Of a stretch of DNA of 64,000 nucleotides, positions 1-64,000 are shown piece after piece (the first letter of the stretch is position 1; each line of letters opens with the position of its first letter). Source of the stretch: Epibacterium ulvae (GTDB lineage: Bacteria; Pseudomonadota; Alphaproteobacteria; Rhodobacterales; Rhodobacteraceae); contig NZ_FMWG01000004.1 in assembly GCF_900102795.1 (NCBI RefSeq), forward strand, positions 1 to 64,000, written 5' to 3'. The position numbers were made by a program, and so were the translations under genes. The notes under the pieces are model-generated. The model was not told the DNA's origin and searched no databases. It was given only the letters and a program-made list of their open reading frames with translations.

Positions 1-25
1 CCCGCATTTTACAAGAACGACAGTC

Positions 26-414
26 TGTTGAACGTCAGACAACTTTGACCTTTGCGTCACAAACTGACCCAATTTCCTCACTTCATGCTCCTGCAAGCGG
101 TTTCGTTTGATCTGACTTCCTTTTCGGAAAATCAGGGCTGATTTGCAGATCAGACGACCAAGCCGCCTGTTCCTGCTGATCTGCCACGTGGCGAACGCGG
201 GAGGGGGCGAGGCAATGCTATTTGACAGGGTTGGTGCGGCCCGCAGGCGCAGCCGAGGACACGGCCCTGTCTAATCGGGTTGCCCGAGGGGGAGGGCAGC
301 GCCCTCACCCTGACGGCCAGGGGCGTTTGGCTTGTCCAAATCCCGCTGGCCCAAGAAACGAAAGCTGCGGGACCATCGGCCCCCCCTAATTCATGTCTCA
401 ATTCAGAAAATGTC
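26..414. repeat. Left arm of a ~390-bp inverted repeat
   Basis: The reverse complement of this block recurs at 3337-3726 with roughly 95% identity by eye; most differences lie near the inner edge. The outer ends read TGTTGAACGTC inward on the left and its complement on the right, so the unit begins TG and ends CA, as many transposable elements do. The block is more GC-rich than its surroundings and no convincing gene lies in it. No target-site duplication is visible just outside. Confidence 0.9.
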
Positions 415-421
415 TGCTGCT

Positions 422-505
422 AGCCCAAAGCAGTCCTTGGGTTTTCACGCAGCGAAGATCGAGAACGAGCCCACTTTGGCCGATGCTGCAAACTGCACAA
501 ATGTC
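422..505 (+). repeat. Dispersed intergenic repeat, copy 1
   Basis: The 52 bases from 422 to 473 recur at 7372-7423 with one mismatch. The following core (GAGCCCA, then ATGCTGCAA, then AATGTCCG) is the part shared with looser copies near 3300-3330, 3862-3922 and 10141-10191. It lies between the inverted-repeat arm and the 3' end of the neighbouring gene. Confidence 0.75.
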
Positions 506-528
506 CGCTTCGGCGACGGGCACGCCAT

Positions 529-1938
529 TCACCAGACAATTGGGCTCTCTAGCCTGTCCCAAAAAACCCAACGACCTATTTCCTTGGGGACGTTGTATCC
601 GGAAAAGATGGCCGGTGATTGCTTTTGTGACGGGTCTAATATGTGGAGCATACCGGAGTAGCTTGCGATCAGCACCCGCCCAGTAGATTGACAGACATCA
701 ACGGCACCTGCGCTTGAACCAAAACCCAGTTCCCAAAGCAGTTTACCATCAGGCGAAACACAGGCCGCAAAACCAGAACCAGCCAGGAGAAACGCACCGT
801 CTTTTTGGTTAGCCATGTTATCCGGCAAAAAGCTAGATGCGTAAACACGCAGATAGTCGTTCAAAATACGCTGTTCGACATGGTGCTCGTAGGGTTCGGT
901 TGTCAGGCCCCTAACGGCATTCAATTCACTGGTGAAAGTGACGCCATTGTAGAAGTGGCAAGAATTCAACGCCACAAATCTGCTATCGTCGCTGAAGCAT
1001 CCGTTGTGTGGGTACTCGCTAAGGTGTCCCAAATGCGCAAAAAATGAAAACTGGCCGTCCTCGGTCAAACTGAGCAGATGATGCCCGTCATCTTGAGTTC
1101 CTAGTGCTACGTAGTTGCCATCTGGCGACAATGCAGCATGGATCATATCGAAAAACGGGGTGAAATAATCGTCATCTTCCCAGAACTCTCGCATTTGTTC
1201 TTCAACACCAAGTTCAACGGATGGAAAAAGAAGGCTGCTTTGCCACTCTGATTTAGCTTTTATGAGCAACATCACCCCCCGTTCTTCATCACATAGGAGG
1301 ACTTTTGTGCCGTCATCCGAGACGGATATTCGGGAATATGCGTGTCTATCGGCAGGGACTGCAAACTTGGCGACAAAATCATCCGGAAGGTCTTTTGGTA
1401 CAAAGGCCGATCCAGGTATTGCTGGTATTTGTTCCGCCTTCGGGTCACCAAACTGCGAACCCACGGCGAAACTTCCGTCTCGATGTGCAACGGCGAAGAA
1501 CTTTCGATTGCGAGACCATGAGAAAGTAGAAACATCGGGGATTTCGGTTACTCTTCTCCCCTCCACGCGCCACGTTGTGTTGTCTTGATAGGTTGTTCCC
1601 TGCTGCACGAGGTAGTCTTCTGGTCCCAAGACTGCGCAACAAGTTAAGCCCCGACCACCCTTTTCGAGCTTTGCAATGAACGGAGCATGCGCAGGGTCAA
1701 ATTTACCGCGGGCTTCGTGCCCACGCCCTTCCCGATTGAGAGCAATAACTCTTTGTAGAACTGCCTCCGCCATTGCAGGGTCACGTGTATCTTGCGACAG
1801 TTTGGGTTCTTTAGATTTTCCCTGGTGAAAAGCTTCGAGTTCGGTGCAGTCATGCGTTGCGACCTCGCGCCCGATCTCGTTCCACCTTGATATGTCCGTC
1901 AACACAGTTTTTCCGCTTCCAAATAGTTTCCGAAACAC
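529..1938 (-). CDS. Beta-propeller-like protein of unknown function
   Basis: I do not recognise a specific family. The ~469-aa product has recurring blade-like segments of the type 'S-x-D-G-x-x-V/L-x-x' (SVSDDGTKVLL, ALSPDGNYVAL, CVSPDGKLLW), which suggest a WD40 or quinoprotein-like propeller over the C-terminal two thirds. The first ~110 residues are more helical and charged. No signal peptide or membrane segment is visible. I prefer the GTG at 1938 (protein begins MFRKLFG), preceded by GAGGG about 8 bases upstream; the frame is open to a TTG at 1974. It is divergent from the other propeller-like gene, and both lie inside the inverted-repeat unit as its apparent cargo. Confidence 0.6.
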   Translation of the reverse strand: MFRKLFGSGKTVLTDISRWNEIGREVATHDCTELEAFHQGKSKEPKLSQDTRDPAMAEAVLQRVIALNREGRGHEARGKFDPAHAPFIAKLEKGGRGLTCCAVLGPEDYLVQQGTTYQDNTTWRVEGRRVTEIPDVSTFSWSRNRKFFAVAHRDGSFAVGSQFGDPKAEQIPAIPGSAFVPKDLPDDFVAKFAVPADRHAYSRISVSDDGTKVLLCDEERGVMLLIKAKSEWQSSLLFPSVELGVEEQMREFWEDDDYFTPFFDMIHAALSPDGNYVALGTQDDGHHLLSLTEDGQFSFFAHLGHLSEYPHNGCFSDDSRFVALNSCHFYNGVTFTSELNAVRGLTTEPYEHHVEQRILNDYLRVYASSFLPDNMANQKDGAFLLAGSGFAACVSPDGKLLWELGFGSSAGAVDVCQSTGRVLIASYSGMLHILDPSQKQSPAIFSGYNVPKEIGRWVFWDRLESPIVW

Positions 1939-2252
1939 TTTTAGACCCTCACCAACTTCCGCAGCCTGAAACAACTAAAGCTTTTAAGTCAGAACGGATC
2001 ACGGAGAAAGCGGTCATTCGTCCTACTGAATCGAAGGGCAGCTTCGTCCGCAAAGCGGTCATCGGTCACGCGAGCGAGCAAAGTCAGGTATGCGGACAAA
2101 ACGGACCTTGAATGCTCCTGTTCGAAGAGCTGCTTACTGGCGTTCGTTTCATTGGCGGGTAGCTCCACAACCTAAGGCGCGCGTGAATATTCGGCGGATG
2201 TGAGCGATACGTTAGGCTGGTAAAACACTACATATACTGCGACTACAGAGAC
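1939..2252. other. Divergent intergenic region between the two cargo genes
   Basis: No gene is seen. It must hold the promoters of both flanking genes. An 11-base direct repeat, AAAGCGGTCAT, occurs at 2007-2017 and 2052-2062. No clear operator palindrome was identified. Confidence 0.5.
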
Positions 2253-3236
2253 ATGAGATTTGTCGAGAAAGAAATTGAGTATGCCAATGTACGCTCACTC
2301 GTTTGGCAAGGCGACGATTTGATTGACTGGGTCGGAGGAGGCACACGATTTTCGTCGGACGGAACAGTGGTGAGGGCTCCTGTCAATTACGGTGGTGACT
2401 TTGACGCAGCAATAGCCACAAGTTCTGGTGATGTCGCGGTGATCTTTAAGCGGCTTGGAACGAAAGCTGTCGTCTTGAAAGACGGAAGAGTCCTTAGAGA
2501 GATCAACCGAAGTTACTATCACGCGGATGTCTATGAGTATCCAATATGTCTGTGGGAGCGAGCAGGAAGCCCTTTAAAGATCATCCATTGTCCGGATGAA
2601 TATAACCGATTGGAGATAGAAGAAGCCATTTCTGGCCAACGTCTTCCGTCCAGTCGCGCGCGAAATCCACCCGACTTTTTCCACTCGAGGCTTAGCGTAA
2701 GCCCTTCAGGAGCATACCTGATGAGCGCTGGTTGGGTTTGGCATCCTATGGATGTCGCCAACATCTATCGACTGCCTGATTCCGAAGGAACTATGGAGCT
2801 AGATACCCCATTTGCCACTGTCGACACGGCCAATGAAGTTTCGGCATGTTCTTGGATCAGTGATGAATTGGTTATGGCTGCGAACGCTGAAAGCCCCGAG
2901 ATTGAAGAGGAGGAACCGTTCGCGGGTGGGTCTCTTGGAGAGTGGTCGATTAAATCTAAGAAGTGGTCCAAATTGTCTGTGCCAGATACGACCCTTGGTC
3001 GACTAATGCCGCTTGGTGAAGACCATGTGATTTCTTTTTATGAGCACCCCAAGCTGATAAGGGTATCTGACGGTACTATTGTTAATGAATGGCCGCACAT
3101 CAATTCAGGCAAACAAACCGGGAGCATCACGCACCACATCGAAAGCCCGCCACCAATCGTTATCGACAGCCCAAATCTTAGGTTCGCGGTGGCGAGCGAT
3201 AGACGTATACACGTGATTTCATTCAAGGTCGATTAA
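2253..3236 (+). CDS. Second propeller-like hypothetical protein
   Basis: A 327-aa product of unrecognised family. It has short beta-rich segments and blade-like motifs (RLSVSPSGAYLMSAG near the middle, LRFAVASDRRIHVISF at the C-terminus) and an acidic stretch around residues 215-222 (EIEEEEPF). No signal peptide, membrane helix or catalytic motif is seen. The ATG at 2253 gives the full open frame. It is divergent from the larger propeller-like gene, and the pair fills the whole space between the inverted repeats, so the two probably act together. Function is unknown. Confidence 0.6.
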   Translation: MRFVEKEIEYANVRSLVWQGDDLIDWVGGGTRFSSDGTVVRAPVNYGGDFDAAIATSSGDVAVIFKRLGTKAVVLKDGRVLREINRSYYHADVYEYPICLWERAGSPLKIIHCPDEYNRLEIEEAISGQRLPSSRARNPPDFFHSRLSVSPSGAYLMSAGWVWHPMDVANIYRLPDSEGTMELDTPFATVDTANEVSACSWISDELVMAANAESPEIEEEEPFAGGSLGEWSIKSKKWSKLSVPDTTLGRLMPLGEDHVISFYEHPKLIRVSDGTIVNEWPHINSGKQTGSITHHIESPPPIVIDSPNLRFAVASDRRIHVISFKVD

Positions 3237-3336
3237 CGGGTTTCCCGTGATCTGTGATTGCGGCTACTGATGGGCTTTGTGAAGTTTTGGATCATTTATG
3301 CGTCATTCAGCATTTTAACATTCTGGGCTCTAAGGG

Positions 3337-3726
3337 GACATTTTCTGCATTGCGACATGAATTGAGTCGGGGCCGATGGTTCCGCCGCTCTTGTTTCTTG
3401 GGCCAGCAGGATTTGGACAAGCCAAACGCCACTGGCCGTCAGGGTGAGGGCGCTGCCCTCCCCCTCGGGCAACCCGATTAGACAGGGCCGTGTCCTCGGC
3501 TGCGCCTGCGGGCCGCACCAACCCTGTCGAATAGCATTGCCTCGCCCCCTCCCGCGTTCGCCACGTGGCAGATCAGCAGGAACAGGCGGCTTCGTCGTCT
3601 GATCTGCAAATCAGCCCTGATTTTCCGAAAAGGAAGTCAGATCAAACGAAACCGCTTGCAGGAGCATGAAATGAGGAAATTGGGTCAGTTTATGACGCAA
3701 AGGTCAAAGTTGTCTGACGTTCAACA
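3337..3726. repeat. Right arm of the ~390-bp inverted repeat
   Basis: Inverted copy of 26-414, ending ...GACGTTCAACA. Just inside it, on the minus strand around 3300-3330, is a degenerate copy of the dispersed intergenic repeat (GAGCCCA...ATGCTGAA), mirroring the better copy just inside the left arm. The two-sided symmetry supports the 26-3726 block as one mobile or recombinational unit. Confidence 0.9.
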
Positions 3727-3782
3727 CCCCTTGTGGAACGTCACGAACCTTTGACTCTGGACCGTCAATTTTCTGAGTCATA

Positions 3783-3835
3783 TCAACACTGCGCGTCAGG
3801 CATTCTTGACCCAAACGTCAAGCATTTCTGACCCA
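3783..3835 (+). repeat. Inverted terminal-like repeat, left copy
   Basis: This sequence (GCGTCAGGCATTCTTGACCC, then AAACGTCAAGCATTTCTGACC, CAG) is found inverted at 18092-18143 with about 46 of 52 positions the same. Its pattern GTCA-n-TTGACC-n-CGTCA-n-TGACCCA is shared with the outer parts of the 26-3726 repeat arms (35-78 and 3676-3720). A weaker version occurs at 3738-3776. Alternating TGAC/GTCA half-sites of this kind resemble repeated transposase binding sites at insertion-sequence ends; that interpretation is inferred. Confidence 0.75.
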
Positions 3836-3861
3836 GATCGAACGGCGGTCGTTCCTCAACA

Positions 3862-3922
3862 TTGCAGCGAATGTCTCGAAAGAGCCCAAAGTGCTTGATG
3901 CTGCAACGTTGTAGAATGTCCG
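3862..3922 (+). repeat. Dispersed intergenic repeat, copy 2
   Basis: Degenerate copy of the repeat at 422-505: GCAGCGAA, then GAGCCCAAAGTG at 3882-3893, GATGCTGCAAC at 3897-3907 and AATGTCCG at 3915-3922. No gene is present between 3727 and 3996. Confidence 0.6.
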
Positions 3923-3996
3923 TTACACAGCTTCAGTTATTATTAGTCAAGATTTTATCTTGGCTCAGACCTTAGAGCATTTCACCGTTGAGCCGT

Positions 3997-4866
3997 TCAT
4001 CGCCCTTCAAATAGACGTCTCTTAGAGCGAAATCCTGATGAGATGAACTTCATAAAAACACTTATGCGCGTAACGTCTTTCAAGTTGGGATGGGTAAGAA
4101 CCCATATACGGGAATAAGGGAATGTTGGAAGGCCAGGAAGGCGTACCAAACCCTGATCTTCCTCTCCCAAAAAGCACGGTAGCCTGGCTGCGCCCAACCC
4201 TGCTTTGGCCGCGCCTAGCGCTGAGGTTAGATCACTGACGACCAATGCTGTTTCTGTGTTGGGCCAACTCCCGGTAATTTCAGCAGGTACCTCAGCCCAA
4301 TGTTTCATCATGATCAACCGCAAAGGATGCTCAGGTGATTTTTCTAGGCGATTTAGATAGTCCGGACTCGTATATACCGCGACACGTTCTTCCGTGGGTG
4401 AAGTCCCGAACAATGTTTCTGTTGGGTCCTTTGAAATTCGTATGGCGACATCTGCCTCGCGTTTTGGAAGGCTGAGTACGTCAGTTGATGCCAGGAGAGT
4501 TGTCTCAACATCAGGGTATCGCGCGTAGAAATCGGCGATCAGCTCTGTAAGAACTCCCCCACACAGCAATTGAGGTGCTGTGACGATCAACGGACCACTC
4601 AGTTTTCGATCACGGGCATCAAGCAGACGAGCGAGCTTCGCACTTTCGGTCTCGATGCTTTCCGCCGTCCGTGCTGCGGCTAAACCCGCATCTGTTGGAA
4701 CGTATCCAGTAGCGAGCTTATCAAAAAGCAACGCCCCCAAGCTTATCTCGGCCGACACAATGCGACGAGACACCGTAGCGTGGTTCACTCCGAGCACACG
4801 TGCAGCCCCGCTTACCCCCCCACAACGGACGGTTTCAAGTACATATTTCAGATCATTCCAGTCCAT
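3997..4866 (-). CDS. LysR-family transcriptional regulator
   Basis: The 289-aa product starts MDWNDLKYVLETV and has a typical LysR winged helix-turn-helix in the first ~60 residues (GGVSGAARVLGVNHATVSRRI), followed by a substrate-binding domain. The frame is open further upstream to 4941, but the ATG at 4866 matches the usual start of this subfamily. It is divergent from the GlcG-like gene, the normal arrangement for a LysR regulator and its target, so control of that gene is likely. The effector is unknown. Confidence 0.9.
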   Translation of the reverse strand: MDWNDLKYVLETVRCGGVSGAARVLGVNHATVSRRIVSAEISLGALLFDKLATGYVPTDAGLAAARTAESIETESAKLARLLDARDRKLSGPLIVTAPQLLCGGVLTELIADFYARYPDVETTLLASTDVLSLPKREADVAIRISKDPTETLFGTSPTEERVAVYTSPDYLNRLEKSPEHPLRLIMMKHWAEVPAEITGSWPNTETALVVSDLTSALGAAKAGLGAARLPCFLGEEDQGLVRLPGLPTFPYSRIWVLTHPNLKDVTRISVFMKFISSGFRSKRRLFEGR

Positions 4867-5078
4867 AGCGCCCGATAGTTTTTGCACATCTGTTGCACAT
4901 ATATGGTGAATATTCGCGCGATTGAAAGCGTTTATTATCACAACGCGAGAGGCTTCGAGTAGCCTCCTCTCTCCTTCAATAGACTATCGTCAGGGTCTCT
5001 ATTGTTATGAAAAATCCTGACTTCTATTTGGTCAATCGACTGCTCAGGGGACTAAGTTCCAGCAAATATGGTAGAAAC

Positions 5079-5609
5079 ATGCTCAAACATTTAACTCTAA
5101 CTTTCAAATCCTTAACTGCCGTAGCTATGGTAATTGGAGGTGTCTCTTCTGCATTTGCACAAGATAACGAACCTCCGGTCGCCCAAACCGTTCCATTGCC
5201 ATACGGCATGAATGTGTCTGCTTCCTGCGCAGCTGCAGTCGCTGATACTGCCATTGAGTTCGCACGTTCGAATGGTTGGAATGTAACAGTGGCCGTCTCT
5301 GACACCGCAGGTCAGGTTATAGTGCTTCATCGAATGGACAACGCGCATCGCGCAAGCACTGCCTTTGCACTTGAGAAGGCAACATCAGCCGCACTGACCA
5401 AAAGGTCCACAAAGGTGTTCTCTGACGCTCTTAGCAACGGTCGAATGGCAATACTCGGTTTTACCAATCTGCATGTCCACGCAGCGGAGGGTGGAGAAGT
5501 CATCGTGGCAGACAATACCATAGTTGGTGCTATCGGAGCAGCAGGTGTTACTGAAAAGCAAGACCGGTTGATTTCACTAGCCGGCATCGAAGCACTTTCG
5601 AATTGCTAA
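5079..5609 (+). CDS. Exported GlcG/HbpS-family (heme-degrading-domain-like) protein
   Basis: The 176-aa product has an N-terminal signal peptide (MLKHLTLTFKSLTAVAMVIG, with cleavage after a SAFA-type motif) and a mature domain of the GlcG/HbpS type: an ...AIEFARSNGWNVTVAVSD... strand-helix start, a central LHRMDNAHRAST segment and a glycine-rich C-terminal GAIGAAGVT motif. Members bind heme or small molecules and are often annotated 'heme-binding protein'. An upstream in-frame ATG at 5007 would precede the signal peptide and is less likely. The divergent LysR gene is the likely regulator. Exact role unknown. Confidence 0.85.
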   Translation: MLKHLTLTFKSLTAVAMVIGGVSSAFAQDNEPPVAQTVPLPYGMNVSASCAAAVADTAIEFARSNGWNVTVAVSDTAGQVIVLHRMDNAHRASTAFALEKATSAALTKRSTKVFSDALSNGRMAILGFTNLHVHAAEGGEVIVADNTIVGAIGAAGVTEKQDRLISLAGIEALSNC

Positions 5610-6022
5610 CCGCGAACGTTCGCAAAAAACTGCTTAGTTAAAGATGCGAAACATCTTGCTACGCTACTTCGGTGGCGTAGTAGAATGTCTTGGCAATTCG
5701 GCTGAGCCGCTGTTATGGCTTCATTCTTATCGACCATGATCAAGACACTTGGAGCACAGGGCGAGACATTATTGTAAATCTCTAAGCAGACATTGAAATA
5801 TAGATAGCGAACGGCAAATTTGTCCCGCACAGCGGTTGCTCGAAAAAACCGAGCCGTAAGACCGCGACCAGCCCTAAGCGGACGGTCGAAAGCGAGGCAG
5901 AGTCCAAAATTCTGCACGCGCCTGTTCCAATTAACGCCAGATTGAAAGCGGACATTCCAAAATCATCCGACTGGAGGGCGTTGCGCCTGTTTGACGCTGT
6001 GCATATAGCCAAGATTTGGGGA
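5610..6022. other. Gene-free stretch
   Basis: No supported coding region. Open frames are short and unrecognised. A stretch around 5890-5940 (GAGTCCAAA...TGCA) weakly resembles the dispersed intergenic repeat. This looks like decayed sequence inside the island. Confidence 0.4.
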
Positions 6023-6292
6023 TTAGTAGTGGTACCGCAGCTGAGCTATTTCCAAACTCTGCGCATCACCTTTGCCGGTGACCCGATAAACGAACCTATG
6101 CTCACCAGTGATACGTCGAGACCACCACCCCCTCAGATCACCTTTGAGAGGCTCGGGCTTTCCAATGCCCTTGAATGGCATCCTTCTCGCCGATTTAATA
6201 AGCTCGTTCACGCGTTCGAGCTCCTTTTCATTGCCCGAAGACTGCCACCAGAGATAGTCCTCCCAGGCGTTGTCAGAGAAGATCAGCTTCAC
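6023..6292 (-). CDS. yoeB: YoeB/Txe-family mRNA interferase toxin
   Basis: An 89-aa protein of the usual YoeB length. Family features are visible: an N-terminal SDNAWEDYLWW segment, KPEPLKG near residue 47 (catalytic Glu), the RR pair in GWWSRRITGEHRFVYRV (catalytic Arg), and the C-terminal His in ...LRYHY. Family members cleave mRNA at the ribosomal A site. The start overlaps the antitoxin stop by 4 bases (ATGA), giving translational coupling. The whole type II module appears intact and probably stabilises the island. Confidence 0.95.
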   Translation of the reverse strand: MKLIFSDNAWEDYLWWQSSGNEKELERVNELIKSARRMPFKGIGKPEPLKGDLRGWWSRRITGEHRFVYRVTGKGDAQSLEIAQLRYHY

Positions 6293-6540
6293 AGATCGAC
6301 TTCGCGTTCAGTTCCCTTTCCCGCATCAAGTTGCGCGATGGAAGATTGAAGGCGTCGCGCATTTTCAGGGCTTCGCTGTAGGTGAAGGGTTTCCTGAATG
6401 GCATTATACTCATCCAAGGACATCATAACGACTGCTTCACGTTTCTTACGGGTAACGACAACATCGACGCTATCATGAATAACGCGATCCATAACGTCTT
6501 TCAGAGATGCGCGCGCATCTGTATAAGTAATTACATCCAT
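6289..6540 (-). CDS. yefM: YefM/Phd-family antitoxin
   Basis: The 83-aa product begins MDVITYTDARASLKDVMDRV, the Phd/YefM N-terminal DNA-binding fold, followed by the VVVTRKKREAVVMMSLDEYN segment and a charged C-terminal toxin-binding tail. The ATG at 6540 is preceded by GAGG; the open frame extends upstream without a better start. Antitoxin before toxin with a 4-base overlap is the canonical order. It is likely autoregulated through the palindrome directly upstream. Confidence 0.95.
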   Translation of the reverse strand: MDVITYTDARASLKDVMDRVIHDSVDVVVTRKKREAVVMMSLDEYNAIQETLHLQRSPENARRLQSSIAQLDAGKGTEREVDL

Positions 6541-6564
6541 AGGGAACCTCACTTCTTGAGCCAC

Positions 6565-6593
6565 ATATATGCACAGAATTCTGTACATGTCAA
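6565..6593 (-). promoter_or_regulatory. Promoter and operator of the yefM-yoeB operon
   Basis: On the minus strand, TTGACA (6588-6593) and ATATAT (6565-6570) are spaced by exactly 17 bases. The spacer overlaps an 18-base near-perfect palindrome at 6570-6587 (TGTACAGAATTCTGTGCA). YefM of E. coli is known to bind TGTACA-containing palindromes at its own promoter, so this is a convincing autoregulatory site. Confidence 0.8.
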
Positions 6594-6650
6594 TGTTTTG
6601 CAGAATGGAGGTCCCTATCCAGCCGAAGCGTTGCAAAGCTAACAATCTCT

Positions 6651-7283
6651 CTAGATTTCTACACTTTCAGAAATCGACAAAGCGTCTTCAAGATCAACGC
6701 CCAAATATCGGACAGTGCTGTCCATCTTAGTATGACCAAGAAGGAGTTGAACCGCTCTAAGATTGCCGGTCTTACGGTAAATCTGGGCCACTTTAGTTCG
6801 CCTCATTGAATGAGTGCCATAAGCGCTCGGCTCTAATCCAATAGACTCAACCCAATCCCGAACCAGACGTGCGTATTGGCGGGTGCCAATGTGCGGACGG
6901 TCGTGTATCCGCCCCGGCCATAGAAACTCTGACTTTTGCATTATCGGCATATTCAGCCAATCTTGGAGGGATGTGCGGGTTCCTTCAGTAATCTCAAACC
7001 GAACTGGTTGGCTGGTTTTTCTTTGGATCACTGAGGCGCGTTCCTTCACTTGACCCGCTGCATGCACATCTACAACGCGCAAACGGACGAGATCACAGCC
7101 TCTGAGTTTGCTATCGATGGCCATATTGAACAGCGCCAGATCGCGCACCCGTTTGGAAAGCTCAAGGCGAACACGAATGGCCCAAACATGCTTGGGAAGC
7201 AATGGACGCTTTTGACCTATGATTCGCCCTTTGTTCCAAGGTGCGCGACGCATTCGAATTGCAGGAAGATTGGAAGTTGACAT
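6651..7283 (-). CDS. Short tyrosine recombinase / phage integrase family protein
   Basis: The 210-aa product is essentially a catalytic domain. Visible active-site elements are the first Arg in DSKLRGCDLVRL, a Lys in VIQRKTSQPV, H-x-x-R in THSMRRTK, the His of LLLGHTK, and the nucleophile Tyr in STVRYLG. The ATG at 7283 has a GGAGG ribosome site 8 bases upstream, so the gene is probably translated as this short form and not truncated. Such short integrases are common accessory genes. No attachment site was identified, and whether it acts on the nearby repeats is unknown. Confidence 0.9.
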   Translation of the reverse strand: MSTSNLPAIRMRRAPWNKGRIIGQKRPLLPKHVWAIRVRLELSKRVRDLALFNMAIDSKLRGCDLVRLRVVDVHAAGQVKERASVIQRKTSQPVRFEITEGTRTSLQDWLNMPIMQKSEFLWPGRIHDRPHIGTRQYARLVRDWVESIGLEPSAYGTHSMRRTKVAQIYRKTGNLRAVQLLLGHTKMDSTVRYLGVDLEDALSISESVEI

Positions 7284-7371
7284 GACTGGTCCTCCGACCG
7301 CCACAATCCACCACATCCTCGGCACGATGCCGATAAACCAATAGTACCACCATTGATGGCCACCTAGAACC

Positions 7372-7439
7372 AGCCCAAAGCAGTCCTTGGGTTTTCACGC
7401 AGCGAAGGTCGAGAACGAGCCCAAACTGTATAATGCTGC
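7372..7439 (+). repeat. Dispersed intergenic repeat, copy 3
   Basis: The first 52 bases match 422-473 with a single mismatch; the core continues GAGCCCAAA (7417-7425) and ATGCTGC (7433-7439). It lies in the ~390-base gene-free stretch between the recombinase and the MarR gene. Nothing else recognisable was seen in 7284-7613. Confidence 0.75.
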
Positions 7440-7613
7440 GCTTGTTACGAATTGCGGCTCCTAAAAAGGTGGGCGCAAAGGCGTGACGGGTCCAAGTTCG
7501 ATCTATGGGCCGAATTAATTGCACGCGCTCTTCATGACGATGACCCACAAGGTTCTCTGTATCTAGATCGATATTCATCACCAAACGCGTGAAGCGATTT
7601 GTTGACATCAGGC

Positions 7614-7634
7614 TACCAATTGGTACTCCAATTG
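7614..7634. promoter_or_regulatory. Palindromic operator upstream of the OhrR-like regulator
   Basis: TACCAATTGGTA (7614-7625) is a perfect palindrome, and CAATTGG-TACT-CCAATTG (7617-7634) is a perfect 7-base inverted repeat with a 4-base spacer. It lies 42 bases before the regulator's ATG. Related sequence occurs before the downstream hydrolase gene, supporting a shared operator. Confidence 0.7.
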
Positions 7635-7675
7635 TTTGTCGGTGAACTTGAGCTAACGTAAGGCGGTGATCGAAG

Positions 7676-8146
7676 ATGCAAGCTGATGTGACAGACAAAG
7701 ACGGGAAGCTGCGCGTTGACCAACAGTTTTGCTTTGCGCTTTATTCTGCGTCGCGCGCTGTGACCAAAGCCTATAGCATTTTATTGGAAGAGCTTGGGGT
7801 CACCTATCCGCAATACGCGGCGCTAATGTTGTTGTGGGAGCAGGATGGGATTCTCATCAGCGATATCGCTACGTCATTGGAGCTTGATGGTGGCACAGCG
7901 ACCCCTCTGGTTCAACGCCTTGAGAAGCTGGGCCTTGTCGCGCGGGTGCGGTGTGACGAAGATGAAAGACGGGTACGTGTCTTTCTGACAGATGAAGGTA
8001 AAGCGTTGTTCTACAAAGCCCTTGAGATACCACACGGACTAGGAGAAGCGACTGGGCTGGACGGGCCGACTGCCCATCGCATCGTCGATGAAATGCAGGA
8101 TATTAAAGCCAACATTGCTGACTGGTTGTCTGAAACCAGAAAATAG
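7676..8146 (+). CDS. OhrR-like MarR-family regulator
   Basis: A 156-aa MarR-type winged helix protein. The N-terminal segment QQFCFALYSASRAVTKAY carries a Cys at residue 19 in the position of the peroxide-sensing Cys of OhrR, followed by GVTYPQYAALMLLWE and the winged helix (ISDIATSLELDGGTATPLV...DERRVRVFLT). OhrR proteins are repressors released by oxidation of this Cys. The partner gene here encodes an alpha/beta hydrolase and not an Ohr peroxidase. Palindromes before both genes suggest autoregulation and control of the hydrolase. Confidence 0.88.
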   Translation: MQADVTDKDGKLRVDQQFCFALYSASRAVTKAYSILLEELGVTYPQYAALMLLWEQDGILISDIATSLELDGGTATPLVQRLEKLGLVARVRCDEDERRVRVFLTDEGKALFYKALEIPHGLGEATGLDGPTAHRIVDEMQDIKANIADWLSETRK

Positions 8147-8184
8147 CACGCGACAAGGAGTCACGACTTTGTGTGGAAAAATAA

Positions 8185-8214
8185 CTGGTACACCAATCAA
8201 TGGTATGCCAATTG
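8185..8214. promoter_or_regulatory. Operator-like repeats before the hydrolase gene
   Basis: Two overlapping sites resemble the 7617-7634 operator: TGG-TACA-CCA (8186-8195) and CAATGG-TATG-CCAATTG (8198-8214). The second shares its right half-site and spacing with the upstream operator. They lie 34-63 bases before the hydrolase ATG, consistent with repression by the OhrR-like regulator. Confidence 0.6.
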
Positions 8215-8247
8215 CATTTGTACTTTCCACCTTCAAAGGAACCTCCG

Positions 8248-9012
8248 ATGTATATTCGCTCTTTATTTCTCGGTGCTGCTGTAAGTGCTCTGATCTTGCC
8301 AATGGCTGCGCTCGCAGAGTCCGCCAAAACCGTTGTGATGGTTCATGGTGCCTTCGCTGACGGATCATCATGGAACAAGGTTATTCCCCTTCTACAAGAA
8401 GAGGGGTTGAAGACGATTGCGGTTCAACTGCCGATGACCTCGCTTGCCGATGACGTTGCATTTACACAGCGTGCCATTGACAACGCAGAAGGCGAAGTCG
8501 TTCTTGTCGGACATTCCTGGGGCGGTGTTGTCATCACGGAAGCAGGAGTGGACGATCAAGTGATGTCACTAGTCTATCTCTCTGCCTTTGCGCCCATAGC
8601 GGGAGAGCATATCCACGACATTCTTGACGATGCTCACAAAACACGCGGTATCCCCACTGTAGATGGCTTCAAGACACCGATCGTCGACGAAAACAAGTTC
8701 ATTCGCCTGTCAGAAGAAACAATAGTCAAATATTTCGCACCCGACATTCCACAGGCGGATGCGAAGCTGATCGCGGCTTCGCAGGGCCGCCTGCACGCCG
8801 CAGCGCTCGATCAAGCCCCAAGTGTTCAGGCTTGGGACGGAAAACCATCCTGGTATGTAGTTGCCGCGAACGATCAAATGATTGCACCGGACGTTCAACG
8901 CGAACAGGCCGAGCGGATTGGGGCGCAAACGACAGAAATCGCTGCGAGCCACGTGGGCATGCTCTCAAAGCCCGAAGATGTGGCCGCTGTGATCATCGAC
9001 GCCGCGAAGTAA
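8248..9012 (+). CDS. Secreted alpha/beta hydrolase
   Basis: The 254-aa product has a signal peptide (MYIRSLFLGAAVSALILPMA, cleavage near ALAES) and an alpha/beta hydrolase fold: VMVHGAFADGSSW (oxyanion loop), VGHSWGG with the nucleophile Ser, and a late SHVGML His. It resembles small periplasmic esterases of the EstC type. ATG 8248 follows AAGGAA. It follows the OhrR-like gene by ~100 bases with operator-like repeats between, so expression may respond to organic peroxides or a related ligand. Substrate unknown. Confidence 0.88.
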   Translation: MYIRSLFLGAAVSALILPMAALAESAKTVVMVHGAFADGSSWNKVIPLLQEEGLKTIAVQLPMTSLADDVAFTQRAIDNAEGEVVLVGHSWGGVVITEAGVDDQVMSLVYLSAFAPIAGEHIHDILDDAHKTRGIPTVDGFKTPIVDENKFIRLSEETIVKYFAPDIPQADAKLIAASQGRLHAAALDQAPSVQAWDGKPSWYVVAANDQMIAPDVQREQAERIGAQTTEIAASHVGMLSKPEDVAAVIIDAAK

Positions 9013-9632
9013 CATCCAGCATCGCGCGTCTGTTTCCTGGGCGCGCTTTCTCTTTCACTCATCAGTTGGTGAAAGCGCCATAAAAACTGCTCAAACGTAT
9101 CTTGAAGCGGCAAACACCATTGTCCTGAAACTGTCATCGGCAGAGGCGATAGAAGTTCATGCTGCCGGTGGCGGTTCCAAGATCGCTTAAGGAATACAAT
9201 TTACCCATGCCCGGAAACTGACATTGGCGCAGCCGCAGCGAGTTCACACTTTGTCCCGCACCCCTTCCGTTCGATGATGATTGGTGGATGCACATGCGGC
9301 GAATGCCTGTTCTTTCCATTGCTCGTGCAGCATTTGAACGCCCCTCATCGGCCAGATCCCGCGACTTTGCAAAGGTCACTATCTGCGCCTACCGCTCGCA
9401 GCCCGAAGCAGACACAAGGCCCTTAGCGAGAATTTACCAGAGCTGACCTTCGCTATGCGGGTTGCGAAGGAGGTGGATGCGGGACAGAGTTGCCGTTTAC
9501 TGCTATTACCCCAAGGTCCACTATCTGGTGCTGTTCAATGAACAATCCCGACTTGAATATTGGCGTTGTAGAAGATGCCGGATTGCGCGAGGCTAAGCCT
9601 GTTGATCGCCGCCTCAACGCTTGGAGCCATCG
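9013..9632. other. Long gene-poor stretch with a possible gene fragment
   Basis: No intact gene. On the plus strand, 9071-9190 is open and encodes a protein-like C-terminus (ESAIKTAQTYLEAANTIVLK followed by a short GGGSKIA tail) with no credible start; it may be the end of a lost gene. The rest (9191-9632) shows only short unrecognised frames. Confidence 0.35.
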
Positions 9633-10130
9633 ATGGAAGAATTTACATATGGGACTGTTTCATCAGACCATGCGTCTGATTGGAGAGATTTGCGGCTCGA
9701 AGGAGCGCGTGATTTTCCGTTGGGATTTCTCGTAACTTTAGAAGAAATGGCGGCAGCTGACACAGACCGTTGCGGTGAGATTCTGAAACGTGGCAGCATC
9801 CGGGGGGTCTTTAATTATCGAAAGTTGATTGGATTCTGCGGATTTCGCCCTCAACTGCTCAAACAGACAAGGCATCGCGGCGAGATTGGACCCTTCTTTG
9901 TCAGTCAAAAATACCACGGTGGCGGTGCAGCAAAGACAATGATGTCTGGCTTGATAGACGAAGCCAAAGCAAACAAATTGGAACAGCTTGAACTATTTGT
10001 GGATACCGAAAATTTGAGGGCCATAGCATTCTACGAGCGGTACGGCTTTGAACGAATTGCAACGCATAGGGATGTCGTGCGGATCGACGGCATCTCTAGA
10101 AATGATTACTTATACACGCTTCGAATATGA
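9633..10130 (+). CDS. GNAT-family N-acetyltransferase
   Basis: A 165-aa GNAT protein. The acetyl-CoA-binding region is visible as EIGPFFVSQKYHGGGAAKTM, followed by the conserved C-terminal strand-helix LELFVDTENLRAIAFYERYGFE. The ATG at 9633 has GGAG upstream; a TTG 12 bases earlier is less likely. It stands alone between gene-poor stretches. The substrate cannot be inferred; many such proteins acetylate antibiotics, amino acids or ribosomal proteins. Confidence 0.9.
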   Translation: MEEFTYGTVSSDHASDWRDLRLEGARDFPLGFLVTLEEMAAADTDRCGEILKRGSIRGVFNYRKLIGFCGFRPQLLKQTRHRGEIGPFFVSQKYHGGGAAKTMMSGLIDEAKANKLEQLELFVDTENLRAIAFYERYGFERIATHRDVVRIDGISRNDYLYTLRI

Positions 10131-10135
10131 GACGT

Positions 10136-10191
10136 GGTGGCTGCGCAGCCATTCGAGCAGGATGCAGCATCCGTCACTTTGGACTCGAAGC
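10136..10191 (-). repeat. Dispersed intergenic repeat, copy 4 (inverted)
   Basis: Read on the minus strand it gives GAGTCCAAAGTG, ACGGATGCTGCATCC and CGAATGGCTGCG, matching the core of the family at 3882-3922 (GAGCCCAAAGTG...GATGCTGCAAC...GAATGTCCG). The rest of 10192-10373 shows nothing recognisable. Confidence 0.55.
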
Positions 10192-10373
10192 AGTCATTAG
10201 CCGCAATTAATACGAAGTGCGGCTCTCGGGGAAAGTGCCGGACTTTACAATTGTCGCTCTCTGCGGTGAGTTGACATTGAACCTTCCAATGTACCTGTGT
10301 CACTCTGTCTCAAAGCAGTTCCAGAAAGGGTGCAGCCCAGTGACAGGCTACATTCGGTCACACTTGATACATG

Positions 10374-10412
10374 AAGAAGGGAGAGTGCTTTCAAGACCAC
10401 TCTCCCTTCTTT
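10374..10412. terminator. Strong hairpin between GNAT and RTX genes
   Basis: A perfect 14-bp stem (AAGAAGGGAGAGTG at 10374-10387 pairing with 10398-10411) with a 10-base loop, followed on the plus strand by TGCTTTT. It lies directly after the stop codon of the minus-strand RTX gene and downstream of the plus-strand GNAT, so it probably serves as a terminator for one or both. Confidence 0.85.
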
Positions 10413-10416
10413 GCTT

Positions 10417-12075
10417 TTATGCTACTGGCAGCAAGTCATCGTACCAGTATATGACTTCGCCGCTGCTGGAGAAGCCATACAACACAGGTGGATCTAGGTC
10501 TGGCTCATAAGTGTCAGACTGTATGAGCAAGCGGTTTTCATAGTAAACCGTATCCTCTTCGCTAGCGTCCACGACATGATCGCCAGAGTAGAAATAGAAA
10601 ATGTCAGCCCCTTCATTGCCGTAAAGATAAGATGAGCCGTTCCCGTAAAGTGTATCATCTCCGGCACCGCCTGAAACGATGTCAAAGCTATAGCCTTCAC
10701 CGTTTTCGCCAGCAGAAAGAACATCATCCCCCTCTTCTCCGTAAACGAAATCCGAACCTTGACCGCCGGTAATGGTATCCGCTCCATCACCACCGAAGAG
10801 CGTATTGTCCGCCTCATTCCCAGAAATTACATCCGCAAAATCAGAACCGAACACGTCTTCAAAATTCGCAGCGGTCGCGGTTGTCGTGTCGATCACCAAC
10901 TCACCGGAAACCAGATCAATCTGCGCACCGGTTCCCAAGTCTGCAAAAGTGATTGTATCACCAGACCAAGGACCATCCTCTCCAGCATCAAGGATCTGGA
11001 AACTTGGAGCATCCTCAATGATTACGCGATCGCTGCCGTTTGTCAGGCGGATATTCTCAATGGAGAACAAATCTGTGCTCGTATACCCCTGCGTCCCACC
11101 TCCTGTGACATGACCGCTATGAGCAACCGAACCTTGCGCCAATGCCTCAGGCACCCGAAAATATACACCAACCGAATAATCTGAGAGGTCGAAGAAATCA
11201 GTTCCATCGCCCCCATCTATGAAATCTCGTCCTGCCGAACCGATAATAATATCGTCACCGCCCCCTGCATGAATGATATTGTCGTCGGCACTACCGGCAA
11301 TCAAATCCTCAACATCGCCCTGTCTTCCAGCCTGAATACCCCCCTCAGTATATCTACTCATTCCTTGGAATAGGAGTGAGCTGGTCCCAATCGTGCCGTA
11401 AGTTTGCTGCACATAGTCAGCGAGCTGAAGTGTCGCTGAACCACCACCGAAGACCGTGCCAAGGGACAAGGACTGCCATGCCGCCCCAAGCGACGTAAAG
11501 ACATCGACTGACGCAAGAGATTGAAGGGCAACAACAAGATCGTAGCTGTCCCCCGGATTCAGTAGGTTTTCCTGAAACGGATCAGTGTTGCCAAGACCGG
11601 CAAATAGCAGGTTTCCAGACCAAACCCCGATATCGACATCGTAACCCCTGCCTTTCAATACGTTGACAACTTGCGTGGCATCAACATCCGCTATTCTGAA
11701 TAGGTCAGGGAGAGCATTATCTGGACTCTCATCGCTGATGAAATCCCATATAGAACTCGCAATCGCGTCAGAAGCTTCATCCAGTGTCACTTGCGAAACC
11801 GGTTTGCCAAGCCTTATTTCCACCTGAGCTGTCGTATAGTCTCGGATCAGACCCGAAGCAGGTCCAACATTTGCGTTTGCTTGTGAAGCCACTTGAAACC
11901 ATTCCCGTACGGCTCCATCAGCGACATTCCCGAAATCGTCTGGCGATGCGGTGTACTCGTGAATTTTGGCGTAAAATCCGCTCCAATCTGCTTGATCCGC
12001 CAACGCAGACAAAGTGGCGTAATGCGTTAAACCAGTGCTTTGATCTATTGTGGAGGTGGAAATCTTATAAGGCAT
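10417..12075 (-). CDS. RTX calcium-binding repeat protein, type I secretion substrate
   Basis: A 552-aa protein with no N-terminal signal peptide. The first ~250 residues are a DUF4214-free, unrecognised domain. From about residue 255 onward several GGxGxDxUx-type nonapeptide units appear (AGGGDDIIIGS, DGGDGTDFF, FGGDGADTITGGQGSDFVYG, SGGAGDDTLYG), which bind calcium after export. Such proteins normally leave through a type I secretion system, but none is encoded in the window. The ATG at 12075 nearly abuts the divergent gene at 12110. It may be a surface or secreted protein; enzymatic activity is not evident. Confidence 0.88.
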   Translation of the reverse strand: MPYKISTSTIDQSTGLTHYATLSALADQADWSGFYAKIHEYTASPDDFGNVADGAVREWFQVASQANANVGPASGLIRDYTTAQVEIRLGKPVSQVTLDEASDAIASSIWDFISDESPDNALPDLFRIADVDATQVVNVLKGRGYDVDIGVWSGNLLFAGLGNTDPFQENLLNPGDSYDLVVALQSLASVDVFTSLGAAWQSLSLGTVFGGGSATLQLADYVQQTYGTIGTSSLLFQGMSRYTEGGIQAGRQGDVEDLIAGSADDNIIHAGGGDDIIIGSAGRDFIDGGDGTDFFDLSDYSVGVYFRVPEALAQGSVAHSGHVTGGGTQGYTSTDLFSIENIRLTNGSDRVIIEDAPSFQILDAGEDGPWSGDTITFADLGTGAQIDLVSGELVIDTTTATAANFEDVFGSDFADVISGNEADNTLFGGDGADTITGGQGSDFVYGEEGDDVLSAGENGEGYSFDIVSGGAGDDTLYGNGSSYLYGNEGADIFYFYSGDHVVDASEEDTVYYENRLLIQSDTYEPDLDPPVLYGFSSSGEVIYWYDDLLPVA

Positions 12076-12109
12076 GAACTATCCTGACAACACAACTATA
12101 GGTGGCGAT

Positions 12110-12943
12110 ATGTCGTTCAGGATCATCAAAAAAGTCAAGCACGTTGGTCTATTAGCTCTTATGATGCAGTCAGGGGCCACCTCTCTCTCAGCGGAGGTAG
12201 ACAAGTATAAATTCCGCGCCCCGCCGCCAGCTGATGCCAGTGCGTCATACTGCGATCATAAGGGAGACCCAGGGTATCCTCACGGAAACATCATTAAACT
12301 AGGTGATCGCGTGTTTCATACCTGCGCACGCTTTGCCTCCAACGCTGTGCTCACGGTAATGAATGCACAACGCCTTCCTGGGTTGCGGTATAATCTCACA
12401 GCATTTTCGACGGGTGTAATGACGGCAGATTTTCAGCACATCACAAAGCGCGGTCGAGAGAACTACCCTGACTTTCGTGAGCGCATCACCTTGGGGGAAG
12501 GTGTTTATTCTGTTTACCATGATGAAGATCGCATAGTGCCGATTGAAGGTAAACCAGATGAAGTGACTACCGCTGGCAATCTGTACGTCTACGAAGGTCC
12601 AGTAGCAGGGGCGCGTGAGCGTGTACCTCACCAAGCCAAGTGCTTTAATGAAAATAAGAAACAGATCGAGAATGGAAGTTATTCCTGCTACATCAGATTT
12701 GACTGGCATGGCCTGTCAACACGAATAAACGTCTGGGCTGGCGGTGATCTGTTTTCACCGATGGAGCACAAGCACTTTCCCGCACTTGTTGACGACCTAC
12801 TCCTTTTGCTCGAAGAGGTTGACGTGACTGATAATCCGTTGCGGCAGGAGTGCATTCGCTCTGGCAATGGCTGGTGGGATGGAGAGTGTCAAAGTGCACA
12901 CAAAATTGACCGACAAATGACTTCCAAAAAGGGTGGCGAGTGA
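12110..12943 (+). CDS. Exported hypothetical protein, first gene of the cassette array
   Basis: About 277 aa from the ATG at 12110 (preceded by AGGTGG; an earlier ATG at 12074 overlaps the divergent RTX start). The N-terminus is a likely signal peptide (basic MSFRIIKKVK, then hydrophobic VGLLALMM, Ala/Ser-rich cleavage region). The mature part has several Cys residues but no family I recognise. Its last residues TSKKGGE are encoded by the first copy of the array repeat, and its TGA overlaps the next ATG (TGATG). Confidence 0.65.
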   Translation: MSFRIIKKVKHVGLLALMMQSGATSLSAEVDKYKFRAPPPADASASYCDHKGDPGYPHGNIIKLGDRVFHTCARFASNAVLTVMNAQRLPGLRYNLTAFSTGVMTADFQHITKRGRENYPDFRERITLGEGVYSVYHDEDRIVPIEGKPDEVTTAGNLYVYEGPVAGARERVPHQAKCFNENKKQIENGSYSCYIRFDWHGLSTRINVWAGGDLFSPMEHKHFPALVDDLLLLLEEVDVTDNPLRQECIRSGNGWWDGECQSAHKIDRQMTSKKGGE

Positions 12944-13224
12944 TGGGACTTATTTTTAGAGCAGTAGAAGCAGCATCTTTCAAGACCGGAATACCACTGG
13001 GGGGACTGTGGCTTCTGTTGCTGACTGCTTGCGGCGGCCTGTGGGTAGTTACTGAGCACCCTTACTATACGCAACGAGATCTGGTGATTGGTTTTTGTAT
13101 GTGGGCTGTTGCGTATTCGGCGATTTGGCTGGCTCATCGCGGGGAGTTTTGGATGGACCCGAAACTTCTGCGATCCCTCAGGGACGCTGAACAAATCAAT
13201 TTCGAGCGAAAAAAAGAGGACTAG
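12943..13224 (+). CDS. Small membrane protein of the array
   Basis: A 93-aa product with two hydrophobic segments (about residues 17-37 and 48-66) and a charged C-terminus ending RKKED. No family recognised. The ATG overlaps the upstream stop by one base and uses the AAGGGTG ribosome site supplied by the first array repeat. It does not carry the repeat-encoded tail; the next repeat begins 27 bases after its stop, past a short GGTTGG/CCGACC hairpin. Confidence 0.6.
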   Translation: MGLIFRAVEAASFKTGIPLGGLWLLLLTACGGLWVVTEHPYYTQRDLVIGFCMWAVAYSAIWLAHRGEFWMDPKLLRSLRDAEQINFERKKED

Positions 13225-13274
13225 CCTCGGTTGGTATAGCCGACCCGCAAGGTTTCCAACAAAGGTGCCGACTG

Positions 13275-13478
13275 ATGGGCAAGGGCCACTGTGATCACCG
13301 GGTTGTGCTGCGCGATCCCGAAGACAAGATCATACAAGATCACCCATTTGAAAGCTTCGCCCGCGCGCAGCCCGAATATGAGCGCCTTGCTGTCTCTGTG
13401 GCGGAGGGCCACGAACTCACGCTACAGCACGGCGCGAGAATAATTTTCAAAACTTCCAAGAAGGGTGCAGATCAATGA
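13275..13478 (+). CDS. Small soluble hypothetical protein of the array
   Basis: A 67-aa product starting MGKGHCDHRVVLRDPEDKII, no membrane segment, unrecognised. Start and ribosome site lie in the second array repeat. Its C-terminus TSKKGADQ is encoded by the third repeat, and the stop overlaps the next ATG (ATGA). Confidence 0.6.
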   Translation: MGKGHCDHRVVLRDPEDKIIQDHPFESFARAQPEYERLAVSVAEGHELTLQHGARIIFKTSKKGADQ

Positions 13479-13648
13479 CCGAGAAACGAATTATCCTTGA
13501 TGAATACGAAAGCACATTGAGCGATGAAGACCGCAAGGTTGCGGCTGAATATGCACGCAGTCGCGTGGTCTCTTCGACCTCAACTGTCGCCACGCAAACC
13601 CCTGAAATGGTTCAAGGTTATGAGACTTCCAACAAAGGTGCGGAATGA
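13475..13648 (+). CDS. 57-aa hypothetical protein of the array
   Basis: Very short reading frame beginning MTEKRIILDEYESTLSDEDR and ending ETSNKGAE, the tail being encoded by the fourth array repeat. It is acidic and probably helical; no family is recognised. It overlaps the preceding gene by 4 bases and the following ATG by one base, so the set is tightly coupled. Support comes from the conserved junction arrangement more than from its own sequence. Confidence 0.5.
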   Translation: MTEKRIILDEYESTLSDEDRKVAAEYARSRVVSSTSTVATQTPEMVQGYETSNKGAE

Positions 13649-13839
13649 TGTTGCGGACTTATGCACCTACAATCGTTGACCTCGCGTATCTGGTCGTTTT
13701 TGTGGTGCTCGGTGCTGTATTGATGTGGCTCACCGGCTTTGGCCCGATCTGGGTTGGCGCGTTGATCGCAGCCTTCTTCTATCCTTGGCAGGGCTTCATC
13801 AGGAGATGGAAAATGGCTTCCAGAAAGGGTGTAGATTGA
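13648..13839 (+). CDS. 63-aa two-helix membrane protein of the array
   Basis: Starts MLRTYAPTIVDLAYLVVFVV and has two predicted membrane helices (about residues 8-30 and 33-48), then a basic stretch and the repeat-encoded tail MASRKGVD. An ATG three bases earlier is possible, but by analogy with other junctions the ATG at repeat position 24 is preferred. No family recognised. Confidence 0.55.
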   Translation: MLRTYAPTIVDLAYLVVFVVLGAVLMWLTGFGPIWVGALIAAFFYPWQGFIRRWKMASRKGVD

Positions 13840-14183
13840 AAGTTCCTTCGCCAGCAATCCTTGTGGAAACACTTGGTGGTTATTCGGCGGCAGCTGCTTT
13901 GATTTTTGTCGGCCTTAAAGGCGGTCAAGTTTTACCGCATGTCCTAGGTGAAAACCCTTGGCCTACATTCTGGCTAGTTGGGCTACTACCATGGTTTGGA
14001 GCGCTCCTATGGATATGGGTGTCAGTATACCTAGCGGCCTATGCGTACCGTCATGTAAAACTGGCGGCGGGCAGTCTAATCGCGATAGTTGCCGCTGCGA
14101 CCATGTTTTTGATCGGCGGTGTTTCCAGCTTTGTAGCTTTTGTCGTGATCATAGTTGAGTTTTCAGGGTACCTAACAAAGTAA
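13836..14183 (+). CDS. 115-aa three-helix membrane protein of the array
   Basis: Starts with TTG inside the fifth repeat (protein MKVPSPAILVETLGGYSAAA), overlapping the previous stop (TTGA), with AAAGGG as ribosome site. Three hydrophobic segments are visible (about residues 13-30, 44-70, 76-105). It ends GYLTK; its TAA shares one base with the sixth repeat, so the tail is not appended. Function unknown. Confidence 0.55.
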   Translation: MKVPSPAILVETLGGYSAAAALIFVGLKGGQVLPHVLGENPWPTFWLVGLLPWFGALLWIWVSVYLAAYAYRHVKLAAGSLIAIVAAATMFLIGGVSSFVAFVVIIVEFSGYLTK

Positions 14184-14205
14184 CTTCCAAGAAAGGTGCC
14201 GGTGA

Positions 14206-14445
14206 ATGAGGGTTTCCAAGAACAATCGAACAGCGGCTGCGCAGCTATTGCAGCGACTTGATCCAGCGTCGTATGATGCACGTTGCCTACGCGAACTGGT
14301 CGCCTGCTATGACAACAAAGAGCCGGTTGATGAAGCCATTTACAGCGATGCTTGCGCTATACTGAGCAACGCATTTCAACCGCCATACATTCCAGACGAA
14401 CATGGTAATCCGGTCAAGAACCCAGCGCTCATGGACGCTTCCTGA
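14206..14445 (+). CDS. 79-aa soluble hypothetical protein of the array
   Basis: Starts MRVSKNNRTAAAQLLQRLDP, soluble, unrecognised. It ends MDAS because the seventh repeat has TCCTGA where others have TCCAGA or TCCAAG: a single A-to-T change turns the repeat-encoded tail into a stop in the same frame. That makes this copy a natural test of whether the tail matters. Confidence 0.55.
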   Translation: MRVSKNNRTAAAQLLQRLDPASYDARCLRELVACYDNKEPVDEAIYSDACAILSNAFQPPYIPDEHGNPVKNPALMDAS

Positions 14446-14538
14446 AAAGGTGCCGCAAAATCATGACAAAGGGATATTCATCCTCTTGCAATAGAATATC
14501 CCAAAATGTATATACAGCATATCACATGGAGATATGCA

Positions 14539-14793
14539 ATGCCCCTCTACATACGAGATGATCAAGTCAACGACTTGGCCGAAACTGCTCTAAAGATAAC
14601 CGGCAGGACAAACAAAACAGAGCTGGTTAGGGACGCCTTGGAGGCGTTTATTCATGTTCACAGCGCCAAGGAAAGCCTCTCCGATAAAGTAGCAAAGATC
14701 CAAGCAAAAGCTGCTGAACACGGTATTGTAGCAGATGGTGCGGACGACAAGAGCTTGATGGATGATGCGTGGGGCGAACCTGATGTTCATTGA
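14539..14793 (+). CDS. vapB: VapB/PSK-type antitoxin
   Basis: An 84-aa protein starting MPLYIRDDQVNDLAETALKI, typical of the Rv0623/PSK-like VapB antitoxins: an N-terminal ribbon-helix-helix-like DNA-binding part (TGRTNKTELVRDALEAF) and an acidic C-terminus (DKSLMDDAWGEPDVH). GGAGAT precedes the ATG. Unlike the other array genes it has its own ~75-base upstream region with AT-rich inverted sequence (around GTATATAC), as expected for an autoregulated toxin-antitoxin promoter. It overlaps vapC by 11 bases. Confidence 0.85.
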   Translation: MPLYIRDDQVNDLAETALKITGRTNKTELVRDALEAFIHVHSAKESLSDKVAKIQAKAAEHGIVADGADDKSLMDDAWGEPDVH

Positions 14794-15208
14794 CGCCAGT
14801 GCTGTGGTCGCTGTGATCAAAGGTGAACCAGAAGCCCAAGCGTTATTGAAGGCCATGGGGTTGCGCGAGGGGAAGCTGATCGCGTCGCCAATCGTGCGTA
14901 TGGAGGCAACACTTGCGCTTGCGAGAACACGCAAAGAGCAACGTGGCGAAACCCATATGACCACCGAGGACTTTGACGTAGCTGGTCAGCTCGTGACAGA
15001 GTTTTTCCACTCTGCGAAAATTCGGGAAGTCCACATTACAGAAAGCACTGGCAAGGCAGCCTGTGATGCGCTGGCCCGATATGGAAAAGTCGTAGGCCAC
15101 CCAGCGAAGCTGAACCTTGGCGATGCTTTGTCTTATGCCTGCGCCAAGGCACACCACCAGCCTTTGCTCTACAAAGGCGATGATTTCAAACATACTGATC
15201 TTGCTTGA
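14783..15208 (+). CDS. vapC: VapC-family PIN-domain ribonuclease toxin
   Basis: The 141-aa PIN domain protein starts MFIDASAVVAVIKGE and shows the acidic metal-binding residues expected: Asp in FIDASA, Glu in RMEATLAL and Asp in LGDALSYACAK near the C-terminus. VapC toxins cleave specific RNAs, often tRNAs. It partners with the overlapping VapB. The pair sits between the seventh and eighth junction repeats, like a cassette of the array. Confidence 0.9.
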   Translation: MFIDASAVVAVIKGEPEAQALLKAMGLREGKLIASPIVRMEATLALARTRKEQRGETHMTTEDFDVAGQLVTEFFHSAKIREVHITESTGKAACDALARYGKVVGHPAKLNLGDALSYACAKAHHQPLLYKGDDFKHTDLA

Positions 15209-15246
15209 ACAGCAAGCAAACAGATTTCCAACAAAGGTGCAGATTG

Positions 15247-15402
15247 ATGGCAATTTCGCTGCCAGAAAAGATTGCAATCTATCACCGCAACCTCGTCCGA
15301 TATGAACAGGAAGGTGATACTGAAAAAATCGAGGTACAGCGACGGTTAATTGCTCGCCTCGAAAACGAACTAGCTTCCAGAAAAGGTGCAGATGACCCTT
15401 AA
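15247..15402 (+). CDS. 51-aa last gene of the array
   Basis: Starts MAISLPEKIAIYHRNLVRYE in the eighth repeat and ends ELASRKGADDP, with the tail encoded by the ninth and last repeat. The protein is mostly helical and charged. After it the array stops; 15403-15632 holds no supported gene. Confidence 0.5.
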   Translation: MAISLPEKIAIYHRNLVRYEQEGDTEKIEVQRRLIARLENELASRKGADDP

Positions 15403-15632
15403 GCGGACAAGAGCCACCGCGCACGTAATAGGGGCATGGGCCGCAGTAGCCCCAAAGCAGACACGATCTGTCGAGCGCTTCGATCCCGCAGAGCCTACAG
15501 GTCCGACTGAAAGCTGCCATTCATGTTCGGTGAAGTCATTTTGGATGGAAAGATTTTTTTGAAATCTAAAGCTGGATCAGCCACGAAAAAGATACCAAAT
15601 ACCCCGATGCCTTGAGCGCCCTAGGGCTATTA

Positions 15633-16877
15633 TTAGGGCCACTCCCAATCTCTAAAACGGGTGAATGCATCGGCAATTTGCTTAGCTGCATTTTGATTGA
15701 TTACTTGGCCTGAATTCGAATAGACGGTGATTTCTTGCTGGGCCGGTACATACTTCGTAAATGGTTTCTTTAACGGAGGTTTCAAACCGGTAATTCTGTT
15801 GTAATCATTAGGCCCCGGAGTTTTGAGCCAGCAAAGGCTAATCACGCTTGCTCCTGCTGCCTGAGCAAAGGCACGAGCTGCTTCTAATGAATGGCCTTGG
15901 GTGCAGATGTCATCGACCATCAATATCGTTTTGTCCTTCACGTTGGGCCTGCTCTTATATCGGCCCCCGACAGCGCCGGTCTTAAGCGGGTCTGACCTAA
16001 GGTGAATGGTTGATAGCTGATTGTCCGCGGATGGTTGCAAGCCTTTGTTTCGCGACTCTTGGGACTTAGGAGCATTTTGATGCCTGATAACATAGTCTTG
16101 CAGATAGCGGGCCCGCAGTGATCCAGCGGCAATGCTCACGGCTTGCATTAGCTCTGCTTTTTTGGATGTTGTTTTATGGCCGGGATATGGAACTACGTAT
16201 GAAGCCTCCGCTCCGATGCCCGAAAGGTGCATTCTTGCGGCCATGAGCAACCCCCAAAACCTAAGGTCACCAAGGCCGAACTTTACAGCATTCTTAGCGT
16301 CGGTTGAGTAGGTGGCGGCGTCAGGATAAGCTCTCGAATACTCGCCTAAGGGCGCAATTGTGTAGACGCGCAAGTCACCGTCCTCAATCCCCCAAAACCA
16401 GTCTCCGGGTGTGAGACAACAACAGTCAACAAATTTTGCGATATCCTTTGGAGAATTGAACTCAAACCCGAACGGACTATTCGCCTCGTGCCATTTTGCA
16501 TTCAGGAGCAATAAGCCACCGTTTGATGCAGCTTGAATATCTTCCTGTGTATTTCCAATGTAAACGACTTCTTGCGGCGTCCACCCATGGTTTTCCAGCA
16601 CATGCTGCATGGCAGCGGCATATTGCTTGTATTCCATATCTCTGCCGCCTTGATAGTAAGGTAACTCTTGACCGACGAGGCGTGAGAAATAGTCGTTGAA
16701 TGGCTCTTTGGTCCCCACCATCGTCCATGTTGAGTTGCTAACCAACACAGGCTGCACCCCGACAGAGATCAGGTATTCTATCAATTTGACTGTCTCAAAG
16801 ATCGTATCTTGGTCCGCCTCGCCTTCCCTAGCCAAGACATTCCTCAGGGAAAAAATAGCGCCACGTAACGTGTGCAT
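15633..16877 (-). CDS. HAD-like / phosphoribosyltransferase fusion protein
   Basis: A 414-aa two-domain protein. Residues ~1-150 resemble a HAD fold: VLVSNST (motif II position) and VVYIGNTQEDIQAA (motif IV). The expected DxD of motif I is replaced (GAIFSLRNVL), so the nucleophile Asp is not apparent. Residues ~195-360 resemble a type I phosphoribosyltransferase, with the PRPP-binding motif ILMVDDICTQGHS at 318-330. ATG 16877 has AAGGAG upstream. It follows the DprA-like gene by 9 bases and is surely co-transcribed. HAD and PRTase modules beside DprA-like proteins appear in predicted stress-response or phage-defence loci; the function is unproven. Confidence 0.8.
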   Translation of the reverse strand: MHTLRGAIFSLRNVLAREGEADQDTIFETVKLIEYLISVGVQPVLVSNSTWTMVGTKEPFNDYFSRLVGQELPYYQGGRDMEYKQYAAAMQHVLENHGWTPQEVVYIGNTQEDIQAASNGGLLLLNAKWHEANSPFGFEFNSPKDIAKFVDCCCLTPGDWFWGIEDGDLRVYTIAPLGEYSRAYPDAATYSTDAKNAVKFGLGDLRFWGLLMAARMHLSGIGAEASYVVPYPGHKTTSKKAELMQAVSIAAGSLRARYLQDYVIRHQNAPKSQESRNKGLQPSADNQLSTIHLRSDPLKTGAVGGRYKSRPNVKDKTILMVDDICTQGHSLEAARAFAQAAGASVISLCWLKTPGPNDYNRITGLKPPLKKPFTKYVPAQQEITVYSNSGQVINQNAAKQIADAFTRFRDWEWP

Positions 16878-16886
16878 AACTACTCC

Positions 16887-17861
16887 TTATAATAGCTTGA
16901 GTTGAGTGCTCTTTGATCTTGGCTCAGATTTCAGATGCCGAAGCACAAATTTAACAAAACTTTCTTGTTCAGTTGGGATGGTAAAAAAGCCATTATGCGG
17001 CACGTATTCGCGAGGCACCCAACCAAGGTCTGGTTGCGTTGGAGTTCTTAGAAATGCAATGGGGCGTGATAGTTCATGCGCGTTTCGAACCGTGTGCGCT
17101 GTGCCACTCTTTACAGCCCATTCTGTTGGAATAAGTAAGTTTCCCAATGCGGCTTGAAGTCTGTTACGGCGTACAAAGTTTGCGGCGCTGTATCCCTCCT
17201 TAATCAGGTACTCGGTCGCTATAGCACCGCCATTGTCCAGAATTGTGTATCTCAGCCTATCTGAACCTTTTGGAAACTCAGTGAAAATACCAGTTCCAAG
17301 AAACGCAATCGTCGGGACGCCAGCATTGATGCTGGCGGAGTGAATTTCTTGATCAATCCCATCGGCTAAGCCACTTACAGTCGGAGCGCCGAACTCTGAC
17401 AACCAATGTCCAACATATCGAGTAAGCCATACTCCATCCTGTGACGTTTTCCGCGATCCAACTACGGAGATGGATCGCCGCGACAGAACATCAGTTTGAC
17501 CTTGAACAAACAGCCAGCGAGGGGTGTTGCTAAGATCGTTCAGTTGTGGAGGAAAATCCCTGTCGCCCGGAAAAACGATCGAGACGTTGGACGAAGCCAA
17601 CTCCTGACACCTGCGCTTCGCGCTATCCATTGCTCGTTTGCGGGTTTCGCACCAAGCCTGACCAGCATTGCCGTTTCCCTGTAGTTCAGATCTCCCCAAG
17701 AGGCTTCGCACGTCATCAGCGTTCTCAAGTTCGATCACACTTTGAAAAGACTTCCCCGATGCGGAAATTCGTCGCAGAGTCTCGAAACCAACGCCCTTGA
17801 TGGCGCTGAGAGCTAGAAACGCGACGCGTTCCGCATCGAAATGGTCTTCCGCAACTTCCAA
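16887..17861 (-). CDS. DprA/Smf-like protein
   Basis: A 324-aa protein with a helix-hairpin-helix-like N-terminus (LSAIKGVGFETLRRI, 18-32) and a DprA Rossmann-like domain: ISVVGSRKTS (131-140), VSGLADGIDQEIHSA (162-176), FVRRNRLQAALG (229-240) and KSGTAHTVRNA (251-261). Classical DprA loads RecA on single-stranded DNA in transformation. This one differs from a housekeeping dprA in being coupled to a HAD-PRTase gene inside an island, which suggests a specialised role. The start is uncertain: no in-frame ATG lies near the N-terminus and TTG at 17861 is used here. Confidence 0.85.
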   Translation of the reverse strand: MEVAEDHFDAERVAFLALSAIKGVGFETLRRISASGKSFQSVIELENADDVRSLLGRSELQGNGNAGQAWCETRKRAMDSAKRRCQELASSNVSIVFPGDRDFPPQLNDLSNTPRWLFVQGQTDVLSRRSISVVGSRKTSQDGVWLTRYVGHWLSEFGAPTVSGLADGIDQEIHSASINAGVPTIAFLGTGIFTEFPKGSDRLRYTILDNGGAIATEYLIKEGYSAANFVRRNRLQAALGNLLIPTEWAVKSGTAHTVRNAHELSRPIAFLRTPTQPDLGWVPREYVPHNGFFTIPTEQESFVKFVLRHLKSEPRSKSTQLKLL

Positions 17862-18091
17862 AGAAACCGTCCGAATTCTATGCTATTGAGTGACAGATAA
17901 ATATGAATTGCGCCTCTAACGCAATTGGTTCGGCACTTGCGATAGCGCGCATTTTGCCAAAGTCCGCATTGCCTTGCGGCATCACAGCATGACTAAGCCG
18001 TTGCGAGTGGCGGCTATGGGACGCTCACGCGATAGGTGGGCTTCGGCGGTCTCGACTTTGCAAAGTCAGCTTTCTGCGCATGACCTACACT
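17862..18091. other. Gene-free right margin of the island
   Basis: No coding region is supported. The sequence leads into the inverted terminal-like repeat and contains only short frames. Confidence 0.4.
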
Positions 18092-18143
18092 GGGTCAGAT
18101 ATGCTTGACGTTTGGGTCAAAATTGCATGACGCGTCGTGTTGT
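18092..18143 (-). repeat. Inverted terminal-like repeat, right copy
   Basis: Read on the minus strand it matches 3783-3835 (CGCGTCATGCAATTTTGACC, then CAAACGTCAAGCATATCTGAC). With the left copy it brackets 14.4 kb of accessory DNA. It lies ~20 bases beyond the broken 3' end of the saccharopine-dehydrogenase-like gene, so this is probably the insertion or deletion boundary. Confidence 0.75.
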
Positions 18144-18163
18144 TTTGATTCAAGAAACCCAGA

Positions 18164-18598
18164 TCATAGAGGCAAAGGTTCGCGACATTCCACACAGTCG
18201 TCCAGCTGATGGATCAAATCCGCGCCGACAATGCCAACAAAACCGGGCGCCAAACCACATTGCGGCGCCATAAGGCCTTTGGAGGTCTGAGCCAGCTCTA
18301 TGATCGCCTTTGTGGTTGGAACATCTTCTGTCAGATCAAAATAATGGAGACCCAATGCATGTGCAATTTTCGCAACTTCTGTATTTAAGAAGTATGGCAG
18401 GCAGGACAGTACCGCATCTTGACCTTCGAGTTCAGCCTTCAGGGCGTCTGGATCAGAAACATCAAGTGCTTTGGATTGAAATGGTAATCCTTCTCGTTGG
18501 ACTTGATCAATGCCGGTTACTTCAAAGTCTGAAAGCGAAAGCAATTCACCCGCCAGAGTACCAACTTTTCCAAGCCCAAGAACTGCGATCTTCTTCAT
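18164..18598 (-). pseudogene. Truncated saccharopine-dehydrogenase-like gene
   Basis: The 144-aa product has the N-terminal Rossmann domain of saccharopine dehydrogenase-like oxidoreductases (MKKIAVLGLGKVGTLAGELL, then AVLSCLPYFLNTEVAKIAHA and YFDLTEDVPTT, PQCGLAPGFVGIVG). Intact relatives are over twice this length; the catalytic/C-terminal part is missing. The frame ends just before the inverted terminal-like repeat, so the loss coincides with the island boundary. It probably makes no active enzyme. Confidence 0.8.
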
Positions 18599-18718
18599 GT
18601 TTTACTCTCTGATATTTCAAAATATGAAAGCGTTAACTGTAGTCTACGCACGCCTAAGGTCTAAAAATATACACAAAAAACAAATTTATTGGTGAGTGAA
18701 GAGAAAGCACAATACGAT

Positions 18719-18904
18719 ATGTCTCAAGATCATTCTCTATCAAGGCTTGCAGTGCTGCGGTGTTTTTCAGAAGCTGCAGAAAACCTTGGTTTTTCTCAAG
18801 GCGCAATCAGTCGTCATGTGAAAGACCTAGACACCTATTTTGGAACCGCACTGTTCCAGCGCGAAGGCCAGGGTGTGCGTCTGACCCCTGCAGGCGAACA
18901 AAGT
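18719..18904 (+). pseudogene. LysR-family regulator, N-terminal fragment
   Basis: The N-terminal helix-turn-helix of a LysR regulator is clear (SLSRLAVLRCFSEAAENLGF, SQGAISRHVKDLDTYFGTAL, LTPAGEQ), but the frame then leaves LysR sequence at about 18905, where an IS3 transposase remnant begins on the other strand. The effector domain is absent. It is divergent from the truncated dehydrogenase gene. Confidence 0.8.
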
Positions 18905-19150
18905 CGCATTCTACGTCTCTCGGAACCGCCAACCTTTTCCAGCCCCAGGCTGCGTGCCGCCGTCGTGGATTGTAGAATCTGTTGATGCATTGGAAGATCG
19001 CCAGTTCTGCGTCTCTGCCACGACCTGCCCCAGATCAGCTCAGCCTTGATCGTCTTGAAGAAGGTCTCGACAGCGGAGTTGTCATAGCACTTGCGCTCTC
19101 CTTCATTTGATATGACCCAAGGCACATGGCTGTAATCACGCCGCATATAA
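18905..19150 (-). mobile_element. IS3-family transposase remnant
   Basis: On the minus strand the C-terminal part of an IS3-type OrfB integrase can be read: CYDNSAVETFFKTIKAELIW, then, after a frameshift, an INRFYNPRRRHAAWGWKRL-like segment that is the usual IS3 C-terminus. The N-terminal DDE portion and the element's other end are missing. It interrupts the LysR gene. No gene lies between it and 19266. Confidence 0.85.
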
Positions 19151-19265
19151 TCTAAATGACCGCCCGAACGCGCGACTGTTTCAAGACTGTTACAGAGATT
19201 GTGCTAAATCTCCCGGAAACGCAGATGGTTGGCACACTCCCCGCCCAAATACAGGAAGACTACAA

Positions 19266-20072
19266 TTGAATCCCAATGACTACATCACAGCGATGATCAA
19301 AATTGCGCGTAACGCCGGGCAACGCGCTATGGAACATCGCGAACGCATCGATGAAATGGAAGTGTCTTTCAAAGGTCAAGCGGATCTGCTTTGCGAGGCG
19401 GATGAAGACGTTGAAATGCTCATATTTAAAAGTTTTCAGAAGTCACATCCTGACATTGCATTTCAAGGTGAAGAGGGGGGGCTACGTGGTTCAGAAGACG
19501 CTGAGCTCAGATGGGTTGTAGATCCCATCGACGGAACCACAAATTTCTTGTCGGGTCTGCCTTTCACAATCTCAATTGCTTTGGTGCGAGGCACAACGCC
19601 CATAGCAGGCGTGATTTTCTCTCCAGTTGAGGACGAATTGTTCAGCGCAACAATCGGACAAGGCGCGATGCTGAACGGAACGCCAATCAAAGTGCGGGAA
19701 CAGACCGACCCTGCTCGTTTCGTTGTAGGGACCGGACTGCCACTTGATCGCTATAAGCACTCGATGGGTGCTTATGACCGGTTGCATCAAATCCGCGAGC
19801 AGGTGTCAGCTGTCAGGATCATGGGAAGTTGTGCCTTGTCTTTGGCCAATGTCGCCTGCGGCCGTCTGGATGGTTACTTTGAAGGACCGACAGGTTTTTT
19901 GGATTGCGCTGCCGGTATCGTAATTTTGAAAGAAGCCGGGGGCAAAGTCACAGATTTTTGGGGAACCGAAAACTACCCCGAAAACATCACTTTCACGACC
20001 GGCGCACCTGCGTGCCAGGCTTTCCTGCTTGAGACGACAAAAACCGCGCCAAGGGGATCATCTAAGGAGTAG
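19266..20072 (+). CDS. Inositol monophosphatase family protein
   Basis: A 268-aa protein with the metal-binding motifs of the family: GEEGG (residues ~68-72), WVVDPIDGTTNFLSGLPF (~83-100) and a C-terminal GFLDCAAGIVILKEAGG, where the usual W-D-x-A-A is L-D-C-A-A. The family dephosphorylates inositol phosphates, sugar phosphates or related small molecules. I use a TTG start with AGGAAG 8 bases upstream; there is no nearby ATG except residue 10. It stands at the head of a sugar catabolic region and may act on a sugar phosphate. Confidence 0.85.
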   Translation: MNPNDYITAMIKIARNAGQRAMEHRERIDEMEVSFKGQADLLCEADEDVEMLIFKSFQKSHPDIAFQGEEGGLRGSEDAELRWVVDPIDGTTNFLSGLPFTISIALVRGTTPIAGVIFSPVEDELFSATIGQGAMLNGTPIKVREQTDPARFVVGTGLPLDRYKHSMGAYDRLHQIREQVSAVRIMGSCALSLANVACGRLDGYFEGPTGFLDCAAGIVILKEAGGKVTDFWGTENYPENITFTTGAPACQAFLLETTKTAPRGSSKE

Positions 20073-20133
20073 ATTGGAAATTTGCCCCCCGGCCAGCGCA
20101 ACACACTGAACCCGCGCGGGGGGCGGGAGAGTC

Positions 20134-20904
20134 TTAACGGCCCATCCAACCACCATCGACAACCAGAATTTCACCATTCACATAGTCGGAAGCCGACGAC
20201 GCCAAAAATACAGATGGTCCCGCGAAATCTGCAGGCGTGCCCCAGCGTCCTTGTGGGATACGTTCGAGGATGGCCTTAGATCGTTCTGGATCGTCCTGCA
20301 AAGCTTGTGTGTTGTCAGTCGCAATATAGCCTGGCGCAATAGCATTCACATTCAGTCCCTTGCCAGCCCACTCGTTCGCCAATGCTTTGGTCAATTGGCC
20401 AATGCCACCCTTTGATGCAGCATACCCCGGCACCGTAATACCGCCCTGAAAGGTCAGCAACGACGCGGTGAAAATGATTTTTCCGCGCCCACGGGCAATC
20501 ATGCCACGACCAATTTCGCGGGACAGAATAAACTGAGAAGACAGATTTACATCAATGACTTCGTCCCAAAGCGCGTCTTCATGTTCAGCTGCAGGGGCGC
20601 GTTTGATTGTGCCCGCGTTGTTCACCAAGATATCTGGCTGCACGCCATCTGATTCAAGCTGTGCTGCAAAGCCACAAACCGCGTCGCGATCCTTAAAGTT
20701 ACATTGATAGGCTTTGAAGTCTCGACCAATCTCACGAATGGATTGTTCAACCGCGCTGCCTTCAAGCTCCAATGTTGCGCTCACGCCAACGATGTCGGCA
20801 CCAGCTTGTGCCAAAGCCTCGGCAACGCCGCGCCCGATGCCACGTTTGCAACCGGTCACCACTGCGGTTTTCCCCGACAAATCAAAGCTTGAAAGGATGC
20901 TCAT
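20134..20904 (-). CDS. SDR oxidoreductase, KduD-like
   Basis: A 256-aa classical short-chain dehydrogenase: TGCKRGIGRG (NAD-binding), NNAGT, catalytic Ser and Y-x-x-x-K (GYAASKGG), and the PGYIATDNTQALQDD segment typical of 2-deoxy-D-gluconate 3-dehydrogenase (KduD). It would oxidise a sugar acid or keto-deoxy sugar acid. It overlaps the upstream dehydrogenase gene by 4 bases, in an operon with a dehydratase and sugar transporter. Confidence 0.88.
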   Translation of the reverse strand: MSILSSFDLSGKTAVVTGCKRGIGRGVAEALAQAGADIVGVSATLELEGSAVEQSIREIGRDFKAYQCNFKDRDAVCGFAAQLESDGVQPDILVNNAGTIKRAPAAEHEDALWDEVIDVNLSSQFILSREIGRGMIARGRGKIIFTASLLTFQGGITVPGYAASKGGIGQLTKALANEWAGKGLNVNAIAPGYIATDNTQALQDDPERSKAILERIPQGRWGTPADFAGPSVFLASSASDYVNGEILVVDGGWMGR

Positions 20905-21941
20905 GCGAAATCTCCTACTTTGATCAGGCTTTTCATGGCAGTTGGGTTGCTATCTAGCGATTCAAACGCTGTTTGAATTTCAGACAACGGGCTAACATCA
21001 GTAATGATCGTTTCCGCGTCAATCACACCCGATGCGACAAGCGTGATCGCCTGTTCGTAATCCTCAGGCTCATAAACCCGAGCACCAATCAGTTTGAGTT
21101 CACGCCAGAAATACTGGAACATATCAACTGTTGGTTTTTGTGCATGAATGGCAACCATAACGATGCGGCCGCGCGTGGCAGCCACAGCGGTTGTTGCGTC
21201 AACGCCTGGCTGAGACCCAGACACTTCGAACACCACATCAGCGCCTTTGTTGCCGGTCTTTTCGTTGATCACCGCAACAAGATCTTCTTTTGCTGGATTA
21301 ACGGTATCAAAACCAAGCTTTCGGGCAACTGCCAGACGGTTTTCATTCACCTCCGATACGGTGACATTGCCGCCCGCATCCCGCGCCACCATCGCAACCA
21401 GAATGCCAATCGGACCACCCCCAACGACAACCACGTCTTCATCTTGTTGCAACTCTGACAAGCGGACGTCGTGACAGGCGACGGCGACAGGTTCGACCAA
21501 TGCCGCGCGATCCAGCGGCATGTCATCTGGCAAGGCGTGCACTGTGTGGGCTGGCACGGTCCAAAGTTCCTGCATCGCACCATCAGTATCAAGACCAAGG
21601 AACTTCATATTATGCGACACATGCGGATAGCCTGCCTTGGACGCCGGACAATTCAAATCTGGATCAAGTGGGCGCACCGTGACCTTTTGGCCTGCCACAA
21701 ATCCGGTAACATCCGTGCCCACGGTCTCCACAACACCAGACATTTCGTGACCGACAATGCGATTGTGACCAACCCGGGCGTCCATATTACCATGAAAGAC
21801 GTGCATATCTGTTCCGCAGATACCGCAATAGGCAACACGGATTGTGATTTCGCCGTTCTCCGGTGTGGTGACCGGTACACGCTCGACAGCAAATGTCTTG
21901 TCGCCGCGATAAAAGGCGGCTGCCATCGTTTGGTCGTTCAT
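20901..21941 (-). CDS. Zinc-dependent MDR dehydrogenase (polyol/sugar type)
   Basis: A 346-aa medium-chain dehydrogenase with catalytic zinc ligands CGICGTD and GHEMSG, a coenzyme domain [17 protein letters not shown], and no full structural-zinc Cys cluster (LNCPASK has lost it). It resembles sorbitol, threonine or galactitol dehydrogenases. In context it probably oxidises a sugar acid or polyol intermediate. It overlaps both neighbours by 4 bases (ATGA). Confidence 0.88.
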
Positions 21942-23038
21942 GAATGCATTTCCTTATGTGCGTCTTCAAGTTTGCCCCAATCAAAGGTCACACCGACACC
22001 AGGCACCGAAGGTGCCAGCGCCATGTGATTTTCAATCTGAAGCGGTTGTGTTGTGTATTGATCAATCGGGAAAGAATGGACTTCGATCCAACCTCGGTTT
22101 TCCTGTGCAGACACCAGGCTTACATGCAGCTCTTGCATCCCATGCGAGCAAATTGGGATCCCATGCTTGCGGCTGAGCTGCGCGACTTGCAGCCAGCCTG
22201 TCACCCCGCCGCAATTAGACGCATCTGGTTGTACAAATCCAAGGTCGGCCTGATCAAAGGCATATTCAAACTCGTGGATGGTATGCAGATTTTCACCCAT
22301 CGCCAAAGGAATTTTCGAATGCTTCGCAATTTCGCCAAAGCCCTGATAATCATCGGGTATTGTCGGCTCCTCAAACCACACAAGGTCAAAGGGTTCGAAC
22401 GCTTGCGCCGCCTTGATCGCTTGGTCCACTGACATAGAGTAATTGGCGTCGACCATGAACTTTACGTCAGGGCCGATCAACTCGCGTACAGCTTTGATGC
22501 GCTCCACATCCTCGGCTAAAGTAGGTTGGCCGATCTTGATTTTCACCGCCCGGAAGCCACGGTCCAGATAGTCTTGGATTGAAGCAAGCAGTTTGGGCAA
22601 CGGAAAGTTCAGATCAATGCCTCCAGCATACGCAGGACACTCTGGGCCTTTGCCGCCGATATATTCCCACAATGGTTTATCCGCGGCCTTACAGCGTAAA
22701 TCCCAAAGGGCAATATCCACCGCTGAGATCGCAAATGACGCGACACCCCCGCGTGCAACATAGTGCAGATGCCACTGCATCGCTTCGTATATCTCTTCGA
22801 CATTGGTTGCCTCTTGGCCAATCAACCAGTCAGCCAAGTCATATTCAATCATGGCAGCGATCGCCCGACCACCTTTCCCTCCGGTATAGGTGTACCCTGT
22901 GCCTTCTGATCCATCAGACAATTGAACAGTGACTGTCACCAGTTCAAAGTGCGTATGATCACCGTGTTTCGCGTCTGACAGAACCTCAGCCAAGGGGACA
23001 TCAAAAACCCGAACTGTGAGTTTGGCGATCTTTGCCAT
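21938..23038 (-). CDS. Enolase-superfamily (mandelate racemase/muconate lactonizing type) sugar-acid dehydratase
   Basis: A 366-aa enolase superfamily protein. Visible are the K-x-K of FRAVKIKIG, metal ligands in VDANYS, WFEEPT and GENLHT, and a C-terminal SHGMQELH His. This set fits acid-sugar dehydratases such as talarate/galactarate dehydratase. It is transcribed with a sugar transporter and two dehydrogenases, so dehydration of an imported aldonic or aldaric acid is likely; the exact substrate cannot be read from sequence. Confidence 0.85.
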
Positions 23039-23039
23039 A

Positions 23040-24035
23040 TTAAATAGCTCCTTTCTGTGCCGAGCTTGCCACCCGACTTTGGAAAACGATCACCACGAAC
23101 AAAAAAGCGCCACGGATCACCATCTGCCAATACGCGCTCAGGCTGATGACACCCCGACCGTTTTCAAAGTTAAGAATGTTAAAGACGAGGCCCAGCAACA
23201 ATGCTCCCGCGACAGTCGCCGTGATCGAGCCCATACCACCGGTCAGCAGTGTGCCGCCAACGACCACAGACGCAATCGCAGACAGTTCCCAACCAATCCC
23301 TTCCAACGGTTGGCCCGCACCAAAACCTGACGCAAGGAATAGGCCTGCCATGCCTGCACAGCCCCCGCTCAGGACATAAACCAACACCTTGGCGCGGGTG
23401 ACATTCAGCCCCATCATAATGCTGGCATCTTCACCGCCACCAATCGCCAATACAGTACGCCCCAAAGAGGTTTTCTCGAGCAAGACCCAGAGGCCAAACA
23501 CCACAAGCGCTGTAATGACGATCGTCCAGGGCAGAATGCCGAAGGCCTTTTCCAAACCAAGTTTGGTAAAATTCGACGACCAGTCGATTGAAATCGTCTG
23601 AGCACCGGATATCACCAACGCACCACCTTTGGCCCCAAGCATTGTGGCCAATGTGGCAATGAACGGAGGTATCCGCATCACCACCACAAAAAACGCATTG
23701 ATGGCGCCAATGGCAAGCCCTGCGGCAACGGCACCAGGCAAGGCAACCTGGATCCCATAGGGCGACAAGTAGGCCGCAACAACCGAGGTAAACGCCGCCA
23801 CCGAACCAACAGATAGGTCAATACCGCCGGTCATAATGACAAAACACATGCCAACCGCAATCACGATGAACATCGCATTGTAGTTCAGGAACGATGAAAT
23901 ATTGTAAGATCCGCCGAAATTCTCGTAGCGCAGCAAGCCAAAGACGATCAGCGCAATAAGGGTAATCCACACGCCCAGGCTGTGGTTATTGCCCTGGATA
24001 TACCGGCGCAGATCGAAAGCCGTTGTATCAAGCAT
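23040..24035 (-). CDS. Sugar ABC transporter permease (YjfF/RbsC-like)
   Basis: A 331-aa polytopic protein with the RbsC-type core ([48 protein letters not shown]). About 8-10 membrane segments. It forms one half of the channel with the permease encoded just upstream; two different permeases in one operon is the layout of the E. coli ytfQRT-yjfF galactofuranose system. Confidence 0.92.
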
Positions 24036-24040
24036 CTAAC

Positions 24041-25042
24041 TCACTCCTTCCGAGCTTGCTGGACGTAGACCGCCAGCACGATGATGCCTGCCTTTGCGAT
24101 CAACGCGACTTCGTCCGCGACCCCATTGGCCAGCAGTGTGTATTTCACAAGTTGGATGATCACGGCACCTAAGATAGCCCCAAAGATTGGGGCTCTGCCG
24201 CCTTGCAATAGCGTACCACCGACAACGGCCGCAGCGATTGCGTCAAGTTCCATCAGGTTGCCAATCCGGGCCGCATCCGAGGCTGAATTGATCGCCACAA
24301 CAATCAAACCCGCCAAACCAGACAGACCTGCGCATATGACATAAGCCCCGATTTTGACGCGTTTGACCGGGACGCCTGACAGCTCTGCCGCGCGTTCATT
24401 GCCACCTACGGCCAACAATTGGCGACCAAAGACTGTAAAGGCCATCACCCACCAAACGCAGGCTGCAATAATCAAAACCAGATATCCCTGAAATGGAAAA
24501 CCCAGTATTTTACCCGTGCCCAGATAGCTGAACGCGGGGTTGGTAAAGGTCTGAAGGTTGCCGTTCGTCAGCACCAGCGCGATGCCACGGCCAGAGATAA
24601 AGAAAATCAATGTGGCCACGATAGGCTGCACGTTCAGTAAACTGACCAAAGCACCGTTAAACACCCCGCACGCCAAAGCCACGAGGATTGGAACAACAAT
24701 AGACAGCGCTAGACCCAACTCTGGGTTTGCCTCTGCAAATGGAGACGTGAAAATCAACGGCGCAAGAGCGCCGGATAGCGCCATGATAGCACCCACACTT
24801 AGATCGATACCGCCTGTGGCGATCACCAACGTCATTCCGACCGCTACAATCGCAATCGTTGCAACTTGACTGATATTTACGAACAGGGTCTGCGGATGCA
24901 GAAAATTTGGTGTAATCAGTATGTTGAACAAAAGGATCGCGATTAACGCGACAACACCACCGTGCCGCGAAATCATGCTCCACTCGAATTTAAAGGCGGT
25001 CGGTTCTGACGCGGAGGTGACAGGTTTATTCTGCATAGTCAT
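24041..25042 (-). CDS. Sugar ABC transporter permease (YtfT/RbsC-like)
   Basis: A 333-aa membrane protein with the conserved [36 protein letters not shown] and VVGGTLLQGGRAPI elements of ribose/galactofuranose-type permeases. It overlaps the ATPase gene by 4 bases and is followed by the second permease after a 5-base gap. Confidence 0.92.
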   Translation of the reverse strand: MTMQNKPVTSASEPTAFKFEWSMISRHGGVVALIAILLFNILITPNFLHPQTLFVNISQVATIAIVAVGMTLVIATGGIDLSVGAIMALSGALAPLIFTSPFAEANPELGLALSIVVPILVALACGVFNGALVSLLNVQPIVATLIFFISGRGIALVLTNGNLQTFTNPAFSYLGTGKILGFPFQGYLVLIIAACVWWVMAFTVFGRQLLAVGGNERAAELSGVPVKRVKIGAYVICAGLSGLAGLIVVAINSASDAARIGNLMELDAIAAAVVGGTLLQGGRAPIFGAILGAVIIQLVKYTLLANGVADEVALIAKAGIIVLAVYVQQARKE

Positions 25043-26565
25043 CCCCTCGCCCCCTCGTCATGATGATGCGCAATCGCTGCGATTAAACTTTCTTCGGTGA
25101 TGCCAGGGTTTTCGAGTTCTGTGATCGAATACCCATCCCGCAGCACGATGATACGATCCGCTCCTTCGACCAGCTCTTCGAATTCTGAACTGATCAAAAC
25201 CACACCCAAACCCTTGTCGACGTATTCACGGATGATCGATTGAATTTCGAATTTCGCACCGACATCGACACCGCGCGTAGGTTCATCAAGGATCAGGACA
25301 TCCGGCTCTAATGCGAGCCAGCGCGCCAATAATACCTTTTGCTGGTTCCCACCTGAAAGCTCTCGGATCGGTTGCTCCATCCCCGAGGTTTTGATCCCAA
25401 GCGATGTGATGAAACGCTCAACCAACTCGGTCTCGCGTTTGCGATCAACGCGGCCCATTTTTTTAAGCTTTGGCAACAAAGCTAAAGTCATGTTTTCGCG
25501 CACCGACATATGCGGCACGATGCCTTCTCGTTTACGGTCTTCGGTCAAGAAACCAATACCGGCAGAAATCGCTTCGGCGGGCGTACGAATATTTCCCCCA
25601 ACCACGTGGTTCTGGATCCCCCCAGATCGCAAAGTATCCATTCCAAACAATGCGCGCGCGGTTTCTGTACGCCCAGACCCAAGCAATCCGCCAAGCCCAA
25701 CAATTTCGCCTTCGCGCAATGTCAAAGACACACTCTTAAGCCCACGTTTGGTCGATATGTCTTTGGCTTCGAAAAGAGGTCTACCAGGCTCTGTCGTTTC
25801 ACCACCAAGACCCGTCATGCCCGCAGCCTCGATCTCTTCGGGATCACGGCCCAGCATTTCTGAAATCAAGCCAAGTTTGGTTGTTTCAGCAATCACGCGC
25901 TGGCCCACGGTCTGGCCATCACGCATAATCGTAACGCGATCGCAGATTTGATACAGCTCATCAAGAAAGTGCGAAATATAAAGAACAGCAACGCCTTCTT
26001 TTTTCAGCTCGCGCACCACACCAAACAAGATTTCGATCTCTTGATCGTCCAAAGACGAGGTCGCTTCGTCCATGATCACCAATTGCGCATTCAACGAAAC
26101 AGCACGGGCGATTGCCACCAACTGCTGAATCGCAGTCGAGTAAGAGCCAAGCTGTGCCCTGACATCAATATGAATACCAAAGCGCTCTAAAATTTCACGT
26201 GTCCGAGCGTGCGCGGTCTTCCAGTCGATGGTTCCTAGCCGCGTGCGTGGCTCATAGCCCATCATGACATTTTCCGTCACACTGCGCAGCGGCACCAAGC
26301 TAAGCTCTTGGTATATAGTCGCGATTCCAGCATCTTGTGCCTCTCGCGGTGTGGAAACTGTTGAGGGATTTCCGTTGATTTTCACCTCACCTGCATCTCG
26401 CCGATAGACGCCAGTCAGGATTTTGATGAGTGTCGATTTTCCGGCCCCATTTTGCCCGATAATGGCATGAACCTCTCCGGGTTCGATGTGTAGGCTTGCG
26501 TTTTGCAATGCCACGACGCCAGCAAATGATTTCTTAATCCCACTCATTTCGATCAGGTGTTGCAT
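25039..26565 (-). CDS. Sugar ABC transporter ATP-binding protein, duplicated (YtfR/RbsA-like)
   Basis: A 508-aa protein with two ABC cassettes. The first has GQNGAGKSTLIK (Walker A) and MDEATSS; the second has a degenerate Walker A (GLLGSGRTE), the signature LSGGNQQKVLLARW and ILDEPTRGVDVG. This asymmetry is normal for RbsA/MglA ATPases. I prefer the start MQHLIEMSGIKKSF; an in-frame ATG six codons earlier (26583) is possible. Confidence 0.92.
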   Translation of the reverse strand: MQHLIEMSGIKKSFAGVVALQNASLHIEPGEVHAIIGQNGAGKSTLIKILTGVYRRDAGEVKINGNPSTVSTPREAQDAGIATIYQELSLVPLRSVTENVMMGYEPRTRLGTIDWKTAHARTREILERFGIHIDVRAQLGSYSTAIQQLVAIARAVSLNAQLVIMDEATSSLDDQEIEILFGVVRELKKEGVAVLYISHFLDELYQICDRVTIMRDGQTVGQRVIAETTKLGLISEMLGRDPEEIEAAGMTGLGGETTEPGRPLFEAKDISTKRGLKSVSLTLREGEIVGLGGLLGSGRTETARALFGMDTLRSGGIQNHVVGGNIRTPAEAISAGIGFLTEDRKREGIVPHMSVRENMTLALLPKLKKMGRVDRKRETELVERFITSLGIKTSGMEQPIRELSGGNQQKVLLARWLALEPDVLILDEPTRGVDVGAKFEIQSIIREYVDKGLGVVLISSEFEELVEGADRIIVLRDGYSITELENPGITEESLIAAIAHHHDEGARG

Positions 26566-26599
26566 TACCTGTTCGCCTTTCATGTTTTATGTGCCGAAA

Positions 26600-26614
26600 G
26601 GGCCACTAGGGCCC
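26600..26614. terminator. Intercistronic hairpin between binding-protein and ATPase genes
   Basis: GGGCC-ACTAG-GGCCC forms a 5-bp GC stem in the 49-base gap after the binding-protein gene. It has no following T run, so it more likely stabilises mRNA or attenuates transcription, giving more binding protein than membrane components. Confidence 0.4.
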
Positions 26615-26632
26615 CTCCAGCTTGGGGAGAAA

Positions 26633-27607
26633 TCAATACGCTTCGTCAATATGATCAGCGGCATTGTCGAGGGTGAACACACGGTCTTCGACCTTGACCC
26701 AACCTGGGATTTCTTCGCCAGCAGCGTATTTCTTCATGACGTCACACGCGAGAGGACCAAAGAAAGGCGAACTTTCAACAGTTACACCCATTTTTCCGTC
26801 AATGATCGCCTGCAGCGCATCACGTGTTCCGTCGATAGAGACGATGGTGATATCTTCACCAGGTTTACGGCCCGCCAGTTCCAGCGCTTGGATTGCACCA
26901 ATCGCCATTTCGTCGTTATGAGCATAGACCACGTTCACATCTGGATGCGCCTGAAGCAGTGTCTCCATAACTTGGCGCCCTAGATCCCGCGCAAAGTCAC
27001 CGGTTTGGGATGCAACAATCTCAAAGCGATCATCTTGCAGAATGCGATCATCAAAACCTTTCTTGCGGTCATTTGCTGGGGAGGACCCTGTGGTGCCTTC
27101 AAGCTCGACAATGATGCCCTTGTCTTCTGGGAAATTCGCGATCAGCCATTCCGCTGCGCGCTCACCTTGTTCGATAAAGTCGGAACCAAGGAAAGCCACA
27201 AAATGCTCACCGGCCTGTGCGACATTCGGGTCAACAGAACGGTCAACGAGGAAGGTTGGAATGCCAGCCGCTTTTGCTTTCATGACCGCAGGGATCAAAG
27301 GCTTTTCTTCACGTGGAGGCAAGAACAGAACGTCGATGCCCTGTGCGATCATAGAATCCACATCAGCAACTTGTTTCGCAGCAGAGCCCGCCGCATCTGT
27401 GGCGATCAAATCCCAACCACAGGATTCTGCAGTATCGTGGAACGATTTGGTCTCGGCGATGCGCCAAGGGTTATTGGATTCCATCTGTGCGAAACCCACA
27501 CGATAGCTGTCTTTCTGCGCCAATGCTGGAGTATCCGCAGTGGATACAGCGGCGCTAAAGCCCAATCCCAGCGCGATGGCTGACCCAAGCAAAATACGAC
27601 GTTTCAT
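26633..27607 (-). CDS. Periplasmic sugar-binding protein, YtfQ-like
   Basis: A 324-aa protein with a signal peptide (MKRRILLGSAIALGLGFSAA). It closely follows the YtfQ pattern: VGFAQMESNNPWRIAETKSF, FLPPREEKPLIPAVMKAKAA, VELEGTTGSSPANDRKKGFD, VVYAHNDEMAIGAIQALELA and an IVSIDGTRDALQAI end segment. YtfQ binds galactofuranose; this protein probably binds a furanose or sugar acid. First gene of the transporter, with the aldehyde dehydrogenase gene just upstream. Confidence 0.92.
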   Translation of the reverse strand: MKRRILLGSAIALGLGFSAAVSTADTPALAQKDSYRVGFAQMESNNPWRIAETKSFHDTAESCGWDLIATDAAGSAAKQVADVDSMIAQGIDVLFLPPREEKPLIPAVMKAKAAGIPTFLVDRSVDPNVAQAGEHFVAFLGSDFIEQGERAAEWLIANFPEDKGIIVELEGTTGSSPANDRKKGFDDRILQDDRFEIVASQTGDFARDLGRQVMETLLQAHPDVNVVYAHNDEMAIGAIQALELAGRKPGEDITIVSIDGTRDALQAIIDGKMGVTVESSPFFGPLACDVMKKYAAGEEIPGWVKVEDRVFTLDNAADHIDEAY

Positions 27608-27666
27608 AGTTCTTCCTCCAAGTTTTGAAAGCGGCCCAAACCTCCTAGCCGCATGAAATCTGGGTG

Positions 27667-29154
27667 TTATTCCCAGTTTAGGTACAGGCTCTGCTTCCGC
27701 AGGTACCCGTCAAACCCATATTGGCCGTCCTCACCCCCAAGGCCGGATTGGGCCCAGCCGTTGTGGAAAGCATGAACCTGCTCACCATTTGCGCGGTTGA
27801 CGTAGATTTCACCAAACTTAAGCGCATAAGGGGTCTGCATGATCCGGCGATGGTTTTCGGTGAACACATAAGCCGAGAGTCCAAACCTTGTGTCATTTGC
27901 CATCGCAAGTGCGTGATCAAAGTCGTCCACACGGATGGCCGGAACCACAGGCCCGAACACCTCATTTTGCACAACAACAGACGCGTTGTTTTTGACCTCA
28001 AGCACAGTTGGGGCAATCCAATGCCCCTTGGCATAGTCACCCTCGTTCAAAGGTCCGCCCTCCAGAAGAACCTCAGCGCCTTCGGCAATCGCCGCATTCA
28101 CAATGGACGCAACTTTATCGACTTCTGGACCACTGACTTTTGGCCCCATATCAGGGCCTTTCATCGGATCTCCGATCTTCAAAGCTGCGGACTTTGCGAC
28201 AAATTTTTCGAGGAATTCATCAGCAATATCTTTGTGCAGATACATACGTTCGTTGCATGTACAGATCTGCCCACAATTTGTGTAACGGGCGACCATCGCA
28301 GCTTCGACCGCTTTATCGATATTTGCATCTTCCAGCACGATAAAGGGAGCCTTACCGCCCAATTCCAGGCGCAGCACTTTCATGCCCTCTGCCCCGGCCT
28401 TAAAGATTTCACGACCCGCACGATTGCTGCCAGTCATCGTAATCATGGCAGTGTCAGGGTGCTGAACCAACGCTTGCCCAACCACCGGACCGCGCCCAGT
28501 GATAACGTTAAACAACCCGGCAGGCAGCCCGACCTGCTCTGCAAGCGACGCGATATACAGACCAGACAGAGGTGTGATTTCATGTGCCAAGAGCACAAAA
28601 CCATTGCCTGCAACCAGTGCCGGGCCCAGTTTCCGGGTGGCCAGAGCCGCTGGGTAATTCCACGCGGTCAGGCCAACCACGACGCCATAGGGGTGGCGGC
28701 GGATATGAATTTCTTCGTTTGGATTATCTGAAACCAGAATATCGCCTTCAATACGGCGCGCATTGTCCGCTGCGTGGAACAAGAACTCTGCCGTTGCACC
28801 CGCCTCACCGCGGGCCTGATCCAAAGGCTTACCTTGTTCCGACGTAATCAACCGGGCGAGTTCTTCATTGCGCTCGGCAATCAACTCGCCCAGCTTGCGT
28901 ACAATACGGCCGCGTTGCACGGCTGGTACCTTCGCCCAGGCAATTTGTGCCATTTTCGCAGCGTCAACAGCATGCACCGCGTCCTCTTCTGTACCAAGTG
29001 GCGTTGTCGCGATGACTTGCTCGTTGGCTGGGTTCTCAACCTCAACAACCTCGTTTGAGGCGCCTGATGTCCAACGACCACCAATGTACATTTTTGCACC
29101 AAAAACGGCACCGGACTGTATGTCGAAACGTTTCACGAAACTTCCTTTGGTCAT
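27667..29154 (-). CDS. NAD-dependent aldehyde dehydrogenase, AldA-like
   Basis: A 495-aa ALDH with GSNRAGREIFKAG (cofactor loop), catalytic Glu in LELGGKAP and catalytic Cys in NCGQICTCNER, the last matching lactaldehyde/glycolaldehyde dehydrogenase AldA. The KPSE motif that is common in ALDHs is AHEI here. It likely oxidises a short aldehyde or sugar aldehyde released in the pathway. First gene of the minus-strand operon running to ~20134, divergent from the GMC gene. Confidence 0.88.
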   Translation of the reverse strand: MTKGSFVKRFDIQSGAVFGAKMYIGGRWTSGASNEVVEVENPANEQVIATTPLGTEEDAVHAVDAAKMAQIAWAKVPAVQRGRIVRKLGELIAERNEELARLITSEQGKPLDQARGEAGATAEFLFHAADNARRIEGDILVSDNPNEEIHIRRHPYGVVVGLTAWNYPAALATRKLGPALVAGNGFVLLAHEITPLSGLYIASLAEQVGLPAGLFNVITGRGPVVGQALVQHPDTAMITMTGSNRAGREIFKAGAEGMKVLRLELGGKAPFIVLEDANIDKAVEAAMVARYTNCGQICTCNERMYLHKDIADEFLEKFVAKSAALKIGDPMKGPDMGPKVSGPEVDKVASIVNAAIAEGAEVLLEGGPLNEGDYAKGHWIAPTVLEVKNNASVVVQNEVFGPVVPAIRVDDFDHALAMANDTRFGLSAYVFTENHRRIMQTPYALKFGEIYVNRANGEQVHAFHNGWAQSGLGGEDGQYGFDGYLRKQSLYLNWE

Positions 29155-29182
29155 ACCAAACTAACCACAGAATTTTCTGAAA

Positions 29183-29211
29183 TTGACAATTTAGTCAAGT
29201 ATATTTTTAAA
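29183..29211 (+). promoter_or_regulatory. Possible sigma-70 promoter for the GMC gene
   Basis: TTGACA at 29183-29188 and TTTAAA at 29206-29211 are 17 bases apart in the AT-rich divergent region. The start codon is ~175 bases downstream, so a long leader would follow. Motif match only. Confidence 0.35.
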
Positions 29212-29386
29212 ATCCGGGAATTTTGTATTTTTTGATGTACTTCTTTTTTAATTTGGTGCGACTATAATTCAAACAACAACATTCGACACACAGCGGGAAG
29301 TGACCTCAAATCAAGTGAGCCGGTCGATACGAAATAGTTTCAAATCCACAAGACACCGCTTGTATTGCCAATCTGGAGGAAGGCGA

Positions 29387-31009
29387 ATGGCAACAGAATA
29401 TGATTACATCGTTGCCGGAGGGGGCGCCTCGGGGTGTGTCGTCGCTGGGCGCTTGGTCGCTGACGGGGGATTTAAAGTTCTTTTGTTAGAAGCAGGCTAT
29501 TCCAACAAACACCCATTGCTGGATATGCCTCCCGGCATCTTCAAGATGATCAATGGCACAAAGTTCATGCGCTATCATAAAACAGTAGAGCAAGCGCACC
29601 TGGGCGGCCGTGTGCATGACATTCCACAAGGTCACGTATTGGGAGGCGGATCTTCGGTGAATGCGCAAGTTTATATGCGAGGGCGTCCGTCAGATTATGA
29701 CGCATGGCATCAGGAGCTTCGCGGCAGCAATGATGGCCCCGATTGGGACTGGCAGGCCGTTTTACCCCATTTTCACCGCATGGAAGACAACAACCGCCTT
29801 CACAATGATCTGCACGGTACAGGTGGCCCCTTGCTGGTCTCTGATCCTGGTCACGTCGACAGCCTGTCACGCTTATTTGTGCAAGCCGTTCAAGGGTTAG
29901 GCGAACCGTTTTCGCCCGATTTCAACGGGCCCACACAAAGAGGCGTTGGATTTTATCAGTTCATGAACCGACATGGCCGCCGCTCCTCATCTGCCTATGC
30001 CTACATTGCACCGCTCGAAAATAATCCAAACCTAACAGTCCGTCTCCAGTCAGAAGTGCAAGAGCTGATCATCGAAAACGGAGCCGCAGTTGGTGTGCGC
30101 TTTAACGATAGATCCGGCACAGTGCAGACCGCCCATTGTCGCGGTGAAGTCATCCTGTCAGCTGGTTCGCTGATCACGCCGAAACTGTTGATGCAATCGG
30201 GCGTCGGGCCAGCAGATCATCTGAACGACATAGGGATCAAATGCAAAGTTGACCTTCCCGGCGTTGGTGAAAACCTCGTGGATCACCCAGAGGTGCCAAT
30301 CACAGCGCGGGTGAAAGGCAAAGCAGGCTACTACAAACAAGGCGAAGGCTGGCGGATGCTCAAGAATGGATTGCAATTCAAACTCTTTGGCAGCGGGCCG
30401 GTGACCTCTGCGGGGGTTGAAGCCGGGGCCTTTGTGAACCCCACCAACTCTAACGCAGAACCCAGCATCCAAGCGTTCTGCGTGCCTATCGTGTATGTGG
30501 ACCGCGATACCAAACATCTGGTCGAGGATGGATACGGGCTGACAGTTACAACGGTTGTGGTCAAACCGAAATCACGTGGAACTGTAAGACTCGCGTCAGC
30601 CGACCCTAAAGCCATGCCGCTTATTTCCCCGAATCTGTTAAAAGAAAAGACAGATATGGATACGATGGTCGAAGGGCAAAAGTTCTTTTTAAAAGCCTTT
30701 GACACGGCCCCACTTGCTGCGCAAGTCGACAAAGTCATGCTGCCTGACCCCAACTGTCGCAGCGATGAAGACCTGCGTGCCTATTGTCGTCGTTTTGTCA
30801 AAACAAACTACCATCCAGCAGGCACAGCTAAGATGGGCAAAGACGGCGACCCCATGGCCGTTCTTGATCCACGTTTACGTGTGCGGGGCGTAAACAATCT
30901 ACGGGTGTGCGATCTTTCGGCCATGCCAGATATTAACGCCGGGAACACACAAGCACCGGCGATGATGATGGGTGATCGTTGTGCTGATATGATTTTAGGG
31001 CGGCTATAA
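29387..31009 (+). CDS. GMC-family FAD oxidoreductase (choline/alcohol dehydrogenase-like)
   Basis: A 540-aa protein with an N-terminal FAD motif (VAGGGASGCVVAGRL), GMC signature 1 (GHVLGGGSSVNAQVYMRG), signature 2 (VILSAGSLITPKLLMQSGVG) and the catalytic-site NYHPAGTAKMG near the C-terminus. The family oxidises alcohols, choline or sugars. ATG 29387 is preceded by GGAGG. Divergent from the AldA-like gene, it may produce the aldehyde that enzyme consumes. Confidence 0.88.
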   Translation: MATEYDYIVAGGGASGCVVAGRLVADGGFKVLLLEAGYSNKHPLLDMPPGIFKMINGTKFMRYHKTVEQAHLGGRVHDIPQGHVLGGGSSVNAQVYMRGRPSDYDAWHQELRGSNDGPDWDWQAVLPHFHRMEDNNRLHNDLHGTGGPLLVSDPGHVDSLSRLFVQAVQGLGEPFSPDFNGPTQRGVGFYQFMNRHGRRSSSAYAYIAPLENNPNLTVRLQSEVQELIIENGAAVGVRFNDRSGTVQTAHCRGEVILSAGSLITPKLLMQSGVGPADHLNDIGIKCKVDLPGVGENLVDHPEVPITARVKGKAGYYKQGEGWRMLKNGLQFKLFGSGPVTSAGVEAGAFVNPTNSNAEPSIQAFCVPIVYVDRDTKHLVEDGYGLTVTTVVVKPKSRGTVRLASADPKAMPLISPNLLKEKTDMDTMVEGQKFFLKAFDTAPLAAQVDKVMLPDPNCRSDEDLRAYCRRFVKTNYHPAGTAKMGKDGDPMAVLDPRLRVRGVNNLRVCDLSAMPDINAGNTQAPAMMMGDRCADMILGRL

Positions 31010-31068
31010 AGATATTCAGCCCACCCAGAATTTACTCTGGCAGGGTCCTAGAATAGATACTGTATAAA

Positions 31069-31084
31069 CCGCATTCAAATGCGG
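31069..31084. promoter_or_regulatory. Perfect palindrome upstream of the FadR-type regulator
   Basis: CCGCATT-CA-AATGCGG is a perfect 7-base inverted repeat with a 2-base centre, ending 20 bases before the GTG start of the GntR gene. A loop of two is unsuited to an RNA hairpin, so an operator is more likely. Confidence 0.5.
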
Positions 31085-31104
31085 GCCAGACGAACGAAAG
31101 GAAT

Positions 31105-31818
31105 GTGCAGTTGCAAAGCCAAGAGGACAAAGGGCGCGCCGCAGATCTCGTGGTAAGCAAACTCGCGCAGAAAATTCAATCTGGTGAACTGGAAGACGGC
31201 CAACCCCTCCCCCCCGAACGCAACTTGATGGAAGAATTCGGCATCAGCCGAACGGTTGTACGCGAAGCTGTGGTCGCATTGTCGAACAAAGGCCTGATCG
31301 AAGCACGACCCCGCCACCGCCCAGTGGTTCGAAAACCCGGCTACGACGCCGCCTTCGAGGCGCTGGAAAGCATTGTCACACATTTGCTGCACGAGCCCGA
31401 CGGCGTGCGCAACTTGTTTGATACCCGGATTATCATTGAATCTGCCCTTGTGCGGGAAGCTGCGAAAAATGCAAACAAGGACGACTTGATTGCACTAAAG
31501 CAAGCGCTTGAAGCCAACGAGGCAGCAATCAACGACAGTGACGCCTTTTACCAAACCGACATAGGTTTTCACCAAGTCCTGTACGGCATTCCCCGCAACC
31601 CTGTATTGCCTGCGATCAACAAGGCGTATACGACATGGCTTGCACCGCATTGGTCGCAGATGCCCCGTCTGCCTGATCGAAATCGTCGCAATTTCGAAGC
31701 CCATAAAGAAATCTATGAAGCTGTGTTGATGCGTGACCCTGACGCCGCCGAAGAAGCCCTGCGCTGTCATCTGCAAAGCGCCTGGAAACAGGTGCGCGAA
31801 ACATTTGGAGAGCTGTAA
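31105..31818 (+). CDS. FadR-subfamily GntR regulator
   Basis: A 237-aa protein: winged helix (LPPERNLMEEFGISRTVVRE AVV region, residues ~33-60) and an all-helical FCD ligand domain with metal-type residues (LFDTRIIIE, DIGFHQVLYG, AHKEIYEAVLMRDPDAAEEA). Such regulators sense sugar acids or organic acids. GTG start with AAAGG upstream. Its stop is immediately followed by the KdgK ATG, so it probably regulates that gene and the sugar-acid operons nearby. Confidence 0.9.
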   Translation: MQLQSQEDKGRAADLVVSKLAQKIQSGELEDGQPLPPERNLMEEFGISRTVVREAVVALSNKGLIEARPRHRPVVRKPGYDAAFEALESIVTHLLHEPDGVRNLFDTRIIIESALVREAAKNANKDDLIALKQALEANEAAINDSDAFYQTDIGFHQVLYGIPRNPVLPAINKAYTTWLAPHWSQMPRLPDRNRRNFEAHKEIYEAVLMRDPDAAEEALRCHLQSAWKQVRETFGEL

Positions 31819-32739
31819 ATGCTATCAGGCAAACGACCCATCAGCAAAATTTGCTGTATTGGCGAAGTCATGATCGAGCTGGTGAATGGGCGCCATGGCA
31901 ATATCACCCTAGGCGTTGCAGGCGACACCTATAACACAGCTGTTTATTTAAAGCGGATGCTGCAGCAGAAACACACCGTTGCCTATTGCACGGCTTTGGG
32001 AACAGACCCCTATTCTGCCAAGATCAAAGAGGCTTTGCATAACTACAACATCGACACCTCTTGTATAGAAATCCGTACAGATAAAATCCCCGGTCTGTAC
32101 GCAGTGGATACCGACGCTGACGGAGAACGGAGCTTTACCTACTGGCGCTCTGATGCGGCTGCGCGCACGTTGTTTCAACCCCCGAATAAAATCAGTTTTA
32201 AAACTCTTGCAGGTTTCGATCTGATTTATCTGTCGGGTATCACGATGGCGATCCTGCCCCCTGACATTCGCGCTGCCTTGATAGATTTTGTCCACACCTT
32301 CAAGGCGGGCGGTGGAACAGTCGCCTATGATAGCAACTATCGTCCAAAACTTTGGGAAAATCAGGCAGTCGCCCAAGACATCAACACACAGCTTTGGCAG
32401 CTAGCAGACATTGCTCTCCCGTCAGTCGATGATGAAATGGAGCTATTTTCCGAAAGCACTCAGGCCGAAGTTGTCGCGCGCTTGCAATCCCTTGGCGTAA
32501 CCTATGGTGCCTTGAAGCAGGGGGCCGAGGGGCCTCTGGATCTGGGCATTCAACACGCTGTTGCAGAGAACTTAACACAGGTATCACACGTGATCGACAG
32601 CACCGCAGCAGGCGACAGCTTCAATGCGGGTTATCTTGCGTCTTACGTTTTGGGGGAGACCTCAAAATCCCAGTTAGAACGCGGCCACAATCTGGCCGCC
32701 AAAGTGATCACCCATCCGGGTGCTATCATTCCAGAATAA
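31819..32739 (+). CDS. kdgK: 2-dehydro-3-deoxygluconokinase (PfkB family)
   Basis: A 306-aa PfkB kinase: N-terminal IGEVMIEL, GVAGDTYNTAVYLKR, SFTYWRSDAAAR (characteristic of KDG kinases) and the C-terminal catalytic DSTAAGDSFNAGYL. It phosphorylates KDG (or the galacto epimer) to KDPG, the expected step after the dehydratases in this region. It starts directly after the regulator's stop. Confidence 0.9.
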   Translation: MLSGKRPISKICCIGEVMIELVNGRHGNITLGVAGDTYNTAVYLKRMLQQKHTVAYCTALGTDPYSAKIKEALHNYNIDTSCIEIRTDKIPGLYAVDTDADGERSFTYWRSDAAARTLFQPPNKISFKTLAGFDLIYLSGITMAILPPDIRAALIDFVHTFKAGGGTVAYDSNYRPKLWENQAVAQDINTQLWQLADIALPSVDDEMELFSESTQAEVVARLQSLGVTYGALKQGAEGPLDLGIQHAVAENLTQVSHVIDSTAAGDSFNAGYLASYVLGETSKSQLERGHNLAAKVITHPGAIIPE

Positions 32740-32928
32740 AGAAAAGGCAGGCCTGTTCTTGGGCTCACCTTGCACATACAAAAAGCGTGGATGCGGTGAA
32801 CAGTGCAGCATCAGCGCATTTCATGCGTCGACATCGCTCAAGCGTAAAGGTGGCAGCTGTTCACAATCCTCGTATCATTCTGGAATTGCGAACTCTTTTC
32901 GATTCCATCCGAACGGTTTGGCGCGGGC

Positions 32929-34155
32929 CTACCAGTTGGTGACGGATCCGTCTGGGCGCTTAAGATGGGGCGCTTCAATGTATTCAACGGTTTGATCAAC
33001 AAGCCTTGTCTCATCAACCTCAACACCCAATCCGGGAGCGTCGGGAACAAGATAAACCGGGCCATTTGTTTGAATTTGTACCGGGAAAATTTCGTGGTCA
33101 TGGAAGCCAAGAGCCTCGACAGGGCTTTGTCGATTCTCAAGCCAACTCAGGTTTGGTATTGCCGCCGACATATGTACAGTCGCAGCGGTGCATACTGGCC
33201 CCAAAGGGTTATGCGGCATCAGATCGACATAGTGTCGCTCACTCATCGCGGCGACTTTCATCGCCTCAGTAAACCCACCGATATTGCAGATATCCAGGCG
33301 CATAAATTGCGTCACACCCGCATCCAAAAACCGTGCAGCTTCCCATTTGGACGAAAACTCCTCGCCTACCGCAAAGGGAATATCAGTCATTCGACGCAAT
33401 GAGACGTAAGCCTCAGGTGTTTCAGAACGAATAGGTTCTTCGATAAAGTTCAACGTACCCTTTGGCAGCATTGCGCAAAAACTTGCGGCCTCCGCCACGG
33501 TGTAGCGGTGGTGCATGTCCACACCCAGACACAGAGATGGGCCAAACTCTTCGCGGATGGCAATCAATTCGGCTGCGGTTTTGGACAACGACGCCCAAGG
33601 ATCAAATATGTCACCTTCACCAAAGCTACCCGGATACGTACGCACACAAGACCAGCCTGCATCAACCAATGTATGAATATCGGCCAACAAGCCTTCGGTG
33701 GTTTTCGCCATCGAGCTGGCAAAGCTTGGAACTTCATCGCGCTGCCGACCGCCCAACAGTTGATAAACCGGCAATCCAAGGCGTTTGCCAAGCAAATCAT
33801 GCAAGGCGATATCAATCGCAGAAATAGCAGCGGTCAGAACCCGGCCGCCTTCAAAATATTGGCTGCGATAGGATTCCTGCCAGATACGACCGATTTGGCG
33901 TGAATCCTGACCAATAAGAAAGGTCGAAAAATGCGCAATTGTCGCTGCCACAGACTTTTCTCGCCCGGACATGCCGCTCTCTCCCCAACCGAACAGGCCG
34001 TCTTCACTTGTCACTTTAACCAGTAACTGATTGCGCGCACCAACACGCACAACAAAAGTACTGATATCTGCAATGCGTACGGCACGCGCAGCGCCTTTAG
34101 ACAACCCAGTAACGTTAGATACCCCGACAGAAGGCACGTGCATATCGTCCGACAT
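32929..34155 (-). CDS. Enolase-superfamily sugar-acid dehydratase, DgoD/ManD-like
   Basis: A 408-aa protein. Conserved positions: LGVDMHHRY (Asp and His), FIEEP, AVGEEF and PHNPLGPVCTAATVHMS, then a C-terminal PGLGVEVDE. This is the D-galactonate/D-mannonate dehydratase type. The product, a 2-keto-3-deoxy sugar acid, would feed KdgK on the other strand. Start MSDDMHVPSVG; ATG 34155 has GGAG upstream. The 190-base gap to kdgK (convergent) shows no gene. Confidence 0.88.
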   Translation of the reverse strand: MSDDMHVPSVGVSNVTGLSKGAARAVRIADISTFVVRVGARNQLLVKVTSEDGLFGWGESGMSGREKSVAATIAHFSTFLIGQDSRQIGRIWQESYRSQYFEGGRVLTAAISAIDIALHDLLGKRLGLPVYQLLGGRQRDEVPSFASSMAKTTEGLLADIHTLVDAGWSCVRTYPGSFGEGDIFDPWASLSKTAAELIAIREEFGPSLCLGVDMHHRYTVAEAASFCAMLPKGTLNFIEEPIRSETPEAYVSLRRMTDIPFAVGEEFSSKWEAARFLDAGVTQFMRLDICNIGGFTEAMKVAAMSERHYVDLMPHNPLGPVCTAATVHMSAAIPNLSWLENRQSPVEALGFHDHEIFPVQIQTNGPVYLVPDAPGLGVEVDETRLVDQTVEYIEAPHLKRPDGSVTNW

Positions 34156-34306
34156 TAGGAGCTCCGAATCGTCATTCTTGGGTTGGTCATAATATTATTA
34201 TCTTAATATCGTCGATTATATTCAAGATATAAAATACAACAACACCGCTAAACGAATATTTCCATTCTGTTTCCAATTGAAATTGTCTTATATAGAGGGC
34301 AAAAAA

Positions 34307-34321
34307 TGGTGCGGCGCACCA
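34307..34321. promoter_or_regulatory. Likely GntR operator in the divergent region
   Basis: TGGTGC-GGC-GCACCA is a perfect inverted repeat 17 bases before the regulator's ATG. Further upstream, ATATTA-N6-TAATAT (34192-34209) is a second, AT-rich inverted repeat near the dehydratase start. The region is between divergent dehydratase and FCD-type GntR genes, so joint control is likely. Confidence 0.6.
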
Positions 34322-34338
34322 CAAACTAAGGAACACCG

Positions 34339-34998
34339 ATGCAAGCAGGCGGCAAAGCACTTGAGGCAGAGACAACTCTGTACGAGGCCATCCTAGAGGA
34401 TATTGCTAGAGGCAACTTAAAAGGCGGTGATCGGCTAAAAGTCTCGGCGTTAGCCAAGCAATATGGTCAAAGCGCAAGCCCGATCCGTGAAGTGCTGCGC
34501 CGCATGCAGGGCGAAGGCTTTGTCAAAATCCTCCACAACAAAGGTGCAGTCATCGTCGCTGCGGACGCTTTGACCATTCAAAATATCTTTGAAGTCCTGC
34601 AATTGCTGGAACCGTACTTTGTAAGCTGGTTCGCAGAATATGCTTTGCCTGAAATGCTAGAGGAACTCGACGCAGTACATCAGAAAATTCTGGATGCACC
34701 CAAGGATGATCTGTACTTGTTCCGTAAACTCGACACCGAGTTCCACTATGTCATCTGCAAGCATCATTATAATGATGCCGCAGCAGATACATGGAAACGC
34801 CTTCGGACCGCATTAAGCGTGCACGCCTCTAGACTGCGGATCAGCCCTCAACGCATTCAGACCATCATCGAAGAACATGCGCTTTTAATTGCGGCATGCA
34901 AAGCAAATGATTCAAAGGCTGCGCTTGAAATAATTACCCAGCACGTGAATGGCTCGTTCCATCAAATGTCACAACAAATGCGGGCCATCGGCATTTAG
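34339..34998 (+). CDS. GntR-family regulator (FCD type)
   Basis: A 219-aa protein with a winged helix (GGDRLKVSALAKQYGQSASP IREVLRRMQ, residues ~29-56) and a helical ligand-binding domain (LDTEFHYVICKHH, ASRLRISPQRIQTIIEEH). It is divergent from the DgoD-like dehydratase gene and probably represses it. ATG 34339 with AAGGAA upstream. Confidence 0.9.
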   Translation: MQAGGKALEAETTLYEAILEDIARGNLKGGDRLKVSALAKQYGQSASPIREVLRRMQGEGFVKILHNKGAVIVAADALTIQNIFEVLQLLEPYFVSWFAEYALPEMLEELDAVHQKILDAPKDDLYLFRKLDTEFHYVICKHHYNDAAADTWKRLRTALSVHASRLRISPQRIQTIIEEHALLIAACKANDSKAALEIITQHVNGSFHQMSQQMRAIGI

Positions 34999-35011
34999 AG
35001 GGCTGATAAAT

Positions 35012-35320
35012 TCAAGGCCCCCGCAACATAAGCTTTGCTGGATACGACAACGCGGACTGTGTCGCCACCTCTGCTATATTGCAGACCAAGTATATAGCGC
35101 ACTGGATCAGATCATCTAACGGCACGTGAATTGTGGAAATGCGGCTCGAAACCCAGGAATAAGACGAGGGATCGCCATAGCCGATAAAGGCCAAACCCTG
35201 ATCGTACGGAGCCCGCCTCTGCACAAAGGCGCTAAGCGCGCCGTTCGAGGTTTCAAAGCCTCCACAAAGAATGGCCATCGCAACCTGTGCATCAATCAGT
35301 TGGCTGGCATTGCCCCCCAT
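35012..35320 (-). pseudogene. LacI-family regulator remnant
   Basis: The open frame encodes the C-terminal effector-domain pattern of LacI regulators (AILCGGFETSNGALSAF, LAFIGYGDPSSYSWVSSRIS, TIHVPLDDL), then drifts into unrelated sequence. No DNA-binding N-terminus is present upstream. First member of a series of gene fragments. Confidence 0.6.
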
Positions 35321-35422
35321 GCCAGATGAGGATTTTACAATATATATATCAAGGTCTTATCGGCCTGCAACCCAGCGGCCGCAAGCCCGTTTTGATCGGC
35401 TTGAAAACGTTGCGCACCCTAA

Positions 35423-35563
35423 AGGAGAGGCCGCAGCTGTCATCTTTTGGCCGCGCTGATGTTGGCGCGTGTCGAAGGCAAATCCCCAGTGGAATACCTG
35501 TCTGTAAACGAACAAAAGCGCGTGCGCACGTATAAAAGCTGGATTAAAGGACATATAACATGA
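35423..35563 (+). pseudogene. C-terminal fragment of a phosphotransferase-like protein
   Basis: A frame without start encodes HLLAALMLARVEGKSPVEYL and a basic end, resembling the C-terminus of aminoglycoside-phosphotransferase-family proteins (LLAR-x-x-GKSPVEYL). Its TGA overlaps the ATG of the following enolase fragment (ATGA), which suggests the original operon spacing survived. Confidence 0.5.
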
Positions 35564-35778
35564 CGGTCATATCAGACATCATCGGTCGCCGCGTCTGGGA
35601 TTCCCGCAGTCGCCCCACTGTGAAAGTTGATGTCCAACTCAAAAACGGGACTTTGGGCCGCGCCATTGCGCCTGCAGGTGCCTCACGAGGGTCGCGCGAA
35701 GGAATTGGCGGCACAACGCTACAAGGCGTGAACGTATCCAATGCTTTGGTCAACGTGAAATGGACAGCAACGCCATGA
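35560..35778 (+). pseudogene. Enolase (phosphopyruvate hydratase) paralogue, N-terminal fragment
   Basis: The 72 residues begin [20 protein letters not shown] and continue with [12 protein letters not shown], the enolase N-terminal signature, though conserved positions differ (WDSRSRP for WDSRGNP). The barrel and all metal ligands are missing. It breaks at about 35755 into a fumarylacetoacetate-hydrolase-like fragment. Confidence 0.75.
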
Positions 35779-36302
35779 TCGACATGTTGGGCGGCTGGCT
35801 GGATGTGAACGGCCAACGCATGCAAACCTGCACGATGATTTTTGATACAGCAATCATCGTCAGCTATATGTCAGCATTTACCCGCCTAGAACCGGGCGAT
35901 CTGATCTGCGCAGGCCCACCTCCGGGTGTGGGTGCAGGGAAAAAGGGGAACCCGAACGCATCCGCCTATTCCAGATCTAAGGCGATTGAGATGATCAAAT
36001 CCATGGGCAAAGAACTGACCGAGAAAAACATCACTGTGAACTGCGTCACGCCTGCAGCGGCCAAAACCCGCATTTTTGATCAGGTGTCTAAAGAGGTCAT
36101 AGAGTTCATGCTGCAAAAAATCCGCGCGGGCGCTTTTGACCGTAGAAGAAATCGCAAGCATGGTGTTGTGATCGCATCTGCCGAGAACTCGTTTATAAAG
36201 GGGGCTGTTTTCGATCTCTCTGCTGGGCAAGCCACCTATTCAAAATGGCCCGCGCAAAGCGGGCCGTATTTCTCTTATCTGGCCTTAGCCCGCGCTGCGT
36301 GA
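35760..36302 (+). pseudogene. Chimeric frame: FAH-family fragment fused to SDR C-terminus
   Basis: One 180-aa open frame joins two unrelated remnants. Residues ~12-62 (WLDVNGQRMQTCTMIFDTAI...LEPGDLICAGPPPGVGAG) match the end of a fumarylacetoacetate hydrolase family protein. Residues ~64-165 (NPNASAYSRSKAIEMIKSMG, ITVNCVTPAAAKTRIFDQVS, GAVFDLSAG) match the second half of an SDR, with the YxxxK present but the NAD-binding half gone. A deletion within a former sugar-degradation operon explains it. The protein is unlikely to be an enzyme. Confidence 0.75.
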
Positions 36303-36472
36303 AGCGCCTGCGCCAAGACATGCATATCCCCCACATGATTGGCCAGGATTAAAATCAGTCGCGAGTTGAGCGCCTGACTTTCATCCTCTGACAAATCCGC
36401 GTGGGCCTCGATCAAATCTTCATAGAACTGATCCGCATCTGCGATATTGGCTTTTGTAATCAATTCACCCAT
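36275..36472 (-). CDS. DUF2783 small protein, possible hydroxylase partner
   Basis: A 65-aa acidic helical protein (MGELITKANIADADQFYEDL, then ILILANHVGDMHVLAQAL). DUF2783 proteins usually lie next to MhpA-type flavoprotein hydroxylases, as here, with only 3 bases between the genes. By analogy with the small coupling protein reported for the Pseudomonas 3-hydroxyphenylacetate hydroxylase, it may assist the flavoprotein; this is inference. Confidence 0.8.
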   Translation of the reverse strand: MGELITKANIADADQFYEDLIEAHADLSEDESQALNSRLILILANHVGDMHVLAQALHAARAKAR

Positions 36473-36475
36473 GGC

Positions 36476-38095
36476 TCAATCCTTTCCGCAGGCTTTGCGC
36501 AACGCGTGTACGGTTTGCGCTTGGTCATAGGTTTCCCAACGCGCGGCGATGTGCTGGTCTGGACGGATCAAATAGACCCCAGAGTGTTCTGATCCCAAAT
36601 ACCGCGCACGCAACAACTCATGCGCGGCAGAGCTTGTATCAATCCGCATGCCTTTGATAGGGATACCATCAACGTCCAATATCTCCGGAACATCTTGATT
36701 AAGGCCCAGCAAAATAAACGCATCCCCCAGATGATCCAGAAGGAACCCATCATTCATAGGCGCATCCGGACAAGGGCTGCCAACACGCGTACGCGCCGGG
36801 CCGTTTAAAACATCCGCGCCATTCAACGAGAGCCCATCATAGGTGCATGGCATCGACAGACGGCCAGAATTCACCAAAGGGCGTGCAAATTCGTAGTCTT
36901 GCGACAAATCCAAGACCGCGTTGCGGAACTGATGGCTGACCTTGGACTTTGGCGTAATAAAATCTGTGGCGCGGGTAGAATTCCGAATGTTTTCATCCGC
37001 ACCATAGATCCGTTCTTCAGAATAGCTGTCGATCAGGCTTTCTGGCGCTTTCCCGTTTACAACAAGCCCCAGTTTCCAGCCCAGATTATCGACATCTTGC
37101 ATCCCAGAATTTGCACCGCGTGCCCCAAAGGGTGAAACCTGATGCGCACTATCACCGGCAAAGATCACGCGCCCATGGCGAAACTCTTCCATGCGTTTGC
37201 ATTGAAAAGTGTAGATCGACGACCAGACCATGTCATACTCGATCTTCTCCCCCAGCATGGCATCCAGACGCTTGCGGATGTTTTCTTCTTTCATCTCTTC
37301 TTTGCGGTCAACATCCCAGCCGATCTGGAAATCGATACGCCAGACATCATCTGGCTGTTTGTGCAGCAAAGCAGAGGCCCCGGATTTGAAATGGGGTTCA
37401 AACCAGAACCAGCGTTCCGTTGGGTATTCCGCTTTCATGCGAATGTCAGCGATCAAGAAACTGTCTTGAAAAACCCGGCCATCAAACTCAAGCCCCATCA
37501 TGCCCCGCAAAGGCGAGCTGGCGCCATCGCAACCAATCAGCCAATCCGCCTCAAGCCTGTAGGTGCCATCTGGCGTCAGCACGGTCAGCGCGACATGATC
37601 ATCAAAGGTTTCAACCGCCTCAACCCGGTTCTTTCCGCGCACGTCGATGGGGGCACCCTTTTTGATTTCTTCCTGAATTTGTTCAAACAAAAAGCGTTCG
37701 AAATAGGGCTGTTGCAGGTTGATGAACGCCGGGTTCTTGTGCCCCTCCTCGGGTAAGAGGTTGAATTCAAAGACCTGGCGATCATCGTGGAAGACCTTAC
37801 CAATGTTCCAGACGACCCCTTTGTCGACCATCACATCCCCGCAGCCATATCGATCTGCGATTTCAAGCGTTCGCTTGGCAAAACAGATGGCGCGGCTGCC
37901 CATGCCAATGCCTTCGTGGTCATCCAAAACAACCACCGGCACGCCTTGGCGACCAAGGTCAAGCGCAATGCCCAACCCCACAGGGCCGCCCCCCATCACA
38001 ACGACGGGGTGGCGTACCACGGCATCCTGATCCTGGTCCGCTGACCGTTCATAGGGGTACAGTTTGAACGCAAGTGGATAGCGATCCTGAAACAT
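36476..38095 (-). CDS. FAD-dependent aromatic hydroxylase (MhpA/MhaA-like)
   Basis: A 539-aa class A flavoprotein monooxygenase: GGGPVGLGIALDLGRQG (FAD, residues ~34-50), a central DG motif (WLIGCDGASSPLR) and the GD motif (VIFAGDSAHQVSPFGARGANSGMQDVDNLGWKL). Relatives hydroxylate phenolic acids with NAD(P)H and O2. Immediately clustered with hmgA, fahA and maiA, the best-fitting reaction is 6-hydroxylation of 3-hydroxyphenylacetate to homogentisate. No 4-hydroxyphenylpyruvate dioxygenase is present in the window. Confidence 0.88.
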   Translation of the reverse strand: MFQDRYPLAFKLYPYERSADQDQDAVVRHPVVVMGGGPVGLGIALDLGRQGVPVVVLDDHEGIGMGSRAICFAKRTLEIADRYGCGDVMVDKGVVWNIGKVFHDDRQVFEFNLLPEEGHKNPAFINLQQPYFERFLFEQIQEEIKKGAPIDVRGKNRVEAVETFDDHVALTVLTPDGTYRLEADWLIGCDGASSPLRGMMGLEFDGRVFQDSFLIADIRMKAEYPTERWFWFEPHFKSGASALLHKQPDDVWRIDFQIGWDVDRKEEMKEENIRKRLDAMLGEKIEYDMVWSSIYTFQCKRMEEFRHGRVIFAGDSAHQVSPFGARGANSGMQDVDNLGWKLGLVVNGKAPESLIDSYSEERIYGADENIRNSTRATDFITPKSKVSHQFRNAVLDLSQDYEFARPLVNSGRLSMPCTYDGLSLNGADVLNGPARTRVGSPCPDAPMNDGFLLDHLGDAFILLGLNQDVPEILDVDGIPIKGMRIDTSSAAHELLRARYLGSEHSGVYLIRPDQHIAARWETYDQAQTVHALRKACGKD

Positions 38096-38121
38096 AGCAG
38101 GTCCTCCCTAATCGTAAGTGC

Positions 38122-39072
38122 TTAGTTCTGCAGAGCGTTCCACATATCTTTGTCACGCTGCGCGGTCCAAACACGTGGGGTATCGATGCCACGGGCTTCG
38201 TCGTAGGCACGTGCTACATTGAACGGCAGGCAGTGCTCATAGATCGCATAGTCTTTGAACTTTTCATCGCAAGATTCACGCACCGCATCCCATGCTTCTT
38301 TCAGGCTGCCACCGCGCGCAACAACACGCTCAACAGGCTTATAGGTCGAGGTGACAAAATCTTCGGTTGCGGCCAGCGCTTTTGCGACCATGTCTTCACC
38401 CACCAGCGCATCACCGCGGCCCGGAGCAATGGATTTTGGTTCAAACGCCGCGATGTTCGCCAGCGTATCCGCCCAATCGCCAAAGTGACCGTCGCCACAA
38501 TAGCAAGCAGAGTGGTATTCCACGATGTCGCCGGTGAACATAACTTCTTGATCTGGAACCCAAACCACAGCGTCACCTGCAGTGTGCGCGCGGCCCAGAT
38601 GCATAATGTCAACGCGGCGCTTGCCCAGATACACAGTCAGGCTGTCGCTAAAGGTGGTGGTCGGCCAGGTCAGACCGGGAATTTCTTCATGGCCCTGAAA
38701 CAAACGCGGGAAACGATCGAATTCAGAGTCCCAATCTTCTTGGCCCCGTTCAGCAACCATTGATCGGGCGGTATCAGACATGATGATTTCACCCGCACCA
38801 TAGGCCGACGCCCCCAGAACACGCACCGCGTGATAGTGGGTCAACACCACATGGCTGATCGGCTTATCTGTAACGGAACGTACGCATTCAATCACTTTAC
38901 GCGCCAGACGTGGGGTCGCCTGTGCTTCGACGATCATGACGCTTTCGTCACCAATGATAACACCAGTGTTTGGGTCACCTTCCGCGGTAAAGGCATAAAG
39001 CCCCTCACCTACTTTGGTAAAACTGATGTTTTTTTCTTCCATATCGCCAGCTGAGGCAAAGGCTTTAGACAT
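38122..39072 (-). CDS. Metallo-beta-lactamase-fold hydrolase
   Basis: A 316-aa MBL-fold protein: VVLTHYHAVRVLGASAYGAG, a HxH with the following Asp-His replaced by Val-Arg; LGRAHTAGDAVVW; VMFTGDIVEYHSACYCGDGH. The variant first motif suggests altered metal binding. The protein sits between the hydroxylase and fahA, so a role with an aromatic acid ester or thioester is possible, but nothing proves it. Confidence 0.85.
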   Translation of the reverse strand: MSKAFASAGDMEEKNISFTKVGEGLYAFTAEGDPNTGVIIGDESVMIVEAQATPRLARKVIECVRSVTDKPISHVVLTHYHAVRVLGASAYGAGEIIMSDTARSMVAERGQEDWDSEFDRFPRLFQGHEEIPGLTWPTTTFSDSLTVYLGKRRVDIMHLGRAHTAGDAVVWVPDQEVMFTGDIVEYHSACYCGDGHFGDWADTLANIAAFEPKSIAPGRGDALVGEDMVAKALAATEDFVTSTYKPVERVVARGGSLKEAWDAVRESCDEKFKDYAIYEHCLPFNVARAYDEARGIDTPRVWTAQRDKDMWNALQN

Positions 39073-39154
39073 AACTCTCTCCTTCTCGGAAAGCGCGTTC
39101 CGAGTTACGTGTGTTTCTTATGGCTGCCCCTGCTCACGCCGGGGCGTGCTGCGA

Positions 39155-40411
39155 TTATTTGGCCCAGTCAGGCACGGCTGGTGCAGGCAAAACGGTGCCC
39201 GTACATTCTCCAAAGCCGACACGATAGCCGTCCCCTTTGGCGGCCCCCCGCAAGGTCAATGTGTCGCCATCTTCAAGGAACGAACGCGTTTCGCCGGTGG
39301 CCAGCGTCATCGGCTCTTTGCCGCCCCAGCTGAGTTCCAGCATTGAGCCGCGATTTTCCTTTTCAGCACCAGAAATCGTGCCAGACCCCAGCAGGTCGCC
39401 GGTGCGCATGGAACAGCCAGATGTGGTGTGGTGGCACAGTTGCTGTGCCGCAGAATAGTACATCTCGTTGTAATTCGTGCGGGCGATGATGCTTTCGTTC
39501 TGGCCGTCTGGGGCCAGACCAACCTCAAGGTCGATATCATACAGCATCGGGCCGGGTTCCGTCAGATACGCCAACTGCGGGCGTTCACGCTCTGGGGTAG
39601 AGGTGCGGAAAGGCTCCAAGGCCGCTTTGGTCACAATCCAGGGGCTGATCGAAGTCGCCGTTGCTTTGGCCTGAAACGGGCCAAGCGGCTGGTATTCCCA
39701 GGCCTGAATATCACGCGCGGACCAATCGTTCAGCAGCACATAGCCAAAAATCATATCATCGGCCTGCTGCACCGATACCATGCCATCAGAAGGCTGGCCA
39801 ACAATGGCCCCCATTTCCAGCTCTAGATCAAACCGGGCACAGGCCGCAAAACGCGGCAGCTCATCGTTTGGGCCTTTCAACTGGCCGTTCGGACGCACAA
39901 CATCGGTACCCGAAACCACAACAGAAGAGGCGCGACCATTGTAGCCAATTGGAATAGACAACCAATTTGGCGGCAGGGCGTTTGCCGGATCGCGGAACAT
40001 TGAACCAACGTTGATGGCGTGGTTTTTACCTGCATAAAAGTCCGTGTATTCCGCAACAGTGAACGGCATATGCATAGTCACATCCGCCTGTGCCACCAGA
40101 TGCGCGGCAAAGGCGGCCTCTTGTGCGGCCCCTGCGGTTAAACCCTGTTGCAGCTGATCGCGCAGCGCCGCCCAGACTATTGGCCCGGCAGACATAACAT
40201 CGTTCCAGACGCCGGATTGCAGCAATGCGCCACCCTCCAATGTCAATGCACCCTCGGCTTCAAGCGCGGTCAGATCAAGGATTTGATCGCCAATGGCAAC
40301 GCCACAGCGTGCGGTGCCATCTGTAGAAAACACACCATAAGGCAAGTTGTTCAGGGGGAAATCGGTCTCAGAGGTGTTCGCGCTCTCGACCCAGCTTTTG
40401 AGCAAAGTCAT
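39155..40411 (-). CDS. fahA: Fumarylacetoacetase
   Basis: A 418-aa protein with the FAH hallmarks: NNLPYGVFS at the N-terminus, YTDFYAGKNHAINVGSMFR (catalytic His region), FDLELEMGAIVG (metal ligands), NDWSARDIQAWEYQPLGPF and GSGTISG near the C-terminus. It hydrolyses fumarylacetoacetate to fumarate and acetoacetate, the last step of homogentisate degradation. Ten bases downstream of hmgA. Confidence 0.96.
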   Translation of the reverse strand: MTLLKSWVESANTSETDFPLNNLPYGVFSTDGTARCGVAIGDQILDLTALEAEGALTLEGGALLQSGVWNDVMSAGPIVWAALRDQLQQGLTAGAAQEAAFAAHLVAQADVTMHMPFTVAEYTDFYAGKNHAINVGSMFRDPANALPPNWLSIPIGYNGRASSVVVSGTDVVRPNGQLKGPNDELPRFAACARFDLELEMGAIVGQPSDGMVSVQQADDMIFGYVLLNDWSARDIQAWEYQPLGPFQAKATATSISPWIVTKAALEPFRTSTPERERPQLAYLTEPGPMLYDIDLEVGLAPDGQNESIIARTNYNEMYYSAAQQLCHHTTSGCSMRTGDLLGSGTISGAEKENRGSMLELSWGGKEPMTLATGETRSFLEDGDTLTLRGAAKGDGYRVGFGECTGTVLPAPAVPDWAK

Positions 40412-40420
40412 GTGTGTTCC

Positions 40421-41779
40421 TTATCGTTTCCAATTGCCTTCAGGGGTGCCATCAAAGTTCTTTTCGAGGCTGTCCCAGCAATCAATATAGTCATCTTGTA
40501 GAGGCGCTTCTTGGGCCGCAAATTGCGTCAGATGCTGCGGGAAGCGGGTCTCGAACATAAAGGACATGGTATTGTCCAGCTTTTCAGGCCCAAGGTTGCT
40601 GTGGGTTGCTTTGTCAAAGGCCTGTTTATCAGGGCCATGCGGCAGCATCATATTGTGCAAGCTGATCGCCCCCGGCTCAAAGCCTCCTGGTTTGGCATCA
40701 TATTCGCCATAAATATTGCCCATCAGTTCAGACATAACGTTCTTGTGGTACCATGGTGGGCGGAAGGTATCTTCCATTGTCATCCAGCGTTCACGGAACA
40801 GGACAAAATCGATGTTTGCCGTACCCGGCACGCCAGATGGCGCTGTCAAAACGGTAAAGATCGAAGGATCAGGGTGATCAAACAGGATCGCGCCGATCGG
40901 GCAATAATCACGCAGATTATATTTACAGGGCGCGTAATTCCCGTGCCATGCGACCACATCCAATGGTGAATGGTCAATAAAGGTTTCGTGGAACTGACCC
41001 TGCCATTTGATCACAACCCGCGAACGGACTTCACGATCTTCAAAAGCAGCAACCGGAGTTTTGAAATCACGGCGGTTTGCCATGCCGTTTGCACCAATTG
41101 GCCCACGGCCGGGCAGATCCAGTTTCTGTCCGTAATTTTCGCATACAAATCCGCGCGCCGGACCATCAATCACCTCAACCCGATAAACCAGACCCCGCGG
41201 CAGGATGGCGATTTCTTTTGGTTCCAGATCAATCACACCCAACTCGGTGCAGAACCGTAGACGGCCTTCTTGAGGAACCACCAAAAGCTCTGAATCAGCG
41301 GAATAGAAATACTCGTCTTCCATGCTTTCGGTGACCAGATACACATGGCTCGCCATACCAACCTGCGTGTAAACGTCCCCCGCAGTCGTCATGGTTTTCA
41401 TGCCAGTAACCCAAGTCAGCTTATCACCGGTATGCGGGATCGGGCTCCAGCGATACTGCCCCAAAGACGTCACATCTTCCAAAACATGTGGTGCAGATTT
41501 CCAATCCGGCATTTCAATCTTTTCAAAGCGACCAACGTGTTTGACCGACGGACGAATACGATAGCACCATGTACGTTCATTCTGGTGGCTGGGTGCCGTG
41601 AATGCGGTGCCGGAGAGCTGTTCACCATAAAGACCATAAGCGCATTTCTGAGGGCTGTTCATGCCCTGCGGCAGAGCACCCGGTAGGGCCTCGGTTTCAA
41701 AATCATTGCCAAACCCGGGCATATAACCGGGGGTCGTTCCCATCGTGTTTTCAGACCTGATCAATGCAGTTTCAGTCAT
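40421..41779 (-). CDS. hmgA: Homogentisate 1,2-dioxygenase
   Basis: A 452-aa protein: [20 protein letters not shown] at the N-terminus, the iron-binding region [20 protein letters not shown] (His and Glu ligands) and [16 protein letters not shown] (third His). It opens the homogentisate ring to maleylacetoacetate. ATG 41779 has GAGGAA upstream; a GTG 15 bases earlier is unlikely. First gene of the minus-strand operon, divergent from its probable MarR regulator. Confidence 0.96.
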
Positions 41780-41840
41780 GATATTCCTCTTCACCCTTTG
41801 CTACCTCAGCCATGCCGAGTCAGCCAACGTCTTGCGCTTA

Positions 41841-41895
41841 AAATTGGTTGCAAATGAAACGAAGTCAAGATATTTGTTGCAAACGTAACCAATTT
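41841..41895. promoter_or_regulatory. Operator region between hmgA and the MarR gene
   Basis: Two direct copies of GTTGCAAAYGWAAC (41847-41860 and 41876-41889), each a partial palindrome GTTnC-N4-GnAAC, are spaced 29 bases apart. The outer flanks AAATTGGTT and AACCAATTT form a larger inverted repeat. The placement between divergent genes points to binding by the MarR regulator. Confidence 0.7.
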
Positions 41896-41937
41896 AGCGC
41901 CAAAATTTCAAGAACACTGTGTTTTTTTGGAGGGGTC

Positions 41938-42393
41938 ATGACGCAAGCATTGCCGGATTTCGATCTGGAACAATATCTGCCGTACCAATTTGCCGTGATT
42001 ACCGCCCAGCTCAGTGCGAATCTCGCCAATCGATACCGCGACAAATACGCGATCACGGTGGCAGAATGGCGTGTGTTGGTGAACCTTTCTTACTCCGATA
42101 GTCGATCCATACGAGACATTCAGTGGCGTGTGGGAATGGACAAATCCAAAGTAAGCCGCGCCGTGTCTCGGCTAGAAGCTGCGGGGCATCTCACAAAAGC
42201 CGTCAATCCCAATGACCGCAGGTTGCTGCAACTTTCCCTGACAGAAGAAGGCTATCAGCTGGTTAGAGATCTCGTTCCGCTGGCCGAAGACTTTCAAGAC
42301 AAACTTCGCGCGCAGCTTGGGCCTCAGTTTGCCTCTCTCAGCCAAGCCTTAAATACCCTCATGAAGGAAATACTCGATGACAACTCTGTATGA
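41938..42393 (+). CDS. MarR-family regulator of the homogentisate genes
   Basis: A 151-aa MarR protein (MTQALPDFDLEQYLPYQF; winged helix IRDIQWRVGMDKSKVSRAVSRLE, then NPNDRRLLQLSLTEEG). ATG 41938 has a strong GGAGGGG site; the frame is open upstream across the operator and that part is not coding. It overlaps maiA by 17 bases. It probably represses hmgA-fahA and itself, induced by an aromatic intermediate. Confidence 0.9.
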   Translation: MTQALPDFDLEQYLPYQFAVITAQLSANLANRYRDKYAITVAEWRVLVNLSYSDSRSIRDIQWRVGMDKSKVSRAVSRLEAAGHLTKAVNPNDRRLLQLSLTEEGYQLVRDLVPLAEDFQDKLRAQLGPQFASLSQALNTLMKEILDDNSV

Positions 42394-42994
42394 TTACTGG
42401 CGGTCTTCCGCGAGCTACCGTGTGCGCATCGCGCTTGGCCTTGCAGACATGCAATGGAACACAGAAATTGTCGACTTGCTGAATGCGGACCATCGCAGCG
42501 ACACCCATTTGACGCGCAATCCCCAGGGTTTGGTTCCCACGTTAGACCTTGATGGGCAAATGATGGCGCAATCCATTGCGATCATCGAATATCTGGATGA
42601 AACGCGTGACTTGGGCCTCCTGCCCAAATCCCCAATGGAAAAGGCAAAAGTGCGCGCTTTGGCCTATGCCATCGCCATGGAAATCCATCCGATCTGCAAC
42701 CTGAACGTCGCCAAATTTGCGGTGCAAACGTCTCAAGGCGCAATCGAAAACAAACAATGGATGCAGCATTTTATTACCAAAGGCCTGCTTGCATATGAAC
42801 AATTGATGCCAAACGGAACATACTCCTACGGAGAGAGTGTTACATTGGCCGACATTTGCCTGATGCCTCAAATTTATAACGCAAATAGATGGGATGTTGA
42901 TTTAGGCCCTATGCCAAAAATTCGCAGTGTTGTGTCTCAACTTGAGAAACTCCCTGCATTTGCGAGTGCCCATCCCGACAATTCACCCCACTGA
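42377..42994 (+). CDS. maiA: Maleylacetoacetate isomerase
   Basis: A 205-aa zeta-class glutathione transferase with the diagnostic SSASYRVRIALG active-site motif (residues ~10-21), NPQGLVPTL and the C-terminal GESVTLADICLMPQI. It isomerises maleylacetoacetate to fumarylacetoacetate using glutathione, the step between HmgA and FahA. Its start lies inside the MarR gene end, so the two are co-translated. Confidence 0.95.
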   Translation: MTTLYDYWRSSASYRVRIALGLADMQWNTEIVDLLNADHRSDTHLTRNPQGLVPTLDLDGQMMAQSIAIIEYLDETRDLGLLPKSPMEKAKVRALAYAIAMEIHPICNLNVAKFAVQTSQGAIENKQWMQHFITKGLLAYEQLMPNGTYSYGESVTLADICLMPQIYNANRWDVDLGPMPKIRSVVSQLEKLPAFASAHPDNSPH

Positions 42995-43046
42995 TAATGG
43001 CCCGATACTCTGTCATTTGTGGCAAAAACAGATAGCGGTAAACTCC

Positions 43047-43196
43047 ATGAATTTTCCCACACCGCAGGCCGCAGATGCGCTCAGCTTTGGCAATATGACA
43101 GCGAAAGAAATCTGCGGCCGGCTCCAGTTCATGTCTGAAGAAAACCAGCTGGTGCGCAAGCTTCTTCAGACGTTCATTGACGATCAGCCCAGATAG
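43047..43196 (+). CDS. Possible 49-aa protein between maiA and livF
   Basis: The frame MNFPTPQAADALSFGNMTAK, ending TFIDDQPR, is helix-like and open, but lacks a clear ribosome site and overlaps the convergent ABC gene by 13 bases. No family recognised. It may be a small real gene or chance. Confidence 0.3.
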   Translation: MNFPTPQAADALSFGNMTAKEICGRLQFMSEENQLVRKLLQTFIDDQPR

Positions 43197-43882
43197 GCGC
43201 GTTCAAGGATCGAGCGATCTTTCTTGAGTTCATCTGGCGTACCAGAATAGCTAAGCTTGCCGTGTGTCAGCACATGCGCACGGTCGGCAACATCCAGCGC
43301 GAGATGCGTAAACTGCTCGATCAGCAAAATACCCATGCCCTTTTCCCGCAGATTGCGGACAACACCCACCAATCGTTCGATGATCACCGGAGCAAGCCCA
43401 AGCGACATCTCATCCAATAGCATGACCTTTGGATGCGAAACCAGCGCCTGCGCAATCGCAACCATTTGCTGTTGTCCCCCAGAGAGCGACCCGGCCGCCT
43501 GCCCGGCTTTGTCACGCAGCTCTGGAAAGACGTCAAACGCCTGTTCAACTGATGCATTCAACGTGTCATCATCCAGCTCCGGCCCGGCCGCGCGCAGATT
43601 ATCCAAGACGGACAAACGCCCAAGCGTATGATGACCCTCAGGAATTGCCGCGATCCCATGCGCCCGCACATTCTGAGGACTCGTACCCGCAATATCCTTA
43701 CCTTGAATGATCACCTCTCCCATCAGCGGCATAACGCCTGCGATCCCTAGCACCAGCTCTGACTTACCTGCGCCGTTCGGGCCCAACAAGGCCACGATCT
43801 CACCCTCATTCACCGATAAAGAGACACCATCAATCACACGGCGGGTGGCCCCTTGAACGGTCACATCTTTGATTTCCAACAT
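43184..43882 (-). CDS. Branched-chain-type ABC transporter ATPase (LivF-like)
   Basis: A 232-aa ABC ATPase: GPNGAGKSELV (Walker A), LSGGQQQMVAIAQAL (signature), MLLDEMSLGLAP (Walker B). Length and motifs fit LivF. It is the last gene of a five-gene transporter operon encoded with a nitrilase, so the cargo may be a nitrile, amide or amino-acid-like compound. Confidence 0.93.
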   Translation of the reverse strand: MLEIKDVTVQGATRRVIDGVSLSVNEGEIVALLGPNGAGKSELVLGIAGVMPLMGEVIIQGKDIAGTSPQNVRAHGIAAIPEGHHTLGRLSVLDNLRAAGPELDDDTLNASVEQAFDVFPELRDKAGQAAGSLSGGQQQMVAIAQALVSHPKVMLLDEMSLGLAPVIIERLVGVVRNLREKGMGILLIEQFTHLALDVADRAHVLTHGKLSYSGTPDELKKDRSILERAYLG

Positions 43883-43891
43883 GGTGCCTCC

Positions 43892-44596
43892 TTACCGGCC
43901 CAAATAGGCGGTTTTTACAACTTCATCCGCCAAGACCTCTTCGGTCGGCCCAAAGGCGATGAGTTTGCCAAAATCCAATACAGCGGTCGCGGCGCAGACA
44001 TCACGGATAAGATCTACATCGTGATCCACCAACAAGATTTGCGCCCCGAATTCAGGATGAATGCCACGAATGATGTCGCGCAGGTGCTGCATCTCTGCTT
44101 CCGATAGCCCACCGCCGGGCTCGTCCAGCAATACGACCCGTGGCCCGCCAATCAGGCATTTTGCTATTTCTGTCATGCGGCGCTGGTAAGGGTTCAACGC
44201 GCGACCCTGTTTCAGACGAATGTCTCCGATGCCCACAAAATCTAGCGCTTTAGAGATAGCTCCCACACGTTGCGCCTTGCCAATGCCTTTGCCATCCAGA
44301 ACGGCCTTCAGGTGCTCTTCGACCGTCAGATCGGGCACGATCTGAACCTTTTGAAAACTACGGGCCAATCCCCAACGCGTGCGTTTATGGGGGGCAAGGT
44401 CAAACAAATTGGTGCCATTCACCACGATTGATCCATCGGTCACCGGCGCAAAGCCAGAAAACGCATTCGTCAACGTGGTCTTGCCCGCGCCGTTGGGTCC
44501 GATCAGGCCAACGACATCCTCCGCGATTTTCAACGACACACTGTCCAGCGCCACCACGCCCCCGTATTTTACGGTAACATCTGTGATTTCAATCAT
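43892..44596 (-). CDS. Branched-chain-type ABC transporter ATPase (LivG-like)
   Basis: A 234-aa ATPase with GPNGAGKTTLTNAFSG, a degenerate signature (NPYQRRMTEIAKCL) and VLLDEPGGGLSEAE. LivG-type proteins often deviate in the signature. It overlaps the LivM-like gene by 8 bases. Confidence 0.93.
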   Translation of the reverse strand: MIEITDVTVKYGGVVALDSVSLKIAEDVVGLIGPNGAGKTTLTNAFSGFAPVTDGSIVVNGTNLFDLAPHKRTRWGLARSFQKVQIVPDLTVEEHLKAVLDGKGIGKAQRVGAISKALDFVGIGDIRLKQGRALNPYQRRMTEIAKCLIGGPRVVLLDEPGGGLSEAEMQHLRDIIRGIHPEFGAQILLVDHDVDLIRDVCAATAVLDFGKLIAFGPTEEVLADEVVKTAYLGR

Positions 44597-45560
44597 CAGA
44601 GCCTCCCTTTTTGAATGCGCCCATGATCTGACCGGCGATCCCTTCGGGCGCGGTCATGATGGCGTGCATCAAAGCTGCACCAAAGATGATCATCGCAATG
44701 TCAGCGCTCAGCCCGAGATCGTTAAATATCGCAGGCAATAGCTTATAAAGCAGGCCCGCAACGATCGCCCCAAGCCAACTGAAAACGCCACCGACAACCG
44801 CAAGCGCGAAAAGCAAAATACCCTCTCCAGCCAGAAAACTGCGCGCATCCAGTTGCCCCAACGCCCCCGCCAGTAAGGCACCGGATGTACCCGCCAAAAA
44901 ACCCGACAGGGCAAAGGCCCAGAGCTTAAAGAAGGTTACGTTGATCCCAGCCGCCATCGCATTGGCTTCGGATTGCCGGATCATCGCCCAGGCCCGCCCC
45001 GGCGCGCTGGATTTGTGCAGCCCGATCAGCATAAACGCCACTCCAAGCGCAATCATGACATAGCGAAAATAGGCTGTGTCGCTCTGCGCGAAACCTGGAC
45101 GACGCACAGCATCAGCCGATTTTTGCGCCACCCCCCAAAAGCCTTCGCCACCATTTGGAAACTGGAAGGCGTTGAAAAAGATCTGCGCAAGCGCTGCCAC
45201 CATTAGGGTCACAAGAGCAAGATACAGCCCACGCATCCGCAGCGCAGGCAGCGCAAAAAGCGCGCCTATTACGCCGGTCAACCCACCCGCAATGATGACA
45301 AGCAGCGTCACCGGCAAATCCGTCGCATAGTTCAAGCGCAACGCGATCCATCCCCCAACGCCAATCAGGGCAATCTGTGCCAGATTAATCAAACCAAGCT
45401 GCGCATAAACAAGCGCAACGCCGGATGCCGCCAAAGCAAAGATCGCAGCAGATGTTAATACTTTGATCCAAAGCGCACCAAGCACCATCGGCAAAATCAA
45501 TACCGTCAGCGCCAGCAAAGCGACGCCAATCCAAGTTGAAGTTTTCTGTAAAGGGTCCAT
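44589..45560 (-). CDS. Branched-chain-type ABC permease (LivM-like)
   Basis: A 323-aa polytopic permease. The conserved LivM segments are GLINLAQIALIGVGGWIALR near the N-terminus, the cytoplasmic APGRAWAMIRQSEANAMAAG loop and VVGGVFSWLGAIVAGLLY. ATG 45560 (MDPLQKTSTW) follows AAGGAC; it begins 4 bases after the LivH stop. Confidence 0.93.
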   Translation of the reverse strand: MDPLQKTSTWIGVALLALTVLILPMVLGALWIKVLTSAAIFALAASGVALVYAQLGLINLAQIALIGVGGWIALRLNYATDLPVTLLVIIAGGLTGVIGALFALPALRMRGLYLALVTLMVAALAQIFFNAFQFPNGGEGFWGVAQKSADAVRRPGFAQSDTAYFRYVMIALGVAFMLIGLHKSSAPGRAWAMIRQSEANAMAAGINVTFFKLWAFALSGFLAGTSGALLAGALGQLDARSFLAGEGILLFALAVVGGVFSWLGAIVAGLLYKLLPAIFNDLGLSADIAMIIFGAALMHAIMTAPEGIAGQIMGAFKKGGSDD

Positions 45561-45564
45561 CGGA

Positions 45565-46440
45565 TCAGTCCTTGCTCGCAAAGGTCAGGCTGGTGCCACG
45601 CTGCATCCAAAGGATCATCAACCCAGCAATAACAAACGGCGTCATCGCACGCAGCGGCGCGAGAGGTTTGTACAACGTCAACATCGCCTCAATCACACCG
45701 ATGAAAAGCCCACCCAGCAATGTCATCGGTAAAGACGTCAGCCGCCCGACGATGGCCGCTGCGGTGGCTGGGATCACCATAAATGTGATCACGGTCGGCT
45801 CTAGGCGCACCAGGGAGCCAAACAGCAACCCGGTGCCGCCCGCCAAAGCACCAGAGATGCCCCAGGCCAAAGTTTCGACTTTGATGATAGGAATGCCCAG
45901 CAAGGCCGCGTGATCACGATCATCAGCCAAGGCACGCATGTTCAGCCCCATACGCGACCGATCAAGATATAGGATCATCGCAATCACAGCAGCAACCGCA
46001 ACACCAAGCGCAATCAGACGGGTGACGGTCACGCGGACCCCCAACAGGGTCACTGCGATTTTGTCGGTAGGCAGGCTCAGCTTGCGCAGTTCGTCATCCC
46101 AGATCAGGCCCATCACGCCCAACAAGATCAACATATACCCTAACGTCGCAACCGCCTTAACGGCCGGTTCACGCCATGCCAGCGCAGGAGCAACAAGACG
46201 CCCATATGCGACACTCAAAACAACGCCCGCCACCAAGGCTGCAAACCAGGATAGAGGGGGCCAGGCCCCCCAATCAGCCACCTGCCACGCCACCATAGCG
46301 GCAGCAGCGGCAAGGGCACCGTAAGCAAAATTCAGAAACCCCGTCGAGCGACGCAGGATGACCAGACCAATGCCCGCCAAAGCATACAAAGAGCCAACGG
46401 CAAGGCCAGAGACAAGAAAGAGACCATAGACTTTCAGCAT
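45565..46440 (-). CDS. Branched-chain-type ABC permease (LivH-like)
   Basis: A 291-aa membrane protein starting MLKVYGLFLVSGLAVGSLYA, with STGFLNFAYGALAAAAAM, the SRMGLNMRALADDRDHAALLG loop and ISGALAGGTGLLF. ATG 46440 has AAAGGAA upstream; the frame is open across the upstream hairpin but that part is untranslated. Confidence 0.93.
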   Translation of the reverse strand: MLKVYGLFLVSGLAVGSLYALAGIGLVILRRSTGFLNFAYGALAAAAAMVAWQVADWGAWPPLSWFAALVAGVVLSVAYGRLVAPALAWREPAVKAVATLGYMLILLGVMGLIWDDELRKLSLPTDKIAVTLLGVRVTVTRLIALGVAVAAVIAMILYLDRSRMGLNMRALADDRDHAALLGIPIIKVETLAWGISGALAGGTGLLFGSLVRLEPTVITFMVIPATAAAIVGRLTSLPMTLLGGLFIGVIEAMLTLYKPLAPLRAMTPFVIAGLMILWMQRGTSLTFASKD

Positions 46441-46454
46441 AAGATATTCCTTTC

Positions 46455-46484
46455 GGGGCGGGTGGCATTCGACCACGCCGCCCC
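46455..46484. terminator. GC-rich hairpin after the solute-binding-protein gene
   Basis: GGGGCG...GTGG-loop-CCAC...CGCCCC forms a long, slightly bulged GC stem in the 55-base gap between the binding protein and LivH genes. It has no T run, so it is probably an attenuator or mRNA stabiliser keeping binding protein in excess. Confidence 0.5.
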
Positions 46485-46495
46485 TCGCGGGGAGG

Positions 46496-47755
46496 TTAGT
46501 CCAAGCCCAGAGCAGTCTCTTGGGCCAGAATGGGCTCGAGGTAGTTGGTGTCGATGTCGTAGCAATCACGCATCAGCTCAAAACCGCCATCTTTAAACAC
46601 GACCATCCGCCCGGAATGGTTCGGCATATGGCGGTCCGCAACACCTACATAATACGGATCACACAGCAGATCTGATTCAACGCCAACAATGTTCTGAATG
46701 GCTTTGGTGACGCTTGGGCGATCAATGCGATCGGCATCTAGGTCAAGCAGCGCATCGACAAAGAACTTGGCAGAGATATAGCCAGACTGGCTAAAGGTGT
46801 CGCGACGATCGTCGTCCTTGCCGTAGGTGTCCATCACTTTGACCCAGTTCTGATTGTCTGCGCCATCACTGTCGAACGTGTTCAGCTCGATGTTGATGTA
46901 CAAATGATCAGACCAGTAATCGCCCAGAACTTCGCCAACGCCGGGTTCATACAATGGGGTCGGAGACACCCATTTGAACATCTCGCGCCCGCCCTGCTCT
47001 TCTGCGACCTTCAGCAAACCAATCGCAGGACCAGCGGGCAACATCAACAAAATGGTATCAACCCCTTCGGCAAGGGCTTGCAAATAGACCGAGTTGAGAT
47101 CAACCGCAGTTGGATCCATCAGAATAGACGTGCCCTGCAAACCTTTGCTGGACATGTATTCATTCATCCAGTCGCAGGCCCAGCCACCATTGTTTGGGAT
47201 GTTAAACCCGATACAGGCGGCATTTGTTGCGCCCAGCTCTTCAATTGCAAACTTAAGCGCACCAATTCCAGATGGCAGCGGACCTTGATTGGTGGAAACG
47301 ATATGACTGCTTTCATAGCATTCTGAGATCGCACAGCCAGACGCCATGACCATCACATCTTCGGCGGCATACAACGGCGCGTTCACCGCCATTTCCACAA
47401 CCGAACCATTGCCAACAAGCGCCACAACGCCCTCGTCTTTCACAAGTTTGGTCGCCACTTGACCGGCCAGCTCTGGATTCCACTGGTCATTTTCAACGAG
47501 ATAGTCAATCGGACGTCCGTTGATCCCGCCATTGGCATTCACACAGTCGAAATACGCAGCCGCACCATCAGTTCCGCCAGAAAAATCCCCCGGAGGCGCG
47601 TTGCCATTGATACCACCAACTTTAATTGGCTCTCCTGTGGCGGCTTGCCCCGTGTTCAATCCGCACACAGGGGCATGGCCGTCTGCTTTCGCATCTTCGC
47701 CCATCAGGCTCAGGCCCAGTGTGGCAGCAGTCGCAAGTATTAAACTTGTCTTCAT
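46496..47755 (-). CDS. Branched-chain-type ABC solute-binding protein
   Basis: A 419-aa type I periplasmic binding protein with a signal peptide (MKTSLILATAATLGLSLMGE, mature start near ADGHAPVCG). Features include PIKVGGINGNAPPGDFSGGT, NANGGINGRPIDYLVENDQW and ALVGNGSVVEM. Several Cys pairs probably form disulfides. First gene of the operon. Confidence 0.92.
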   Translation of the reverse strand: MKTSLILATAATLGLSLMGEDAKADGHAPVCGLNTGQAATGEPIKVGGINGNAPPGDFSGGTDGAAAYFDCVNANGGINGRPIDYLVENDQWNPELAGQVATKLVKDEGVVALVGNGSVVEMAVNAPLYAAEDVMVMASGCAISECYESSHIVSTNQGPLPSGIGALKFAIEELGATNAACIGFNIPNNGGWACDWMNEYMSSKGLQGTSILMDPTAVDLNSVYLQALAEGVDTILLMLPAGPAIGLLKVAEEQGGREMFKWVSPTPLYEPGVGEVLGDYWSDHLYINIELNTFDSDGADNQNWVKVMDTYGKDDDRRDTFSQSGYISAKFFVDALLDLDADRIDRPSVTKAIQNIVGVESDLLCDPYYVGVADRHMPNHSGRMVVFKDGGFELMRDCYDIDTNYLEPILAQETALGLD

Positions 47756-48249
47756 TCTCTTTCTCCCAGTTGTTTAAACGTTGAAAACTGCATTGAACAA
47801 CGCAGTAGTCTGCTCGTTCTCATCACCAGCACACAACGTGCCGCCGCCGGAGTATGTGCCGTGACGCGGTTCGCCACGGATGCGCGGCGTTATTGGTCGC
47901 GCTTTCATTGCAGCACCGCTCGACCCGACCAGACCAGACAGGAGGCGCTGGCGTTGCGGCTCTTTGCGGGCCACGATCTTTGGCCACCACCACCTGCAGT
48001 GCACAGTGATGGCGCCAGAAACAGCAATGTCGCGGCCTATTTGAGAGTCACAGTCGGATTTCCATCCGAAACGGTCAGGCGATCGCTGCGGTCCAAGCGA
48101 TTTAGGTTTTCACCCGTAAAACTCAGTGCAACAACGGCTGGACCATCTTTCGCCAGACCCAAACTGCACGCGCACCAAAACTGTGGTCTGGAAGATCACC
48201 CCCAAACCAAATGTTTGGTTACAACCGCCGCACGGCGGCCCGTTCCCTC
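47756..48249. other. Gene-free stretch between nitrilase and transporter operons
   Basis: No supported gene; a long plus-strand frame (47861-48253) gives low-complexity Arg/Pro/His-rich protein and is not convincing. A perfect inverted repeat AACCAAA-TG-TTTGGTT lies at 48205-48220. The transporter promoter is expected near 47760-47850. Confidence 0.4.
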
Positions 48250-48915
48250 TTAAGAGGTGCCCTTCTGGACCTTCTCAAGGTATTCCTCTTCGGAAATTGT
48301 GCCCCCTTCTTGGTCAGCCCGTCCTTGATCGTCAGGATGCAAAAATGGCTGCAAAGGTTCGATACGCTTCCATGCCGGATAGGGCGCGTTGCCCTCGGCA
48401 TCGGGCACATAAGGCGATTGTTCAACGCGCGTGTGTTTATGGATATATCGCGCACAGTTCTGGAACACTCTGTCGACCTCGATGTCGACAACCATATTCG
48501 CACCCGGGAACTGCGCGATCAATTCCGGATCACGGTTCAGTTTCGCAGTCCCTTGCACGCGAATACGCCATGGCGTGACCATATCCATGAACAACATGCC
48601 AACCTTGGCCGTTTCATCGATATTGCCCAGCGAATACCACATGCCATTGCCATCATAGTTTGGAAAGATCAGCCTGGTGTTGGACAGAACCTTTACAAAG
48701 CCAACATCGCCCCCCTTGTAGGAAACCGTTGGTTCGCCTTTTGAGTTCACGCTGGAGAGAAAGAAGTAATCCCGGCTGGTGATGTAATCGGTGTGTATTT
48801 CTTCAAGTTCGTCACGCACGATGGCATGAACAACGACCTGCGCTAGCTTTTCCTGCTGACCCTCTTCCTGAAGGGCGCGCTGAGCGTCGGTATAGAATTC
48901 TTCGGGCGTTGGCAT
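48250..48915 (-). CDS. FMN split-barrel / pyridoxamine 5'-phosphate oxidase family protein
   Basis: A 221-aa protein starting MPTPEEFYTDAQRALQEEGQ. The split-barrel core is visible in DYFFLSSVNSKGEPTVSYKG, GFVKVLSNTRLIFPNYDGNG and MLFMDMVTPWRIRVQGTAKL. This subfamily binds FMN or F420-like cofactors and is not the PdxH enzyme. GGAGGAT precedes the ATG. It lies 70 bases downstream of the nitrilase gene, probably in one operon. Confidence 0.85.
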   Translation of the reverse strand: MPTPEEFYTDAQRALQEEGQQEKLAQVVVHAIVRDELEEIHTDYITSRDYFFLSSVNSKGEPTVSYKGGDVGFVKVLSNTRLIFPNYDGNGMWYSLGNIDETAKVGMLFMDMVTPWRIRVQGTAKLNRDPELIAQFPGANMVVDIEVDRVFQNCARYIHKHTRVEQSPYVPDAEGNAPYPAWKRIEPLQPFLHPDDQGRADQEGGTISEEEYLEKVQKGTS

Positions 48916-48985
48916 ATCATCCTCCGTTGGGCGCATTTTACTGTAGTTAATTGGCCCCCAACGCAGCGATTGGGGGCCAGATGCG

Positions 48986-50008
48986 TTACTCGGCGGCTGG
49001 CTCGAGGTCTGCATTTTCAGCGTTGGAGGTTGCGCTGATTTCCAACCCGTTGGATTCATCAAAATACATGACGGCGCGCTGTTTTCTTTTGTTCAAAAGC
49101 AAACGTGTGCTGTCAGCCTTAGAATAGTGGCCCGCCGGATCAGCTGCAGCTTTCGCATAACCGATCATATGCAGGTCGATGTCCGCGTAAACGATGCCTT
49201 CCTCGTCATGCGCAATATCGGTCCCAATGGACGACCCGTCTGGCGCATAGATTTTAGTGTAGCCACCGCCAACAGGGCAAAGCTTTTCCTTCTCGGGATC
49301 TCCCTGGCAGACATTGTCCTGATTTTCTTTGGTGACCAAGGAACAAGGCGCAACAACGAAACAGCTGCCTTCAACCGCGTACATCATGCTTGCACCATTG
49401 TTGACCTGATGACCCAGCGCATAAGCCGTGCCTTCATACAGCGCCAGATTTGGCCATGCGGCGACGTGGATCTGTTCATTTTGCGAATACATCGCGTATT
49501 TCGACAGCGGTTGCATGTGTTCCCAGCACGCCAACTGACCAACGCGACCAATCGATGTGTCGACCACGTTCAGATCAGATCCATCCCCTTCCCCATAAAC
49601 AGTGCGCTCAACATGTGTCGGCTTCAGCTTGCGACGGCGGTTAATGACCTCACCGTTCTCGTCAAAATGCCACTGCGCAATATACAAAGACCCACCATCG
49701 CGTTCGGAAACGCCAATAGACAGCTGGATGTTATTGTCACGGCATGCCGCAGACAGACGTGCTTCTTCTTCGGAACCTGCTTCGATTGAATTGTCAAAAT
49801 AGCGGCCGACAAATTGCATCTGCCACGCAACCGGACCCAGCCAGATGTGGTTTGGATAACCCGGCAGCCATGTTTCGCTGAACGCAACAAGCTTGGCGCC
49901 GTTTGCGGCGGCTTCTTCGATGTATTGGATCGCTTTAGTCACGCTGGCTTGAAGGTCCAGAAACACAGGTGCTGCTTGAACTGCTGCAACTTTGAATTGT
50001 TGAGACAT
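48986..50008 (-). CDS. Nitrilase
   Basis: A 340-aa carbon-nitrogen hydrolase with the Glu-Lys-Cys triad in order: AFSETWLPGYP (Glu ~44), RRKLKPTHVER (Lys ~130) and GQLACWEHMQPL (Cys ~164). The CWEH motif and length mark the true nitrilase branch, which turns R-CN into R-COOH and ammonia. ATG 50008 follows GGGAG. Next to an AraC regulator and transporter genes, it suggests catabolism of an imported nitrile. Confidence 0.93.
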   Translation of the reverse strand: MSQQFKVAAVQAAPVFLDLQASVTKAIQYIEEAAANGAKLVAFSETWLPGYPNHIWLGPVAWQMQFVGRYFDNSIEAGSEEEARLSAACRDNNIQLSIGVSERDGGSLYIAQWHFDENGEVINRRRKLKPTHVERTVYGEGDGSDLNVVDTSIGRVGQLACWEHMQPLSKYAMYSQNEQIHVAAWPNLALYEGTAYALGHQVNNGASMMYAVEGSCFVVAPCSLVTKENQDNVCQGDPEKEKLCPVGGGYTKIYAPDGSSIGTDIAHDEEGIVYADIDLHMIGYAKAAADPAGHYSKADSTRLLLNKRKQRAVMYFDESNGLEISATSNAENADLEPAAE

Positions 50009-50136
50009 TGTTTTTCTCCCACTTGGATGCAGGAAACATTGCCCAATCCCAACAGGCGATGCTTTTGCATATGAGCCGAAAAACTTGCGTTTTTGTGCAC
50101 TTTGGCCACAATAGTTAAAAACGGGATCAATTCTAT

Positions 50137-51087
50137 ATGAACGCGCAAAGCCAGTATGACACATCGCAAATCGCACCAGCTAATCGCTTTTCCTATTGGA
50201 GTGATGCGATCTGCAATAGCTATGTGCGCTTGGGGTGCGATGCCAAAAATATGAGCCGATTCAAAGGCTCAATCAAAATTAAACATCATTCTGTCCTGTC
50301 CATTTCAGAGGTATCGGCCATGGCCCATACCGCCGAGCGGCGCAAACAAGACATCAGCGCCTCCACCGATGAATATTTCCTATTGAGCCTGCAACGGCGT
50401 GAAACGTCTCGAATCAAACAATTTGGCAAATCCGCGATTTTACACCCCGGAGACATGGCACTTTACTCCAGCTCCGACCCTTATGAGTTAAATTTAAGCA
50501 ACAACTTTGAAAAAACGGTCCTACAATTACCACGAGAGAAATTATTGGCCCGTTTGCCAAATGCACAAATGCTTGTCGCCCATCGCATTGACGGGCAATC
50601 GGGCATCGGCCGTTTGGTCCGAGAAAACATCCAAGAATTTGCGCGCTTTGCGGACGATAAAAATCCAACGTTGCAAAGCATGGTTCAGGCAACACTCATC
50701 GATCTCATCGCAACGGGCCTCGCCAATGAGATTGGCCAAAAAGCAGAGCTGTCGTCCCCCGAACAACATGTACTGATGCGCGCCAAAAGCTTTATCCGCT
50801 CAAACCTTGGTCTACCTGAACTGGATCGAAACCGCGTCGCTGCAGAAATCGGCATGTCGGTGCGCCGTTTAAATGCGGTTTTTGCCAAAGAGAATTATTC
50901 GATTGCAGAGTATATCCGCTCAGAGCGCCTGAAACGCGTGGCAATCGAACTGCGTGACGATAGATACGCCCATTTGTCGATTAGCGAGATCGCAATACGG
51001 AATGGGTTTTCAAACCTGCAACATTTTTCAACCCTGTTCCGCAACACACAAGGCCGGTCGCCAAAATCCTATCGATCTGGTGAATAA
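50137..51087 (+). CDS. AraC-family regulator (NitR-like arrangement)
   Basis: A 316-aa protein with an N-terminal AraC-binding-like (cupin) domain (NRFSYWSDAICNSYVRLGCD) and two C-terminal helix-turn-helix motifs (RVAAEIGMSVRRLNAVFAKE; ISEIAIRNGFSNLQHFSTLF RNTQGRSPKSYR). Divergent from the nitrilase gene by 128 bases. In Rhodococcus an AraC-type NitR activates a neighbouring nitrilase, so a like role is likely. Confidence 0.9.
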   Translation: MNAQSQYDTSQIAPANRFSYWSDAICNSYVRLGCDAKNMSRFKGSIKIKHHSVLSISEVSAMAHTAERRKQDISASTDEYFLLSLQRRETSRIKQFGKSAILHPGDMALYSSSDPYELNLSNNFEKTVLQLPREKLLARLPNAQMLVAHRIDGQSGIGRLVRENIQEFARFADDKNPTLQSMVQATLIDLIATGLANEIGQKAELSSPEQHVLMRAKSFIRSNLGLPELDRNRVAAEIGMSVRRLNAVFAKENYSIAEYIRSERLKRVAIELRDDRYAHLSISEIAIRNGFSNLQHFSTLFRNTQGRSPKSYRSGE

Positions 51088-51231
51088 GCCACTCTGCTTC
51101 TGCATTGCTTACAGCGCGGTGCTTTTGCAGACTGTTGTTAAAGGCAGACTGGCCCTGCCTTTGGACGGTCTCATCCAGAAAACGGCTGTTCGATAAGGGC
51201 GATAGCCTCTGAAGCGCGTTAAGCTCTTGCT

Positions 51232-52245
51232 CTATCTCGGAAGCGGTCCGCTATATTTGTCGCGATAAGCTTTGCGAAATGATGTTGTTCCAGAGAACCC
51301 GGTTGCTACAGCAATTTCAAGCACTGTCATGTTTGTAGAATTTAACAGGCTTCGCGCACGCTCCAGTCTGAGAGACTTATAGTATTTACCCGGACTGGTT
51401 TGAAAATGCTCATTAAACAAACGCTCCACCTGACGCAATGAAATGGGCTCTGCCTTAATAAGATTAGAAATCGATTCCGGGTCTTCGATAGATCCCAACA
51501 TACGATCGATGATACGAGCCAGAACAGCATTGCGAGGCTTTGGGCGATAGGTGTTTTGCAACGACTGCGTTGCTTCGGGATCATAGACATGCAAACAAGC
51601 GCGTGAGACTTTGTTTGCAGCGTCACTCCCTTTATCTTCCAGGATGAGAAGTAACATCATCTCCAGTATTCCCGCCCCACCAGCACTGGTCAGGATACGA
51701 CCGGATTTCTGGTACATTCTGTCAGAGGGAGGATGGTCGGGATACTGTTCCTCAACAGCGGCATGTGCAGCGTAATGAACAGTAAACTCATGGTCTCTTA
51801 AAATACCAGCGCGCAAGAGCGTATAAGCACCGGTCGACGCCGCTGCAATTAAGCCGCCTTTGCTGTCATGCCGGCGAAGCCAGCTTAAGATCTCCGCCTC
51901 AGCAGCCTGAAAACCAGTATCTCCGGAACATACCACGATACAATCCGACTTTCTGGTCGGAGACATTGGATGATCCACGGGCATCTGAACACCTTCAGCG
52001 CTTTTCACAGGCTGACCCGTCGCACTGACCAAAGACCACGTGTACAAAGATCGTCCGGACAGCTGATTGGCGGTCTTCAACGGATCGATTACAGATCCCA
52101 GATCCCGCAAACTTGCGCCATCTAGCAACAAGATGTGGAAATGCCGGATCTGTCCGCAGGCTGGATTGGTCAGCGCAGTAACCATGCGCACATCCGCGCT
52201 CTGATAGGATTGTGTAAAAGAAGAATAGGCTTGCCGCATGTCCAT
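51232..52245 (-). CDS. GlxA-family AraC regulator
   Basis: A 337-aa protein: DJ-1/PfpI-like domain (residues ~35-205; the nucleophile-elbow position reads AAASTGAYTLL, with no Cys) and a C-terminal AraC helix-turn-helix (EPISLRQVERLFNEHFQTSP; MTVLEIAVATGFSGTTSFRK). GbdR and CdhR, regulators of glycine betaine and carnitine use, belong to this type. It lies just downstream of the FAD reductase gene in a probable betaine catabolic region. Confidence 0.9.
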   Translation of the reverse strand: MDMRQAYSSFTQSYQSADVRMVTALTNPACGQIRHFHILLLDGASLRDLGSVIDPLKTANQLSGRSLYTWSLVSATGQPVKSAEGVQMPVDHPMSPTRKSDCIVVCSGDTGFQAAEAEILSWLRRHDSKGGLIAAASTGAYTLLRAGILRDHEFTVHYAAHAAVEEQYPDHPPSDRMYQKSGRILTSAGGAGILEMMLLLILEDKGSDAANKVSRACLHVYDPEATQSLQNTYRPKPRNAVLARIIDRMLGSIEDPESISNLIKAEPISLRQVERLFNEHFQTSPGKYYKSLRLERARSLLNSTNMTVLEIAVATGFSGTTSFRKAYRDKYSGPLPR

Positions 52246-52260
52246 TCCCGTCCTGCCGTT

Positions 52261-53478
52261 TCAAGAAACGGCAAACAACTCCTTCAGATTTGATGCGGGA
52301 TCGCAAACAATCTTCGGATCCGCAGATTTTCCAGATTCGATGAGCCTTTTGGCTGTCATATATGCACGGGGATCGTTGATCGCATCGACGGCGATCAGTT
52401 GTTCCGCCCGGTAATACCAAAAAGATTGGCTCGTCTCAGACGTGATGCGGCTCTCAACCCTGTCAAAACCAGTGTTCAAACCGCAGATTTGAAGTTTGAC
52501 ATCGTATTGATCGGACCAAAACCAGGGTTTGACGTTATATTCCAACCCTGCACCCATAATATTCTGCGCCACCAGTTCGGCCTGATCAATCGCATTTCCT
52601 ACACTTTCGATGCGTATTTGTTCCCCATCAAAAGGCAATGAGGCGCAGTCACCTGCAGCCCAGATGTTTGCTTTTGAACAGCGCCCATAAGCATCTGTCG
52701 CAACGCCCGTATCGGTTTTAAGACCTGCTGCTTCAGCAAGTTCGGTATTGGCGCTCACCCCGACGCCGAACACCACGAAATCAGCTGCCAAAATAGAACC
52801 GTCAGAAAGCTGAATACCTGAGACACGATCCTTGCCAACAACGCCTTTGATCTTTGTGTTTTCCCTGAGGTCGACACCCTTTGATCTGTGATAGCTGCTA
52901 AAGAAAGCAGACGTTTCCTGAGCAGCAACGCGTTTCAAAATACGGTCTTCGGCTTCAATCAATGTGACGTCCAGACCAAGGCTGCGCGCAACGGCCGCAA
53001 CCTCAAGGCCAATATAGCCACCACCAACAATGACAAGCTTTCGACCCGCCACAAATTCGGGCGATATCGTATCGATGTCGCCAATATTGCGGATCGTATA
53101 GGTGCCCTCCAGATGGCCTCCTAACGAACGTGGCAAGCGCCGCGGTGTTGCACCGGTCGCAAGAATAAGGTTCGTATAGGGGTATTCGCCAGAAGTGGTG
53201 AGCACATGCTGTGTTTCGGGCAGAATCTTTGTGACTTCAACATCCATTCGCATCGAAATCGACTGCTCTTCATAAAACGACGCAGGACGCAGGTATAAAC
53301 GCTCCAAGGGCATCTCGTTTAAGAGATATGACTTGGACAGCGGTGGGCGTTGGTAAGGATACTGACCTTCGTTCCCGAACATTGTAATTGATCCCTGATA
53401 TCCCAGAGATCGCAGTTTAGAGGCGGCGGAGAATCCCGCCTGCCCCGCTCCAACAATGACAACACCCGCTTCGTTCAT
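52261..53478 (-). CDS. FAD/NAD(P)-dependent ferredoxin-reductase-type oxidoreductase
   Basis: A 405-aa protein of the rubredoxin/putidaredoxin reductase type: VVIVGAGQAGFSAASKLRSL, YQRPPLSKSYL, LVIVGGGYIGLEVAAVARSL (NAD) and IWAAGDCASLPF. It passes electrons from NAD(P)H to a [2Fe-2S] protein, and could serve the Rieske oxygenase at 62918. Its ATG overlaps the upstream small frame's TGA by one base (TGATG). Confidence 0.9.
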   Translation of the reverse strand: MNEAGVVIVGAGQAGFSAASKLRSLGYQGSITMFGNEGQYPYQRPPLSKSYLLNEMPLERLYLRPASFYEEQSISMRMDVEVTKILPETQHVLTTSGEYPYTNLILATGATPRRLPRSLGGHLEGTYTIRNIGDIDTISPEFVAGRKLVIVGGGYIGLEVAAVARSLGLDVTLIEAEDRILKRVAAQETSAFFSSYHRSKGVDLRENTKIKGVVGKDRVSGIQLSDGSILAADFVVFGVGVSANTELAEAAGLKTDTGVATDAYGRCSKANIWAAGDCASLPFDGEQIRIESVGNAIDQAELVAQNIMGAGLEYNVKPWFWSDQYDVKLQICGLNTGFDRVESRITSETSQSFWYYRAEQLIAVDAINDPRAYMTAKRLIESGKSADPKIVCDPASNLKELFAVS

Positions 53479-53639
53479 CACAGCTTTACCCTCACTTCTG
53501 GCACCGCATCAAAGAGGTGCCCGGCGCGCCCGAAGTCTGCGACCTGGAAAATTGGCGTGACCTTTGCGGTTGCATCCAACACCAATTGGCCGCTGGCTGC
53601 GTTCACGTTCACACGCTTAACAGGTACGAGCACCTTCAT
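53478..53639 (-). pseudogene. Fused remnant: etfB start joined to etfA end
   Basis: A 53-aa frame. Residues 1-10 (MKVLVPVKRV) are the invariant N-terminus of electron transfer flavoprotein beta subunit, and residues ~28-53 (TPIFQVADFGRAGHLFDAVP, EVRVKL) match the C-terminal end of the alpha subunit (usually IFQVADYG...DLF..VPEL..KL). An in-frame deletion of nearly all of an etfB-etfA pair explains it. It still has a start and stop and could be translated, but cannot be functional ETF. Confidence 0.8.
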
Positions 53640-53665
53640 CAGAGTCTTCCCTTATTCATATGCTA

Positions 53666-55027
53666 TTAGACACATTCGCGATCTGCGATTTCCAATGTAC
53701 GGTCCAGAATTTCGAGACCATGCATCATGTCTTCTTCGCTGATGTTCAGAGGTGGCGTAAGGCGGATCACGTTTGAATAGAAAGACAGATAAAGCCCTTC
53801 GTTCATTGCAAATGCCATCATATCGGACATTGGTTTAGCATCAGCGCCCTTGGCGGCGAATGGCACCAGAGGCTCACGCGTTTCACGGTTTTTCACCAAC
53901 TCAATACCGTTAAACATCCCAAGGCCGCGAATATCGCCAATAGACGGGTGTTTTTCGGCTAGCTTCGCCAATTCTTCACGCATTCTTGCACCCATTTGGG
54001 TCGCATAGTTCAGCGTATCCTCCTCCTGCATTGCCCGAATAGCGGCAATACCTGATGCACAGGCCAGCGGGTGGCCGGCATAGGTCAAACCACCAGGCAG
54101 AGGCGTTTCGCGCAGCCAGTCATGCAGTTCCTGAGACACCGACATCGTTCCCAAAGGCACATAGCCTGAATTGATGCCCTTCGCCGATGTAATGATATCA
54201 GGCTCAACACCCCAGTGATCGACAGCAAACCATTTGCCAGTGCGGCCAAAGCCAGCCATGACCTCATCGCAAATCAGAAGAATACCATACTTATTACAAG
54301 TCTCACGGATGGATTGCAGATAGCCATCAGGCGGCACGATAATCCCGTTGGTCCCCACCACCGTTTCAAGAATAACCGCAGCAACGGTATTTGGATTTTC
54401 ATACATCAAGAGTTCTTCAAGATGCGGACCACCCTGCGCGACCGGGCAATGTGCAGGATCAGTATGACCTGTTGGCAAACGATAGGTGTAGGGGTCCAGC
54501 ATCCGCACAACGCCGGGCATATCAGCACGGGTCAGATGGTGACGTGGGTCGCCGGTCAAACTCAAAGTTCCGCCGGTCGCACCATGATAACTACGATAGC
54601 GCGCAATGATCTTCGTGCGCCCGGTTTTGTGCCGCGCCAGACGGATGGCAATTTCATTTGCTGCAGAACCCCCGGTTGTGAAGAACGTCGATGTGATATT
54701 GGGTGGCGTGATTTCATTCATAATCGCTGCCAGCTCAGAGCGCACATCAGACCCCATCGCAGGCCCGATATAGCAAAGTTTATCTGCCTGATCTTTGATC
54801 GCCTGAACGATTTTCGGATGCTGATGCCCCATATTGGCATTGACCAATTGAGACTGAAAATCGAGATATCGTTTTCCATCGCTATCCCAGAACCAGCTGC
54901 CACTGGCGCCAGTGATGACACGCGGGCGCCCTCCCTGTTTTGACCAACTTTGCAGATAGTGATCTGCATGCATGTCTTTGACCCACTCTGGATCATGTGT
55001 CGGGTATTCGTTGGAGAGTTCGCTCAT
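53666..55027 (-). CDS. Class III PLP-dependent aminotransferase
   Basis: A 453-aa omega-type aminotransferase: FFTTGGSAANEIAIRLARHK, RSYHGATGGTLSLTGDPR, LICDEVMAGFGRTGKWF (Asp for PLP) and ITSAKGINSGYVPLG (Schiff-base Lys), then GLTYAGHPLACASGIAAI. Similar to taurine/beta-alanine/4-aminobutyrate-pyruvate aminotransferases. In this cluster it may process an amino acid or aldehyde from betaine-type degradation. Substrate unknown. Confidence 0.92.
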   Translation of the reverse strand: MSELSNEYPTHDPEWVKDMHADHYLQSWSKQGGRPRVITGASGSWFWDSDGKRYLDFQSQLVNANMGHQHPKIVQAIKDQADKLCYIGPAMGSDVRSELAAIMNEITPPNITSTFFTTGGSAANEIAIRLARHKTGRTKIIARYRSYHGATGGTLSLTGDPRHHLTRADMPGVVRMLDPYTYRLPTGHTDPAHCPVAQGGPHLEELLMYENPNTVAAVILETVVGTNGIIVPPDGYLQSIRETCNKYGILLICDEVMAGFGRTGKWFAVDHWGVEPDIITSAKGINSGYVPLGTMSVSQELHDWLRETPLPGGLTYAGHPLACASGIAAIRAMQEEDTLNYATQMGARMREELAKLAEKHPSIGDIRGLGMFNGIELVKNRETREPLVPFAAKGADAKPMSDMMAFAMNEGLYLSFYSNVIRLTPPLNISEEDMMHGLEILDRTLEIADRECV

Positions 55028-55039
55028 AAGAGGCTCCGG

Positions 55040-56143
55040 TCAGTTGAATTGCGCAGCAGGGCTGCCGAAGAGTTCAAGATCAGGGGTGATGCCAAGCCCA
55101 GCCCCTGCGGGCGGAGATATCCGCCCGTGTCGGCGTTGTGGCGTATCTGGCGCGATTTGCGGCGCAACGTAGCTTCCCAAATCACAGGTGTTCATCAAGT
55201 TACGAACCGGCGTTGAAGCGGCCAGATGAAGGTTGGCAGCGGTGGTGATATCCCCGCCCCAAGTATCTTCGACACACATGCGCACACCAAGAGAGGCGCA
55301 GAGATCACGCATCGCACGCAGGCGGCTGATCCCACCGTTCTTACTTTGCTTAAGCGCCGCTGCCTGAAGGCAGCCCTTTTCATATGCCTCTAGTATCGCA
55401 GCGATATCCGTGATGCTTTCGTCCAACTTCATCGGCAATCCGCTTGCCTTTTGCACCGCGGCACATTCCGCGATGGTCCGGCAAGGTTGCTCCAGCATCA
55501 CATCCGTGTCTTGAACTGCGCGCGCGACCCGGATCGCTTCAAGCGCATCTACACCGCAATTCCAATCACAATAGACAAGAGGCCCGGCGCCCACGGCTTC
55601 GCGCACCAGACGGACGCGCGCGACATCGGCCTCCCAATTGCTATCCGCTCCGAGTTTGACCTGAAATTGGCGCATGCCCTCAGCCGCGGCCCCGGTCGCA
55701 ATTCCTGCCATCTTTTCAGGATCAGTACAGGTGATCGAATGGTAAAGCGGCAAGTTCTGCTGACGACGCCCCCCAATGAGATCGAAAAGCGGGCGGTTGG
55801 TGGCTTTGCCCATCAAGTCCCACAAGGCCATATCAATCATGGATTTGGCATATGGATGCCCCAACAAGTGAGCATCCAACCGCTCCATCAGCGCTTCTGG
55901 ACCAATTGGAGACGTCCCCAAAAGAAGATCAGAGAGCTCCCCCACCGCAGGGATAACACCACCTGAATATGCAGGAAGGTAGTGCGGAATTGGGCATACC
56001 TCTCCCCATCCCTCCAGCCCGATATCGGTGCTGATACGCAATATAGTAGTCAAAACCTGATCACAGGTTTTGCCATCCGCCATATAATAGGTTTCATGGC
56101 TGATTAAAGGAAACTGCCAAAGGGATAGGCTCGTGATCTTCAT
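55040..56143 (-). CDS. Enolase-superfamily protein 1 of 3 (hydroxyproline dehydratase/epimerase-like)
   Basis: A 367-aa enolase superfamily member: capping domain with GWGEVCPIPHYLPAYSGGVI, RQFQVKLGAD (base Lys), VYCDWNCG, LEQPCRT, KLDESITD (metal ligands) and ALKQSKNGGISRLRAM (second Lys), EDTWGGDITT, PGAGLGITPD. The two-Lys arrangement fits cis-3-hydroxyproline dehydratases and hydroxyproline-betaine epimerase-like enzymes. It overlaps the next gene upstream by 4 bases. Confidence 0.85.
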   Translation of the reverse strand: MKITSLSLWQFPLISHETYYMADGKTCDQVLTTILRISTDIGLEGWGEVCPIPHYLPAYSGGVIPAVGELSDLLLGTSPIGPEALMERLDAHLLGHPYAKSMIDMALWDLMGKATNRPLFDLIGGRRQQNLPLYHSITCTDPEKMAGIATGAAAEGMRQFQVKLGADSNWEADVARVRLVREAVGAGPLVYCDWNCGVDALEAIRVARAVQDTDVMLEQPCRTIAECAAVQKASGLPMKLDESITDIAAILEAYEKGCLQAAALKQSKNGGISRLRAMRDLCASLGVRMCVEDTWGGDITTAANLHLAASTPVRNLMNTCDLGSYVAPQIAPDTPQRRHGRISPPAGAGLGITPDLELFGSPAAQFN

Positions 56144-57246
56144 GAATAGACCCCCACTGGTCCTCCCAGAATGTCTAAATCAGGAACGACGCCCAAACCG
56201 GGGGTCTGTGGAGGCGTGGTTGTACCGTTCTCATTACGCGCCCCTTGTCCGGGCACCGGATCGACGGCCAGATGATAGTGGCAAAGCCAGCTTGCCAGGC
56301 GATTGGCTGCAGGTGTGGAGGAGGCGAGATGTATCGCTGCGGTATCTGCCAAAGCAGAGCCACCCAAATCTTCAATGTGCATCTGCCAGCCTACCGAAAC
56401 ACCAAAATCCCTAATTTGCAGGGCTTTGGTGAGCCCACCAACGCGATTGGGTTTAACTTTGACACCTTCGCAAGCGCGTCGGCTCCAAGCATCCAAATGA
56501 TCCTGAAAACCGTGCATGCACTCATCCAGCATGATCGGATTGGCGACACGACCCGCAACATGGGCGCATTGCTCAAGGGTCTGGCAAGGTTGTTCGACCC
56601 AGTCACGGGCGCGAACCGAATTCAAAACCTCAATCGCAACAGCAGGCTGCCAGGCCCTATTGACATCAAAAGTCACCTTGTGACCTTTTGGAAGACCAGC
56701 CGAAATCGCCTCGATGCGGTCAATATCCAGACCGATATCAGTTCCCCCAACCTTGGCGGAATGCACCGAATACCCCTTCTCAGCGGCCTTCATAATCGTG
56801 GCCATCATTTCGTCAGGTGTCCCGGTTGAAATGGACGAATTCACCAAAACGGGTTCAGCGCTTGCGCCCCCCATCAACTGCCACAACGGCAGACCGCTGA
56901 ATTGACCAAGAATATCCCAACAGGCGATATCAATTGCGGATTTTACATAAGGATGGCCGGGGAGTTGCACGTCCATCACACGGTTTATATGCTGCAGGCT
57001 GCGTGGATCTTCGCCAATCAGAAAGGGCGCCAGTGTCTCAAGCCCCGCGCGAATGCCCGCCCCATGTGCTGGAAGGTATGTATGCCCCCAAGGGCATCCC
57101 TCACCCCAACCCGAGATCCCCTCGTCTGTATCGATACGCACGAATGTGCTATCCAGCTTTTCAAACTTCAAACGCCCACCAGAGAGCCAATAGGGCTCAG
57201 TCAGAGGCATATCCAGCTGGAAAACGGAGATCTGGGTTATTTTCAT
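56140..57246 (-). CDS. Enolase-superfamily protein 2 of 3
   Basis: A 368-aa paralogue of the flanking genes: GWGEGCPWGHTYLPAHGAGI, HSAKVGGTDIG, FDVNRAW, VEQPCQT, MLDECMHG, VKVKPNRVGGLTKALQIRD, HIEDLGGS, PGLGVVPDLDI. The central motifs differ from the neighbours (SAKVGG for FQ(V/I)K; IEDLGGS for EDTWGG), so it probably has a distinct substrate or reaction. 4-base overlaps on both sides. Confidence 0.85.
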   Translation of the reverse strand: MKITQISVFQLDMPLTEPYWLSGGRLKFEKLDSTFVRIDTDEGISGWGEGCPWGHTYLPAHGAGIRAGLETLAPFLIGEDPRSLQHINRVMDVQLPGHPYVKSAIDIACWDILGQFSGLPLWQLMGGASAEPVLVNSSISTGTPDEMMATIMKAAEKGYSVHSAKVGGTDIGLDIDRIEAISAGLPKGHKVTFDVNRAWQPAVAIEVLNSVRARDWVEQPCQTLEQCAHVAGRVANPIMLDECMHGFQDHLDAWSRRACEGVKVKPNRVGGLTKALQIRDFGVSVGWQMHIEDLGGSALADTAAIHLASSTPAANRLASWLCHYHLAVDPVPGQGARNENGTTTPPQTPGLGVVPDLDILGGPVGVYS

Positions 57247-58358
57247 GCTGCATCCAAACGGTAGTCGGCCACCGGATCGCCCAAACTGTCAAAGTCAGGG
57301 GTCACTCCAAGGCCCGGTTCATCCGGTGCATAAAGCTTGCCTTTTGACACGCTGGGCCCACCGATCCCGGTGTTGCGGGTGTTGTAATTCATCAGATCTG
57401 TGGTGTTCTGCAGCATCTCTTCTGGCGTAGAGGTCGCAAAATGGGCAACAGCAGAGCTGGTAATCTGACCACCCCAAGTATCTTCGGAAACCACTGAAAT
57501 CCCGTGATCGATCAGGAAATCACGCACGCGTCGCGCTTTGGACAGACCGCCCAGATTGGAAATTTTCAGGCAACATATTTCCGCACCACGGTCATTCACG
57601 ATACGCCGGGCGATGTTGATGTCAGTGACACATTCATCAAGCTTCATAGGTTGCTGTGCAACACGGCGGACCTGCTGACATTCGTCATAGGTTTTACAGG
57701 GCTGCTCCAGAATAAAATCCAGATCCTGTGTGGCACGCGCAACCCGGATCGCGTTGTCTACCCGCCAGCCCTGATTGGCATCAGCCAGTGCATTTTCACC
57801 CGCTTGCAACAGTGGCACTGTCTCACGGATACGGTCGATGTCAGAGAACCAATCTCCACCAACTTTGATTTGAAACTGGCGATAGCCATCATCGCGATAA
57901 CGGTTCATCTCGGCGATGGTTTCAGACAGCTCTTTTTGCGGCGCAACTCGATACATCGGCGCGCCGTCCGTAAGTTTGCCACCCATTAACATCCAGACAG
58001 GTTGATCGGTCGCCTTCCCAAGAATATCCCAAAAGGCCGCATCAAACGGAGCCTTGGCATACCCATGCCCCTGCGTAACATTGTCTAGAAGGCGTTCCAT
58101 ACGTGAAAGTTGTCTTGGGTCTTGTCCAAGCAACTGTGGTGCTGCAAGCTTAGCGAGAGCGGCCACGCCTTCAGAATGCGCAATCATGTAGTTCTCGCCA
58201 CATGGTGCGAACTCTCCGCAACCAGACAGTCCTGCATCCGTATCAACGACAACAACGCTGCTGCGAGAGGCACTCAGAGGGTTGTTTGCACCCCAAACAT
58301 AGGTACCCCCAACGTAGGGAAGATCTGTCTGATAGACACGAATACGCGTTATTTTCAT
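57243..58358 (-). CDS. Enolase-superfamily protein 3 of 3 (betaine epimerase-like)
   Basis: A 371-aa paralogue: GCGEFAPCGENYMIAHSEGV, RQFQIKVGGDWFSDIDRI (base Lys), ADANQGW, LEQPCKT, KLDECVTD, CLKISNLGGLSKARRVRD (second Lys), SEDTWGGQIT, PGLGVTPD. It resembles 4R-hydroxyproline-betaine 2-epimerase (HpbD) as I remember it. Genes for demethylation (Rieske, dimethylglycine-dehydrogenase-like) beside it agree with that pathway type. Confidence 0.85.
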   Translation of the reverse strand: MKITRIRVYQTDLPYVGGTYVWGANNPLSASRSSVVVVDTDAGLSGCGEFAPCGENYMIAHSEGVAALAKLAAPQLLGQDPRQLSRMERLLDNVTQGHGYAKAPFDAAFWDILGKATDQPVWMLMGGKLTDGAPMYRVAPQKELSETIAEMNRYRDDGYRQFQIKVGGDWFSDIDRIRETVPLLQAGENALADANQGWRVDNAIRVARATQDLDFILEQPCKTYDECQQVRRVAQQPMKLDECVTDINIARRIVNDRGAEICCLKISNLGGLSKARRVRDFLIDHGISVVSEDTWGGQITSSAVAHFATSTPEEMLQNTTDLMNYNTRNTGIGGPSVSKGKLYAPDEPGLGVTPDFDSLGDPVADYRLDAA

Positions 58359-59455
58359 GGCGTCACCACAATATTTCCGAAATGTTGTTTCGCGATAAAA
58401 GCCTCTTGCGCCTGTGCCATATCTGCAAGCGGATAGGTTGCTGCCAGAAGCGGTTTCAATGCACCGGTTTCAATCATCGACACCACACGCTGCATGGTGC
58501 CGGCCGGGCAAATGGTTGCTCCGGTCAATTGCAGATCTTTGTAAACCAGCTGTCGCAGATCAAATTGGGCAAACTGACCACCGATACAGCCCGAAGTGGA
58601 ATACCGCCCGCCCTGTCTCAATGCGTTGATAAGCGGCATGAAACTCTTTCCGCCAACGACATCAAGGGCGATATCTACAGGGCCAGCTGCTGCTTCACGA
58701 ATAGCCCCTTCCAGATCTTCGGTATTGCGATCAATCACCCGACTTGCACCCAGCTCAAGCAGCAATGACGCCTTGGATTCGCTTGCAACTGCGATAACGC
58801 GGCAACCGCGAAGGCGACACAATTGGATAGCTGCCGATCCGACCCCCCCTGATGCGCCAGTGATCACAACCGTTTCCCCAGGCCGCGGAAGAGTGCGCTG
58901 AACGAGATTTTCCGCCGTGGTATAGGCACAGGCAAAAGTTGCCAATTCAGCGTCAGACAGATCTGATTGCACGCGGATGGCGTTTGAGCTGCGCACCTTA
59001 GTGTATTCCGCAAAGCCCCCATCCAACTCAGAGCCGAAATACCCTGAATTTTCTGGGTTCAGCCAATCGCCGTGAGACAACAGCCAAGGATCCACCATAA
59101 CCCGTTCACCGACACGTGCCGGGTCGACACCTGCGCCAACCGCAACGATCACTCCGACCGCATCAGCCCCCTGGATCAGCGGAAACCGAATTGCACCGGC
59201 CCCCCAAGTCCCGTCTGCATCATCGATCGAGTCAAATCCGCTCTCCGCGCCGTCGCCCAAAGCTTCGTTGTTTGCTTTGGAATACCATGCCGTGCGTGTG
59301 TTGATGTCCGTGTTATTCAGACCACAAGCGCCAACTTTGATGACCACCTCACCTTCCTTGGGGCGCGGGGTATCAGCATCGGCATAAACCAGCTGATCCA
59401 GACCGCCATGCCCCATCAAGAGCATGGCTTTCATTTTGTCGGGCAGAGTGGTCAT
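58355..59455 (-). CDS. MDR oxidoreductase, quinone-reductase-like (no catalytic zinc seen)
   Basis: A 366-aa medium-chain reductase: LNNTDINTRTAWYS near the N-terminus in place of the zinc-binding CGxCGTD, IQGADAVGVIVAVGAGVD, GETVVITGASGGVGSAAIQL (NADP-binding), DIALDVVGGKSF. This matches quinone oxidoreductase/zeta-crystallin-like enzymes. It overlaps both neighbours by 4 bases, so it is an integral part of the operon. Confidence 0.88.
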   Translation of the reverse strand: MTTLPDKMKAMLLMGHGGLDQLVYADADTPRPKEGEVVIKVGACGLNNTDINTRTAWYSKANNEALGDGAESGFDSIDDADGTWGAGAIRFPLIQGADAVGVIVAVGAGVDPARVGERVMVDPWLLSHGDWLNPENSGYFGSELDGGFAEYTKVRSSNAIRVQSDLSDAELATFACAYTTAENLVQRTLPRPGETVVITGASGGVGSAAIQLCRLRGCRVIAVASESKASLLLELGASRVIDRNTEDLEGAIREAAAGPVDIALDVVGGKSFMPLINALRQGGRYSTSGCIGGQFAQFDLRQLVYKDLQLTGATICPAGTMQRVVSMIETGALKPLLAATYPLADMAQAQEAFIAKQHFGNIVVTP

Positions 59456-61929
59456 GCGGTCTCCACGACCTGAGCATCCGTGCGAGGCAGTTTGGACATT
59501 GGGTCATAGACCGCACCGTCAAGGATTTTGCCTTTGCGCGTTTCGCCTGCAACAATGACTTCGATCTCTTGGCCCGGAACGTTTGCTTCTGGCTTGATAT
59601 AGGCAAAAGCTAGGATTTTGCCGTAGGTATAGCCATATGCGACCGAGGCCGTTGCGCCCATAACCTTGCCGTTCACCATCACAGGTTCTCCGCCATGGCC
59701 ATCTTCGATCCCGTCCGGTTCGATCTCAAGATATGCACAGATCCATGGCGACGTTCCTGCCTCCATTTCATCGGCAGACTCACGGGTTTTATCCGCCCCC
59801 AGATACTCTTTATCGAGCTTGAAGAAACGGCTTACGTTGGCTTCCGGCAGGGTCACCTCATTGGTCAACTCACCCGCGCCAGGGAAGGCTTTTTCCATCC
59901 GCATCGAATTCATTGCGAAGGATCCGTAGTTCACGATGCCATGTGCCTCGCCTGCGGCCCAAAGCGCATTGTAGACATCAACACAAGCCGCGTCTGGCAT
60001 GTGGAATTCCCATCCCAGCTCACCTGCATAAGACATACGGAACGCCCAGATTTTGTGACCTGCGACTGTGATTTCCTGCGCTGACAACCAACGGAATCCC
60101 GCATTCGTGAGATCTGCGTCCGTACATTGCTCCAAAACTTCGCGAGACTGCGGTCCATTTAGAGAAAGTGCAGACCATTCTGCAGAAAGCGCCTTGATTG
60201 TAACGTCTTCCGCCGCACGATTGTGGTTCAGGTGGTCCAACAAACGTTGCTCAAAGAAGGCCGCGCAGACCAGATAAAATTTATCATCCGCCATCCGCAC
60301 CATTGTTGTTTCCAACTCGATACGACCGCGACGGTTCAGCATGTGGGTCAACGTAATGGAACCGGTTTTCTGCGGCATTTTATTTGCCGTCAAACGGTCC
60401 AAAAGCGCATAAGCATCTGGGCCAGACACTTCAACCTTGGTGAAGGCTGTTACATCCATAATGCCGACTTTTTCACGCACGGCTTTAACTTCGGCACCCA
60501 CCACATCATGCACCACATTGCGACGGAAGCTGTAGTGATCACACTGTTCGACACCTTCAGGTGCAAACCAACGCGCGCGCTCAAAGCCATAAACCTCTTC
60601 GTAGACCGCACCCTTTTCCTTTAGGATTTCATAAAGCGGCGAGGGCTTGATTGGACGTCCGTCAAGGCGATTGAAATGTGGGAATGGAATTTCGTGGCGT
60701 AGTTTGTAATCCTCGTGGGCTTTGACAACTTGCCATTCTTTGTTGGCGTAGCTGCCGAAACGGCGCGGATCATAGTCACGCATAGAGATGTCAGCCGATC
60801 CGCGTACCATCCACTTTGCCAGTTCACGGGTTAGACCGGGGCCCCAACCGATGCCGATTTGGGTTCCACAGCAGCACCAGTAATTCTTCACACCCGGCGC
60901 TGGACCAACCATTGGGTTGCCATCTGGCGGGTGGGAAATTGCGCCGTGCACTTCACGCGTGATACCCAACTCTGAAAAGATCGGCATCCGCTCCAGAGAG
61001 TTTTCCAGCCAAGGCATGATACGGTCATAATCCGCTTCAAATAGCCAGTTTTCGTAGTCCCAGGGGCATTCATCGTGCCAGACCGAATTTACGTTGTCTT
61101 TTTCGTAGATCCCGATCAAACCCTTTTTCTGCTCCATCCGGATGTAGCCAGAAACAAGTTTGTCATCCCGGATCACCGGCAACTCTTCTTTTAAATTCTG
61201 AAACTCAGGCACATCTTCGGTGACGAAATAATGGTGGGTCATAGAGGTCATCGGCAGTTGAAGGCCAGACCATTCCCCCATCTGACGCGCATAAGTCCCG
61301 CCAGCATTCACAACATGCTCACAAATGATGGTGCCTTTTTCGGTTTCCACAACCCACTCACCAGCATCGTTTTGGGTGATATTGGTTGCCCGGCAATGAC
61401 GGAAAATCTTTACACCCTTCTGGCGGGCCCCTGCCGCCATCGCCATGGTCACGTTGGAGGGATCAACATGGCCATCATCCGGCGTGTAAAGCGCACCCAA
61501 TACGCCTTCGAGATTATAAAACGGGTGTTTTTCGGCAATAAACTCTGGGCCAACAAGTTCAATATTGAAACCCAGCGTGCGACCGACTGACAGCGTGTGG
61601 CGCAACCAGTCCATTTCGTCTTCCGTGTAGGCAAGGCGGAACGAACCGCAGCCGTGCCAGGTCACAGCCTGACCGGTCTCTTCCTCGAGTGTCTTAGAAT
61701 ATAGGCCAATGTTGTAATCCACCATTCGACCCAATCCATATGAGCTGGTTGAATGGGTGATTTGCCCCGCAGCATGCCATGTCGACCCTGAAGTCAGCTC
61801 GGCCTTTTCCAAAAGGACCGTCTCCTCACCCCAGCCTTCGTGACCCAAGTGATAAGCCAGACCGCAGCCCATAACACCACCACCAACGATGACAACTTTC
61901 GCCCGTGTTGGGAATTGCTTCTGAGACAT
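59452..61929 (-). CDS. Dimethylglycine/sarcosine dehydrogenase-like FAD protein with GcvT domain
   Basis: An 825-aa two-domain enzyme. Residues ~10-400: DAO-type FAD domain (VVIVGGGVMGCGLAYHLGHE, SGSTWHAAGQ with the His that carries covalent FAD in relatives, GAISHPPDGNPMVGPAPG). Residues ~440-810: GcvT/aminomethyltransferase-like folate domain (FTKVEVSGPDAYALLDRLTA, SLNGPQSREVLEQ, MSYAGELGWEFHMP). It demethylates N-methyl amino acids, passing the methyl carbon to tetrahydrofolate and electrons to ETF. Preceded by the RpiR operator. Confidence 0.93.
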   Translation of the reverse strand: MSQKQFPTRAKVVIVGGGVMGCGLAYHLGHEGWGEETVLLEKAELTSGSTWHAAGQITHSTSSYGLGRMVDYNIGLYSKTLEEETGQAVTWHGCGSFRLAYTEDEMDWLRHTLSVGRTLGFNIELVGPEFIAEKHPFYNLEGVLGALYTPDDGHVDPSNVTMAMAAGARQKGVKIFRHCRATNITQNDAGEWVVETEKGTIICEHVVNAGGTYARQMGEWSGLQLPMTSMTHHYFVTEDVPEFQNLKEELPVIRDDKLVSGYIRMEQKKGLIGIYEKDNVNSVWHDECPWDYENWLFEADYDRIMPWLENSLERMPIFSELGITREVHGAISHPPDGNPMVGPAPGVKNYWCCCGTQIGIGWGPGLTRELAKWMVRGSADISMRDYDPRRFGSYANKEWQVVKAHEDYKLRHEIPFPHFNRLDGRPIKPSPLYEILKEKGAVYEEVYGFERARWFAPEGVEQCDHYSFRRNVVHDVVGAEVKAVREKVGIMDVTAFTKVEVSGPDAYALLDRLTANKMPQKTGSITLTHMLNRRGRIELETTMVRMADDKFYLVCAAFFEQRLLDHLNHNRAAEDVTIKALSAEWSALSLNGPQSREVLEQCTDADLTNAGFRWLSAQEITVAGHKIWAFRMSYAGELGWEFHMPDAACVDVYNALWAAGEAHGIVNYGSFAMNSMRMEKAFPGAGELTNEVTLPEANVSRFFKLDKEYLGADKTRESADEMEAGTSPWICAYLEIEPDGIEDGHGGEPVMVNGKVMGATASVAYGYTYGKILAFAYIKPEANVPGQEIEVIVAGETRKGKILDGAVYDPMSKLPRTDAQVVETA

Positions 61930-61977
61930 CTTTAGGTTCCCGTTTAATGTCGGATAAAATCTGTAGACACGATTAAG

Positions 61978-62019
61978 GATCATTTGTACCACTGTCAACA
62001 ACAGATGGTACAAATGATC
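61978..62019. promoter_or_regulatory. Perfect inverted-repeat operator for the RpiR regulator
   Basis: GATCATTTGTACCA (61978-61991) and its exact complement TGGTACAAATGATC (62006-62019) are separated by 14 bases; the spacer itself holds CTGT...ACAG. It lies between divergent dehydrogenase and RpiR genes, ending 17 bases before the RpiR ATG. Almost certainly the regulator's binding site, covering both promoters. Confidence 0.85.
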
Positions 62020-62036
62020 GTACCAGGGGAAGACCT

Positions 62037-62921
62037 ATGAACCAGAACGTTTCAACAAAAGTGCTAGACCGATTGTCTAAGGAATTGGATGAGCTGACAC
62101 CCGAAGCGCAAAAAGCTGCGCGCTATGTGCTTGAAAACCCAAGAGATGTTGGGGTTTCAACTGTGCGAGAAATCGCAGATGCGGCAAATGTAAAGCCTAA
62201 CACAGTGGTGAGAATGGCGCGCCAAGTCGGCTTCGATGGCTATGACGACTTCCGTGAACCCTTCCGCGAAGCGATTCGAAATGGCGAAGCCTCTTTCCCA
62301 GATCGCGTTCGCTGGCTGCAAGATGTGCAGAAAAAAGGCGAAATGGGACATTTGTACGCTGATATGATTTCAGGTGCGATTAAAAATATCGAAGAAACTT
62401 TTGCAGGCATTACCGAAGGCGATCTACAGGCCGCAGCTTCTACGATTTGGAATTGCCGAAATGTGTATACCTATGGCGTCGGCGTCAATCACTCCAATGC
62501 CAGCAACTTCACATATCTCGCCCGCACCGGGATGGTTCAGTTTTATGCCGTCCCAAGAGCCGGGTCGAATGCCACAGATGACCTCGCATGGGCTGATGAA
62601 AGAGATGTGCTGATCGCAATTACATGCAAGCCCTATCGCAGCGATGTCGTCCAAGCCGTGAAAGAGGCCAAACAACAAGGCGTCAAGATCATCGCTCTGT
62701 CCGATAGCCCCGCTTCGCCTATTGCACGGATGGCGGATCACACCTTCCAGCTGTCCGTCGAAACGCCTCAGTTTTTCCCGTCCTCCGTAAGCATCATCGC
62801 CTTGCTCGAAACATTGCTCAGCTTTGTGATCGCAACATCGACGGATCGAGTCGTGGAGCGGGTCGAAAAATTTCACCAACGCCGTCTGCAACTTGGCTAC
62901 TATGAAGAGGAAAATAAATGA
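62037..62921 (+). CDS. RpiR-family (HTH plus SIS) regulator
   Basis: A 294-aa protein: RpiR helix-turn-helix in residues ~1-77 (VREIADAANVKPNTVVRMAR QVGFDGYDDFRE) and a SIS domain in ~120-260 (NVYTYGVGVNHSNASNFTYL, VLIAITCKPYRSDVVQAVKE, IIALSDSPASPIARMADHTF). SIS domains bind phosphosugars, but relatives also control amino acid and betaine genes. The stop overlaps the Rieske ATG by 4 bases, so it is co-translated with it. Confidence 0.93.
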   Translation: MNQNVSTKVLDRLSKELDELTPEAQKAARYVLENPRDVGVSTVREIADAANVKPNTVVRMARQVGFDGYDDFREPFREAIRNGEASFPDRVRWLQDVQKKGEMGHLYADMISGAIKNIEETFAGITEGDLQAAASTIWNCRNVYTYGVGVNHSNASNFTYLARTGMVQFYAVPRAGSNATDDLAWADERDVLIAITCKPYRSDVVQAVKEAKQQGVKIIALSDSPASPIARMADHTFQLSVETPQFFPSSVSIIALLETLLSFVIATSTDRVVERVEKFHQRRLQLGYYEEENK

Positions 62922-64000
62922 ACGTAGCTGTTACACATTCACTGGATGCGCATTACTATACTTCTGATGACATTTTTCAGAAAGAACTGAACGGTCTTTT
63001 GGCGCGAACGTGGCAGTTCGCTGGCCATTCTGCAGACATCCCGAATGTGGGCGATTATTTTGCCTTTGAAGTTGCAGGACAAAGCCTCTTTGCAATTCGT
63101 GGCCGTGACAATGTTATTCGCACTTTCTTCAACGTCTGCCAGCACCGGGCCCATGAGATGGTGTCTGGCACAGGTAACACGCGCGTCGTCGTGTGCCCTT
63201 ATCATCAATGGACATATGAGCTAACGGGCGGTCTACGAGCCGGACCAAATATCAAGAATGTTCCAGGGTTTGATCGTAGCAAGATTTGCCTGACCGAAGT
63301 ACGGACCGAAGATTTTTTGGGTTTTATCTTCGTCAATCTGGACAATGAAGCCGCCCCAATGGACGAATGGTATCCAGGTGTGCGCGAAGAAATCTCTGAA
63401 TTCGTGCCGCACATCGACACCTTGGCCCCGCTTGAATGGGTGGAAATTCCAGAAAACTGCAATTGGAAATGCTCCATCGAAAACTATTCAGAGTGTTACC
63501 ATTGCCCCTCCAACCACCCGACCTTCGCCGAAGGGGTGGTCAAACCGGAAACCTATGACATTCAGCCTGCCAAAGACGGTTATGTGCTGCGCCACACAAC
63601 CGAATGTCAGTCTTTGGAAAAGATGACCTATCCGGTTGATCTCGAAAGCAACGCACATGCCGGCGATTATCAAAGTTGGTTTCTATGGCCGATGTTCAGC
63701 TTCCAGTGTTACCCGGGCAATGTCCTAAATACCTATCACTGGCGTGCAAATACGGTTGACACTTGCACCGTCTGGCGTGGCTGGTTCACTGAAAACGGGC
63801 ACGAAAGCGATGTGATCCGCAATCTCGCCATTCAGGACCGGGAAACCACCGTGGAAGAAGACATCCGTCTGGTGGAATCCGTTCACCGCGGATTGAAATC
63901 CAAAGGCTATGTCCCCGGTCCCCTGGTTCTGGACCCGAATTGTGGCGTCTTGAGCGAACATTCCGTCGCAAGGCTCCAGCAATGGATGCGCGAAGCCGTA
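62918..64000 (+). CDS. Rieske non-heme iron oxygenase alpha subunit (partial, runs off window)
   Basis: The first 361 residues are present. The Rieske [2Fe-2S] ligands are CQHRAH (Cys74, His76) and CPYHQW (Cys93, His96); the mononuclear iron site begins at NYSECYHCPSNHPTF (two His). The N-terminal segment and overall pattern resemble N-demethylating oxygenases for stachydrine, carnitine or glycine betaine (Stc2/GbcA/CntA type). With the dimethylglycine-dehydrogenase-like enzyme it would remove successive N-methyl groups from a betaine. The C-terminus lies beyond the window. Confidence 0.92.
   Translation, partial: MNVAVTHSLDAHYYTSDDIFQKELNGLLARTWQFAGHSADIPNVGDYFAFEVAGQSLFAIRGRDNVIRTFFNVCQHRAHEMVSGTGNTRVVVCPYHQWTYELTGGLRAGPNIKNVPGFDRSKICLTEVRTEDFLGFIFVNLDNEAAPMDEWYPGVREEISEFVPHIDTLAPLEWVEIPENCNWKCSIENYSECYHCPSNHPTFAEGVVKPETYDIQPAKDGYVLRHTTECQSLEKMTYPVDLESNAHAGDYQSWFLWPMFSFQCYPGNVLNTYHWRANTVDTCTVWRGWFTENGHESDVIRNLAIQDRETTVEEDIRLVESVHRGLKSKGYVPGPLVLDPNCGVLSEHSVARLQQWMREAV

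Follow-up and report, generated by a model that had tools for sequence, protein, structure and literature searches.

Background

The textbook example of a platform that gathers single genes is the integron. Integron cassette arrays, together with orphan attC clusters, hold unrelated small genes, mostly unknown, that lie in one orientation and are swapped singly at a constant boundary; some genomes have a recombinase gene at one end of the array, others have orphan arrays, and toxin–antitoxin pairs occur among the cassettes. The arrays described here resemble them in each of these respects, but no attC cores above background, folded site or IntI link were found, the recombinase is of the serine class and the boundary doubles as stop, ribosome site and start. 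Known small serine recombinases act at paired inversion or resolution sites, and are not known to act at many directly repeated gene junctions.

Two other systems are close. Cluster K mycobacteriophages carry Start-Associated Sequences, 5'-GGGATAGGAGCCC, which are likewise short, asymmetric repeats, mostly oriented alike, that precede the starts of unrelated genes and have no known function; they differ from the TTCCARNAARGGTGC found here in sequence and in lying in phage genomes, and the part of that paper drawn on here reports no recombinase association (PMC3203893). On IncN plasmids, according to the part of the CUP regulon study used here, accessory genes also stand behind repeated elements and are rearranged among plasmids with resD-carrying backbones, but the CUP elements hold promoters and ArdK sites, whereas our junction is a 15-bp ribosome-site element (PMC5371602).

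Organization of the array

The window, by which we mean the whole 64 000-nucleotide stretch of Epibacterium ulvae DNA analysed, had previously been read from its letters alone. This sequence-only reading described small, unrelated genes, including a VapBC pair, joined by nine copies of a 26-bp repeat in the region 12920-15398. All nine copies are present (junctions 1 to 9 below), and a tenth was found in the window at 10318. Junction coordinates begin at the first base of the 19-mer used for the weight-matrix scan, with the 19-bp matrix trained on the junction copies themselves. The features are as follows.

10229-10336, + strand: leader with a single junction copy at its end (10318-10336) and no cassette gene right after it
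12074-12943, + strand: cassette 1 (SEC), 289 aa, exported-looking by eye, no Pfam match
12921-12939, + strand: junction 1 (26-mer search, weight matrix)
12943-13224, + strand: cassette 2 (MEM), small membrane-like protein by eye
13253-13271, + strand: junction 2, behind a stop codon (26-mer search, weight matrix, reading frames)
13275-13478, + strand: cassette 3 (MGKG)
13453-13471, + strand: junction 3 (26-mer search, weight matrix)
13475-13648, + strand: cassette 4 (MTEK), ORF of 57 aa, no Pfam match
13626-13644, + strand: junction 4 (26-mer search, weight matrix)
13645-13839, + strand: cassette 5 (MMLR), ORF, small membrane-like protein by eye
13817-13835, + strand: junction 5 (weight matrix)
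13836-14183, + strand: cassette 6 (LKVP), reading frame with TTG start, membrane-like by eye
14184-14202, + strand: junction 6, behind a stop codon (26-mer search, weight matrix, reading frames)
14206-14445, + strand: cassette 7 (MRVS), ORF of 79 aa
14438-14456, + strand: junction 7, degenerate, TTCCTGAAAAGGTGC (weight matrix)
14539-14793, + strand: cassette 8a, VapB antitoxin (PF07704, PF09957)
14786-15208, + strand: cassette 8b, VapC PIN toxin (PF01850)
15225-15243, + strand: junction 8, behind a stop codon (26-mer search, weight matrix, reading frames)
15247-15402, + strand: cassette 9 (MAIS), 51 aa
15374-15392, + strand: junction 9 (weight matrix)

Pfam bore out both members of the VapBC pair. 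The gene bodies show no recognisable kinship: with ten proteins compared all against all by blastp at E≤1, the best pair (E 0.037) aligned over 9 residues, all in the shared tail. Origin of the array from one duplicated gene was rejected because the cassette bodies fail to align with each other.

The junction repeat

Searching with the 26-mer at up to three mismatches recovered six copies in the window, compared to none in 100 shuffles; the copies at 13817, 14438 and 15374 are more degenerate over 26 bp and score 24.4, 21.8 and 29.8 bits with the 19-bp matrix. The copies proposed earlier are real, but the strongly conserved part is only 15 bp, TTCCARNAARGGTGC, in the 46 copies compared. The remainder of the 26-mer consists of a weaker NGA and the start-codon region, and the flanks of the core hold almost no information beyond the start region and a mild upstream enrichment in A. 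Around these 46 copies no promoter-like conserved sequence was found. No clear dyad symmetry was seen in the junction; inverted half-sites are the normal substrate of small serine recombinases.

Every junction provides the following gene with a Shine–Dalgarno-like sequence, and often also includes the stop region of the gene before it. As in the phage repeats, the element stands directly before the starts of unrelated genes. It had also been read as a C-terminal tail, which is correct for six of the nine window copies, read through by the upstream gene in one frame, but not for those at 13253, 14184 and 15225, which follow a stop codon. By our own count over 45 copies, frames open for at least 40 codons into the junction numbered 21 in frame A, 4 in B and 4 in C. 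The tail peptide was rejected as the conserved item because the untranslated window copies score as high (27.4, 28.2 and 28.3 bits) as the six translated ones (21.8 to 30.9 bits), and because TCC (44, 45 and 44 of 46 copies) and GGT (46, 46 and 45) are nearly fixed even at third positions, which are free in the protein code.

Apparent exchange of cassettes at the junctions

Plasmid-like contigs of the same genome carry a second array, in which cassettes of the window array recur, reordered and beside other neighbours. The expectation that the same genes would recur in another order at exact repeat boundaries was largely borne out, with 11 of the 14 ends of shared segments falling at a junction, and among the genomes searched there was no case of gene order kept without repeats. 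Single-gene cassettes appear to be exchanged at a constant boundary, as in integrons, with three exceptional ends. These three, the left ends of SEC and of the leader and the right end of VapBC, count against recombination at the junctions, as does the plasmid VapBC copy, which has a junction on neither side and whose VapC shares 96 % protein identity with that of the window.

Both MEM (84.7 % homology over 12922-13271) and MAIS (92.6 % DNA identity over 15228-15389) match plasmid-like contig C24 with both ends at junctions; there, MAIS and the main plasmid array are on opposite strands. SEC matches the same contig (91 % DNA identity, 12028-12943) with its right end at a junction and its left end not, and the leader homology is bounded in the same way. 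MGKG matches a Celeribacter cassette between two junctions (70.6 % DNA identity with ends at the junctions, 66 % protein identity). SEC, MGKG and MRVS (3 of 10 window cassettes) gave no match in the plasmid searches, which used tblastn for MRVS. Judged from these alignments, the proposal that small genes are shuffled, expression signals included, at a recombination point appears to hold for the reordered shared cassettes and for MGKG in Celeribacter, but not for the plasmid VapBC copy.

The MSIG cassette occurs, at 99 to 100 % identity, as two left halves, each with another left neighbour, and two right halves, each with another right neighbour, at contig ends. The 3' copies of MSIG and MAIS are identical through GGTGC and unrelated beyond it, and the 5' copies are unrelated before the core and nearly identical from GGTGC onward, differing at core position 10 (both cassettes) and 7 (MAIS only). 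By this base-level comparison of sequences, the apparent swap point is inside GGTGC. General short-homology recombination deleting between 15-bp repeats could account for some of the swaps.

Arrays in other genomes and the associated recombinase

Arrays were also found in Celeribacter naphthalenivorans EaN35-2, Aliiroseovarius and a congener (G015). Those of Celeribacter and the congener begin at the 3' terminus of a gene for a serine recombinase, the Thalassospira array has a recombinase gene of the same clade at its head, and on a Xanthobacter plasmid two arrays with TTCCAACTGAGGAG-type junctions flank the recombinase, one on each side. The associated recombinase has a PF00239 Resolvase catalytic domain (E 3e-45 and 6.3e-45) and a C-terminal HTH_7 at 18.1 and 17.9 bits, under the cut-off of 23.8. 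The Celeribacter protein matches two known small serine recombinases, DNA invertase 3uj3 and gamma-delta resolvase 1zr2/1zr4, over residues 8-194 and 9-190.

In all six clade members found, and in none of 70 testable viral-contig relatives, the region upstream of the recombinase holds tandem TTCCA boxes spaced 13 bp apart; in several records the genes on either side of the boxes diverge. One TTCCAA alone in the upstream region is not specific to the clade, occurring in 6/30 relatives outside it (about 2 expected from length, by our estimate), five of the six at -114 to -126. A downstream junction was seen in 0/30 readable relatives outside the clade. A single origin of the trait fits the tree, with weak support (64/59).

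Several observations weigh against the recombinase serving the junctions. The genes of the congener and Xanthobacter (2/6 of the clade) have only a degenerate motif at the 3' end, no clear array accompanies the clade member in G621, and in the Agrobacterium protein Leu replaces the Ser of the YARVS motif. Junctions are more degenerate in Celeribacter, which has the recombinase, than in the window's genome, where none was found (30-contig draft; best match 45 %); the arrays of this draft genome therefore look like orphans. The Aliiroseovarius genome also has an array and no clade recombinase (best match 43 %). 

A family-wide recombinase search at E≤1e-45 scored 0/394, a zero that says nothing in the absence of a known positive; the 20 entries listed do not include G015. 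The quadruple-TTCCA pattern returned one tandem repeat in 398 genomes of the phylum, and the ORF list of L152 held no recombinase-like ORF. A viral origin of the arrays was rejected, with 28 viral stretches holding the pattern and none an array.

Proposed model and alternatives

We favour, at a probability of roughly 0.5, a small-gene cassette array whose junction works at once as translation junction and as recombination site for the TTCCAA-clade serine recombinase. A cassette would run from the GGTGC core of one junction through TTCCARNAAR of the next. As RNA, the junction would end the upstream gene, often by a TGATG-like overlap, and supply a Shine–Dalgarno-like AAGGTG/AAGGGTG and the start of the next gene; carrying stop, ribosome site and start, it would thereby allow any cassette behind any other to be translated. 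As DNA, it would be a recombination site with the swap inside GGTGC, and exchange there would restore the ribosome site, with AAR coming from upstream and GGTG from downstream. The enzyme would be a recombinase of this clade, a relative of Gin invertase and gamma-delta resolvase, which presumably cuts at the junction; its link to the junction is the co-occurrence of TTCCAA boxes, from which we infer that it may act there. The cassettes are probably coupled in translation and may share a promoter, and the window array and its plasmid counterpart would be orphan arrays, kept without a detected recombinase.

These comparisons suggest an integron-like gene-shuffling system in certain marine bacteria and on their plasmids, of a kind for which we found no description. 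More tentatively, and with somewhat less than an even chance of being right, it may be a serine-recombinase counterpart of the integron, largely plasmid-borne in alphaproteobacteria, that captures and shuffles small genes at a 15-bp stop/ribosome/start site so that each insertion is translated, whichever genes lie beside it. If true, this would be a second capture platform using another recombinase class, gene capture would have evolved more than once, and the junction would provide a marker by which small plasmid genes not yet known could be found.

The position and spacing of the junction suit a ribosome site, one reading frame is dominant and mostly ends near the next start, and orphan arrays are well conserved without a detected recombinase. 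The junction might accordingly be only a translation signal, with genes shuffled by ordinary short-homology or homologous recombination between the repeats, and the recombinase beside some arrays would be a resolvase of plasmid multimers lying in a hot spot. The part of PMC3203893 used here describes phage repeats of this start-associated kind before unrelated genes, and the junction would then be their bacterial and plasmid analogue. We consider this possible but doubtful, as TTCC almost equals GGTG in conservation although a ribosome site does not require it, the tandem boxes upstream of the clade recombinase lie away from junctions and the breakpoints fall within a 5-bp core. Those tandem boxes, between diverging genes in several records, could also be an operator, with TTCCAA bound by a regulator, possibly the recombinase as a repressor, and all cassettes forming a plasmid regulon in which shuffling is secondary. 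The Agrobacterium protein without the Ser of YARVS would suit such a role and the CUP regulon is comparable, as far as the part of PMC5371602 used here describes it, but the junctions sit right at the ribosome sites of tightly spaced genes and have no conserved promoter-like sequence around them, which makes an operator improbable.

Small variable genes, the toxin–antitoxin pair and the nearest tyrosine-recombinase-like ORF (by eye, 6651-7325) would all be expected of a degenerate integron or attC-type array, which we nevertheless regard as very improbable. GTTRRRY/RYYYAAC cores numbered 2 in nine 130-bp windows around the junctions compared to 1.88 expected from 2000 random windows, with both core types together at one of nine junctions (14184; background fraction 0.009), so that the absence of attC-like paired cores noted by the sequence-only reading was upheld. 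Rfam gave no match at E≤0.1 and folding at the junctions was not unusual (z from -0.52 to 1.79); on these tests, together with the core counts, attC or another structured RNA was rejected. A tblastn search with the 6651-7325 ORF found nothing in the 17 loci covered, which bear arrays or are related, and no IntI tyrosine integrase was found at the array head, the congener and Celeribacter arrays beginning at the serine recombinase instead.

The leader preceding the window array was also considered as a remnant of the recombinase promoter, which was not accepted, the alignment giving only a short likeness (TGTGTCA...CT...TCAAAG). It shares 86 % identity over 107 bp with the leader that precedes an MSIG cassette copy at one terminus of contig C24; a third leader copy, found in L030, is 71 % identical to it over 90 bp.

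Junction repeat and cassette bodies

The sequence-only reading had placed nine copies of a 26-bp repeat between successive small genes that are otherwise unrelated, and our analysis confirmed this layout, along with a tenth, solitary copy upstream:

10229-10336, leader, ending in the solitary repeat copy at 10318
12921-15392, + strand throughout, nine repeat copies, each where two small genes meet
15633-16877, HAD-like plus phosphoribosyltransferase-like ORF just past the array (by eye only)
16887-17861, adjoining DprA-like ORF (by eye only)

Using the 26-bp consensus with ≤3 mismatches, six copies were matched in the window and none in 100 shuffles. However, strong conservation is limited to 15 bp, TTCCARNAARGGTGC, in a logo of 46 copies that covers three other genomes as well as the window and its plasmid counterpart. 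Downstream of this core there is a weaker NGA and then the start codon, and the flanks of the core carry almost zero information. The proposed C-terminal tail held for six of the nine window copies, which are translated as the end of the preceding gene, the frame being ..T TCC AAN.. in every case, but the remaining three are positioned past a stop. Of the frames that run open into the junction for 40 codons or more (45 copies), 21 were frame A, 4 frame B and 4 frame C, and 16 of the 21 in frame A terminate 18 to 27 nt further, close to the following start. TCC and GGT are almost invariant in the logo despite third positions being free in the protein code, and the three window copies past a stop score 27.4 to 28.3 bits, the six translated copies 21.8 to 30.9. 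The constraint therefore acts on DNA or RNA, and the tail peptide was ruled out as the conserved item.

The cassettes are mutually unrelated: when ten window proteins were compared all against all by blastp at E≤1, the best match had an E value of 0.037 and covered nine residues of shared tail. Pfam names VapB and VapC only, which bears out the toxin-antitoxin pair.

Homology ends and the swap point

Further copies were found in the same genome on two plasmid-like contigs, C24 (50.4 kb) and C7 (12.9 kb). C24 carries VirB-type transfer genes and ParA/ParB-like genes, identified by eye from translations. Both contigs break within one duplicated cassette, MSIG, which can consequently be seen only in halves, two left and two right. 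All four contig ends lie within near-identical MSIG copies, and the two contigs may join up as a circle of some 63 kb in which MSIG forms an inverted repeat.

The window order is SEC, MEM, MGKG, MTEK, MMLR, LKVP, MRVS, VapBC, MAIS, whereas C24 has SEC, other genes, MEM and MSIG, with MAIS separate on the opposite strand and the second MSIG copy preceded by a leader resembling window 10229-10336. The same genes in another order at repeat boundaries, as shuffling had been expected to leave, were thus largely recovered: BLASTN ends of seven shared units (SEC, MEM, MAIS, leader, VapBC, MGKG and MSIG) lie within about 5 bp of a junction in 11 of 14 cases, the others being SEC left, leader left and VapBC right (17 bp short). 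On the plasmid the VapBC copy is bordered by a junction on neither side and is therefore a counter-example to clean cassette transfer. This copy (window 14451-15208 against locus L031 8575-7818) adjoins on its left a transposase-like fragment, presumably IS3-like, and the point of contact coincides exactly with the start of the junction core in the window. The count leaves out a third leader match of lower identity (71 %, locus L030), which has a junction at its right end only. A separate match links window 9391-9482, about 0.75 kb before the leader, to locus L029 525-616, about 50 bp behind a junction on C7 (82.6 % identity over 92 bp).

Every copy contains the core, so any alignment passes through it, and the informative features are the lack of extension beyond the core and the site where differences start. 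For both MSIG and MAIS, the two copies agree at every base at the 3′ end as far as GGTGC and share nothing past it; at the 5′ end there is no relationship before the core and near identity from GGTGC onward, with core differences at position 10 (MSIG, MAIS) and also 7 (MAIS). The swap point is thereby located within core positions 11 to 15.

Arrays in other genomes

An exact pattern scan was positive in 2 of 18 genomes of the genus, in 4 of 195 relatives (arrays in two, the window's genome and its congener G015) and in 3 of 394 genomes of the family (array in the window's genome alone). A stricter pattern was run against a collection covering 84,980 species; of the 24 stretches that matched, three are arrays of three or more copies.

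Arrays found with the stricter pattern among 84,980 species
Uncultured Aliiroseovarius 3-2109
Celeribacter naphthalenivorans EaN35-2
CANMIX010000008.1, uncultured Rhodobacteraceae

Within the scanned genomes the distribution of the system is rare and patchy. Searching relatives for the repeat and comparing gene order, as the sequence-only reading had suggested, revealed arrays in G015, Celeribacter and Aliiroseovarius, and a cassette family common to G015 and Aliiroseovarius has different neighbourhoods in each. Celeribacter has an MGKG homologue between two junctions, at which the homology stops. The Aliiroseovarius array region also contains a perfect tandem duplication with a period of 2213 bp (L105 13847-18273), whose genes we take to be IS66-like.

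A candidate recombinase

In G015 and Celeribacter the array starts at the 3′ end of a serine recombinase gene, whose 214- to 216-residue product matches PF00239 and is kin to Gin-type invertase and gamma-delta resolvase. Among the matches listed, the best relatives in the plasmid collection were from Xanthobacter dioxanivorans (64 %), Agrobacterium (59 %) and Thalassospira (53 %). The Xanthobacter gene is flanked by two diverging rows of small genes with junctions of TTCCAAYTGAGGAG and close variants, and in Thalassospira and Agrobacterium TTCCARAWAAGG is found where the recombinase ends and at one or two places beyond. The sixth clade member, G621:C17, carries TTCCAACTGACGG where the recombinase gene ends and a further copy where the diverging gene ends, with no clear array at this locus. 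A tree of 53 recombinases sets the six apart from the rest by a single, weakly supported branch (64/59) and groups four of them at 99/98.

Two genes of the protelomerase family are present in the Xanthobacter record (L115, NZ_CP063365.1), as would suit a linear plasmid closed by hairpins, though it is recorded as circular. In Agrobacterium pAtG3_79c (L116 8001-8621), Leu replaces the Ser of the YARVS motif found in the other five members, presumably the catalytic serine, and this protein may bind DNA without recombining.

TTCCAA is present at the 3′ end of four of the six clade genes, with degenerate forms in G015 and Xanthobacter, and TTCCA boxes 13 bp apart lie upstream of all six, as two pairs per gene except for one strict pair in Xanthobacter. 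No such pair was found in the best 80 of 555 viral-contig relatives, many of them near-copies (70 with ≥150 bp upstream); upstream TTCCAA was seen in one and a single junction-like match in three. A survey of 39 loci (5 clade, 30 outside the clade, 4 unreadable) found no downstream junction in the 30 readable relatives outside the clade. A single upstream TTCCAA was present in six of the 30, five of which (L130, L132, L137, L143 and L147) have it at -114 to -126, the site of the clade's first box; this box may predate the clade or reflect chance. Tandem TTCCA boxes upstream of the recombinase and TTCCAA junctions between genes co-occur in the clade, and on this association the serine recombinase is the likely agent of the swaps.

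Proposed mechanism and comparison with known systems

All cassettes would be read as a single message in which each junction closes one gene and opens the next. Exchange within GGTGC would remake a working ribosome site, taking AAR from upstream and GGTG from downstream, so that gene swaps would never cost translation. About ten to twelve bases separate TTCC from the swap point, and a serine recombinase half-site is about as long; the right half of the junction has no clear dyad. The clade recombinase was not detected in the window's genome (best 45 %) or the Aliiroseovarius genome (43 %), although both have arrays, and junctions are more degenerate in Celeribacter than in the window's genome. 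These observations favour either orphan arrays or an additional, translational cause of conservation.

An integron was rejected. The reported absence of attC-like cores was upheld, with attC cores at the junctions not above background, and there was no Rfam match, no unusual folding and no link to IntI in the loci searched. No serine-recombinase cassette array was recognised in searches of open-access full text, which does not establish its absence from print at large. So far as the available text of the two papers goes, the junction repeat is alike in position to the start-associated sequences of cluster K mycobacteriophages (PMC3203893), and the cassette array is alike in setting to the CUP regulon of IncN plasmids (PMC5371602).
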